37,269 nucleotides of DNA from a virus: positions 1-37,269 of the IMG/VR virus record IMGVR_UViG_3300028883_000024. One strand, written 5' to 3'. The stretch's first letter is position 1. Each line of letters starts with the position of its first letter. Shown here piece after piece: positions 1 to 37,269 of this stretch. Made by a program: the position numbers and the translations under genes. The notes beneath the pieces are model-generated. The model did not search any database, was not told the origin of the DNA, and was given only the letters and a program-made list of their open reading frames with translations.

Positions 1-127
1 GCGCTCAGCCCGTGCCGTAAAGCCGGCAAGATTACGGATCGTTGCCTGGGCGCTGTCCTTGCCGCCACTGCCTGGCTCCTGCTCAATCCACACTGTTCGA
101 TTGGCCCACTTCTCGAGGTCGATCTCT
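1..127. repeat. Left copy of 127-bp end repeat (assembly overlap)
   Basis: This segment is identical base for base to 37143-37269. It lies inside the terminase large subunit gene and keeps that frame across the join, so the contig is circular with a unit length of 37,142 bp. A length of exactly 127 matches a common maximal k-mer of short-read assemblers, which leave one k-mer of overlap on circular graphs. A true direct terminal repeat is possible but less likely, because it cuts through a coding sequence. Confidence 0.95.
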
Positions 128-1191
128 GCAGTGTCCTTGATCTTCTTCTCGCGCTCGTATGTGGACCACTGGCCCCGCACGACATCCAGGACGTAGTACA
201 TTCCTTCAACGAAGCCCATGAGCACGCCGGCCGTGTAGTCTCCACCGTCAGCTGTCGCTGCCTTATCCCAATAACGCAGGATGCGCTCAAACCGGCGAGG
301 AACCCGATCCTGATTGATCGTCTTGAACCACGTCCGCTTGAAGAAATCACCCTCGAGCGGCTGTGGATCCTGCTGATAGAGGGCCCAGAAGGATCTACCC
401 ATTGCAGTCTTGATCTCATCCAGCGCCTCCTCGTCGAAGCGCTCAGGGCACAGGGCCTCGCCAGGAGCGCGGCCGAGGGGATCATTCTCCAGGGCGAGAG
501 CCGGGAGCTTGATCTGCGCCCACTTGTCGGCGTCCTCACTGTTCAGGATCCGGCCGGCAAGATCATCCTCGTGCCAGCGGGTCATAATCAGGACCATGGA
601 GCAGCCGGGCTCACGCCGGGTGAACAGGTCATCTGTGTACCAATCCCAGACACGATCACGGTAGGCCAGTGATTCAGCATCCGCACGGGATCGAACGGGG
701 TCATCGATGACGATCAGATCGCCGCCCATGCCGGTGATGCCGCCGCCGACGCCTACAGCTCGAAGACCTCCGCCGCCTTCCGTCTCCCAGTCGTCCACTG
801 CATACCGCTCAGAGTTCAGCTCGATTCTTCCCCTCGCAATCTTCCGCGCCTTGCGCGAGAACTTGTTGGCGAGGGTCTGGTTGTAGGCTCCCACAATGAC
901 GCGCAGGGATGGATCCCGCTCCATGCGCCAGATCGGATAGCGGATCGTGACCATCTCACTCTTGCCATGCCGTGGAGGCAAGAAGATCATAAGCCGGTCG
1001 ATTTCACCATTTGTCAGCCTGGTAAGGTGCTCCCGGACGTAGACCAGATGTCTCCATTTCCAGCTCCACGCCGGGGTGATTACGTTCAGCCAATCATCGA
1101 AGGTGAAGGTGCCGACATCCGCAGGAACGTCAGGCAGCCATCGCTCAAGCTCCTGGACCTGACGGTCGATCTGCTTTAGAAAGTCGAGCAT
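1..1191 (-). CDS. terL: Terminase large subunit, N-terminal 397 codons (continues at 37142)
   Basis: This is the ATPase part of the DNA-packaging motor that translocates phage DNA into the prohead. It starts with ATG at 1191 after an AGAAAGGTGATCG leader and overlaps the end of the small subunit gene. Visible motifs are a Walker A-like LPPRHGKSE at about residues 71-79, a Walker B LIVIDD at about 159-164, and a motif with MTRWHEDD (about residues 208-215). The frame leaves the left edge and continues in frame at 37142-36924, giving 469 residues in all, normal for this family. The nuclease domain begins near RYWDKAATADGGDY and runs across the junction. Recognition is firm; only the linear cut makes it look partial. 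Confidence 0.96.
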   Translation of the reverse strand, partial: MLDFLKQIDRQVQELERWLPDVPADVGTFTFDDWLNVITPAWSWKWRHLVYVREHLTRLTNGEIDRLMIFLPPRHGKSEMVTIRYPIWRMERDPSLRVIVGAYNQTLANKFSRKARKIARGRIELNSERYAVDDWETEGGGGLRAVGVGGGITGMGGDLIVIDDPVRSRADAESLAYRDRVWDWYTDDLFTRREPGCSMVLIMTRWHEDDLAGRILNSEDADKWAQIKLPALALENDPLGRAPGEALCPERFDEEALDEIKTAMGRSFWALYQQDPQPLEGDFFKRTWFKTINQDRVPRRFERILRYWDKAATADGGDYTAGVLMGFVEGMYYVLDVVRGQWSTYEREKKIKDTAEIDLEKWANRTVWIEQEPGSGGKDSAQATIRNLAGFTARAER

Positions 1192-1531
1192 CGATCACCT
1201 TTCTGGTCATCGCTACCTGCGACAGAATCTTCAAGGCCCCCGCTACCGAATGAATGGCGTCGGGATCCGTGGGATCAGCCTCTTTGCCTGCTCTGTGTAG
1301 GAATTCAACAGCGGAACCAATCGCGCCAGGAAGTTCATCGGCCCACGCCTCTTCGAGGATTCGCTTTTTCTCGACGACAACTGACGCCAATTTGTCATCC
1401 TCTTTTAGGCGCTTGCGGTAACGCTGGATGGAGCGAATGCTGATGCCGAAATGCTCTGCGGCCTGTGTGTCTCCGTAGAAAGCAGCCTCAGCCAGTGCGG
1501 CTCCTGCTCGTTCATAATTGAATGGCGCCAT
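1145..1531 (-). CDS. terS: Terminase small subunit
   Basis: This 128-residue protein should recognise the packaging site and recruit the large subunit. The N-terminal half has a helix-turn-helix look (DTQAAEHFGISIRSIQRYRKR), and an acidic helical C-terminal half fits oligomerisation. The chosen ATG at 1531 has GGAG five bases upstream; an ATG at 1591 would add 20 basic residues without a ribosome site. It overlaps terL by 47 bases in another frame and is the first gene after the promoter at 1630-1658. The assignment rests on position directly before terL plus the HTH, because small subunits are poorly conserved. Confidence 0.85.
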   Translation of the reverse strand: MAPFNYERAGAALAEAAFYGDTQAAEHFGISIRSIQRYRKRLKEDDKLASVVVEKKRILEEAWADELPGAIGSAVEFLHRAGKEADPTDPDAIHSVAGALKILSQVAMTRKVIDARLSKADRPSGPGA

Positions 1532-1613
1532 GTGTCTCCAAACGCGAAACCGGGACCAGCGAATTGATCGCCAGCCCCGGTGGTTTCTCACACTCTGTCG
1601 GGTTGTTTGATTA

Positions 1614-1629
1614 GGACATGTGTTCTATC
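1614..1629 (-). promoter_or_regulatory. Candidate SOS/LexA-type box upstream of terS
   Basis: The minus strand reads GATAGAACACATGTCC. Its core GAAC-ACAT-GTCC differs by one base from GAAC-N4-GTTC, the Gram-positive LexA box. It sits immediately downstream of the -10 of the promoter at 1630-1658, where bound repressor would block transcription. It shares the GATAGAACAyATGTyC block with 6601-6616. Role is inferred. Confidence 0.45.
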
Positions 1630-1658
1630 AGTGTACAGGATTTTCAGATTTAGTTCAA
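1630..1658 (-). promoter_or_regulatory. Sigma-70-like promoter for terminase/late genes
   Basis: The minus strand has TTGAAC (1658-1653), a 17-base spacer and TACACT (1635-1630), lying in the gap between the 65-residue gene and terS. It points into terS and, through the circular junction, into the whole virion gene block. The match is good but only two hexamers support it. Confidence 0.55.
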
Positions 1659-1662
1659 TGAT

Positions 1663-1860
1663 TCATGTATCTTCTCCAGGCATCTGCTCGGATATTGACA
1701 TCCTGACAAAGCGCACGCGCCCCTTCACTACCTCAATCGTCACCTCACCGAAGCCGGCGGCGATCACCTCGCGGAGCTTCTCGGCGAGCAGATCCTGCTG
1801 CTTCAGGGAGAGCAGGTCGGTCAGCTCGTTGGGCGTTTCGTAGGTCACGGCAGTTTCCAC
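1663..1860 (-). CDS. Small DUF2292-like protein
   Basis: The product has 65 residues and starts with GTG at 1860; the ribosome site is weak. The C-terminal half (AAGFGEVTIEVVKGRVRFVR, then SISEQ) resembles the short beta-hairpin pattern of DUF2292 proteins, in which a glycine-rich turn precedes two strands. Function is unknown for that family. It is the last gene of the early minus-strand operon before the gap holding the late promoter. The family link is from memory of the pattern and is moderate. Confidence 0.6.
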   Translation of the reverse strand: METAVTYETPNELTDLLSLKQQDLLAEKLREVIAAGFGEVTIEVVKGRVRFVRMSISEQMPGEDT

Positions 1861-1885
1861 AATCAGATCAGCCTGTAAGGTGCCA

Positions 1886-2314
1886 TTACAAGCTCTTCAG
1901 AACATCGAGGAGATTCGGGAATTCGCCAATCGCCTCAGACAGCGCACGAGCAACGGGACGCAAATAATAATCGTTCGAGGCCCTGATCCACGGCCCTTCT
2001 TCTGCGAAAGGCTTCAGAACCTTCATCAGCGCCAAACCCACTCGCTTCGCCAGGGCAAGGTCGCTCTTCAATTGCTCGTTTTTATTGCGCAACAGAGCAT
2101 TCGCAGCAATCGTGTCTCCCTGGTACTCCCTGCATGTGTCGAGATCGTGGCGAAGAACAAGGATCTCTTCGGCCATCATATCAGCGGTGTCACATCCCGC
2201 CCACGTAACGCCAGCCTTGTTTGCCGCCTCGGATAGCCTTTTGGCATCCAATGCAATCTCAAGCTTCAATCGCTCAATCGTTTCCTGATTCACGAACGGC
2301 GGCATTCCTTCCAT
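1886..2314 (-). CDS. Hypothetical helical protein
   Basis: This 142-residue protein is mostly charged helix, with a probable coiled coil in residues 60-95 (heptad-like leucines around NALLRNKNEQLKSDLALAKR). The start at 2314 has GGAGGG nine bases upstream. The ribosome site lies inside the end of the 57-residue membrane protein gene before it, suggesting coupled translation. I do not recognise a family. A role in the early programme is implied only by position. Confidence 0.75.
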   Translation of the reverse strand: MEGMPPFVNQETIERLKLEIALDAKRLSEAANKAGVTWAGCDTADMMAEEILVLRHDLDTCREYQGDTIAANALLRNKNEQLKSDLALAKRVGLALMKVLKPFAEEGPWIRASNDYYLRPVARALSEAIGEFPNLLDVLKSL

Positions 2315-2317
2315 TGT

Positions 2318-2491
2318 CTATATCCCTCCAGAGCAGCCATAAAAGACCAGCGCTCCGATCGCCATAGCGGCGATGAAAGAGCCAATCGTGGCCATAAGTA
2401 TCTCAACCGGCGTTACATCCGGTAACGGGTCATATTCAATCCACGGACGGCGAGAGCGAGACGGTTCATGATCGGGTCTACAAGCCTTCAT
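2318..2491 (-). CDS. Small single-pass membrane protein, 57 aa
   Basis: This short gene has a basic, proline-rich N-terminus of about 30 residues. A single hydrophobic helix follows (about residues 31-52, ILMATIGSFIAAMAIGALVF), and the protein ends CSGGI. It starts with ATG at 2491 after AAAGGAAG at normal spacing. Its end overlaps the ribosome site of the next gene. It probably inserts in the cytoplasmic membrane with the charged end inside. No family is recognised. Confidence 0.65.
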   Translation of the reverse strand: MKACRPDHEPSRSRRPWIEYDPLPDVTPVEILMATIGSFIAAMAIGALVFYGCSGGI

Positions 2492-2514
2492 GCCTCGTTT
2501 CTTCCTTTCGTTGG

Positions 2515-2543
2515 TTGAAGTCGGGTTAGCCGTCCCGCTTCAA
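2515..2543. other. Hairpin between tRNA and membrane-protein gene
   Basis: TTGAAG...CTTCAA and CGGG...CCCG pair with one bulged base around an eight-base loop. There is no T tract on either side, so this may be an RNA-processing or mRNA-end structure and not a terminator. Confidence 0.35.
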
Positions 2544-2582
2544 GCCAGTCCGTTTCTGCCGAGCATGGAGATGATCGGCCTA

Positions 2583-2655
2583 CAGCCACGGCAGGGGTCG
2601 AACCTGCAATCTTCCGGGTAACAACCGGGCGCTCTACCAATTGAGCTACATGGCT
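2583..2655 (-). tRNA. tRNA-Asn (GTT)
   Basis: The 73-base cloverleaf can be drawn fully. The acceptor AGCCATG pairs with CGTGGCT (one T-G pair) and the D stem is GCTC/GAGC. The anticodon loop TTGTTAC gives anticodon GTT. The variable loop is AGATT, and the T arm is GCAGG-TTCGACC-CCTGC. The anticodon stem has one C-A mismatch at its base. No CCA is encoded. It lies inside the early minus operon between the zinc-finger gene and the 57-residue membrane protein, so it is probably cut from the same transcript. Confidence 0.93.
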
Positions 2656-2662
2656 CCACTAA

Positions 2663-3049
2663 CTATTTTTCCTCGAGCTCATCCAGGAGCTCATCGATCG
2701 TTTCTTCTTCACCATCATCCGGATCAGGAGCCTCAGGGCACCGGGATATGTGAATGGCCAGACCGCGTTCGCCCTTGAAGGTGCGCCCACAGTGCGGACA
2801 CTCCACACGATTCCCTTTCTTTGACTGCTCGATCTGCTTCGGATAATTCCGGAACGGTCGGGCTTTCAGTCCAAGCGCAGTATCTCGCTGCTCACCTGTT
2901 TCCGGATCCACACCGGCACCGTTCAGCATGCTTGCCAACTCGCTCCGAAAATGCTCCAGCTTCTCAGGCTTTTGCACAATGCGAATAGCCTCCTCCACAC
3001 CAAGTTCGATCTTGAAGCCGGTTACATAGCTTTCCGTCTTGATCAACAT
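2663..3049 (-). CDS. Zinc-finger protein (C2HC-like)
   Basis: The product has 128 residues. A CPHCGRTFKGERGLAIHISRC segment (about residues 90-110) carries C-x2-C-x12-H-x3-C, a zinc-finger-like cluster, followed by a very acidic tail (DPDDGEEETIDELLDELEEK). The ATG at 3049 follows a GGGGGG ribosome site; an upstream ATG at 3118 would overlap the lipoprotein gene and lacks support. It probably binds DNA or a protein, target unknown. The acidic tail could also mimic DNA, which is speculation. Confidence 0.8.
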   Translation of the reverse strand: MLIKTESYVTGFKIELGVEEAIRIVQKPEKLEHFRSELASMLNGAGVDPETGEQRDTALGLKARPFRNYPKQIEQSKKGNRVECPHCGRTFKGERGLAIHISRCPEAPDPDDGEEETIDELLDELEEK

Positions 3050-3078
3050 TGCAACCCCCCAAATCTGAGGGGCTTTAG

Positions 3079-3675
3079 TTAGAAAGCAGGCGGAGCCAGG
3101 ATAACGCCTCGAATCCAAGTGCCGCTCTCGATTACCCGCCCGTCAGCGTCCTCAAAGTAATTGTTGTGCTTCGAGAGCCATCCAAGGGACCCATCAAGGT
3201 GACGGTTGAAACCAAACTCAACCATCCAGCGTCCATTGTCTGGATGTACATCCCAACGAGCGAATCCTTCCATAAGGTCACTGCCATCTCGCCAGATGAC
3301 CTCGCTCACAGGGAGCCTTGCCCAACCAGAAACAGGCATGCCGGGAAACTCGACGTAGAGCTGCTCCTCGTCCTTCGCGTCATTCAGCCGATAACGGTTT
3401 GTGATGACAACCTCGAAGATGATGTGATCTCCGTACCTGGAAGCCAGACCAGTCCAGCTGTCTTCGTTGGCGATTTCGTCATCCACGTAGAGCTGGATGG
3501 GAATCTCATACTCCCAAACTGTGCCGGCAGATGCACCTGGCTCTCCTGGAGGGCCTTGTTCTCCCTGCGGCCCCATTGGTCCTACCGGCCCTGCTGGCCC
3601 CTGTGGACCCACGCACCCTGTAAGAAACAGGACGATGAGCAACATTGCAACTGCGAAAATAGAACGTTTCTTCAT
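3079..3675 (-). CDS. Lipoprotein with collagen-like repeat
   Basis: This 198-residue protein has a Lys-Lys N-terminus, a hydrophobic signal segment and the lipobox LTGC (about residues 19-22), so the cysteine should be lipidated and the protein anchored outside the membrane. Eight to nine Gly-X-Y triplets follow directly (about residues 24-47), rich in Pro and Gln. A roughly 150-residue globular beta-rich domain with no recognised family follows. The ATG at 3675 has GGAGG nine bases upstream and overlaps the previous stop as ATGA. A surface-exposed phage lipoprotein may block superinfection or alter the host envelope; that role is inferred. Confidence 0.85.
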   Translation of the reverse strand: MKKRSIFAVAMLLIVLFLTGCVGPQGPAGPVGPMGPQGEQGPPGEPGASAGTVWEYEIPIQLYVDDEIANEDSWTGLASRYGDHIIFEVVITNRYRLNDAKDEEQLYVEFPGMPVSGWARLPVSEVIWRDGSDLMEGFARWDVHPDNGRWMVEFGFNRHLDGSLGWLSKHNNYFEDADGRVIESGTWIRGVILAPPAF

Positions 3676-3938
3676 GACTTGATTTCCTCCAACCACTCAG
3701 GCGGGTACTCTTCCCGCTCCGGATCATCGTGCACACCTTCAATACCTCGAACAATGTGCTGCTTTCCGCCAGGAAGCTCTACGATCAGGCCAATTGGCCA
3801 GTATCCGAGCTCCAGCGTGTCCATAAACTCGCCGAGATTGAACCGATTGCCATTCATTTGCCTGCGACCTGGCCAGTGCCTGATCGTGGTCGCATATTGC
3901 GAAGAAACATAATGAATAGCTTTCCCGGACCTTTTCAT
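3672..3938 (-). CDS. Hypothetical protein, 88 aa
   Basis: The gene starts at ATG 3938, overlapping the previous stop as ATGA and ending with another ATGA overlap onto the lipoprotein gene. The middle reads GEFMDTLELGYWPIGLIVEL and suggests a small beta-rich fold; the C-terminus is acidic. No family is recognised. The two-sided overlap shows translational coupling in the early operon. Confidence 0.75.
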   Translation of the reverse strand: MKRSGKAIHYVSSQYATTIRHWPGRRQMNGNRFNLGEFMDTLELGYWPIGLIVELPGGKQHIVRGIEGVHDDPEREEYPPEWLEEIKS

Positions 3939-4183
3939 GCGTGCACATCCTTTTTGCACAGCAGGATGATATGTCCGGACTGTATTGCTGTATCTTGCAT
4001 GACCGATATTTCGGGGGGACAGGTTCCGTTCAGCTCCTTCGCATCTTCAGGGCGCATAAGCACCGTGTCGTATTCTTCGCCGTACTTCTGCCGAAAGAAC
4101 TCAATGGCTGTCTCCACGTTGTGCTTCATGGATCCGTTCTCGAGCTCCCAGATCCGGCCATGTCGCTGCCAATAGATCGCCAT
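3935..4183 (-). CDS. Hypothetical protein, 82 aa
   Basis: The protein starts MAIYWQRHGRIWELENGSMK and ends with IILLCKKDVHA. The ATG at 4183 follows a GGGGGGATGAG ribosome site that overlaps the end of the tiny membrane gene upstream. It ends in an ATGA overlap with the next gene. Mixed alpha/beta composition suggests a small cytoplasmic protein. No family is recognised. Confidence 0.72.
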   Translation of the reverse strand: MAIYWQRHGRIWELENGSMKHNVETAIEFFRQKYGEEYDTVLMRPEDAKELNGTCPPEISVMQDTAIQSGHIILLCKKDVHA

Positions 4184-4184
4184 C

Positions 4185-4286
4185 TCATCCCCCCAACAGG
4201 ATCGTGATCAGCCAAAACGCGGCTGCAACGATACCCGCACCAAGAAAACCGATTATGAGCCGCTCGCCCTTGCTCATTTCATCCAT
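4185..4286 (-). CDS. Tiny membrane protein, 30-33 aa
   Basis: From ATG 4286 (or 4277) the frame gives a short basic head and one hydrophobic helix (LIIGFLGAGIVAAAFWLITILLGG). The GGGG of GGGGTTTTTG before 4286 is a possible ribosome site. It overlaps the end of the Pol X-like gene and its own end carries the ribosome site of the next gene, which fits a real coupled gene. Its shortness keeps confidence moderate. Confidence 0.5.
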   Translation of the reverse strand: MDEMSKGERLIIGFLGAGIVAAAFWLITILLGG

Positions 4287-4917
4287 CAAAAACCCCTTTC
4301 TTGACGTTAGCGAATAGCCAGCTCTCGTTTCGATACATGGGATCTACCCAGGGAAGATCAAGTGCATTGAAAAAGGCCTCCTCGTTGATGCAATTGACGA
4401 TGAGAGGACAATCCGCCCCGCGTAAACAGGGCCTCTTGTCCTCATGCTTCGGATGATTGTGCAGCAGCCCCTTGGTCACACACATCTTTTTCCGCAATGC
4501 AAGCGTCACCATACCGTGGCTGAATTCCGCCGGTCCGGTTCGGATCGTCAGGATCACCCCCCAGGCACGCGGGTCGGTGACCAAAAACAGGTCGCAGCAG
4601 ATGCCAGTCGGTTTGTGCTTCAGCCGTTTATATTTCTGGCCGTTACGAGGCGTATCTGGATCCATCGTCCACTCCCACCAATTGCCTGAGAGATAGTCGG
4701 TCAGATAGTCCTCGAAGCCGCCCGTGAAACGTCCTGGTACCTCCTCACCAAAAAGGTCGGTAACAGGCTTTCCGTTGTGAGGCATAGCCACAATCTCGAT
4801 GTCATGGACCTCCGGCTTGACACGCCGGATGGATCCGGCAATCTGAATGCGCTGACAGGCATTCATCAGGTCATCCACCAAGCCCAGGGCGATCGTGTGT
4901 GCTTGCTCGCGGTTCAT
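4279..4917 (-). CDS. DNA polymerase X-like nucleotidyltransferase
   Basis: The 212-residue product carries the nucleotidyltransferase signature of the Pol beta/X superfamily: AGSIRR at 27-32, then D39-I-E41 as the first metal-binding pair and CCDLFLV with D109 as the third carboxylate. After it, RAWGVILTIRTGPAEFSHGM resembles the region that follows the third strand in Pol X enzymes, and LPWVDPMYR near the end resembles the Pol X C-terminal motif. The N-terminal HhH/8-kDa domain of cellular Pol X is absent, so this is a stripped-down catalytic unit. It may fill gaps or add nucleotides during replication or repair; this is inferred. It sits one gene after the initiator and is coupled by ATGA. 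Confidence 0.78.
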   Translation of the reverse strand: MNREQAHTIALGLVDDLMNACQRIQIAGSIRRVKPEVHDIEIVAMPHNGKPVTDLFGEEVPGRFTGGFEDYLTDYLSGNWWEWTMDPDTPRNGQKYKRLKHKPTGICCDLFLVTDPRAWGVILTIRTGPAEFSHGMVTLALRKKMCVTKGLLHNHPKHEDKRPCLRGADCPLIVNCINEEAFFNALDLPWVDPMYRNESWLFANVKKGVFDG

Positions 4918-5120
4918 GTTCCGCTCTTTCTCAGCCTTTCGTATCGGGCGAAAACCAGATCGGCATATTCGGATGCCTCAGTTGCCCGTCTGAACGTCTT
5001 CCGACTTGTCCGGCGCCTTCCGATAGCGTCCAGGAGGATCGCCTTATATCGCTTCCGGCCATATCGATCGAGAAACCGGATATTATGATCCGTACCGCTG
5101 ATGCTCACTGCATGGCTCAA
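4914..5120 (-). CDS. Hypothetical basic protein, 68 aa
   Basis: This small, strongly basic protein (RRRTSRKTFRRATEASEYADLVFARYERLRKSG) has a helical C-terminus. It overlaps the initiator gene by ATGA at its start and the Pol X-like gene by ATGA at its end, so it is made between two replication proteins. Binding to nucleic acid is plausible from charge. No family is recognised. Confidence 0.72.
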   Translation of the reverse strand: MSHAVSISGTDHNIRFLDRYGRKRYKAILLDAIGRRRTSRKTFRRATEASEYADLVFARYERLRKSGT

Positions 5121-5947
5121 AAGACACTCTCCTGCTGCAATACCGGAACGGACGCCAGGAACTTCTGCATTTCGGCTTCAACGTCCACATCGCCATCCCA
5201 GAAGTCCTGCATGGTCAGGCTTGCCCGCATGCGATGGGCCCGACAGCGCTCGTTCTTCTCGGACCAAGGCTTCCTGCACAGCGGGCAGAGCTGATCCACA
5301 GGTACAAAGTCGGGCGGATCCGGCCAGCCCTCTTCCAGAAAGCGAACGAGCCAGCCGGCGCCCTGCGCCTTCCCGTTATCTTTCATCTGCCGGTAGACGT
5401 TCAGTGCATGCTCAATGCGCTCGGAGGGAAGATCAAAGACCAGTTTCTCAGCGACACCACGAGAAACACCGGCCTCCTGGAGAAGCTGTGCATTTTTCTG
5501 CACTGGAGCTGTGCATTTTTCTGCACTAATTTCATCTCCCCCCACACCCCCCTCTAAAGACTCATTAAGTAGCAGATTAGAATCTTTATTAAGAGAGTCT
5601 TTGTTAACTACTACTAAGGGCTGTGCATTTTTCTGCACTGAAATGTCCGGACATTTCCCGGAGGCAGGAAGAGCGTCGAAGAAGAGCACAAGATACCCGG
5701 GCTGACGGGATTCCCAACGCAGCGGGACCATTTCGGACAACCCACGTAGGTGCTCATAAAACGCTCGGCGCTTCAATCCTGTGATCTCCAGGAGATTCTC
5801 CAGACTGATCGTGTCCGTCCTCAAGCCCTGATGCTTCCAGGAAAGGCCCTTGAGACGGAGATAGGTCACCAGCATCGATGACGGGATCGACGTGTCATAT
5901 ACAATGGGAGCTTCGACGTTGACATATTTCGGTGGAATGGAAATCAT
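5117..5947 (-). CDS. Replication initiator with winged-helix N-terminus
   Basis: The 276-residue protein has three parts. An N-terminal winged helix (about 1-95; SSMLVTYLRLKGLSWKH and LENLLEITGLKRRAFYEHLR) fits phage and plasmid initiators. A low-complexity linker follows (about 100-150, Asn/Lys/Ser/Leu-rich). The C-terminal half has a helical segment and a CPLC...C-x2-H cluster (C221, C224, then CRAH) that probably binds zinc. The linker DNA is AT-rich and holds three perfect repeats, as in lambda O. The protein likely binds these repeats and opens the origin. Start 5947 overlaps the previous stop by ATGA. No helicase motifs are seen, so host helicase is presumably recruited. Confidence 0.75.
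   Translation of the reverse strand: MISIPPKYVNVEAPIVYDTSIPSSMLVTYLRLKGLSWKHQGLRTDTISLENLLEITGLKRRAFYEHLRGLSEMVPLRWESRQPGYLVLFFDALPASGKCPDISVQKNAQPLVVVNKDSLNKDSNLLLNESLEGGVGGDEISAEKCTAPVQKNAQLLQEAGVSRGVAEKLVFDLPSERIEHALNVYRQMKDNGKAQGAGWLVRFLEEGWPDPPDFVPVDQLCPLCRKPWSEKNERCRAHRMRASLTMQDFWDGDVDVEAEMQKFLASVPVLQQESVF
5485..5639. repeat. Three 20-bp iterons inside the initiator gene
   Basis: Perfect copies lie at 5485-5504, 5508-5527 and 5620-5639. The core is GTGCATTTTTCTGCAC, with inverted arms GTGCA/TGCAC. The first two are 23 bp apart and the third is 112 bp further on. On the coding strand the copies are read in two different frames (QKNAQ twice, AEKCTA once), so the identity is kept for the DNA and not for the protein. 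Confidence 0.88.
5640..5657. promoter_or_regulatory. Perfect 18-bp palindrome beside iteron 3
   Basis: GAAATGTCCGGACATTTC is its own reverse complement and starts one base after the third iteron. It may bind a dimeric protein at the origin. It is inside coding sequence. Confidence 0.6.
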
Positions 5948-6261
5948 GCCGCTGCAGCCTCCAAATCGAAGAAGCTGAGCTGGTTCGTGAGCGGATGTGC
6001 CGAGCGGAGATCGACCAGCAGGTCGATGAGCTCCACAAAGCGGTGATCAAACGCCTCGGTCCAGCGGACAGCGGCATACTCCAGGCCGTTATCATCACAA
6101 ATCGTCTCGATAGCCTCCTCCTGAATGAACAAGCCGATGCTCTTCTGCGGATATTCGTCCACGGGAACGGCCAGATAGACTTCCTCCGGGTAAACCGGAT
6201 GAATAAGCAGGCCCACTTCATGGCTCGCTCCCGGGATCCTTTTGAAACGTAGTGAGCTCAT
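5944..6261 (-). CDS. Small protein with C-terminal clamp-binding-like motif
   Basis: The product has 105 residues. ATG 6261 overlaps the upstream stop as ATGA, and the end overlaps the initiator start as ATGA; an in-frame ATG at 6294 lies inside the upstream gene. Most of the sequence is an acidic alpha/beta fold that I do not recognise. The tail reads QLSFFDL (Q94-L100), followed by EAAAA. This matches the bacterial beta-clamp binding consensus QL[SD]-[LF]-F. A protein made just before the initiator and able to touch the sliding clamp could recruit or block host polymerase. The motif is visible; the role is inference. Confidence 0.75.
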   Translation of the reverse strand: MSSLRFKRIPGASHEVGLLIHPVYPEEVYLAVPVDEYPQKSIGLFIQEEAIETICDDNGLEYAAVRWTEAFDHRFVELIDLLVDLRSAHPLTNQLSFFDLEAAAA

Positions 6262-6551
6262 AGCAGCCTCAACTGGGCGACAGGAACCAGGCACTCAACG
6301 TACTTCTGACTCTCCGGATCCCTCTTCACACTTTCAGATACCTTGATCCTGGCCGGCTTTTCCTCGAGAAGCTCGTTCACGCGGCCGCATACAGACGCCA
6401 GGCGGATCCCGGTCATGTAATGAATATCCATGCGGGAAATTGGTCGCCTGGCACGCAATATGCACCTGTACACGCGTTCCTTCTGCGTCAGGGCTTTCCC
6501 GGACGCAGTGTGCTCCGCGTAAGCGAGAGAGGATGTCAACGATGATGTCAC
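6258..6551 (-). CDS. Winged-helix DNA-binding protein
   Basis: The 97-residue product begins at GTG 6551, six bases after GGAGGG; the in-frame ATG at 6572 lies upstream of that ribosome site. The core (LTQKERVYRCILRARRPISR, then IHYMTGIRLASVCGRVNELL) is a helix-turn-helix with a wing and a basic C-terminus. It is the first gene downstream of the regulatory block at 6567-6616 and is coupled to the genes that follow. It may regulate the early operon or help at the origin. Confidence 0.75.
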   Translation of the reverse strand: MTSSLTSSLAYAEHTASGKALTQKERVYRCILRARRPISRMDIHYMTGIRLASVCGRVNELLEEKPARIKVSESVKRDPESQKYVECLVPVAQLRLL

Positions 6552-6566
6552 TGCAAACCCTCCTCT

Positions 6567-6616
6567 CCACATGGGCTATTCAAAAATCGCCCACATGGGG
6601 GATAGAACATATGTTC
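6567..6616. promoter_or_regulatory. SOS-type box plus paired direct repeats
   Basis: GAACATATGTTC at 6605-6616 is a perfect 12-bp palindrome and an exact match to the Gram-positive LexA box GAAC-RNRY-GTTC. Two copies of CCACATGGG (6567-6575, 6591-6599) lie 24 bp apart between it and the GTG of the winged-helix gene, suggesting a second operator. A clear -10/-35 pair was not found here. Regulation by LexA or a LexA-like phage repressor is inferred. Confidence 0.6.
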
Positions 6617-6926
6617 AACTTTTGGCACCATTCCCTCGGGGTGCCGCCGCTTGATTCTTTTGATACTCGCCATTTCTGATCTGTCCGACCAGGTTCATAC
6701 GATGCTGCAGCCTGTTCTCCGTGATCAGAAGGGCGTCTTGAACGCGCAGAAGTGCCTCGGTATCAAGGGCTTGTAGATCCTCTAACCCGTTGATCGCATG
6801 GTTTGACAGACGTTTCCGCTCGCGCTCGTGCTCAATGATGATCTGATGCAGGCGACCGAGCAGATAAGCTATTGCCAATGCAAGAAGCAACATCGACGAA
6901 AGGATGAGCATATAAAACCTTTCCAT
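6615..6926 (-). CDS. Membrane-anchored coiled-coil protein, 103 aa
   Basis: The ATG at 6926 follows a GGGGGTGTGTG ribosome site. Residues 4-25 form one hydrophobic helix (FYMLILSSMLLLALAIAYLL), followed by a long charged helix with coiled-coil character (EHERERKRLSNHAINGLEDL onward) and a basic end. The topology, one N-terminal anchor plus cytoplasmic or periplasmic helix, is shared by Rz-like proteins and many small phage membrane proteins, but position in the early operon argues against lysis. No family is recognised. Confidence 0.75.
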   Translation of the reverse strand: MERFYMLILSSMLLLALAIAYLLGRLHQIIIEHERERKRLSNHAINGLEDLQALDTEALLRVQDALLITENRLQHRMNLVGQIRNGEYQKNQAAAPRGNGAKS

Positions 6927-7030
6927 CACACACCCCCTATCCACATCAAGAAAAGGAGCGTGACGCCCAGCAAGATCAGAATGAGAGTAAGTGCAAGGGC
7001 GAGGCGCACAAGAAACTTCATCTTTTCCAT
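6926..7030 (-). CDS. Tiny membrane protein, 34 aa
   Basis: ATG 7030 follows a textbook TTAGGAGG ribosome site at seven bases. The product is basic at the start (MEKMKFLVRLA) and then one hydrophobic helix to the end. Its stop overlaps the next ATG as TGATG. It is the first gene of the minus-strand early operon. The ribosome site is stronger than for most genes here, so it is likely expressed. Confidence 0.7.
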   Translation of the reverse strand: MEKMKFLVRLALALTLILILLGVTLLFLMWIGGV

Positions 7031-7045
7031 GAGTGCCTCCTAAAA

Positions 7046-7074
7046 TTGTCACAAGGGGCCGGATTGCCCATAAG
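7046..7074 (+). promoter_or_regulatory. Possible integrase promoter
   Basis: TTGTCA (7046-7051), a 17-base spacer and CATAAG (7069-7074) point toward the integrase. The -10 is weak (4 of 6). The element would leave a leader of about 185 bases that contains the structure at 7141-7238. Confidence 0.3.
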
Positions 7075-7140
7075 ATAAGAATTAGATGAGCTGACTCGCT
7101 AATACCGACCCGAGAAACCTTGCGAGCCAACCCATCGCAG

Positions 7141-7238
7141 TCGATCAGCGACTGCGAAGAGGGGGTGAACCTGGTGGGGGAGCAGGTTCACCAGGACCAG
7201 AGCAGAGGGTGGGGCTGCCCTGATCGACCCTCTTCGCA
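7141..7238 (+). other. Structured element with possible pseudoknot before integrase
   Basis: A perfect 11-bp inverted repeat (TGCGAAGAGGG 7153-7163, CCCTCTTCGCA 7228-7238) encloses a perfect 10-bp hairpin (GGTGAACCTG 7164-7173, CAGGTTCACC 7183-7192, loop of nine) that abuts it directly. A further pair, TCGATCA (7141-7147) with TGATCGA (7221-7227), crosses the outer stem, which is a pseudoknot topology. The element ends 28 bases before the integrase ATG. It could be an RNA leader controlling integrase, or DNA arm sites for integrase. No known family is recognised. Confidence 0.6.
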
Positions 7239-7266
7239 AACGCCCATCAGAAACGGAGAATTAGAA

Positions 7267-8169
7267 ATGCTCGATGCAGTCAATACTTATCTGGAGCGAA
7301 TGAGGGGCAGGTGGTCGATTCAGACAACTGAGAAATATCGGTGGTATCTGACGAAGTTCTGTGAGTGGGTAAAGGGGAATGATTTACCGCAGGACCCCGA
7401 GCTCATCGAGATGGATCACATCCGCAGGTGGCTGGATGCAAATAGCCGCTGGGGGGCAAACTCCATGCGCACCGGCATCACTGCAATCAGGGGCTTCTTC
7501 CGCTGGGCCGTAGGCTCAGAAGCTTCCCCGGCGAAGGATGTCATCGCACCCAAGCATGAAGAGAAACCGCAGCGCACGCTTGAGGAGTGGCAGATCGAAA
7601 AGATCCTCGCCACCCAGGACACATCGAGATTGCTCGGCGTCCGCAATGTTGCCATCATTCTGCTTATGCTGGATACGGGCCTCAGAGCCGCCGAAGTCTG
7701 CAGCGTGAGTGTGGAACATCTGGACCTTGATAACCGGCACTTGAGAGTTCGCATCAAGGGCGGTCAGTGGGGGGTTGCTGTTTTTTCAGACTACACAGCC
7801 CTTCAGCTCGCCGAATGGCTCAGGTATCGATCCCTGGTTGCAGCCAGGGAGGAGCAAGCCGTATTTGTCGGCGTGAAAGGAGCAAAGCCAGGAACCCACA
7901 TGACCCGGGATGGACTGAGAGCCGTCTTCCGCTCAATCGGCAAGAAGGCAGGCTTTCACTTCAGCCCGCACGACCTCCGCCGGACGTTCGCCACAATGGC
8001 CGTCCGCAACGGGGCACCGACCCGACTGGTACAGATCGCCGGGCGCTGGAAGCACCTCGACATGGTGGAAACCTATACCCAGGCGCTCAAGCCCGAGGAC
8101 TTCGAGCAGTACAGCCCGGTGAAGTCCCTCATGGGGATGAACGAGTCTCAATCCAAGAGTCACGATTGA
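7267..8169 (+). CDS. int: Tyrosine integrase
   Basis: This 300-residue phage integrase catalyses site-specific insertion and excision. The N-terminal half (1-100) is a SAM-like core-binding domain (TEKYRWYLTKFCEWVKGNDL, then MRTGITAIRGFFRWAV). The catalytic set is complete: R140 (TGLRAAE), K164 (IKGG), H235-x-x-R238 (HDLRR), W261 in the second-His position (GRWKHL) and Tyr270 (VETY). ATG 7267 has GGAG nine bases upstream; the frame is open to 7120 but those residues overlap the structured element and lack a ribosome site. A tRNA-like attP follows the stop at once. Confidence 0.95.
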   Translation: MLDAVNTYLERMRGRWSIQTTEKYRWYLTKFCEWVKGNDLPQDPELIEMDHIRRWLDANSRWGANSMRTGITAIRGFFRWAVGSEASPAKDVIAPKHEEKPQRTLEEWQIEKILATQDTSRLLGVRNVAIILLMLDTGLRAAEVCSVSVEHLDLDNRHLRVRIKGGQWGVAVFSDYTALQLAEWLRYRSLVAAREEQAVFVGVKGAKPGTHMTRDGLRAVFRSIGKKAGFHFSPHDLRRTFATMAVRNGAPTRLVQIAGRWKHLDMVETYTQALKPEDFEQYSPVKSLMGMNESQSKSHD

Positions 8170-8218
8170 AAACCTGCGCGGGAACGTCAGGTTACAGGTT
8201 CGATTCCTGTGCGGGTCA
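8170..8218 (+). other. Candidate attP: 3' end of a tRNA gene
   Basis: A perfect T arm is visible: ACAGG (8194-8198), loop TTCGATT, CCTGT (8206-8210), followed by GCGGGTC as a 3' acceptor strand and discriminator A. The preceding AGGTT fits a variable loop. No matching 5' half is present, and no U33 anticodon loop can be drawn, so this is a fragment. Integrases commonly target tRNA 3' ends, and attP typically adjoins int. The host tRNA identity cannot be told. Confidence 0.6.
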
Positions 8219-8295
8219 CTCGGTAAAACAGAACCGGTATTCTGGATTGAAGAGTCAACCTATTCTGTTGGTAAGGTGCAGTAGCTTTATCCGAA

Positions 8296-8323
8296 GCAGG
8301 GAGGGGTTGCAGCCTCTCCCTGC
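8296..8323. other. Hairpin downstream of attP
   Basis: GCAGGGAG and CTCCCTGC form an 8-bp perfect stem with further partial pairing inside. No T tract follows. Together with the tandem TATTCTG words at about 8238-8267 it may belong to the attP arm region or end the integrase message. Confidence 0.35.
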
Positions 8324-8348
8324 ACCATCACACTGTAGGGGGCGCCTC

Positions 8349-8771
8349 ATGTTGAAAAGACTGATCAAATGGGCACTGATAGGAACGGCTGTAATCATTG
8401 GGCTGGCCATCGTTATCGGTTTGACCGGCGGAGGTAGCGAGAGCACTTCCGAGGAGCCTGATACATCCGCTCCCGGCCCCGCCATCGAAGTAACAGAAAC
8501 CAGCCTGAGTAGTGAAAACGGAATGATCCAGGTGGCCGGCACGGTGAAGAATATCTCCGACCGGCGCCTGGAATGGGTGAGCAGCGTTGTGACTTTCCTC
8601 GATGATGCGGGGAATGAAATCGACGCACAGGATGGGCTGATCGACCAGGACATGGATCCCGGCCAGAGCAGCACCTTCTCGATTGTATCGCTCAACATGG
8701 ACGCCGTGGATTTCACGGTGCAATTTGTTGATGTGGATGGTGTCCCCATCGCCCATATCGACGGTAGGTAA
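8349..8771 (+). CDS. Membrane-anchored FxLYD-like domain protein
   Basis: The product has 140 residues. ATG 8349 follows a GGGGG ribosome site. Residues 8-26 are a hydrophobic anchor (WALIGTAVIIGLAIVIGLTG); an acidic Ser/Pro-rich spacer follows, then a beta-sandwich of FxLYD type (IQVAGTVKNISDRRLEWVSS, then VVTFLDDAGNEI and MDPGQSSTF). FxLYD domains are extracytoplasmic and poorly characterised. It lies between the attP and the repressor, a usual place for genes expressed from the prophage, so lysogenic conversion of the cell surface is plausible. It converges on the repressor gene with a shared terminator. Confidence 0.78.
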   Translation: MLKRLIKWALIGTAVIIGLAIVIGLTGGGSESTSEEPDTSAPGPAIEVTETSLSSENGMIQVAGTVKNISDRRLEWVSSVVTFLDDAGNEIDAQDGLIDQDMDPGQSSTFSIVSLNMDAVDFTVQFVDVDGVPIAHIDGR

Positions 8772-8841
8772 AGGCATCGACAGCTCCCCGGCTGTTATGC
8801 GGTCTCTCGCGACAGCGGCCAAGCAGACCGAGAGATCAAGC

Positions 8842-8858
8842 CCCTCTATCTTAGAGGG
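8842..8858. other. Short hairpin
   Basis: CCCTCTA and TAGAGGG pair around a three-base loop in the 220-base gap between the two convergent genes. It has no T tract. Confidence 0.35.
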
Positions 8859-8938
8859 CAGTGAAGGTCATTTCAATCCCATAAAGGGGTGATTATGAGC
8901 TTCACGTTATAAATGGCTGATAGATGTCATATCGGCCG

Positions 8939-8970
8939 AATAAGCTCCGGCTTCAGGGTCGGGGCTTATT
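8939..8970. terminator. Bidirectional terminator between convergent genes
   Basis: AATAAGCTCCG pairs with CGGGGCTTATT (one T-G pair). On the plus strand it is followed by ATTATTTTG, and on the minus strand by a TTCGG stretch. It separates the FxLYD gene from the repressor gene. The rest of 8772-8991 shows nothing else I can support. Confidence 0.6.
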
Positions 8971-8991
8971 ATTTTGCCCCGACCAGCTGGA

Positions 8992-9225
8992 TTATTCCTC
9001 TTCTTCCAGGCGAACAATCAATTCATCAATGCCAACGCCAAAAACCTCACACAGTATATCCAGCGTCTCCAGGGAGATAGCTGTCACGTCGTGATGAGCA
9101 AGGCGATGGGCTGTTGGATATGAAAGCCCCGAGTTTCTCATGAACTCGGTGATTGTCCATCCTTTTGCCTCCAGCAGCTCGGGGACCCTAAGTTTTACGG
9201 TCCCGGGAGCCATCATGACATCCAT
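8992..9225 (-). CDS. XRE-family repressor
   Basis: This 77-residue protein is almost entirely a Cro/C1-type helix-turn-helix (VPELLEAKGWTITEFMRNSG, then LSYPTAHRLAHHDVTAISLETL and a leucine-rich fifth helix). It has no C-terminal peptidase domain, so it would not self-cleave as CI does; induction must work another way, for example by LexA sites or an antirepressor. ATG 9225 has AAGGAGG close upstream. It is divergent from the plus-strand operon across 134 bases of promoter and operator DNA, the usual layout of a lysogeny switch. Confidence 0.85.
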   Translation of the reverse strand: MDVMMAPGTVKLRVPELLEAKGWTITEFMRNSGLSYPTAHRLAHHDVTAISLETLDILCEVFGVGIDELIVRLEEEE

Positions 9226-9246
9226 TCAACCTCCTTTTCTGATGAC

Positions 9247-9275
9247 AGGGTACAGTATATTCCCTCTTGTGTCAA
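9247..9275 (-). promoter_or_regulatory. Promoter of the XRE repressor
   Basis: The minus strand has a consensus TTGACA (9275-9270), a 17-base spacer and TACCCT (9252-9247). The -10 is weak. It faces away from the promoter at 9297-9326 with the AT-rich operator block between them. Confidence 0.45.
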
Positions 9276-9296
9276 GCCCAGTTTATAAATTGGTAC

Positions 9297-9326
9297 TTGA
9301 CACACATATAAACTATAGTTTATAAT
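9297..9326 (+). promoter_or_regulatory. Consensus sigma-70 promoter of the plus operon
   Basis: Both hexamers are perfect: TTGACA (9297-9302) and TATAAT (9321-9326), with an 18-base spacer. The start would fall near 9333, giving a short leader to the lipoprotein ATG at 9360. Such a strong promoter must be repressed in the lysogen. Confidence 0.85.
9307..9324. promoter_or_regulatory. 18-bp palindromic operator
   Basis: TATAAACTATAGTTTATA is its own reverse complement and fills the spacer and part of the -10 of the promoter above. A related half (AGTTTATAAA, 9280-9289) lies 27 bases upstream near the repressor's own promoter, which would allow autoregulation. Binding by the XRE protein is inferred from position and symmetry. 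Confidence 0.7.
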
Positions 9327-9359
9327 GCAGACATAAGATACCGAACAGGAGAGAAGATC

Positions 9360-9626
9360 ATGAAAAAGACAATCATACTCGCAGCACTACTGCTCACAGC
9401 TTGCGCTCCTGGTCTGATGAAGGACCTGGACAACCAGCTGCAGAAGGTGGAGCTCACGCCTAAAGCGGGCGAGAGCCACCAGGTCGATGTGGACGCTGAT
9501 ATGCAGCTCAAGCCCGACGAACTGCGTGGCTTCCAAATCCCTGACGGCTGGCTTGAGGATGAAAACCGTAAGCCACTCGGAGGCCCGGGATTTTCCAAGC
9601 AGCTGCAGATCGCAATCGAGCAGTAA
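9360..9626 (+). CDS. Small lipoprotein, first gene of the plus operon
   Basis: The 88-residue product has MKKTIILAALLLTAC, a signal peptide ending in the lipobox LTAC, so Cys15 is probably lipidated. The mature part is short, acidic and without cysteines. ATG 9360 follows CAGGAGAG. It is expressed from the consensus promoter as soon as repression ends. An envelope role such as superinfection exclusion is possible but only inferred from location in the cell and in the operon. Confidence 0.8.
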   Translation: MKKTIILAALLLTACAPGLMKDLDNQLQKVELTPKAGESHQVDVDADMQLKPDELRGFQIPDGWLEDENRKPLGGPGFSKQLQIAIEQ

Positions 9627-9667
9627 GCAGAATTATCCGAAGCAACACTAGCCGGGGAGAAAAGATC

Positions 9668-9862
9668 ATGACCGCTACAAACATCGCCGCTACTCATCCG
9701 CACCAGAAAATGATCGACCGTACAGCCGCCCGCCTTTTGCGCCTCGAAAGAGTAGACGCAGAGATGGTCAGGGCTACCGCCTGGCAGATTGCCAAAGACG
9801 CCGGATATGACGACTGGCGCGAGGCGATGCCCGAGGCACTGGAAACCGTGGGGGTGAATTGA
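9668..9862 (+). CDS. Hypothetical protein, 64 aa
   Basis: ATG 9668 follows GGGGAGAAAAGATC. The product is a mostly helical, charged small protein (HQKMIDRTAARLLRLERVDA, then AWQIAKDAGYDDWREAMPEA). Its stop overlaps the next ATG as TGATG. No family is recognised. Confidence 0.72.
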   Translation: MTATNIAATHPHQKMIDRTAARLLRLERVDAEMVRATAWQIAKDAGYDDWREAMPEALETVGVN

Positions 9863-10104
9863 TGCCTGAGCATACAGACCACAACAGAGAACTTCGCATT
9901 CTTTATAACCAGGCACTTCGAGCCATTGCATTCGGATCCGTCAAGAGCATGCGCTCCTGGCTGGTCACCAATGTCGGTGACGAATACATGTACTGCGATC
10001 ATCTCGAGAGCCTCCAGGTCAGCATCGCCCGTGAAGCGATCGTTATCGGGCAGAAAATCGAGAAAGAGGCCTGGGAGAGACTCACGAGTCGAGTTGCAGC
10101 GTGA
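9862..10104 (+). CDS. Hypothetical protein, 80 aa
   Basis: ATG 9862 follows GGGGG at normal distance. The product is helical and mildly acidic with two aromatic segments (SWLVTNVGDEYMYCDHLESL). It overlaps both neighbours: TGATG before, GTGA after. No family is recognised. Confidence 0.72.
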   Translation: MPEHTDHNRELRILYNQALRAIAFGSVKSMRSWLVTNVGDEYMYCDHLESLQVSIAREAIVIGQKIEKEAWERLTSRVAA

Positions 10105-11795
10105 TTACCAAGAAAGACGCGCCTGGGATTTTGCACACTCAGGTTCGCAACTATCGATGCTGGCGATGCTGGGGCCCCGTCGTTCTCACGAAGGATGAAC
10201 GAGGGCGATGGACCACAAGATGTTCCAGGGGCTGCAAACCACACGGCCTTGTGAGAGCGTCGTGGGTAGAGCGCCAGCTGAAAGAACGTAGGATCCGGGC
10301 AGAGCAGGTAACAGCATTCTATTCAGACCTGTTCCCGCAAGCGCTCCCAGCGCCCGAAGAACTGGAACGAACGACGGCCGCTCTCTTTGGCGGACCGATC
10401 GCAAGGAGGGAAGACATGCCAATCGTAGGGATAACGAACCGAGGACATGACCTGCCCGAAATCGGGCGGATCCGCAAAGGCAGCCCGAAGACGAACGGGA
10501 AGATGGGGAAGGATCTCGATCACTTCAGGTTCGACCTGAACCCTGGCGAGGCAGATGTAGAGAAGCTGCTCCGAGAGATTTACGGAGACAAACCCAATAA
10601 CATCCGCATCCGGCTGCCGTTTCCGACCAGCAAGCGAAAGGTGGATCCGGTCACCGGAGCCATCGTGAATCGACACGATACCCTGTGGCAGGATCTGGAC
10701 TACGAGAACCCGAATTGGGATGCCAACTACGAAGCCTATATGCGTCACGGCCTGATTTATAAATCCAACGGACGCCGGGTGATGTACCGCACCGACATCC
10801 GCACTGGAGAGGTCATGGTGCGCAACTGGGAACCAGTCGAAGCATGCGTTTTAACTACCGGAGAGCCTGTCGGCACCTACAAGAACAAGAAGGGCGAAGA
10901 GATTGAAATCCCCCTCAAGATCGTCGGACGCCTGCAGGTGATCTTGCCAGAGGTAGAACGCCTGTGCTATTTCACCGTCATGACCTCCAGCTTTTACGAT
11001 GTCGTGGGCATCAGCTCGCAGCTGAACACCTACATTGCGAATTGGGATGACCTGCGCGGTATTCCATTCATTCTGACGCGTCGCCCGAAGGAAGTGGCGG
11101 TCACGATCAAGGGACAGCGAAGCCGACAGATAAAGAGCCTGATCTTCCTGGAGGCGGATCCCGAATGGGTGAAGGCACAGCTCGAAGCGCAGCGTCTCCA
11201 ATCGCTGCCATCGGCGCCGGAAATCTCCGGCCAGTTGGAGCCCCCGAAAGGACTGGAAGACAACCACGAGGACCAGTGGGATGCCCCCTCTCAGCCCGTT
11301 GAAGCCTCAGAACTGATCGAGGATGAAGACGATGACGGGGTGATCGATGGTGAATTCAAAGACGCCGAGCCAGAAACTGTACAGAATACTGTACAGAATG
11401 ACGGAGTGCCTCAGCGCCCGTACACCTTCGAGCAGCTGAAGGTGCGGCTCCTTGAGATCTCCGCCATGGCAGAGGAAAAGATGGCTAGCGGCGAATGGGA
11501 TCCTGCACATCCAGGAGCAACCATCGGCGCCCTCGAAAATGTGTTCGCCGGCCCGGACGCTGACATGCTCCGGCACAGCTTCACCAAAGAGGTCTTCGGG
11601 GAAGACAGCACGAAGAACCTTAGAGATTGCGACATCAAGGCCATCTCGAAATGGCTCTCGGCTCGCCCAGAATACGAGGGCGGTCCGTTCGTGGCCGACG
11701 AAATGGCACAGAAAGAGGGCCGCCTTGCTGAGAAATACCTGCGCAAGCAGGCCGGTCAGATGGCCCTTGAAACCGGTGACAGCGTGCCGTTCTAA
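10101..11795 (+). CDS. Zinc-finger protein with phiC31 gp3-like core
   Basis: The 564-residue product starts at GTG 10101, overlapping the previous stop as GTGA. The N-terminus has a four-Cys cluster (CWRC...CSRGC, residues 20-45). The core (about 105-390) begins PIVGITNRGHDLPEIGRIRK and includes RLQVILPEVERLCYFTVMTS and LRGIPFILTRRPKEV; this is a conserved phage family often annotated as recombination directionality factor because of resemblance to phiC31 gp3. After an acidic, Gln/Glu-rich linker (about 395-450) a helical C-terminal domain follows. The real job may be single-strand handling beside SbcCD; directionality for a tyrosine integrase is not established. Confidence 0.65.
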   Translation: MITKKDAPGILHTQVRNYRCWRCWGPVVLTKDERGRWTTRCSRGCKPHGLVRASWVERQLKERRIRAEQVTAFYSDLFPQALPAPEELERTTAALFGGPIARREDMPIVGITNRGHDLPEIGRIRKGSPKTNGKMGKDLDHFRFDLNPGEADVEKLLREIYGDKPNNIRIRLPFPTSKRKVDPVTGAIVNRHDTLWQDLDYENPNWDANYEAYMRHGLIYKSNGRRVMYRTDIRTGEVMVRNWEPVEACVLTTGEPVGTYKNKKGEEIEIPLKIVGRLQVILPEVERLCYFTVMTSSFYDVVGISSQLNTYIANWDDLRGIPFILTRRPKEVAVTIKGQRSRQIKSLIFLEADPEWVKAQLEAQRLQSLPSAPEISGQLEPPKGLEDNHEDQWDAPSQPVEASELIEDEDDDGVIDGEFKDAEPETVQNTVQNDGVPQRPYTFEQLKVRLLEISAMAEEKMASGEWDPAHPGATIGALENVFAGPDADMLRHSFTKEVFGEDSTKNLRDCDIKAISKWLSARPEYEGGPFVADEMAQKEGRLAEKYLRKQAGQMALETGDSVPF

Positions 11796-11829
11796 CCGGC
11801 GGTGCGTTTCACATCTTCTCCTCCTCGAA

Positions 11830-11859
11830 GGGGGAGTCGGAGTAGCGGCCGGCTCCCCC
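11830..11859 (+). other. GC-rich hairpin between genes
   Basis: GGGGGAGTCGG pairs with CCGGCTCCCCC (one T-G pair) around an eight-base loop, just after the zinc-finger gene. It is followed by a purine-rich run, not T, so it may pause or stabilise RNA without classical termination. Confidence 0.5.
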
Positions 11860-11897
11860 CGGAGAGAAGGGGAAAGGGAAGGGAAGAGGAGATGAAT

Positions 11898-12041
11898 ATG
11901 ACATGGGTGTATATCCAATCGGAACCTGGCCTCTGGACCGTTGGCTTCTATGATCCCGATGGGCGCTGGCATTCCGACTCGGACCACGCGAGCAAGAGCG
12001 AAGCGGCCGAGCGTGTGCATTACCTCAATGGAGGCAAGTGA
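11898..12041 (+). CDS. Small conserved phage protein, 47 aa
   Basis: The sequence (TWVYIQSEPGLWTVGFYDPD, then GRWHSDSDHASKSEAAERVH) matches a short protein seen in many phages, a single beta-hairpin unit plus helix; its function is unknown. ATG 11898 has GAGGAG six bases upstream; ATG 11892 lies too close to it. It overlaps the next start as TGATG. Confidence 0.78.
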   Translation: MTWVYIQSEPGLWTVGFYDPDGRWHSDSDHASKSEAAERVHYLNGGK

Positions 12042-12370
12042 TGGAAAACGGACGCGAGCAATTGCATGCGCTCATGGACGAATACGCAATCATCCAGCAC
12101 AAGCTCAACGACCCGATGCTCGTCCAGCTGCAGGAACGCTCCAAGGAAATAAAGGGTGAGATCAAGGAGCTGGTCGTGCGCGAGGAAGAAACCGTGGCGC
12201 ACAACGGCGTGACCGCTGAATTCAAGGCCGGCTACGACCGGGTGACGTGGAACTCGAAGCGGATGGACAACCTCCTCATCGAGCGCCCCGATCTGAGTGA
12301 CCTACTGAAACCAGCCCGCAAGGTCACGTCTGTCAGCCCGACCATCCGGCTGAGCGTGGAGGGGATGTGA
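12041..12370 (+). CDS. Coiled-coil protein preceding SbcD
   Basis: This 109-residue protein has a helical, coiled-coil N-terminal half. A C-terminal half of the type FKAGYDRVTWNSKRMDNLLI ... RKVTSVSPTIRLSVE is found in small phage proteins of unknown function near recombination genes. ATG 12041 has GGAGG six bases upstream. It overlaps SbcD as TGATG, so the two are made together. Confidence 0.72.
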   Translation: MENGREQLHALMDEYAIIQHKLNDPMLVQLQERSKEIKGEIKELVVREEETVAHNGVTAEFKAGYDRVTWNSKRMDNLLIERPDLSDLLKPARKVTSVSPTIRLSVEGM

Positions 12371-13575
12371 TGGGCATCAAGATGCTTCACTTTGCCGACG
12401 CGCATGTCGGCATGGAGAACTACGGCTCTATTGATCCAGACACCGGCGTCTCCACGCGCGTGAAGGACTTCCTGGACCGCATGGATGAGGTCATTGACTA
12501 CGGCATTCAGCATGACGTGGATCTTGCCATCTTCGCCGGCGACGCGTACAAGACCAGAAACCCCAGCCCCACCTATAAGCGCGAATTCGAGAGCCGAATC
12601 AAGCGGTTGAGCGAGCACTGCCCGGTCGTGATGGTCGTTGGAAACCATGACATGCCAGGCATGGCATCGAAGGCTCACACGATGGACGCCTTCGCAACCC
12701 TGAACGTTCCCAACGTTATTATCGGCGATCGCCCGGGCGGCCAGGTTGTTGAAACCAAGAGCGGGCCCGTGTACGTCGCCTGGATGCCCTATCCAATGCG
12801 CAACAGGCTTCTCGCCCTGGAAGAGAACCAAGGGAAGACGATCGAGGAACTGGAAGCCGCCCTGCGCGAGCAGGTAGGTGCAATCCTGCGGTCGCTGCGG
12901 CCGGAACGCAATGACATTCCCGCTGTCCTCGCCGGGCACTTCACCGTGAACGGGGCTACCACAGGAGCAGAGGGGCTGCTTGCACTCGGCAAAGATGTCG
13001 CTGCACTTCTTGAAGACGTGGCGGATCCTGCCTGGGATTACGTGGCCATGGGCCACATCCACAAGTTCCAGGACGTGAATGCAGGCAGGTATCCCTCCGT
13101 TGTGTATCCCGGGAGCCTGGAACGGGTGGACTTCGGCGAAGCCAACGACCCGAAGGGCTTCTGCTGGGTGGACCTTGAACGCGGAAAGACCTCGTGGGAA
13201 TTCATCGAGGTCAACGCCCGGCCATTCATCGTCGTTGACATAGACATTACTGAGAGCGAGGCACCCGCAGATACTGCCATAGAAGCGATCGCCCAGGCAA
13301 ACATTCCCGCCGGCGCCGTCGTGAAGGTGCGCGTGAAGATGCGGGCAGACCAGCAGGGCATGCTCCGGGAGAAGGAGCTGCAGGACGCCCTCGCAGGCAC
13401 GTCAAGCGTCACGATTGCGAAAGATGTCACGTCCGAGGTCCGGACACGGCTCGGGGACCTGTCTCCGGAGGCAATGACGCCGCTGGAGCTGGTCGGGACA
13501 TTCTTTGAGAGCAAGGGAGAGCCGCAGGAGCGGATAGACGTTCTGCTGCCGGCGGCGGGGGAGATGATGGGATGA
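12370..13575 (+). CDS. sbcD: SbcD/Mre11-like nuclease subunit
   Basis: The 401-residue calcineurin-like phosphoesterase carries all Mre11 motifs: D10-A-H12, G-D58, GNHD (91-94), GH (189-190) and GHIH (228-231). With SbcC it forms an ATP-dependent double-strand exonuclease and hairpin endonuclease that processes DNA ends, equivalent to T4 gp47 or T5 D12. ATG 12370 follows GGAGGGG. It overlaps sbcC as ATGA, so the subunits are coupled. The C-terminal third is the SbcC-binding region. Confidence 0.93.
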   Translation: MGIKMLHFADAHVGMENYGSIDPDTGVSTRVKDFLDRMDEVIDYGIQHDVDLAIFAGDAYKTRNPSPTYKREFESRIKRLSEHCPVVMVVGNHDMPGMASKAHTMDAFATLNVPNVIIGDRPGGQVVETKSGPVYVAWMPYPMRNRLLALEENQGKTIEELEAALREQVGAILRSLRPERNDIPAVLAGHFTVNGATTGAEGLLALGKDVAALLEDVADPAWDYVAMGHIHKFQDVNAGRYPSVVYPGSLERVDFGEANDPKGFCWVDLERGKTSWEFIEVNARPFIVVDIDITESEAPADTAIEAIAQANIPAGAVVKVRVKMRADQQGMLREKELQDALAGTSSVTIAKDVTSEVRTRLGDLSPEAMTPLELVGTFFESKGEPQERIDVLLPAAGEMMG

Positions 13576-15671
13576 TTCCGGTCAAGATCGATTTACATAA
13601 CTTCCTCGCCTACAAAGACCCTGGACCGCTCTCCCTCGAAGGCGTTGAGACCGCATGCCTCACCGGGAGCAACGGGGCAGGCAAGTCCTCCCTCCTGGAT
13701 GCCATCACCTGGGCGCTGTGGGGCAAAGCACGCGCCCCATCTATCGATGACATGATCCATCAGGGACAGGATGAGATGAGCGTCACGCTCGAATTCATCA
13801 GCTCCGGTGTGCTGTACAAGGTCATGCGTAAGCGCACCGCAGGCAAGCGCGGTTCCTCTCTTCTCGATCTGCACATCTGGAACGAGGAGATGCCGGACTG
13901 GCGCGGCATCGGCGGCGCCACCATTCGTGAAACGCAGGAGCAAATCGACCAGCTGCTCAACCTGGACTATGACACGTTCTTCAACTCCGCCTTCCTCCAG
14001 CAGGGCAACGCGGACGCTTTCACCACCAAGACGCCCGCTGAGCGTAAGAAAATCCTCGCCTCGATCCTCGGGCTGGATCAGTGGGATCGTTTCGAGGACA
14101 ACACGAAGGCGAAGATCAAGGGCCTGAAGCTCGATCAGGAACGCATTGACGCCCGCTTGGGCGACATGGAAGCGCAGATCGACACCGAAGAGCAAGTCCA
14201 GCAGGAGCTGACAGAAGCACAGGAAAAGGTAACCGTCACCGCAGCGAAACTGGCGGCAGCTGAAAGCCGAAAGGAAGACGTGGACGCCGCTCGGACACGG
14301 TACGAAGCGGCGAATAAGCAATCTCATGAGATCGGGCAGCGCATGGCTCGCCGCACCAGCACAATAGCGACCGTCTCCAGGGAGCAGGAAGAGGCCAAAG
14401 CCAAGGCCGGAACCATCGAAGAAGACCAAGCGAAGCTGAAAGCCATGCAGGATGAGCTCGAGCAGATGCCGGACGTGGATCCTGCAGAAATCGAACGGCA
14501 AACAGCCGTCATGCAGGATACCAGGCAGAAGCTCAGCACTCTTGAAGGTGAGAACAAAGCTCTTGAGCGGACGGTTCCACCGGTCAAGGCCAAGATCGAG
14601 AAGATCAACAGCCTGACGGATCCGGTTTGCCCGACGTGCGGCCAGCCTCTTTCGGATGAGCACAAAGCCTCCACGATCGCAGAGCTGGAGAAGGAGATTG
14701 AAGCCAAACGGGAGGAGTACCGGCTGCGGCAGGAAGAGATCAAGGCATTGCAGGTCTTCCTCACACCGGTAGAAGAAGAACTCAACCTCTGGAAAGAGCA
14801 GAAGACCGATTGTGAAGCGAAAGCGCGTGAGATCGACCAACTTCAGCACAGGATCGAGCTGGCTGAACAGTCCATGCTCCGCATCCAGGACCTCGAGAAA
14901 CGGATCGAGGAGGCCAGCGCGGAGCAGGCCGAGGACGAAGTAAAGCTCCTGGAGCAACAGGCCATCGTAGCAGAGCTGCAGGAGACCATCCTCCAGGCAG
15001 ACGCCGCCCGGCAAGAAGTCGCCAGGCTGAGTGAGGACAAAGCCCGCGCTGACCAGTTGGTCGGTGTCGCTCAGCAGAAGCTCGCCGCCATCGAGAGCCT
15101 GAAAGAGCAGGTGGCGAAACTGACCGATGAACGGAAAGAGGCCGCTGACCGGCTGAGCATCTACGAGGATCTGCGCGTCGCCTTCGGCAAGAAGGGTGTG
15201 CCCGCCATGATCATCGAGACCGTGGTGCCGGAGATTGAGGCGTCAGCCAATGACCTCCTCACACGCATGACGGACGGCAGGATGAACGTCCGGATCGACA
15301 CGCAGAAGGAAACCAAGGCAGGCGACATCCGTGAAGCCCTGGACATCATCATCTCCGATGACCTCGGAAGTCGGCCTTACGAAATGTACTCCGGAGGGGA
15401 AGCCTTCCGCATCAACTTCTCTATCCGGATCGCCTTGTCGAAACTGCTCGCCCGGCGGGCAGGTGCTCAGCTGCGCTCGCTCTTCATCGATGAGGGCTTC
15501 GGCTCTCAGGACGCGAAGGGCAGGGAGAACCTGGTCGCCGCAATCAATTCAATCCAGGACGACTTCGACCTGATCCTTGTGATCACCCACATCGAGGAGC
15601 TGAAGGAAGCGTTCCCGATGCGGATCGAGATCGAGAAGACGGCCGACGGATCCGTGTTCAGAGTGGAGTGA
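13572..15671 (+). CDS. sbcC: SbcC/Rad50-like ATPase subunit
   Basis: The 699-residue SMC-like protein has Walker A GSNGAGKS (32-39), long coiled coils on each side of a zinc hook CPTC (353-356), the ABC signature YSGGE (606-610) and Walker B LFIDEGFG (637-644). It is shorter than the roughly 1,050 residues of E. coli SbcC because the coils are reduced, as in phage versions. It powers SbcD in end processing and recombination-dependent replication. Phage-encoded SbcCD usually supports replication through concatemers. Confidence 0.95.
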   Translation: MIPVKIDLHNFLAYKDPGPLSLEGVETACLTGSNGAGKSSLLDAITWALWGKARAPSIDDMIHQGQDEMSVTLEFISSGVLYKVMRKRTAGKRGSSLLDLHIWNEEMPDWRGIGGATIRETQEQIDQLLNLDYDTFFNSAFLQQGNADAFTTKTPAERKKILASILGLDQWDRFEDNTKAKIKGLKLDQERIDARLGDMEAQIDTEEQVQQELTEAQEKVTVTAAKLAAAESRKEDVDAARTRYEAANKQSHEIGQRMARRTSTIATVSREQEEAKAKAGTIEEDQAKLKAMQDELEQMPDVDPAEIERQTAVMQDTRQKLSTLEGENKALERTVPPVKAKIEKINSLTDPVCPTCGQPLSDEHKASTIAELEKEIEAKREEYRLRQEEIKALQVFLTPVEEELNLWKEQKTDCEAKAREIDQLQHRIELAEQSMLRIQDLEKRIEEASAEQAEDEVKLLEQQAIVAELQETILQADAARQEVARLSEDKARADQLVGVAQQKLAAIESLKEQVAKLTDERKEAADRLSIYEDLRVAFGKKGVPAMIIETVVPEIEASANDLLTRMTDGRMNVRIDTQKETKAGDIREALDIIISDDLGSRPYEMYSGGEAFRINFSIRIALSKLLARRAGAQLRSLFIDEGFGSQDAKGRENLVAAINSIQDDFDLILVITHIEELKEAFPMRIEIEKTADGSVFRVE

Positions 15672-15674
15672 GAG

Positions 15675-16310
15675 ATGAAAGAGAGACCGATTATCTTCAA
15701 CGCGGAAAGCGTGCGCGCCATTCTGGACGGCAGGAAGACGCAGACGAGGCGGGTGATAAAGCCGCAGCCAAGCTACGAGAATGAGTTTTGGAGATGGATA
15801 CCTAAACAGCCATATGACATAAACATGGATCACTTGAATGCCTCACTGATAAATCATCTATGCCCTTACGGACAACCCGGCGACCGCCTGTGGGTGCGTG
15901 AGACGTGGGGAGCCGTTTTCCCTGCTATGGAGCCCGTTCCTCTTGAAGCATGCACCATCGAATACCGCGCCGACCTGCCGCCTGGTTGCACAGATTATCC
16001 GGGCAACTGGCCCGCCGAAGAAGCTCGCGGCGACCCCGACGCCCCAAAGTGGCGCTCTCCAATATACATGCCTCATTCATTTTCCCGCATCACGCTTGAG
16101 ATCACAGATGTCAGAGTAGAGCGATTGCAGGACATCAGCGAAGAGGATGCCATAGCGGAAGGATGTACTCCGTGGGTGAAAGACGGCAGCATGATTGACA
16201 CGGCGGCCAGTGATTTCGCTCAACTGTGGAATTCCATCAATGGCAAGAAGTATCCGTGGGAAAGCAACCCGTGGGTTTGGGTTATTGAATTTGAGAGGGT
16301 GACGCCATGA
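15675..16310 (+). CDS. ASCH/PUA-like domain protein
   Basis: The start (ERPIIFNAESVRAILDGRKT, then QTRRVIKPQP) is the hallmark of a phage family with an ASCH (PUA-like) fold, followed by PGDRLWVRETWGAVFP and a C-terminal IEFERV strand. ASCH domains bind RNA or modified nucleotides; some act as amidohydrolases. Function in phages is unknown. The product has 211 residues. ATG 15675 has GTGGAG upstream. It ends in an ATGA overlap with the next gene. Confidence 0.85.
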   Translation: MKERPIIFNAESVRAILDGRKTQTRRVIKPQPSYENEFWRWIPKQPYDINMDHLNASLINHLCPYGQPGDRLWVRETWGAVFPAMEPVPLEACTIEYRADLPPGCTDYPGNWPAEEARGDPDAPKWRSPIYMPHSFSRITLEITDVRVERLQDISEEDAIAEGCTPWVKDGSMIDTAASDFAQLWNSINGKKYPWESNPWVWVIEFERVTP

Positions 16311-16705
16311 ACTTCCAGCACGTCGTGTACATCGCAGGGCCCTACAGCCCGAACTCCAACGGGAAGACCGTCCAGGAGAACATCGACGCCGCCAAGATGA
16401 TTGCCGTCGCCCTCTGGGAGGCAGGGATCGTCGCCATCTGCCCGCACATGAACACCGCAGGCTTCGAGTATCTGTGCACCATCGAGAACAAGGACTTCGT
16501 GGACGGCGACCTGCTCATCGTCGAGCGCTGCGACGGCCTGGTCCTCACGCCCGACTGGTGCCTCTCGAAGGGAGCGATCAGGGAGGTCGCTCACGCGGTT
16601 GACCGGAACATCCCCTATATCGAGTGGACCGGCGACGTGATGGACGTGTTTGATGCGTTCTTGTGGACCTCGCCCTTGGAGCGAGCCAAAAAGGAGCAAT
16701 CATGA
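16307..16705 (+). CDS. DUF4406 / nucleoside deoxyribosyltransferase-like protein
   Basis: The 132-residue protein has a Rossmann-like pattern: VVYIAGPYS at the N-terminus, NIDAAKMIAVALWEAGIVAI, then VDGDLLIVERCDGLVLTPDW and a helix with SKGAIREVAHA. This matches DUF4406, related to nucleoside 2-deoxyribosyltransferases that cut or swap bases on deoxynucleosides. A role in nucleotide pools is likely but not proven. It is coupled to the ASCH gene by ATGA. Confidence 0.85.
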   Translation: MNFQHVVYIAGPYSPNSNGKTVQENIDAAKMIAVALWEAGIVAICPHMNTAGFEYLCTIENKDFVDGDLLIVERCDGLVLTPDWCLSKGAIREVAHAVDRNIPYIEWTGDVMDVFDAFLWTSPLERAKKEQS

Positions 16706-16791
16706 TGATCCCGTTCACGATCAGACTCAAGTGGATCCACTGGAAACACACCGTGAAAGACTGGCTGATTGCAAGGTTGAGCAGCGTCTGA
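16702..16791 (+). CDS. Possible 29-aa peptide
   Basis: ATG 16702 (or 16705) follows AAAAAGGAG at ideal spacing and overlaps the DUF4406 stop. The frame runs 29 codons; the peptide is basic, rich in Trp and hydrophobic residues (TIRLKWIHWKHTVKDWLIAR) and could lie on membranes. The next gene starts 19 bases after its stop. Reality depends on translation evidence. Confidence 0.42.
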   Translation: MMIPFTIRLKWIHWKHTVKDWLIARLSSV

Positions 16792-16810
16792 ATGAAAGGC
16801 AATCGCGCAA

Positions 16811-17083
16811 ATGGACGCCAGTTTCCATGTTACGGATCGTAACGCCATCAAAGAGGAGATTGCACGTCAACATGGTGCTCTGGGGTCTTGGCGTGCAGTT
16901 GGCGAGTTCTACGGCGTGAATCCGACAACGGCCTGGAGAGTCGCCAACGATCCAGAATACGAGCCGAAAGATGATGAGATCAGGGCGAGGCTGGGCTTTC
17001 CTCCGCTCAACCAGGTGGAGAGGGTGGAGATCCACTTTGTGGACGGAAGGGTACTTACGGCTGCATTCCAGGTGAAGGAGTAG
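16811..17083 (+). CDS. Helix-turn-helix protein
   Basis: The 90-residue product has an HTH (HGALGSWRAVGEFYGVNPTT, then AWRVANDPEYEP), a common phage DNA-binding type, and a short beta C-terminus. ATG 16811 follows AAAGG at ten bases. It lies just before recU. It may control the late part of the plus operon or bind recombination intermediates. Confidence 0.78.
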   Translation: MDASFHVTDRNAIKEEIARQHGALGSWRAVGEFYGVNPTTAWRVANDPEYEPKDDEIRARLGFPPLNQVERVEIHFVDGRVLTAAFQVKE

Positions 17084-17085
17084 AG

Positions 17086-17616
17086 ATGGGTAGAGTACAG
17101 CAACGCGTCGGCAGCAACTTCGAGACCGCCCTCGACTGGCGACACTCCCTCTATCGCGGGCAGCGCCTCGCCTACGTCCACAGGAACGGCATCAAGGGCC
17201 GCTTCGTCAACAAGGGTGTCTTCGTCCCCGACACCGAGAAGAGCCCTCCGGACTACGTGGCCGTGATCCGGGATCCGCATGCCGTGTGCTTTTTCGATGC
17301 AAAGACCACGGAGAACAAGACGCGGTGGACGCTCCCCGAGAAGCAGAGGCACCAGTTCCACATGATGCAGGACCTGGCCGAGTTCGGGGCCGTGTGTTTC
17401 TTCCTGATCGAGGCGAGAGCGATTGAGTGCTTCTTCCTCCTGCGGGTCAATGAAGACACGCAGGTCAATGAGAAGGGGCTTCCATTCTTGGTCTTCAAGA
17501 AAGCGTGGACGATGGACCACCGTCAGGTGATCTGGGTAAGAGACTACATACCGGACGATGAGCTGAACTGGTTGAAGTTTCTGAAACGAGCCTGGCTGAG
17601 AGCAAACGGGCAATAG
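17086..17616 (+). CDS. RecU-family Holliday junction resolvase
   Basis: The 176-residue nuclease has the RecU pattern: Gly-Ser-x-Phe-Glu (E13), PPD (D56), FDAK with D71 and K73, then HQFHMM and GAVCFFLIEAR. It should resolve four-way junctions before packaging, which fits a phage that carries SbcCD. RecU is typical of Bacillota and their phages. ATG 17086 has AAGGAG six bases upstream. The catalytic set looks intact. Confidence 0.88.
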   Translation: MGRVQQRVGSNFETALDWRHSLYRGQRLAYVHRNGIKGRFVNKGVFVPDTEKSPPDYVAVIRDPHAVCFFDAKTTENKTRWTLPEKQRHQFHMMQDLAEFGAVCFFLIEARAIECFFLLRVNEDTQVNEKGLPFLVFKKAWTMDHRQVIWVRDYIPDDELNWLKFLKRAWLRANGQ

Positions 17617-17681
17617 TTGCCCCTTAGATACCCGATTGAAGCAGAAGCGGCAGGAGATTGCCGGTAGAGAGAGGAAGCGCA

Positions 17682-17933
17682 GTGAAGGAAATCCCCGCAG
17701 AAGAAGTGGTGTACAGAAGCCTGAACGAGCCGGAGAAACATTGCACCTTCTCCGCCGGCCTGGTCGAGGATCTGCCACCCGAGAACGTCTACCTCAAGTT
17801 CGAGGGGGCCAGGGTGGGCGAACCATTGACTCACTACCTGCGCAAGGATGAAGCGCAGGCGATTATCTTCGTGCTTTCAGCTGCCCTGTGGGCGCTGGAG
17901 ATGCACGAGCGAAAAGAGGCAACCAATGAGTGA
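17682..17933 (+). CDS. Hypothetical protein, 83 aa
   Basis: Start GTG 17682 has GAGAGGA seven bases upstream; a TTG at 17658 is in frame but sits on top of its possible ribosome site. The protein has a beta-rich first half (VEDLPPENVYLKFEGARVGE) and an amphipathic helix (DEAQAIIFVLSAALWALEMH). It overlaps the next gene by eight bases. No family is recognised. Confidence 0.7.
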   Translation: MKEIPAEEVVYRSLNEPEKHCTFSAGLVEDLPPENVYLKFEGARVGEPLTHYLRKDEAQAIIFVLSAALWALEMHERKEATNE

Positions 17934-18288
17934 GCATGAGCATGTGTACAATTTTCGGATTGACTGGCCACGCGAATTTGACGAGAACTATGACCCTGTT
18001 CCACTAATCATAACGCTTGACTGCCGCTGTGGTGCATATCTGGACGAAGATGAAATCATCCGCAGAGTGAATGCGTATGAGGGGTGCGAGAGTGCCTTGC
18101 GGGAGATTGCAGACTGGGCAAGGGCGTATCCTCTTGAGGCGTTTCCAAAACCAGACCTTGAGAAGGCACATAAAGTGCTGCGCGAGAATGGGATGACTTT
18201 GGATGCCATCAGTGCGCATGTGGCACGGCATGTCGTTGAGCGTGTCGGGAAAATCGCGCAGGAGGCACTGGAGGCAATCAATGAGTGA
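17926..18288 (+). CDS. Hypothetical protein, 120 aa
   Basis: ATG 17926 follows AGAGG. The first part contains CRCGAYLDEDEI, a two-Cys strand turn; the rest is a helical domain (ALREIADWARAY, HKVLRENGMTLDAISAHVAR). It overlaps the next small gene by eight bases. No family is recognised. Confidence 0.72.
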   Translation: MSEHEHVYNFRIDWPREFDENYDPVPLIITLDCRCGAYLDEDEIIRRVNAYEGCESALREIADWARAYPLEAFPKPDLEKAHKVLRENGMTLDAISAHVARHVVERVGKIAQEALEAINE

Positions 18289-18382
18289 TAATGAACCACT
18301 TTGGTATAAGATTTTCGCATCCATTCTAGCGCTCGCCGCTCTTGCCTTTTGGATCATGATGTTCTTTGCGGCACTGCAATAG
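18281..18382 (+). CDS. Tiny membrane protein, 33 aa
   Basis: ATG 18281 has GGAGG six bases upstream and overlaps the previous stop. The product has an acidic start (MSDNEPLWYK) and one hydrophobic helix (IFASILALAALAFWIMMFFA). It is the last gene of the plus operon. Confidence 0.65.
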   Translation: MSDNEPLWYKIFASILALAALAFWIMMFFAALQ

Positions 18383-18397
18383 CATGGACAGCATGCT

Positions 18398-18425
18398 ATT
18401 CTCATTTTCTCCAAGAAATGAGAAT
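18398..18425 (+). terminator. Hairpin after the plus operon
   Basis: ATTCTCATTT and AAATGAGAAT form a perfect 10-bp stem with an eight-base loop, 16 bases after the last stop codon. The T tract is absent, so termination is probable from place but not classical. Confidence 0.5.
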
Positions 18426-18655
18426 ATAGAAAATGGCCGAATCCTTTAATCCCAGGAGTGAGAGTAAAGAAAACTTGACGCTATATGCACTTCTGGTGGT
18501 TTTTGTCCCCCATAAATGGCCGAAACGTCAACAATTTGTAGTCAATCGTATACAAAAGGCGTTGCATCAAGCACTGGCGTTGCGCGTTGTGTGCAACACC
18601 TTCGCCCCGTCCTAACATTCTGCACACATCATCCCCTAAATTGCCCCACGGACAA

Positions 18656-18673
18656 TATGTCAGAACTGACATA
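18656..18673. promoter_or_regulatory. Inverted repeat, possible operator
   Basis: TATGTCAG-AA-CTGACATA is a perfect 8-bp inverted repeat with a two-base centre, the size of a dimeric repressor site. It stands beside an AT-rich segment with TATATAG words. Confidence 0.4.
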
Positions 18674-18827
18674 CTAAATAGGTGATAAAACCTATATAGT
18701 AGGTTGCGAGTATATAGGAAATCTCACACCTGTGCGCAACACTTTCGGAATAGCCCACACAATAATTCCCAATGCTACTACTTCCATTATCTTCGGGAAA
18801 CATTGCAGATGGCCCACAAAGGCGAAA

Positions 18828-18845
18828 GCCCCTCTGTCAAGGGGC
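18828..18845 (-). terminator. Terminator of the late unit
   Basis: On the minus strand GCCCCT and AGGGGC enclose a six-base loop and are followed by TTTCGCCTTTG. It is about 75 bases past the stop of the metallophosphoesterase gene. Confidence 0.5.
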
Positions 18846-18920
18846 CTTCAGGGTCGCATGAGATAGCGTCACAACAAACCCACGCGACCTCTCCATTATA
18901 CACCTATTCAGACAATTGCA

Positions 18921-20354
18921 CTAGGCAGTAGGAGTTGCCATTGCCTGTTTTACTATCTCATCGAGCTCATCGCAGGCGTCTTCCCGAGCCTCATAGAGCC
19001 TCCCCTGGAAGAAGGCCATCCCGTTGTCGATCCCGACCGGGTGGATGATGTGCTCCCCATCGTCCTTGAAGTAGATCACAGCGATCCCCTGCTGCCAGTT
19101 GGTGTCCTTCCCGGCGCCGGGTACCCGGCCGTCAACATGGCAGAGGCAGCCGGGAGAGAAGGCGGCGATGCGCCTGTAGCCGGAGGAGCCGCGAAGGGTC
19201 TTGTAGGCGAGCTCCGTGCGGTGGATGTGCCCGAAGATCCGCGTGTGCACCGAATCCTCCACGACCTTTGTAGCTGTCGCTCCACTCCTGGAGGCAGTCA
19301 CATCGCCGTGCTCAATCTCCACCTGGTCATTGAGCCAGATTGATCCATCAGGATAATTCTCGGTGTATTCAATACCCATGGATTGCAGCCCGAGCAGACG
19401 CTCGATACTGAGCAGGGGAGGGAGATCCAGACCGTCAGCGCTTCGCAGGTCATAGGCCTGCAGCATGTGAGAGAGCAGGGACTTCACCAGGCGGTTCTCA
19501 TGGTTACCAGGAATCATGACCGTGCGAGCATCCGGGGAGGTCATCTTGAAGTGCGCCATCCACCAGGCCGCCTCAATCACCGCAGGTTGTGTTGTGAACC
19601 ACATATCAGGAGAACGAGCAAATTTGTCGCTCCACTCAGCGAGGTCAAGCCAGTCACCGCCAAAGGCGAGCACGTCAGGTTTCAGATCCTGCGCCAGCTG
19701 CAGGGACACATCAAGAGCAGCTCTATCATGGAGAGCTGTGAGATCGGCAGTGCGCTGATCCCTGAGAAAGCCCACATGAGGATCGAAGAGCCCGAGAGCT
19801 ATCTTCCAGTCAGCTTTCTTCGGCTGGGGCTTCTTCACAGCCTGTATCTTGAGTACAACGGGGGAGACAACGGGCTCCTGGGCGACAGGCTTCCTGCGAA
19901 CCAGCCATGCTTTGACCTGCCGGAGGTCTTGAAGTTCAAAGTGCTCAGATCCGGCATGACCGAATTTCCCCGCAACTTCCCACTTGTTGATCACATGCCG
20001 CTCGATCTCCCATTCGTCCAGGTCAATCTCTGCAGCTTCAATGAGCTGCTTCAAGGTAGTGATCCGTTTCCCGCCTTCGACGGTCATGGAGTTGCCCTTG
20101 ACCTTGATCTTCACATCACCATTGCCGTCGGGCTCGACGCTTTCAACTTCGTCAGAGCGGGACTTGGAGGCCAGGTTTTTCAAATCCGCAGCATACAATC
20201 CAAACTCTCGCAGAAAGGCCTGTTGAATTGTGGGGCGGCTTATGTTGAGCGCACGAGCAAGCGCCGCGAATTGCGGTTTGCATTCGCCCGATTCGATGAG
20301 CGACCTCGCCTGCTCATAGACGTTGTTCCAGTCATACGCTGGTTTTCCAGACAC
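18921..20354 (-). CDS. HTH-metallophosphoesterase fusion
   Basis: The 477-residue protein joins an N-terminal helix-turn-helix (LARALNISRPTIQQAFLREF, about 30-50) to a calcineurin-like phosphoesterase. The metal motifs are FDPH, GGDWLD, GNHEN, EHGD and GHIHR, a complete set. GTG 20354 is preceded by GGAGG at seven bases; the ATG at 20378 has no ribosome site. The HTH could bring the nuclease or phosphatase to particular DNA. It comes last in the late unit, after lysis genes and behind a terminator, so it may have separate expression. Substrate is unknown. Confidence 0.82.
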   Translation of the reverse strand: MSGKPAYDWNNVYEQARSLIESGECKPQFAALARALNISRPTIQQAFLREFGLYAADLKNLASKSRSDEVESVEPDGNGDVKIKVKGNSMTVEGGKRITTLKQLIEAAEIDLDEWEIERHVINKWEVAGKFGHAGSEHFELQDLRQVKAWLVRRKPVAQEPVVSPVVLKIQAVKKPQPKKADWKIALGLFDPHVGFLRDQRTADLTALHDRAALDVSLQLAQDLKPDVLAFGGDWLDLAEWSDKFARSPDMWFTTQPAVIEAAWWMAHFKMTSPDARTVMIPGNHENRLVKSLLSHMLQAYDLRSADGLDLPPLLSIERLLGLQSMGIEYTENYPDGSIWLNDQVEIEHGDVTASRSGATATKVVEDSVHTRIFGHIHRTELAYKTLRGSSGYRRIAAFSPGCLCHVDGRVPGAGKDTNWQQGIAVIYFKDDGEHIIHPVGIDNGMAFFQGRLYEAREDACDELDEIVKQAMATPTA

Positions 20355-20388
20355 AGTGATACCTCCGACCCCACTCATTGACGAACAG

Positions 20389-20421
20389 AAGCCGACCCTC
20401 ACCCGGAGGGAGAGTCGGCTT
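20389..20421 (-). terminator. Terminator after the holin-like gene
   Basis: On the minus strand AAGCCGACTCTC pairs with GAGGGTCGGCTT (one mismatch) around a nine-base loop, followed by CTGTTCGTC. It would reduce read-through into the metallophosphoesterase gene. Confidence 0.6.
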
Positions 20422-20454
20422 TCAAACTGCTACATTCTATTTCTACCTTCCCGC

Positions 20455-20883
20455 CTACTCGTATTTGTCTTCCGTGGCCCACCCGATCGCCACGAATGCA
20501 CGATCGTAGACCACCTCATAGAGCGCCATCAAGGATCCCCATAGAGCGCCAATCAAAGTAACCCACTCAGAGACGTAGGCGAGGATCGCGTTCACCATGC
20601 CCGGGATGTCATCACCCCACATCGGCAGGGAGGGGATCTCGATGCCTGCGAATCCCTTCGCGAGGAACAGGAAGACCAAGGCCAGTACGAGTGAAATGGC
20701 CTGGTTGCCAAGTTTCCCGATTGTCTTCCCGGTCTTCTCAGAGTAGAGCTTGATGGCCTGCTGGAGCAGGGGGATCACAACGATGAACAGGACGGTATTC
20801 CACGGCTCTGGCAGCACCGAGGCCATGAGGAACACGGCCGCCAGCACGAGCAAGAGGGTAAAAATCTTCATCTGGTACTTCAT
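20455..20883 (-). CDS. Multi-pass membrane protein, holin candidate
   Basis: The product has 142 residues and four hydrophobic segments (about 6-24, 29-46, 62-80, 105-125). A basic loop sits in the middle (SEKTGKTIGKLG) and the end is acidic. ATG 20883 has AAGGAG eight bases upstream. It follows the lysin and the coiled-coil anchor gene, where the holin is expected. The size and four segments are larger than class II holins, so the call rests mainly on place. Confidence 0.6.
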   Translation of the reverse strand: MKYQMKIFTLLLVLAAVFLMASVLPEPWNTVLFIVVIPLLQQAIKLYSEKTGKTIGKLGNQAISLVLALVFLFLAKGFAGIEIPSLPMWGDDIPGMVNAILAYVSEWVTLIGALWGSLMALYEVVYDRAFVAIGWATEDKYE

Positions 20884-20917
20884 TTGCAACACTCCTTCAT
20901 TTTCGGTCGGATTGGTT

Positions 20918-20968
20918 GGCACAGGTGGGCCCTACCTGTGCCGGGTTCTCATCCTGCCGGTTGCAGGA
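20918..20968. other. Two hairpins between lysis genes
   Basis: GGCACAGGT/ACCTGTGCC (20918-20942) is a perfect 9-bp stem; TCCTGC/GCAGGA (20952-20967) is a 6-bp stem beside it. Neither has a T tract. They may set the relative level of holin mRNA. Confidence 0.5.
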
Positions 20969-20972
20969 GAAT

Positions 20973-21380
20973 TCACGGTACTATCGTGGCGGCATTCAAC
21001 ACGCGCACCAATAGAACACCAAGCCCGCCGCCGCCGAGGAGGGCAGAAATCACCATCCATGCGAGCTTGTTCAGCGCCTTGTTGTAACCCTCGATGGCAT
21101 CCTTGTTTGCCTTTGCCATCTGGATCACGCCCGGCTTATTCTCAGGATCGTTGTCATCACCAAAAACCGCGTGTTTCAATGTGTCCAGCTGTAGTTGATG
21201 ACAATCCTGTTCGGCTCGGATCTCCCGGACAGTACCAATGACGCCATGGTTCCCTTCCTGAAGAGATTTATCGCCACGCATGTCAATCTCGTATTGCTCC
21301 ATAAAGGTATCGAATTGGTCAGCGAGGGCATCGAGATCGTCCTTCAGCTGGTAATTGGCATATCGTCTTGAATCTCCCAT
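20973..21380 (-). CDS. Coiled-coil protein with C-terminal anchor (XhlA-like)
   Basis: This 135-residue protein has a long charged helix (LKDDLDALADQFDTFMEQYE), a middle coiled coil (VREIRAEQDCHQLQLDTLKH) and a C-terminal transmembrane segment (WMVISALLGGGGLGVLLVRV). This is the topology of XhlA-type lysis accessory proteins. It lies between the lysin and the holin candidate. The family link is by topology only. Confidence 0.6.
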   Translation of the reverse strand: MGDSRRYANYQLKDDLDALADQFDTFMEQYEIDMRGDKSLQEGNHGVIGTVREIRAEQDCHQLQLDTLKHAVFGDDNDPENKPGVIQMAKANKDAIEGYNKALNKLAWMVISALLGGGGLGVLLVRVLNAATIVP

Positions 21381-21386
21381 AAGCGC

Positions 21387-22370
21387 CTACCCTTCTACAA
21401 CGTGGACCGACCCGCCGTCGGGCAGCAGGGCTGTGATGTTCACAGGTCGGCCTTTTGTGTCTGTGACCGTGACATGGATCCCGATTGGGTCCCCATCCAC
21501 GGCTCCAGGATCGTCTTCGTCCTGGGGCTCATCCTCACCCCAGTCGTAGCTCATCAACATTTCTCGCATCTCTTTACCCTCCGGCGTTGTCATCAGCCAT
21601 TCCAGCCGCCAGAAATCCACGCCGACCAGCCTCTCTCCGAGCTCAGCGCGCAGGAAATCAATCCCCGTCTCCATCTGTTCCGGCGTCGGGTACCAGCCGA
21701 GCTCTGCGAACGTCGGCAGGGTGATGTGCCAGGGGAGGCCCCTTCGTCCAATACGTCTTTCGAGATCCTCGTGAGCCTTGAGCATCTTCTCGAAGTCTCC
21801 GAGAACATCATTACTGAACCAGTAGGCCTGCGGAGCGTGCCCGGTCAGGTAGAACACGCCGTCCGGCGCCCGGTAGGTAAGCCATTTCTCCCAGGCGATC
21901 TCGGGATGCAGGTCCGGCCGGCGGTAGGACTGCAGGAAGAACTGCACCGGCGTTCCATCGTGTCGCACCGGCCGCCCCAGCGAGCGCAGGAAGGCACCCG
22001 TGTTGTAGGCATACTTCTTCGCCACCTCGAGCTCGTTGTCGATTTTGAATACTTTTGGATTCCAACGAGCAATGGCCTTTTTGACTGCATCTGCCTGGGC
22101 GCCTGGATTCTGGCAATCAACCCAGCCCCAATGATGCACATCCAGCCCCTGCGCCTTAGCCTCGATCTCGAAGGCGTCGTTGGTCGTGTTCTGATAGATG
22201 GATACGGAACTGAAGTTTTCCTTCGCCCCGAAGACCCATTCGCGATTCACGCTTTTGATGGATGCTGCGTTCGCTCCGATCGCCCTGATCATGTTGACCT
22301 GCTCGGCGATCGAGATCTTCTTCCATCGTGCCGTCATCCACGGCTGCCATACTGAGACTGTAATGTCCAT
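21387..22370 (-). CDS. TIM-barrel glycosidase-like protein, endolysin candidate
   Basis: The 327-residue protein shows alternating strand-helix units as in glycoside hydrolase barrels (SVWQPWM, HHWGWVDCQN, PKVFKIDNELEV, LPWHITLPTFAELGWY, VGVDFWRLEW). Acidic residues sit at strand ends (for example D-x-E in KIDNELE and the E of RLEW). A C-terminal acidic linker leads to a short beta domain (GIHVTVTDTKGRPVNITALL). Next to holin-like genes, it probably cleaves the host cell wall. I cannot assign it to a named GH family; a tail-associated enzyme is the alternative. ATG 22370 follows GGAG and abuts the previous stop. Confidence 0.55.
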   Translation of the reverse strand: MDITVSVWQPWMTARWKKISIAEQVNMIRAIGANAASIKSVNREWVFGAKENFSSVSIYQNTTNDAFEIEAKAQGLDVHHWGWVDCQNPGAQADAVKKAIARWNPKVFKIDNELEVAKKYAYNTGAFLRSLGRPVRHDGTPVQFFLQSYRRPDLHPEIAWEKWLTYRAPDGVFYLTGHAPQAYWFSNDVLGDFEKMLKAHEDLERRIGRRGLPWHITLPTFAELGWYPTPEQMETGIDFLRAELGERLVGVDFWRLEWLMTTPEGKEMREMLMSYDWGEDEPQDEDDPGAVDGDPIGIHVTVTDTKGRPVNITALLPDGGSVHVVEG

Positions 22371-22607
22371 TCAAATCTCCATCGACATAAGTGCTGCCCA
22401 TTCCGGATCCCACGCACCAAAAAAAGGGCCAACGGTAGGAAGTGCTGCGGGAGGATCAAGGATGGAATCGTTGATCACAATAGACGCCTCGGTGCTATCG
22501 TCGCGGTGTTTCACCAATCCTCCCTTTTTGCTGGCATCATTCTTCGTACGAACGGAGTCGAGGCCGTCCTTCAGCAATCCGTCATCGTGTAATTCAATCC
22601 ACGGCAT
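22371..22607 (-). CDS. Hypothetical protein, 78 aa
   Basis: ATG 22607 has GGAGG at normal distance. The product is acidic, with a WIELHDDGLLKDGLDSVRTK start and a hydrophobic Pro/Trp-rich end. It lies between the DNRLRE tail protein and the lysin and may be a structural or lysis-related protein. No family is recognised. Confidence 0.7.
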   Translation of the reverse strand: MPWIELHDDGLLKDGLDSVRTKNDASKKGGLVKHRDDSTEASIVINDSILDPPAALPTVGPFFGAWDPEWAALMSMEI

Positions 22608-22619
22608 ACGTCACCTCCG

Positions 22620-23411
22620 TCACCTCCGCGCTAGCCGCTTCAGAATGGCATCGCCAAACACGTTCCGGTCCGGCGTGATCTGCACAGCGCCGCCTTTACG
22701 CATCTTCGCCCCCACGATCATCGAGACAGCAGGATCCTCGATCAGGTTGTCGTACTTTTTCGAGGAAGGGAGATCGAGACCGGTCACACGAATGAAGTTG
22801 TTCGGTCGGATCTCATTCGGAGGTACTTCCCGGCCATTCCGGTCGTACACCTTCGCCTCTGGATCCAGAGCGTCCATGTAGTAGGTCTCAAGACGGAAAG
22901 GCGTGTGGTAAACGACAGACAGGTATGGACGTTGTGTTGTGGTGGCATATTCAGAAGAAGCGAACTTCAGAGTCCCAAAATTTGTAAAATCAGGATACAT
23001 TCTGAAGCCATAATTATTGGCCTGCATTGCTTCAAACTCGGCCACGCTCAATTGAAGGCTCTTCCATCCAGTTCCCCAGCTATCCATATCCTCATTGAAT
23101 AGCTCTCCGGATTCAACATTGGGTATGTTGTTGTGCGTAATTGTTGATTCAGCCCAGGAGCTCTTGAAACGCTGGAGTACGATGTCTGAATTAGCAGCAG
23201 CGGAGGCGGAGAGAATATAAATATAGAGAGAGACAGAATCCAATATCGCATTTGAGGGGATCGTGCTCAAGTCAAAATACATACATCCGATATAGTGTGA
23301 TGGACCAGAAAGATACCTGGCCCAAATCTCGCTGTTGTTATAGTTCGTGCCGCCAGAACTATCATTGACATACGCGTCGTGAGTAGGCGGCCCTATCGTC
23401 AGCGTGGTCAT
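22620..23411 (-). CDS. DNRLRE-domain tail protein
   Basis: The N-terminal 170 residues have the pattern of DNRLRE/CBM-like beta-sandwiches: DAYVNDSSGGTNYNNSEIW, then YIGCMYFDLSTIPSNAILDS, SWAESTITHNNIP and a final RPYLSVVYH strand. Such domains bind polysaccharide in surface proteins. A second region (175-263) carries YDRNGREVPPNEIRPNNFIR. As a distal tail protein it may attach to host glycans, so it is a receptor-binding candidate. It overlaps the previous gene as ATGA. Confidence 0.75.
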   Translation of the reverse strand: MTTLTIGPPTHDAYVNDSSGGTNYNNSEIWARYLSGPSHYIGCMYFDLSTIPSNAILDSVSLYIYILSASAAANSDIVLQRFKSSWAESTITHNNIPNVESGELFNEDMDSWGTGWKSLQLSVAEFEAMQANNYGFRMYPDFTNFGTLKFASSEYATTTQRPYLSVVYHTPFRLETYYMDALDPEAKVYDRNGREVPPNEIRPNNFIRVTGLDLPSSKKYDNLIEDPAVSMIVGAKMRKGGAVQITPDRNVFGDAILKRLARR

Positions 23412-24268
23412 TGTGTCTGCGCTCCTGCCATGAAATAGAACTCGCGGTTTTCACGGACACCGGTGATCCAGCGCCGGTAAAGGCTGTCACCATAACCGGC
23501 GAAGTTCTCGACGATCGAGCGCACCTTTCGGTTCCCCTCGATCTTCTGCTCTACCTGGGTCGTGTTCTCCTCGATGTAGGTGGAATCCACGAACTGGCCC
23601 TTTGCAGCGATGATCGTAGAAATGAGGGCCGACAAATTCACGTCCCCAGAGGAGACCGACTGGTCATAGGTACGGTAATCGAGTGTGTGCCACCAACCGA
23701 GGCAGCCGATCTCAACCTGAACACCTGTCTCATACAGAGAGCCATAAGGGATGATCTTGTCGGCCACTGGGGCGGGATAGGCATTCCACCGAAGCTGTGC
23801 CTCTACGGCCTGATCTGCAACGTCAGAGCTGGTTGTTTCAATTGAAAAAACCTTCTCGATGGTTCCATACCTGGCGACGCTTGCTGCAACGGTCTTCAGA
23901 GTGGACGTCGTCACGCCGGTGCCCGGGTCGTAACGAGCCCAGGCTGTATTGAATTTATTTGAAAGGGTGGCTTTCTTGCGAACCGTGCCGGTGTCCACGA
24001 TGACGTAGTTGATATAACCTTCCCAATCAATCTTTCCGGCCGTGTTGTAGGCAATGACCTCGCGCTGAATGCCGTGATGAAGATAGTCCAGCGCATGCTC
24101 CAGGGACTCAGGGATGAGCCTGTACTTCATGGCGTAGAACCCGCCGATGTCGCGGTGCTCAGGCTCGGGATCCAAGAAAACACCTGGAAGCAGTGTTTCC
24201 TCGAACTGTTCCCACTGAGTCACGGGATTGTGGCGCACCACGATTGACCCGATCGAATGGCGGGACAT
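23408..24268 (-). CDS. Minor tail protein
   Basis: The 286-residue, beta-rich protein (ITQ-like strands around KIDWEGYINYVIVDTG) has a conserved-looking Tyr/Trp-rich end (YGDSLYRRWITGVRENREFY). It lies between the large tail protein and the DNRLRE protein and overlaps both (TGATG and ATGA). This is the place of a distal-tail or tail-tip protein. No Pfam family comes to mind. Confidence 0.65.
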   Translation of the reverse strand: MSRHSIGSIVVRHNPVTQWEQFEETLLPGVFLDPEPEHRDIGGFYAMKYRLIPESLEHALDYLHHGIQREVIAYNTAGKIDWEGYINYVIVDTGTVRKKATLSNKFNTAWARYDPGTGVTTSTLKTVAASVARYGTIEKVFSIETTSSDVADQAVEAQLRWNAYPAPVADKIIPYGSLYETGVQVEIGCLGWWHTLDYRTYDQSVSSGDVNLSALISTIIAAKGQFVDSTYIEENTTQVEQKIEGNRKVRSIVENFAGYGDSLYRRWITGVRENREFYFMAGAQTQ

Positions 24269-26265
24269 CAGGCATCTCCTCGCAGGTTGAAGAACACATC
24301 CCGCTCGTACATCTCAAACTGCAGGTGCATTCCAGGCGAGCAGATCAATGGAGGCTCGCCCCAGGTATCCGCGTAATGGAACATCATGAAGTAGAGACGT
24401 GTCTGGCGCGCAGGTTCAATGCGCAGCCCTACGCCCTGCCGCGACCAGGTTTCAGCGAGGATCCAGTTTGTGCTGTCCTTGATCATCTTGATCGTGCGGT
24501 TGTGCACGATACCGTTATCAACCTCGAGCATGCAATCGCCGCGCAGGGCAGAGTTGCCATAGGACGTGTCTGATACCGGATCATCCAGGCCGATAAAGCC
24601 CTCATCGATAGGCATCAATTCAATCCCGTGAATTTCCAGAGTCGCCGCTGAACCAGTAGCAATCTCGGCCCACACCTCAAAGATGAGGTCCACACCGGTC
24701 AGTGTGTCTGCATTTAGCTTTCGGGAGAAGAAGGGGATGCGCAGAATAGGAAGTTCAATTGCCTCAACGCCTTTGTCTACCGCCGTGAGTGGCTCTGTTT
24801 CGACGGGGAGGTCGTGCTTTGGAGCATAGTCATCCGTGGATCCAATCCGGACCCTGAGCTTCACTTCGACATCCTCAGCGTCGCCACCGCTCTGCTGCAC
24901 AAGCAGGAACGGGCGGTAGGTTCCCTCGAAATAGGGGAGTTTGTCCGTCCCGGTTATCGTCAGCCGCTTGGCAAGGCTCTCCGTGGTGGAGAAATCAATG
25001 CTGACGTGTGTGCCGCCAGGAGCTTCAGGATCATTGACTGAGGAAGCGTCCGTTCCAAGCGAAGCGGCCCAGCCGGTCGGGTTGTCGCTGTTTGCATTCA
25101 GCCGGCTCACAAACTCATTCGAGCCAAGGTGACGCGAGCGGGAGCCGATGAGGATCCGGGAGGTATTTGCGAACGTCTCATCGGCGTCACCGCCTGCCGG
25201 GGTCTTCATGCGCATGCAGAGGAACGGGAAGTGGTCGCCTCCGAGAGCTGTGGAAGGAATCTCTACGTAAGGCGCTCGCTGCGCATAGTGGGAATCGTCT
25301 GTATTGGTCACCGGCCTGGTAGCGTAGGACGGCGCTGCATTCGTTTCCTCGATCTTGAGCCAGTAGGCATTGATAGCGTTGAGAGTGGTTTTCGTCCAAT
25401 CGCTCGGGGGGCTGACCGAGATCACAATATCGTCAGAGGATTGCTCAAGGCACGCCTCGAGGCTGGCGCCCGGGAAGCATGTGTAATCATCGCCCAGGGT
25501 GAGCGCCGTCCACGCTGCTCCATCATAGTATTTGAGCGCCAGCGTGGTCGTGGTCAGGTTTCCAGCGGTTCCGAGCGCCGGAATGACCAATGTCTTGAAT
25601 GCGTTATCGGTGGAACCAAAGATCAAATAATCGTTCTGTGCAACGGTGGCAGGGAATAACGTCGTACCCGTGGAGATTGCCGTGAAGGACGGGCCGCCTG
25701 ATGCGTCGGCAATGTACGCATGCGTGATTGAAACATCGTCCCGATGATTGCTCACATGGACGTGAGTAGGCGAAGCTGCCCCGTTACTCGCTGTAACAGT
25801 CACAAGGGATGAAGGATAGGCACCAGGCGCTCCCGCTTGCCAGACGCCCCGTGTGAGCGTCAGCTTGATTTCCTCGAGCACGTTGGCGTCGAAGCGTTTC
25901 TGCATCGCAGACGGGATCTGGATCGTGGAGTCTTTCACCACCGCGTAGCGGGCTTCAGTCTCATCTTCGGTCTGCTCGATGATGTAGATTGGCTTGGACT
26001 GCATGGCTGGCCAGTTGCGGTATTTCCATGCCTGATAGAGCAGAGCAATGAGATCCTGCAGCTGATCGGCTGCGTCGTCGTGGTCTACAGAGCGAAGGAC
26101 CAGCTTCACGGAGAGAGCAAACTCGAGCTCGTTGATGCCGGAGAGAGAATTGTCGAGGTAGAGCTTCGATGCGTTGTGCCCCTTCTTCGCGACGGAGAAG
26201 CCGTAAGCATCATCCAGGAGATTGATGGTCGTGGTGCCGTCAGAGAGTTTATATTGCTTCGTCAT
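24268..26265 (-). CDS. Large tail-tip protein
   Basis: The 665-residue protein is rich in Thr, Ala and beta segments with hints of lectin-like strands (about 190-290: TAISTGTTLFPATVAQNDYL). The ATG at 26265 overlaps the tape-measure stop as TGATG and has GGGGGTGG upstream; a GTG at 26268 is also in frame. Directly after the tape measure, it should be the distal tail or baseplate hub. Its function is given by position; no catalytic motif is seen. Confidence 0.65.
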   Translation of the reverse strand: MTKQYKLSDGTTTINLLDDAYGFSVAKKGHNASKLYLDNSLSGINELEFALSVKLVLRSVDHDDAADQLQDLIALLYQAWKYRNWPAMQSKPIYIIEQTEDETEARYAVVKDSTIQIPSAMQKRFDANVLEEIKLTLTRGVWQAGAPGAYPSSLVTVTASNGAASPTHVHVSNHRDDVSITHAYIADASGGPSFTAISTGTTLFPATVAQNDYLIFGSTDNAFKTLVIPALGTAGNLTTTTLALKYYDGAAWTALTLGDDYTCFPGASLEACLEQSSDDIVISVSPPSDWTKTTLNAINAYWLKIEETNAAPSYATRPVTNTDDSHYAQRAPYVEIPSTALGGDHFPFLCMRMKTPAGGDADETFANTSRILIGSRSRHLGSNEFVSRLNANSDNPTGWAASLGTDASSVNDPEAPGGTHVSIDFSTTESLAKRLTITGTDKLPYFEGTYRPFLLVQQSGGDAEDVEVKLRVRIGSTDDYAPKHDLPVETEPLTAVDKGVEAIELPILRIPFFSRKLNADTLTGVDLIFEVWAEIATGSAATLEIHGIELMPIDEGFIGLDDPVSDTSYGNSALRGDCMLEVDNGIVHNRTIKMIKDSTNWILAETWSRQGVGLRIEPARQTRLYFMMFHYADTWGEPPLICSPGMHLQFEMYERDVFFNLRGDA

Positions 26266-27569
26266 CACGCCACCCCCGCGTATTCCTCAAAGAGCATGCC
26301 GAATTGATCCACGTCAATGCGAGAGCCGATGTTATTTGTGATGCCTCCAACGCTCCGGCTGTTGTCCACAGAGGACATACCGCCGGCCATGCCGCCAACA
26401 GTTGCATTGAGGGCTGGTTGGAGGTTATCGATTCCAGAGGTAAAGCCCTGGGCGAGCCCCGCGGCCATCTGGGCGCCGATGCCCATGGTGACCTTAGATG
26501 GGGAAGCAATGCCAAGAGCCTCACGGATTGCCCGAGGAAGGCGCTCTACCTGCTCTCGGAACCATGTGAGGATTGCCTCCCAGCGCTCGCGGATGCCGTC
26601 ACGCAGCCCTTCAATCAGGGCAACGCCTGCATCCCGGAATGAGCGGATCCGGGCACGGATAATTGGAACAACCGTTCGGATAAAAGCAGAGATGTTCTCC
26701 AGAGCGTATTTGATGTTCTCGATGGCAGTAGGGAGGTTTTCCCCAAGCCATTCACCGGCAGACTGGGCCCATGCGATGATCGACGGACCGTATTGTGTAG
26801 CAAGCTCCGCCAGAGGAGTCAGAATGGCGTTCAGCGCCGGCAGGAAAGCTGCTCCGATCTGGTCTTTCAGGTTCTGGGTTGTAGCCTGGAAGCGGGCGAG
26901 GTTTGCGGCCGTTGAATTGCCCTGTTCTCCAACGCGACCCATGGTGATCTGGCCTTGTTCCATCACGGCCTGCATGAAGGCCTGCTCACGCGTCAATCCC
27001 TCAGTAGACTCCATGAGCTCATCGATGCGCTCACGTACAGCAGAAGATGAAATACCGAAGCTGTCCAGGCGCTGGATGGATTGGTTGGCGAGCATGAGAG
27101 CGAAGTTTTCCATCGATCCAGTTGCATCTTCGCCCATTGCCATGCCAAGTTGGGTGGCCATTTCCGCAAGAGAAGCCGCCTCTTCCGTTGAATCGGCGAG
27201 CCCCATTGCCAGGAAGCGGTTACCAGCCTGCATGAGATCGCCGTCAGAGACCATGCCCTGGGTAGCGTCACGCAGCTGATTCATGGCGTCAACAGCATCA
27301 CCGCCGACTGAATCAACCAGGCGATCAAAGGTGGCAATCGTGTTCTCGAGACCTGCGGCACCAGTGATCATGTCACGGACACCGTATGCAACGGCGTCCA
27401 GAGCACGCATGCCGAAACTGGCCAGCATGTTGCCTACAGCAGTCTGGATGGATCCACCAAGACGCTGCATGACGCTCGAGGTTTCTCTCTCGGCACTGTT
27501 CAGATCTCCGCGCAATCGCGAGTTGTCACCACGGATGAGGACAACTGCATCACCGAGCCGAATTGACAT
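26265..27569 (-). CDS. Tail tape measure protein
   Basis: The 434-residue protein has a long helical N-terminus with Ala/Gly-rich helices, a middle hydrophobic region and the tape-measure end signature GIASPSKVTMGIGAQMAAGL. By the usual 0.15 nm per residue it predicts a tail of about 65 nm, short for a siphophage. It starts immediately after the frameshifted chaperone stop. It sets tail length and is ejected with the DNA. Confidence 0.9.
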   Translation of the reverse strand: MSIRLGDAVVLIRGDNSRLRGDLNSAERETSSVMQRLGGSIQTAVGNMLASFGMRALDAVAYGVRDMITGAAGLENTIATFDRLVDSVGGDAVDAMNQLRDATQGMVSDGDLMQAGNRFLAMGLADSTEEAASLAEMATQLGMAMGEDATGSMENFALMLANQSIQRLDSFGISSSAVRERIDELMESTEGLTREQAFMQAVMEQGQITMGRVGEQGNSTAANLARFQATTQNLKDQIGAAFLPALNAILTPLAELATQYGPSIIAWAQSAGEWLGENLPTAIENIKYALENISAFIRTVVPIIRARIRSFRDAGVALIEGLRDGIRERWEAILTWFREQVERLPRAIREALGIASPSKVTMGIGAQMAAGLAQGFTSGIDNLQPALNATVGGMAGGMSSVDNSRSVGGITNNIGSRIDVDQFGMLFEEYAGVA

Positions 27570-27911
27570 CTATTTGATCTCCATTCCAGCAATCTTCATG
27601 AACTCTTCAGGACCCACTTCCCGGACCTGCTCTTTCTTTCCGCCCAGCGCCTCGTTGAGGGCATTCACCAGCTCCACCGCCTCAACGCGCGCCTCCCACT
27701 TCTTCCGCCGAATGAACGCCTGCACGAGGATCGATCTTGCAATCTCATCGACCTCATCTGCTTCAAGCCCGTACTGTGACAGGAGAAGCTCTTCCCAGTC
27801 AGCCGAGATAACGGCTTCGGGGGCTAACCTCAACTGAGGAGCTTCACTTTTCGCTGCTTCTCCTAGCCAAGGAGGTCCTTCAGACCCTTCACCTTGTCCA
27901 GGATCACGTCG
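27570..27911 (-). CDS. Tail chaperone C-terminal part, made by -1 frameshift
   Basis: From 27911 the -1 frame is open through to the stop at 27570 and has no ATG and no ribosome site; the only possible start is TTG 27833. Reading on from the slippery site gives a Gly/Pro/Glu linker (GQGEGSEGPPWLGEAAKSEA) and then a helical region (ADWEELLLSQYGLEADEVDE). The full fusion would be 226 residues, 113 from each frame. It joins to the tape measure with no gap. This is the layout of G-GT type tail assembly chaperones. Confidence 0.75.
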   Translation of the reverse strand, partial: RRDPGQGEGSEGPPWLGEAAKSEAPQLRLAPEAVISADWEELLLSQYGLEADEVDEIARSILVQAFIRRKKWEARVEAVELVNALNEALGGKKEQVREVGPEEFMKIAGMEIK

Positions 27912-28249
27912 AAAGGGTAGGCCAGCCTCAGCATCTCCACGAAGCAGGCAAGGATCTCAGTCGGCGTGACCTCATCCTCGAGCTTCTTGATCTCCGGGTC
28001 GTACTGGATGACCAGCTCGAAAACCAGATCGATCGAGCCAAGCAGGGGACGTGCGATACCGCTCAGGAGCTGCGACAACGCCTCTCCATCGGTCACATCA
28101 ACATCACCTGCTGAGGCGATATGCTCGAAGACACCCGCGAAATCAGTGAAGCGATCGGAGAGAGCCGTACGCCAGGAGGATCCCTTTTTCAGGGATAATT
28201 CCTTCAACTCGTACGGCTTTCCTCCGAGCTCGACGGTTACGGTCCTCAT
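27863..28249 (-). CDS. Tail assembly chaperone, short form
   Basis: The 128-residue protein (RTVTVELGGKPYELKELSLK at the start, a helical end) lies between the tail tube and the tape measure, where the G-type chaperone belongs. It overlaps the tail tube gene as ATGA. Its last 17 codons contain the slippery heptamer at 27917-27911. It helps wrap the tape measure and recruit tail tube subunits. Confidence 0.82.
   Translation of the reverse strand: MRTVTVELGGKPYELKELSLKKGSSWRTALSDRFTDFAGVFEHIASAGDVDVTDGEALSQLLSGIARPLLGSIDLVFELVIQYDPEIKKLEDEVTPTEILACFVEMLRLAYPFDVILDKVKGLKDLLG
27911..27917 (-). promoter_or_regulatory. Slippery heptamer for -1 frameshift
   Basis: The coding strand reads C-CCT-TTC in frame 0, which fits X-XXY-YYZ. 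A shift from CCT-TTC to CCC-TTT moves into the open frame of the downstream part. It lies 45 bases before the stop of the short form. Confidence 0.72.
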
Positions 28250-28863
28250 GAAGAGGCCTCACCGGTCACACGCTGCATCAGAACCAGCCGCTGGCCCGCA
28301 GACTGCGTTGTGTCTGAAAGAGCTTTGATCTGGATCGGGATGCCAACGTAGTCATCGGTCTTCTGCGAAAACTCCAGCTCGCCATTGATCATGGCTGTGC
28401 CCTTGTGCACAAAGACGCGGATCGGTTCTTCGTTTCCGCTGCTGTCCACATAGAGACCCTCAAAGCCCCAGGCTTTTTCGGTCAGAATGGCTTCGCCACC
28501 GAGGCCGGTTTCTTCGTAGGGCTTCTGCGATCCACCCGCCGCGGTTTCGTCCACGGTGTCCTGATTGGACGCCGCCAGCTGCAGATATTCAGCGGTAAGT
28601 TCAGCGAGAACGGTTTCGAGCGTCACGCCCTCTTTGTTGCGGTACCGCTTCACGGCAGCGAGTTCTTCTTCAACCTCAACCTCGGCCTCTTCGCTGTCGT
28701 ATTTCATTTTGAGCGGTTCTTTGGTGTAACCAACGCGCTCCCAGTTGCCGCCCCAATCGCCACCATAGGCAACGGAGGTTTCGTCTGGCTTAGATTCGCC
28801 AGACGGAGCAACCCATAGAACGGCGCCGGTTTTTACAATCGATGTCACTGATGGTGTTGCCAT
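28246..28863 (-). CDS. Major tail (tube) protein
   Basis: This 205-residue, beta-rich, acidic protein starts with a typical tube-protein N-terminus (SVTSIVKTGAVLWVAPSGES) and has an EEAEVEVEEELAAVKRYRNK loop and a long beta end. Its place before the chaperones and after the tail terminator is standard. It should form the hexameric rings of the tail tube. Confidence 0.85.
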   Translation of the reverse strand: MATPSVTSIVKTGAVLWVAPSGESKPDETSVAYGGDWGGNWERVGYTKEPLKMKYDSEEAEVEVEEELAAVKRYRNKEGVTLETVLAELTAEYLQLAASNQDTVDETAAGGSQKPYEETGLGGEAILTEKAWGFEGLYVDSSGNEEPIRVFVHKGTAMINGELEFSQKTDDYVGIPIQIKALSDTTQSAGQRLVLMQRVTGEASS

Positions 28864-28873
28864 AGAAATCTCC

Positions 28874-29296
28874 TTAGCTGTTCCGGATCATGACCCTGAA
28901 AGCAGTCATGATGTACGGCCAGTCTGTATCCGGCTCATAGAGCAGCTGACCCAGCATCTCGAGCTCTCCATTGAGAATTTCGTCATCGTGCCCGCCATGG
29001 AGCACGTCACAGAGAACCCGGTACACAACGTCAGCATTGATCGCGGTCCTGCCGTAGATCTTGAACTGGACCGAGGGGCTCAGGACCGCATCCTCATAGT
29101 CCAGACCACCCCCTCTCACTTTGAAAACGATCGCAGGGCCGTCATCCCTCGGCTTGTAGGCCTTGCGGTCGGTTGCTCCTGTCGGTTTGTACGAGCTCGG
29201 TGGCTCGCTTCCAACCCAGATCCGGTTGTCCACCTTTGCGGTGAGCGTTGTCTGAGCGAGAAGAAACTCCGAGATCGTTTTATGTACGTCTTTCAT
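28874..29296 (-). CDS. Tail terminator / completion protein (DUF3168-like)
   Basis: The 140-residue protein (KTISEFLLAQTTLTAKVDNR, then an IVFKVRGGG strand and an end with YIMTAFRVMIRNS) fits the tail terminator fold that caps the tube and joins it to the neck. It overlaps the gp10-like gene as ATGA and precedes the tube gene. Confidence 0.75.
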   Translation of the reverse strand: MKDVHKTISEFLLAQTTLTAKVDNRIWVGSEPPSSYKPTGATDRKAYKPRDDGPAIVFKVRGGGLDYEDAVLSPSVQFKIYGRTAINADVVYRVLCDVLHGGHDDEILNGELEMLGQLLYEPDTDWPYIMTAFRVMIRNS

Positions 29297-29703
29297 CGCA
29301 GCCCCACTGACAGGCCAGCCGCCTTGATGATGCCCCGCATCTCATTCCGCACCGATTCAAGAGCTCGATAGAGAAACGAGTTGCTGGCCTCCTGATAGAT
29401 GGAGTATTCAGCGCCGAATGCCACGAGGGCATCGCCTTCCTCGAGATCCGCCTTGGGGGCCATCTCGCGATCAGCCTGTGCTCTCGCTTCACTCCTGGCA
29501 TCGTTATATGTGTCACTCTCGGCACTTACGACATAGCCAGAGTTGAGCATGAAGCCGGTGTCGATCTGGTCATTCTGCTGAATGTTCACCTGGGCGTGCG
29601 CAAGCGTCTGGAGAGCGGCCTTATCGAGGACAGCATCCTCAGCTTTCCCGACCAGGAGCGTCACGTTCTCGGCGTACCATTTCAGCTCGAATCCCTGGCT
29701 CAT
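29293..29703 (-). CDS. HK97 gp10-like neck protein
   Basis: This 136-residue protein has an ALQTLAHAQVNIQQNDQIDT segment, then GFMLNSGYVV, and an end with FLYRALESVRNEMRGIIKAA. These are the usual signs of the gp10-like family: a helix, an SG-x-L strand and a C-terminal helix. It sits in the neck between connector and tail. It overlaps both neighbours by four bases. Confidence 0.8.
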   Translation of the reverse strand: MSQGFELKWYAENVTLLVGKAEDAVLDKAALQTLAHAQVNIQQNDQIDTGFMLNSGYVVSAESDTYNDARSEARAQADREMAPKADLEEGDALVAFGAEYSIYQEASNSFLYRALESVRNEMRGIIKAAGLSVGLR

Positions 29704-30116
29704 GGCACGTACCCTTTGCCGTCTGTGGCCATCTTCACGTCTACAACAAGCCCGGAAGGACCTCTGCGAACCGGCCCCACGATCTCGAACACCTGTGGAT
29801 CCGAGTCATCTTGCGCGTCCGTCAGCTCCTCGCCGAAGCGGTGAGTGACGGCAATTCGATCATCGGATCTGACATCGGTGTCGATGGGGAAGCGAATGCG
29901 GGCAGTGATCTCAGGCACCAGCTGCTGGCCCTGAACCTCTTTCGGGCTCAGATGCTGGAGGCCACACGAAATGGCATCCTGAGCGAAGTAGGTCTCATCG
30001 CTCGGGTTGTTCCAGTCATCCGTGGACGTGTCCGGCCGCAGAATCACGCAGGTATCCTGCATGGCAGCCTCCTGCGCTGTGCGCATGAAGGTCAGCTCAG
30101 AGCTACTGAATGACAT
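29700..30116 (-). CDS. Head closure (stopper) protein
   Basis: The 138-residue, beta-rich protein has an N-terminal helix and a conserved-type segment (GQQLVPEITARIRFPIDTDV, then DDRIAVTHRFG). It lies between the adaptor and the gp10-like gene, the normal place of the SPP1 gp16-like stopper. It would close the DNA channel after packaging. Confidence 0.72.
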   Translation of the reverse strand: MSFSSSELTFMRTAQEAAMQDTCVILRPDTSTDDWNNPSDETYFAQDAISCGLQHLSPKEVQGQQLVPEITARIRFPIDTDVRSDDRIAVTHRFGEELTDAQDDSDPQVFEIVGPVRRGPSGLVVDVKMATDGKGYVP

Positions 30117-30547
30117 CAGTCACTCTCCGCTGCGTTCACGATCCAGGAGTCATCCACCTCGTCAGGCCATTTGTGAAGTGCGACAGTAGTCGGGCAGCGC
30201 TTCGAGCTGTAGCGGCGGGCCATCTTCAGATATTGCTCATGTTTCTTGCTCAGGTCGTACTTCCCGCCGTCTGCGCTGAAGTTGTACTCGCTGGCTACTG
30301 CTGCCGCTTTTTCTTCCCAGATGTCAGCAGCGGCGGCATTCAGATCGTAGGTTGGTATCCAGCTCTCGTTCTCATCCTCAGACGGAGGTTCGGTTGAGGT
30401 GTCCCACGTATAGGGCTCCTCGCCGCGTTCATCGAGACGTGGATACGCTTCGATATAGCCTGCAAGGGCATCATCGTCATAGGTTGTATCGTCAGCCTCC
30501 GCCACCATTCGACGGAGCTGAGCAATCTGTGCCGCCGTTGCCGACAT
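30116..30547 (-). CDS. Head-tail adaptor (gp15-like connector)
   Basis: The 143-residue helical protein starts with TAAQIAQLRRMVAEADDTTY, a pattern shared by gp6/gp15-type adaptors that dock on the portal. A DLNAAAADIWEEKAAAVASE helix and a C-terminal Tyr-Lys region follow. It is the first connector gene after the virion-surface proteins. Confidence 0.78.
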   Translation of the reverse strand: MSATAAQIAQLRRMVAEADDTTYDDDALAGYIEAYPRLDERGEEPYTWDTSTEPPSEDENESWIPTYDLNAAAADIWEEKAAAVASEYNFSADGGKYDLSKKHEQYLKMARRYSSKRCPTTVALHKWPDEVDDSWIVNAAESD

Positions 30548-30550
30548 GGA

Positions 30551-30898
30551 TCACCTCACAGAGACTGGAGCCACGCCGTACGTTGTCGCCAGATCCGCGT
30601 CCGGTGTCACGGTCACATTCCCGTCCGAATCGTTGTACATTGCCACGGGGAACGGCCCAAGGAACTCAATCTTTGAAGCCGTTACAGTGATGTCCTTCGT
30701 GTCCACCGCTTCGCCGTCCACAGTACGCTGGATGTCAACAGCGAGGGCAAGATCGCCCGCATCATTGGAGACAACCAGGATCGTGTGTCCGTCGTTGGGG
30801 AACTCGAAGCCGCCAGCTGCTGTGACGTTCTGATAGTCGAACTCAGCACCATTTGCAGAACGACCGGCGTTTTGAACCGTCAGGGTCTCAGTCGCCAT
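30551..30898 (-). CDS. Capsid-associated beta protein (decoration-like), 115 aa
   Basis: The protein has an all-beta pattern (TETLTVQNAGRSANGAEFDY, FPNDGHTILVVSNDAGDLAL) and ends with GPFPVAMYNDSDGNVTVTPD, a turn motif seen in small virion proteins encoded just after capsid genes. A decoration or head-completion role is probable from position. It has GGTGAC as ribosome site. It may form a pair with the next gene. Confidence 0.65.
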   Translation of the reverse strand: MATETLTVQNAGRSANGAEFDYQNVTAAGGFEFPNDGHTILVVSNDAGDLALAVDIQRTVDGEAVDTKDITVTASKIEFLGPFPVAMYNDSDGNVTVTPDADLATTYGVAPVSVR

Positions 30899-30906
30899 AG
30901 GTCACC

Positions 30907-31284
30907 TCACGCGCGGATGTATTCGACGTAATACTTCCCGACCAGCCCGGCGAGTGTTGCGCTCGGGGTGACGGTCAGATATTCATCGGCACCCCACGAG
31001 AGAATGCTTTGACCATTGGTGCCCTGGTCATCGATGTTGTCGAAGATGGCGGCTGCAGAGCCGACATCCACTTCGTCGATCAGGTTGTCGGCCGACGTGG
31101 TGGCGTCGGCTGCAATGCCGGCGTCCACATTGGCCACACCGGTCGCGGGTGTCGTGATGTCCAGCACGAGGCGGGTGACAAAGATCTCCACACCCTCGGG
31201 GTTTGCAAGCCCGAGAGCGTCGCCACCTGCCGTGGTTGTCGCGGCGGTCAGAGAGCCTGTCAGGCATCCTTTTCCTTCAGCCAT
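30907..31284 (-). CDS. Capsid-associated beta protein, 125 aa
   Basis: The 125-residue product is Thr/Ala/Asp-rich (FVTRLVLDITTPATGVANVD, then GIAADATTSADNLIDEVDVG) and ends WGADEYLTVTPSATLAGLVG-KYYVEYIRA. Similar proteins lie beside capsid genes in many phages and are probably virion surface components. It has a strong AAGGAG ribosome site, suggesting high expression. Confidence 0.65.
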   Translation of the reverse strand: MAEGKGCLTGSLTAATTTAGGDALGLANPEGVEIFVTRLVLDITTPATGVANVDAGIAADATTSADNLIDEVDVGSAAAIFDNIDDQGTNGQSILSWGADEYLTVTPSATLAGLVGKYYVEYIRA

Positions 31285-31307
31285 GTTCTTACTCCTTCGT
31301 TATGTTT

Positions 31308-31335
31308 CCTGAGGCGGCCCAGAGGCCGCCCCAGG
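31308..31335. other. Strong hairpin between beta-helix and decoration genes
   Basis: CCTGAGGCGGCC and GGCCGCCCCAGG pair with one mismatch around a four-base loop. There is no T tract on the minus strand. It may stabilise or process the capsid mRNA. Confidence 0.5.
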
Positions 31336-31355
31336 TCTTAGTCGGTTCGGATTAC

Positions 31356-32315
31356 TTAGGCAACGGTAGCGACAATCATGTCGCCCATGCTGGTGCCGGC
31401 GCCCATATCAGGGCTTCCGCCGACCCACACGCAAGCCTTTGCCTGGTCTTCCCAATCGTCGATGCCGGAGTTGCGCCAGCAGTTCAGAAGCAGGAAGTGC
31501 TGTCGCGAGACATTCACGGTGTCGATCTCGAACGCTGTATCGATGGCCTGCTCCGCTTCGTTGAAGAAGAGGCAGTTCTTGAACAGCATGTATTCGATGA
31601 TGTGATCACCGCCGTCAGCCTCGACGATCATGGCGCCAGCGGCCTCTGCGTGGATTGCAAAGGTGCAGTCCTCAAAGACCACACGAGGCGTATAGCCCCC
31701 GAGCAGAGCAACGCAGCGAACACCAGCATCGGCTCCGATCGTGGTCAGACCGAAGGTGCAGTTCTTGAAAAGATGCTCGCCATCCCCGCCATAGAGGCCG
31801 AGGCTGTAGCATCCGTCGATGGCGTTTGTTTCGTGCCCGCCACCTGCGAAGTGGACGTTCTCGAAGTAGCAGCGCCCACCAGTCACCTTCACGTTTCCGA
31901 GGGCGGTTGCCTCATCGGGACCGTGGAAGATGTACAGGTTCTTGAAGATGCACCCAGTGCCAGAGATCGTGATGAACTCCGCGTCGTCCAGGTCGGATGC
32001 AGCGAAGATCCGCGAGCGTTGAGCGGTGCGGACAGGAGCTGCAAGGCCGACCAGGTGGGTATAGCTCTTCGACCAGGTCAGAGCAGCGGTCAGGGTATGC
32101 CCGGAAGTGCTGGAGATCAGAGCGACTACGTCGTGCTGACCAGCGACACACTTGCCATAAGCGGCCGTAATGGTCGCAAGTGGCTTTTCGGGGCGCAGAC
32201 CGTCGTTGCTGTCGTCGCCGTTCGCCGCGTCCACAAAGTAGACGTTGCTGTTTGGACCAGTAGGAAGGCCCATTCCGAGCTCATGAGGTTTGACTACTTT
32301 TGGAAAGAGACTCAT
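31356..32315 (-). CDS. Right-handed beta-helix virion protein
   Basis: The 319-residue protein opens with VYFVDAANGDDSNDGLRPEK, then PLATITAAYG, the usual start of a parallel beta-helix. Repeated coils with short strands and N/C/G turns follow (ISGTGCIFKNLYIFHG, VTGGRCYFENVHFAGG, EHLFKNCTFGL, VVFEDCTFAI, YMLFKNCLFF). No catalytic lyase residues stand out. It sits directly after the capsid gene, far from the tail fibres, so it is probably a head fibre or capsid decoration that binds surfaces. Confidence 0.75.
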   Translation of the reverse strand: MSLFPKVVKPHELGMGLPTGPNSNVYFVDAANGDDSNDGLRPEKPLATITAAYGKCVAGQHDVVALISSTSGHTLTAALTWSKSYTHLVGLAAPVRTAQRSRIFAASDLDDAEFITISGTGCIFKNLYIFHGPDEATALGNVKVTGGRCYFENVHFAGGGHETNAIDGCYSLGLYGGDGEHLFKNCTFGLTTIGADAGVRCVALLGGYTPRVVFEDCTFAIHAEAAGAMIVEADGGDHIIEYMLFKNCLFFNEAEQAIDTAFEIDTVNVSRQHFLLLNCWRNSGIDDWEDQAKACVWVGGSPDMGAGTSMGDMIVATVA

Positions 32316-32326
32316 GTCATCACCTC

Positions 32327-33268
32327 CTAAGGAACCAGAACAGCGAACGGATAACGGCTGGCCTCAGTTTCCTGATCCCGAGTGATCGGGTTCGGAAGCT
32401 GCCAACCAAGGCGCATCACCGCGCGCAGGCCAACCATGTCCTGCTGGAACAGGTTGTAGACGATGTTCCCGCTGGCATCCTGGATCACACCCTCGGTGGC
32501 GATCTTGAAGGTCATGTCCTGACGGATGGCGTACACAAGCTGTGACCAGTCGCCCGAAAATACATAGGCACTGGAGCTCGTGAAGGACGCATTGCGGATG
32601 AACTCAATGGGATCGCCATCGAGTATGTAGCGTGAAGACTCCTGCATGGATGTGTTGAAGAGCGGCACGCCATCAGCAGAGCGCAAGCCGCGCAGCAGAC
32701 CTCGCAGGCCAGGAACGGCAACGTGGCCGTTGACCATGAAGCCGTCAGCCTCAACCAGGGAGAGGACGCCGCCGTCATCCATCATGTCCTCATAGAGGTC
32801 GGCACCGGTTCCGTAGGTCACAGTGTGGCTTGCGGATCCTGCCCCAGTGAGCAGGTCATCGGGCCAGTTGCTGGGAGCGTTGGTGCCGATCAAAACGGCA
32901 GCATCGAACGCTTTCCCAAACGCCTCAAGGATCAGGGGCTGTACTTCATCCCAGATCGGGTAGTCCGAGTCGTCAATCACGCTTTCGGGAACGGGGACAA
33001 TCACGGCCAGCTCTTCGGCATAGATCGTCTTGTCGGTCCAGTTCACTTCACTGGTCTGCTTCAAGCCGGTCTCGCCGTTGACGAAATAGGCCGTGGGTAG
33101 TGCGGAGACCACAGGAAGGGACTTCTGTGAGCTTGCCATGTTAGGAAGCCGGCGGGCCAGCTTCATGACAGCCGACTCAGCAGGAAGTGCCTTGATGATC
33201 TCGCTGGAGACCTCAGTCGGAATAAGGGCATCCGCATCGGTCGAGGAAATCAAACTGTTGTAGGGCAT
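32327..33268 (-). CDS. Major capsid protein, HK97 fold
   Basis: The 313-residue protein has the HK97-type order. The N-terminus (DADALIPTEVSSEIIKALPA, then ESAVMKLARRLP) leads to the E-loop region with TDKTIYAEELAVIVPVPESV, the spine helix (DYPIWDEVQPLILEAFGKAF) and the P-domain/A-domain end with FKIATEGVIQDASGNIVYNL. There is no long delta domain, and a separate scaffold gene precedes it. It builds the icosahedral head. Confidence 0.93.
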   Translation of the reverse strand: MPYNSLISSTDADALIPTEVSSEIIKALPAESAVMKLARRLPNMASSQKSLPVVSALPTAYFVNGETGLKQTSEVNWTDKTIYAEELAVIVPVPESVIDDSDYPIWDEVQPLILEAFGKAFDAAVLIGTNAPSNWPDDLLTGAGSASHTVTYGTGADLYEDMMDDGGVLSLVEADGFMVNGHVAVPGLRGLLRGLRSADGVPLFNTSMQESSRYILDGDPIEFIRNASFTSSSAYVFSGDWSQLVYAIRQDMTFKIATEGVIQDASGNIVYNLFQQDMVGLRAVMRLGWQLPNPITRDQETEASRYPFAVLVP

Positions 33269-33288
33269 CGTTCACTCCTAAATTTGAG

Positions 33289-33882
33289 TTATCGCCGCCC
33301 TGCCGCTGCCCGGATCCAGTCGTTCATGTCCTTCCCCTTGGGAGGACTATTGCCCGTGCCATCTCCGGCGCCGCCTTTGGGCGGGGATTTCTTGCCGAAT
33401 AGTTCTGGGAAGTCCTTTTTTAGGAGCTCCCAGTTGACACGGCCGCGTCGGTCGATCGCCTCAGCCTTCTCGGCAACGATCCACGCCAGTTCTGGGTTCG
33501 TGCAGCCGATCTCCGGCTTCACGGCCTCAAGAATGAACTCGGCACGTGTGGTTGCGGCCTCCAGCTCGGAGCTCATCGAATCAATCTTCGATTTGAGCTC
33601 TGATCCTTCTTCCGCTTTGGCGCTCAGCTCCTTGAGCTTCTTCGCCAGGTCCTTGCCCTTGTCCCTCTCGGACTGCAGGGCGCTCTTTAGACCTTTGGTG
33701 TGTTCCTCATAGGCAGCCTTTGCAGGCGCTGGGAGGCCCTCAAGGATTCCCTCCCAGGTGACCCTCTCGCTGTCTTCGCCGGCCTTATCGTCGCCTTTCG
33801 GCTTCGGATCGTCTCCGCCGCCACCAGCTCCGTCTTTGTCGGCATCGAGGTAGAACAACACGTCGTTCAGATCAGTAAGCAT
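33289..33882 (-). CDS. Scaffold protein
   Basis: The 197-residue protein is acidic and Gly-rich at first (DADKDGAGGGGDDPKPKGDD). A long coiled coil follows (about 65-130, SALQSERDKGKDLAKKLKEL), then a C-terminal basic segment (MNDWIRAAAGRR) that likely binds capsid protein. ATG 33882 has AAGGAG six bases upstream; the ATGs at 33900 and 33942 lack one. It directs head assembly and leaves before packaging. Confidence 0.85.
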   Translation of the reverse strand: MLTDLNDVLFYLDADKDGAGGGGDDPKPKGDDKAGEDSERVTWEGILEGLPAPAKAAYEEHTKGLKSALQSERDKGKDLAKKLKELSAKAEEGSELKSKIDSMSSELEAATTRAEFILEAVKPEIGCTNPELAWIVAEKAEAIDRRGRVNWELLKKDFPELFGKKSPPKGGAGDGTGNSPPKGKDMNDWIRAAAGRR

Positions 33883-33910
33883 CTCGCTCTCCTTCGGCAT
33901 CTCGCCGTAG

Positions 33911-33967
33911 AAAATAAAAAAAAGCACCAGAACCTGCCCCATCTGGGGGACTTATGGCACTGGTGCT
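33911..33967 (-). terminator. Intrinsic terminator upstream of the scaffold gene
   Basis: On the minus strand AGCACCAG (33967-33960) pairs with CTGGTGCT (33930-33923), enclosing an inner CCCC/GGGG hairpin, and is followed by an uninterrupted run of T with one A (33922-33911). It is the strongest terminator in the window and lies inside the late operon, 29 bases before the scaffold ATG. It must be passed by antitermination or a promoter further down. Confidence 0.82.
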
Positions 33968-34047
33968 CAAGGCACTCGGTCCGGCGCTCTAGGCGCTCTG
34001 GTGAGTATGAAATTGTCCGGCCGGAGACCTGCTCCGCAACCGGTTCA

Positions 34048-34059
34048 GAACGTGCGTTC
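34048..34059. promoter_or_regulatory. Third GAAC-N4-GTTC site
   Basis: GAACGTGCGTTC fits the Gram-positive LexA consensus (GAAC-RNRY-GTTC) and is flanked by A and T to make a 14-base inverted repeat. It touches the stop of the 61-residue gene and lies upstream of the terminator and scaffold. The remaining bases of 33883-34058 hold nothing else I can support. Confidence 0.45.
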
Positions 34060-34244
34060 TAAGGCATATTAGCGCACATTTGTTCGGATGTCAAGCTAAC
34101 GTCTGCCTTTTCCTTCATCCGCCTGTGGTCGATCACGACAGGATCAGAACCACGCGGCTTGATCTCTACCAGGTCACGCGCAGGATCGTAGTAGTAGAGG
34201 AGCTTGTCGTTTCGAGGGTCGCGTACTTCAATCCACCTGCTCAT
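34059..34244 (-). CDS. Hypothetical protein, 61 aa
   Basis: The protein starts SRWIEVRDPRNDKLLYYYDP and contains LVEIKPRGSDPVVIDHRR, a beta-hairpin pattern. ATG 34244 overlaps the previous stop as ATGA and has GGGAG upstream. Similar small proteins follow head morphogenesis genes in other phages. No family is recognised. Confidence 0.72.
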   Translation of the reverse strand: MSRWIEVRDPRNDKLLYYYDPARDLVEIKPRGSDPVVIDHRRMKEKADVSLTSEQMCANMP

Positions 34245-35269
34245 AGATCTCCCAGCGGCCGGACCGCAATACCTGCTCCCCACTCTTCGCTCTGTGTGTG
34301 AACTACAAGATCAGAAAGACGGATCCGCCCTGACTGCCAGAGCTCGAACCGACCGGGGCCGAGCGTGTTCATCTGCACGTCTTCATCCTGCAGGCGCAGC
34401 CACTCTTCACCGCCAAGCCAGGAAACTGGATCCATGCCTTCAACGATTGGCACCTGGCCGCAGCGCCCGTTCGGGTGATCGGGAATGATGGCATTGATTG
34501 GGTATACCGTCCCCTCATCCGCCAGACATGCTGCACATGCGCGCCCGTCATGAGCGACCAGCCTGCGCATGCCAATCACCACGCCGCTCTGACGGTACTG
34601 CTCCACGCCTGCCTCCCGGTAGACGCGCAGCTGCTCCGTGCGGGCGATCGTGAGAGCGCTCTGCAAACCACCGGTGATGTCATCCCGTATCACCCTGGCA
34701 GTCTCTCTCGGGTTCCATCCTTGAGCTGTAGCCTCAACCAGCGTCTGTGTCACCCGCTCGAACACACCAGGGAGAGGAGCCCCGTTTGCATCTCTCACCA
34801 TGCGCTCATAGATCAGATCGCCGATCGGCTGGCCATTGCCGGCAAGGCCGATCATGTTCTCTGTGGCTTCTACGGATAGACGATCGAAATAGGCAGGGAT
34901 CTGCCCCTCGTAGCTCGTTTGCGTGGCCTGGTAGGCATGATCGATCCCGTAGCGGACCATCTCCGCCTGCCCACGCGTCACGTAGTCTGAGGCCCACTTT
35001 GCATATTCGTTGAACTGTCGTTCAGCCTGGGCGAGGAGTGTACGGTATCGCTGCAGCTGGTAGATCTGCGAGCGTGTAGGGATCTGCCCTTGAGCACGAA
35101 GGTCAGCCAGGTAGTAGACCAGACTGTCGATCTGTGCTCCGAGCCCTTGCTCAACCTGAAGCCAGCGAGCTGCCATGGTCTGCATCTGAGCAGACTCACG
35201 CGCAAGCAGTCCCTGCTTGAACTCACGCAGGGCAATAACTACGCCGGGTTCAGGCTGCCAGTCGCTCAC
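34241..35269 (-). CDS. Head morphogenesis protein (Mu gpF / SPP1 gp7-like)
   Basis: The 342-residue protein has a helical N-terminal half and the family's C-terminal cluster: IARTEQLRVYREAG, then RRLVAHDGRACAACLADEGT and DHPNGRCGQVPIV. These Cys and His residues probably bind metal. It adds about 55 residues after the cluster. The protein enters the procapsid in few copies and helps portal function or DNA ejection. Confidence 0.85.
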   Translation of the reverse strand: MSDWQPEPGVVIALREFKQGLLARESAQMQTMAARWLQVEQGLGAQIDSLVYYLADLRAQGQIPTRSQIYQLQRYRTLLAQAERQFNEYAKWASDYVTRGQAEMVRYGIDHAYQATQTSYEGQIPAYFDRLSVEATENMIGLAGNGQPIGDLIYERMVRDANGAPLPGVFERVTQTLVEATAQGWNPRETARVIRDDITGGLQSALTIARTEQLRVYREAGVEQYRQSGVVIGMRRLVAHDGRACAACLADEGTVYPINAIIPDHPNGRCGQVPIVEGMDPVSWLGGEEWLRLQDEDVQMNTLGPGRFELWQSGRIRLSDLVVHTQSEEWGAGIAVRPLGDL

Positions 35270-35580
35270 CTCTTCGCGCCCTCCTTACGGCCCCGGCGGA
35301 CACCAAGGACGTAGGCATACTGAACGATGGAGCCGAGCACGACCAGCGTGCTCCCGAAGAACTTCATCACGTCAGGCACATCGTGCATCTGCTTCTCGTG
35401 CCCGGCCTTCTCCCACTGCTCGCCGTTGCCCTTTACGAACAGCGCCCACCACGCCTGCACAGCAAGGGCGATCTGGTCGTACTCTTTGCCCTTGGATACA
35501 CGCTCACACTGGCGCTCATTGAGCAGCTTGAAGAAGGCTTCAAGGATCTGCTCGGCGTTACTCTTCTTCATCGTCGGCAT
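35266..35580 (-). CDS. Small protein with C-terminal membrane-like helix
   Basis: The 104-residue product has a helical, charged N-terminus (NAEQILEAFFKLLNERQCER) and a hydrophobic segment near the end (FGSTLVVLGSIVQYAYVLGV) with a basic tail. Starts at 35589, 35580 and 35571 are all possible; AGGAG lies 10 bases before 35580. It overlaps the portal gene end and the head gene start. It may be membrane-bound, which is odd between two head genes. Confidence 0.65.
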   Translation of the reverse strand: MPTMKKSNAEQILEAFFKLLNERQCERVSKGKEYDQIALAVQAWWALFVKGNGEQWEKAGHEKQMHDVPDVMKFFGSTLVVLGSIVQYAYVLGVRRGRKEGAKR

Positions 35581-36922
35581 CTGCCTCATTCTCCTGGCTG
35601 TCCTTGCGCTGCATGTTCATGAGAGCTGTGGCGAGGGAAGCGGCTGAGCTCTCTGCTTCCTCTTTCTTATCCTCATCGAGCTGATCGAGCATCGCATCGC
35701 TCCATCCCTGCAGCCGCAAGGCTGTCTTCAGCGGGATCTTTGAATTCACATTCATCTGAATGATCTCGGCCTGCGTGCGAGGCTGAATGGTCTCGGGCTG
35801 ATCAAAGATAGGCTCAATGTCCTCAGGCGAGACCCCTCCCTCGCCGGAAAGCTCAAGAAGGAAGGCCGCAAGGCGCTGCCACGTGTTAGAAAGGATTTGG
35901 ATATACCGGGAGCATTTCTTGTTCAGCGGGGCCTCCATGGCAATCAAGGCCTCTCCGGAGGGGGCGTCACCCGTGGCGAAGAAGTAGTGCCGTGGCGTGC
36001 GGCTTATGGTGCTGATCTGCCCGCTCAGGTTGTCAATCGCCTTCAGAAAGTTCTCCAGCTCGGTCTCATCGAACTGGCCAATCTGGGCCGCCTGTCCTTC
36101 GCCGTCGCCGGCGGGAATGCTCCAGATCTGCCACGGGGAGTTCTTTAGCGCAGCCGTGTCTGAGTTGCTGATAATCCAGCGCTGTTTGAAGGCGCCGAAC
36201 TCTGAGGCAACCAGCATGTTAGCCAGGAGCATGTTCACGGCACGCTGCAAGGGAAGCACGTTGTCCAGCTCCGACTTGGTTGATCGGCGGCTGTGTCGGA
36301 AGGAGAATACGGGCACGGTCTGTGATTTGAAGGGATTAGGTGCCTCCGGAACCTCCATGGCTCCGAAGGCGCTGGCGCTCTCGGGAAGCCGGTTATCCTC
36401 AATCTCTCCGGTTTCGTAATACTCGATATGATCCGAATAATAGAGGTTCATCCGGATTCTTTTACCCTCGCGCCACCACTTCGCCGCCCAGTCTTTCAGG
36501 CGTGGGTTCTCGGCGTTGTACTGGATGTGCACAAGGCGCGGATCGTTGTAGAAGGCCTGCGCCCTACCTTCGTCATCCGGCCAGGCGATGATGTAGCCCT
36601 CGCCCGCAACCAGAGCAGCGCGGTGAGCCTCATCAGAGTCCAGGTCCAGTTCAAGCGTCTTGAAGAGCTGGTTCAGCGTATCGGCTTTTGCCTGCTCAGC
36701 CGCATTGAACCCCGTGAGCTGGATCCGCTCGACCGTGCTGTCAATGACAACGGCGCACCAGTTCATCGAGAACTGCGTCAGATCACTCTTGCCGAAGACT
36801 TGCTTCAACCGCCTGGAAGCAAACTCCTGCGGATGGTCTCCGTCGTAATACCGGAACAGCGTGTTGATCGGGTCTTGCTTTGCTTTCAGTGCTTCGAATG
36901 CGATCTCTACATGATTTTCCAT
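35558..36922 (-). CDS. Portal protein (Gp6/SPP1-like)
   Basis: The 454-residue protein follows the family order: an early RYYDGDHPQEF segment, NWCAVVIDSTVERI, a middle VPVFSFRHSRRSTKSELDNV, the QISTISRTPRHYF motif with GDAPSGEALIAMEAPL, and an acidic C-terminus (ENEADADDEEE). It forms the dodecameric ring at the packaging vertex. ATG 36922 follows GAGG and starts one base after the terminase stop. Confidence 0.92.
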   Translation of the reverse strand: MENHVEIAFEALKAKQDPINTLFRYYDGDHPQEFASRRLKQVFGKSDLTQFSMNWCAVVIDSTVERIQLTGFNAAEQAKADTLNQLFKTLELDLDSDEAHRAALVAGEGYIIAWPDDEGRAQAFYNDPRLVHIQYNAENPRLKDWAAKWWREGKRIRMNLYYSDHIEYYETGEIEDNRLPESASAFGAMEVPEAPNPFKSQTVPVFSFRHSRRSTKSELDNVLPLQRAVNMLLANMLVASEFGAFKQRWIISNSDTAALKNSPWQIWSIPAGDGEGQAAQIGQFDETELENFLKAIDNLSGQISTISRTPRHYFFATGDAPSGEALIAMEAPLNKKCSRYIQILSNTWQRLAAFLLELSGEGGVSPEDIEPIFDQPETIQPRTQAEIIQMNVNSKIPLKTALRLQGWSDAMLDQLDEDKKEEAESSAASLATALMNMQRKDSQENEADADDEEE

Positions 36923-36923
36923 C

Positions 36924-37269
36924 TCAATATCCTCGGTGTGATGTGGCCCGGCGACTTACCGGCCTGGCCAGCTTGTTGAACGCCCCTGAAGAAGCGTCTA
37001 CCTGATCGTCATGAGCTGCATTCGGGAAGGCACACAGCTCATCCAAATAGCCATAATTCCACGGTGCGCGCAGGAGATACACGTTCCCTGCTTCCGCCTG
37101 TGCTGCAAACGGTTCTGCCCGGACCTCTTTCTTGCCGGTGGGGCGCTCAGCCCGTGCCGTAAAGCCGGCAAGATTACGGATCGTTGCCTGGGCGCTGTCC
37201 TTGCCGCCACTGCCTGGCTCCTGCTCAATCCACACTGTTCGATTGGCCCACTTCTCGAGGTCGATCTCT
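36924..37269 (-). CDS. terL: Terminase large subunit, C-terminal part (same gene as 1-1191)
   Basis: This is the other side of the circular cut. Positions 37142-36924 hold the last 73 codons; 37143-37269 repeat the first 127 bases of the window. The segment reads VWIEQEPGSGGKDSAQATIR and ends NAAHDDQVDASSGAFNKLAR, the standard end of the RNase H-like nuclease domain. The HDDQVDA aspartates belong to the metal-binding site that cuts DNA at the end of packaging. Confidence 0.95.
   Translation of the reverse strand, partial: EIDLEKWANRTVWIEQEPGSGGKDSAQATIRNLAGFTARAERPTGKKEVRAEPFAAQAEAGNVYLLRAPWNYGYLDELCAFPNAAHDDQVDASSGAFNKLARPVSRRATSHRGY
37143..37269. repeat. Right copy of 127-bp end repeat
   Basis: Identical to 1-127. 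It should be counted once in the circular map. Confidence 0.95.

Follow-up and report, generated by a model that had tools for sequence, protein, structure and literature searches.

A putative theta-replication origin, marked by three exact iterons, in the linker of a phage gene for an orphan protein with a probable helix-turn-helix

Positions 5117-5947 of the analyzed window, which is a whole virus record of 37,269 nucleotides, encode on the minus strand a protein of 276 residues (open frame and translation) that we regard as a putative replication initiator. A probable helix-turn-helix (HTH) is located at about residues 47-73, followed by a linker at about residues 95-155 and by a helical C-terminal part with a Cys/His cluster; the candidate origin DNA described below lies in the coding sequence of the linker. 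Both ends of the record carry the same exact 127-bp repeat (1-127 and 37143-37269), which reads as a complete circle or a circularly permuted genome, and the genome is therefore taken as a circle of 37,142 bp. The phage encodes portal, major head and tape-measure proteins, an integrase, SbcC/SbcD-like proteins and a RecU-like resolvase; a helicase or helicase loader was not recognized among the proteins scanned. The portal has distant matches to actinophages, and both the portal and the Gp3-like neighbor are without relatives in IMG/VR. The phage also carries a complete tRNA-Asn(GTT) gene at 2583-2655. A sequence resembling a tRNA 3' end (GGTTCGATTCCTGTGCGGGTCAC, 8180-8219), directly after the tyrosine integrase gene, is likely the attP core, judging from its sequence and position; no match to it was found in 398 genomes of one phylum.

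Three identical 20-bp iterons (GCTGTGCATTTTTCTGCACT, plus strand) are located within the linker-coding part of the gene, at 5485-5504, 5508-5527 and 5620-5639. The second copy starts 23 bp after the first and the third 112 bp after the second, so that copies 1 and 3 are read in the same frame (VQKNAQ on the coding strand) and copy 2 in another (AEKCTA). Copies 1 and 2 have 21 bp in common, and the identity ends at the repeat edges. The core of the iteron is itself an inverted repeat, with the arms GTGCA and TGCAC separated by 6 bp. Throughout the genome the iteron occurs exactly three times, with no further copy within three mismatches and a chance expectation of zero according to shuffles; the three copies are the sole family of perfect direct repeats (at least 16 bp, copies within 400 bp), and a second iteron cluster is absent from the genome. 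When synonymous codons were permuted with the protein sequence left unchanged, none of 500 trials reached the 12 in-gene 10-mer pairs that are observed at 23-bp spacing (mean of the trials: 0.38). Since this permutation never reproduces the repeats, the iterons are kept as DNA and are unexplained by repeats in the protein.

The sequence between copies 2 and 3 includes a putative DNA unwinding element, whose best 60-bp window (5553-5612) encodes the Asn/Lys-rich linker VNKDSLNKDSNLLLNES. In a nearest-neighbor stability analysis of the 37,142-bp circle, this window (z 4.7) is exceeded in instability by only one 60-bp site, at 9280, in a divergent promoter region. An unstable AT-rich segment thus adjoins the iterons: 5556-5614 has a G+C content of 29%, compared with a genome mean of 56%, and contains an 8-bp inverted repeat (5556-5563, AAAGACTC; 5595-5602, GAGTCTTT). 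A C-rich tract, about TCTCCCCCCACACCCCCCTC, is found on the plus strand at 5535-5554, between copy 2 and the AT-rich segment. On the other side, the perfect 18-bp palindrome GAAATGTCCGGACATTTC (5640-5657) abuts copy 3. The genome has two perfect palindromes of 18 bp, the other one at 9307; hence the length of the palindrome by itself is unremarkable, and it is the position that is remarkable. The same 16-bp core is present in 11 IMG/VR contigs, four of which (L024, L026, L030 and L031) have more half sites within 150 bp, and the palindrome may serve as a second or accessory site, bound by the initiator or by a host factor. In contig L030, the linker of an HTH initiator gene (6186-6809) carries CGGACATTTTGTCCG iterons in two frames, and the core of our palindrome lies within that array. 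DnaA boxes were not found near 5485-5657. A sequence-only reading of this DNA had described the anatomy of the site, i.e. exact iterons with inverted arms in two frames and kept as DNA, around an AT-rich segment with an inverted repeat and followed at once by a palindrome, and each of these elements was recovered in our analysis.

The encoded protein has no significant match in Pfam, PHROG, NCBIfam or PDB, and searches of IMG/VR, GTDB, phages and plasmids with tblastn and back-translated peptides revealed no homologs; nor was its C-terminal motif AGWLxR...EGW found as a DNA pattern in IMG/VR. Two weak matches were rejected as relatives, one from a Tepidanaerobacter genome, which lies in the frame of an unrelated membrane protein, and one from an Aneurinibacillus genome, which has in-frame stops. 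Matches of the N-terminal 95 residues to Phage_rep_O (PF04492) and to the O-like PHROG family are not significant (E 0.21 and 0.11, respectively), and the full protein does not match them; the profiles of the HTH_36 and phrog_270 phage initiators do not match the protein either, and for RepA_N and DnaD-like initiators there is neither a Pfam match nor a significant fold match. Residues 47-73 (ISLENLLEITGLKRRAFYEHLRGLSEM) align to the HTH in a profile of eleven phage initiators with an E value of 0.005-0.015, which lies above all 100 shuffles and is a weak, generic match, with 44% identity to one profile member (L133). Because a higher score was obtained by a different HTH protein of this phage, the match indicates a helix-turn-helix only. 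An AlphaFold model from a shallow alignment has low confidence (mean pLDDT 60) and predicts helices at residues 23-38, 49-56, 60-72 and 146-206, i.e. at the expected positions of the HTH and the C-terminal domain, while the linker over the origin is itself of low confidence. A Foldseek search with this model returned nothing significant; the entry 4pt7 ('Structure of initiator') appeared at an E value of 3.3. The winged helix that had been proposed is therefore supported weakly, and as a helix-turn-helix, by a weak match and a low-confidence model.

Because the protein is an orphan, we searched for the DNA instead, i.e. for pairs of TGCAGAANNNTGCA copies no more than 34 bp apart in GTDB genomes and IMG/VR. 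The search yielded 68 stretches in GTDB genomes and 49 in IMG/VR; by our own estimate under uniform composition, about one is expected by chance in the genome collection. Many of the matches are of another nature: simple tandem repeats, operators of repressors, or arrays that we cannot explain. For instance, 24 IMG/VR contigs share a conserved paired array, about CTTGCAGAAACTTGCAAGCGTTATGTTGCAGAAAAGTGCAAG, with which no obvious gene is associated. A distinct set, however, lies in the middle of genes for replication initiators (L078, L133, L093, L074, L076, L147 and L083). All seven match PHROG replication-initiation, O-like or DnaD-like families; L083 matches only phrog_186 (4e-5), and its two repeats have no 10-mer in common. 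The iterons of the initiator group are spaced 19-24 bp apart, L074 being set apart with its closest exact pair at 24 bp, and they occur in mixed frames in L078, L133, L093, L147 and L076. In L078 the iteron core (TGCAGAAAAATGCAC, an exact 15-mer) occurs in two exact copies at a spacing of 24 bp, besides which there are partial copies at 22-23 bp. Stretch L016 contains the exact iteron twice, directly after a gene with weak matches to replication-initiation, O-like and DnaD-like families, and it is the only place in IMG/VR where exact 16-mer matches to the iteron form a pair. Single 16-mer matches lie mostly in unrelated coding sequence and were rejected as chance.

A second sample was drawn blind to repeats: eight initiators of named phages were taken by protein similarity alone, and a ninth record (C3_41T2LP), which holds only a 94-residue HTH gene, was set aside. 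In six of the eight (BK5-T, GJ44, vB_LspM-01, Cruim01, Skulduggery and HU1), the gene contains iterons of its own, different sequence at residues of about 93-149, and none of 500 permutations of synonymous codons reproduced them. The result for phi31 is marginal (19 of 500), and the initiator gene of LE1 has no in-gene iterons. The record of BK5-T annotates the repeat region. In Lysinibacillus phage vB_LspM-01, five iterons of the type GGGTATTCAGGAA, spaced 21-22 bp and read in three frames, are located in a gene annotated as 'hypothetical protein' (1004-1807), which by its sequence is likely an unannotated initiator together with its origin. The three Pseudomonas phages Cruim01 (986-1735, CCTATTCGGAAAA), Skulduggery (989-1753, CCCCTTCGGAAAAC) and HU1 (1004-1717, CTTCGGAAAA) have iterons in the initiator linker in two frames, and where their iterons are related, the recognition helices are nearly identical (LSNSRVSEII / ISNSRVSEII). 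Further cases, with iterons that differ again, came from a broader sampling of initiator-like genes in genomes of one phylum. Taken together, the repeat-blind sample and the set from the iteron search suggest that an HTH initiator with the origin in its linker is a recurrent and apparently common plan, in which mixed reading frames are common.

Given these results, we consider it highly probable that 5485-5657 is a theta-replication origin of the phage, situated in the linker of its own putative initiator gene; an origin within the initiator gene had already been proposed from the sequence. This reading is based on exact DNA repeats in two frames that the protein does not explain, on the second least stable DNA between them and, as the main support, on the comparison, because iterons of the same type and spacing are found in the linkers of recognized initiators. 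Several observations count against it: the protein is an orphan with a weak HTH match, the fold searches are not significant, the GC skew cannot be told apart from an effect of gene direction, it is unusual for an array to have three iterons and a gap of 92 bp, and palindromes of this type are also probable repressor operators in other phages.

The last point leads to an alternative in which a repressor, or the protein itself, uses the repeats as operators, so that they tune transcription and not the start of replication. Regulator families (phrog_8/3/4) indeed match 10-11 of the 65 open reading frames that overlap pairs of this palindrome class. In seven stretches, among them L109, L110 and L124, the start of an XRE-type repressor gene overlaps paired TGCAGAAATCTGCA / TGCAGAAAAATGCA sites; these sites are probable operators and fall into the palindrome class of our iterons. 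In the phage analyzed here, however, the copies lie only in the middle of the gene, no copy is found close to a promoter or to the Cro/C1-type HTH gene at 8992-9225, the divergent promoter at 9.2-9.36 kb has a different palindrome of its own, and the AT-rich segment between the copies would be left unexplained; we thus rate a role as operators as improbable. The region 9226-9359 adjoining the Cro/C1-type gene is probably the operator region of a regulator, as its sequence suggests: besides the least stable DNA of the genome (9280), it holds the 18-bp palindrome TATAAACTATAGTTTATA (9307-9324) and the repeated AGTTTATAA.

About equally improbable, in our view, is that the initiator binds here at a control, switching or lytic-mode site while the active origin lies elsewhere. 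Such an arrangement has a parallel in phage SPP1, where two regions bound by gp38, oriL and oriR, are separated by about 13 kb (PMC6316719), and both the least stable DNA, at 9280, and the skew minimum, at 6.95 kb, lie outside our site. Against this stands the lack of a second iteron cluster in the genome, and 9280 falls in the promoter region between divergent genes, so that 9.28 kb was rejected as a rival origin on account of this promoter and its operator-like palindrome. The detrended GC skew has its minimum at 6947, about 1.4 kb from the site, and its maximum at 26919, 20.0 kb further round the 37.1-kb circle; genes point leftward to the left of the site and rightward to the right of 7.1 kb. 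Skew minimum and gene layout fit an origin nearby. A check of the skew had been suggested beforehand; here the skew is inseparable from the direction of genes and transcription, which gives the same signal.

Two further explanations are very improbable. That the repeats matter as a flexible peptide linker or represent a recent duplication without function would agree with the low complexity of linkers in such proteins and with the adjacency of two copies, but not with two frames that give different peptides, an identity that ends sharply at 20-21 bp, a third copy 112 bp away, and synonymous permutations that never yield the repeats. Iteron-like arrays can also serve in partition or packaging. 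No result of our analysis suggests a packaging, recombination or partition site here; the putative HTH initiator gene, the unstable DNA between the copies and the pattern across phages point to replication instead, and the attP-like tRNA sequence lies elsewhere, after the integrase at about 8180-8219.

For an origin at 5485-5657, the following course of events can be proposed if lambda O, SPP1 gp38 and pSK41 Rep are taken as models. The 276-residue protein would bind the three iterons via its N-terminal helix-turn-helix, and each iteron, an inverted repeat with an A-tract center, is probably the site of a dimer. Binding could load torsion on the AT-rich DNA at 5553-5612 between the iterons and thereby melt it, and the C-terminal part would then recruit a helicase loader or helicase of the host, which we assume because neither was recognized among the scanned phage proteins. 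From the site, replication would proceed in both directions, in agreement with the divergent arrangement of the genes. Binding, melting, helicase recruitment and origin activity in the window are all inferred by this analogy.

The architecture of an origin inside the initiator gene is already known. In ori-lambda and in the Stx phages, iterons that are imperfect inverted repeats with an A-tract lie in the middle of the initiator gene O, and an AT-rich region that melts adjoins them (PMC7466680); the likeness to lambda O had been noted from the sequence. In contrast to our three iterons with the segment between them, lambda and the Stx phages have an unbroken row of four to six, flanked by the AT-rich tract on one side; lambda O has the partner P, the iteron sequence differs, and our protein matches the O family only below significance (E 0.11-0.21). 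The oriL of SPP1, inside gene 38, likewise combines direct repeats and an AT-rich unwinding element in the gene of the replisome organizer (PMC6316719), but SPP1 possesses oriR as a second site, its own loader gp39 and the helicase gp40, while the phage analyzed here has one cluster and no loader or helicase recognized among the proteins scanned. In the staphylococcal plasmid pSK41, four Rep boxes are located centrally in rep and bound by the N-terminal domain, with the ori doubling as the coding sequence of the central linker (PMC5703833), a plan that our gene would share; pSK41 Rep belongs to the RepA_N family, to which our protein has no match. There is also a likeness to initiators of the HTH_36 type (L078, L133, vB_LspM-01, Cruim01, Skulduggery and HU1), which have an N-terminal HTH and linker iterons, spaced 19-24 bp, at residues of about 94-150 in more than one frame. 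Their iterons, however, form contiguous arrays, in several cases (L078, vB_LspM-01) followed by an AT-rich, Asn-rich linker, and our protein cannot be aligned to them beyond the HTH. New in this phage are thus an orphan protein with an iteron of its own, a palindrome that abuts copy 3, and a melting segment enclosed by iterons instead of lying at the side of an array. We see in these features variants on a known plan and no new kind of origin.

More speculative is the idea, which we put forward tentatively and with considerable doubt, that linker iterons follow a recognition code: initiators without homology beyond the HTH would use GTGCAGAAAA(A/C)TGCA(C) when their recognition helix begins with GLKxR, and in the present phage the division of the array by the melting segment, together with an abutting palindrome of a second type, would make up a two-signal variant of the in-gene origin. 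All four proteins with the iteron GTGCAGAAAA(A/C)TGCA (our protein, L078, L016 and L133) start the recognition helix in this way, a coincidence noticed after the fact; among about 50 other initiators examined GLKxR does not occur, and the wider sample gave no new case.

If the preferred reading of 5485-5657 as an origin is correct, a phage initiator that is missed by every family model has been found, and an orphan phage gains an assigned origin and initiator. The result supports the rule that short perfect DNA repeats in mixed frames, in the middle of an HTH gene, are the mark of a phage origin even where protein homology fails. Because a search with the iteron only led to recognized initiators in unrelated phages, besides other sites such as repressor operators, this rule could help to find origins and unannotated initiators at scale.
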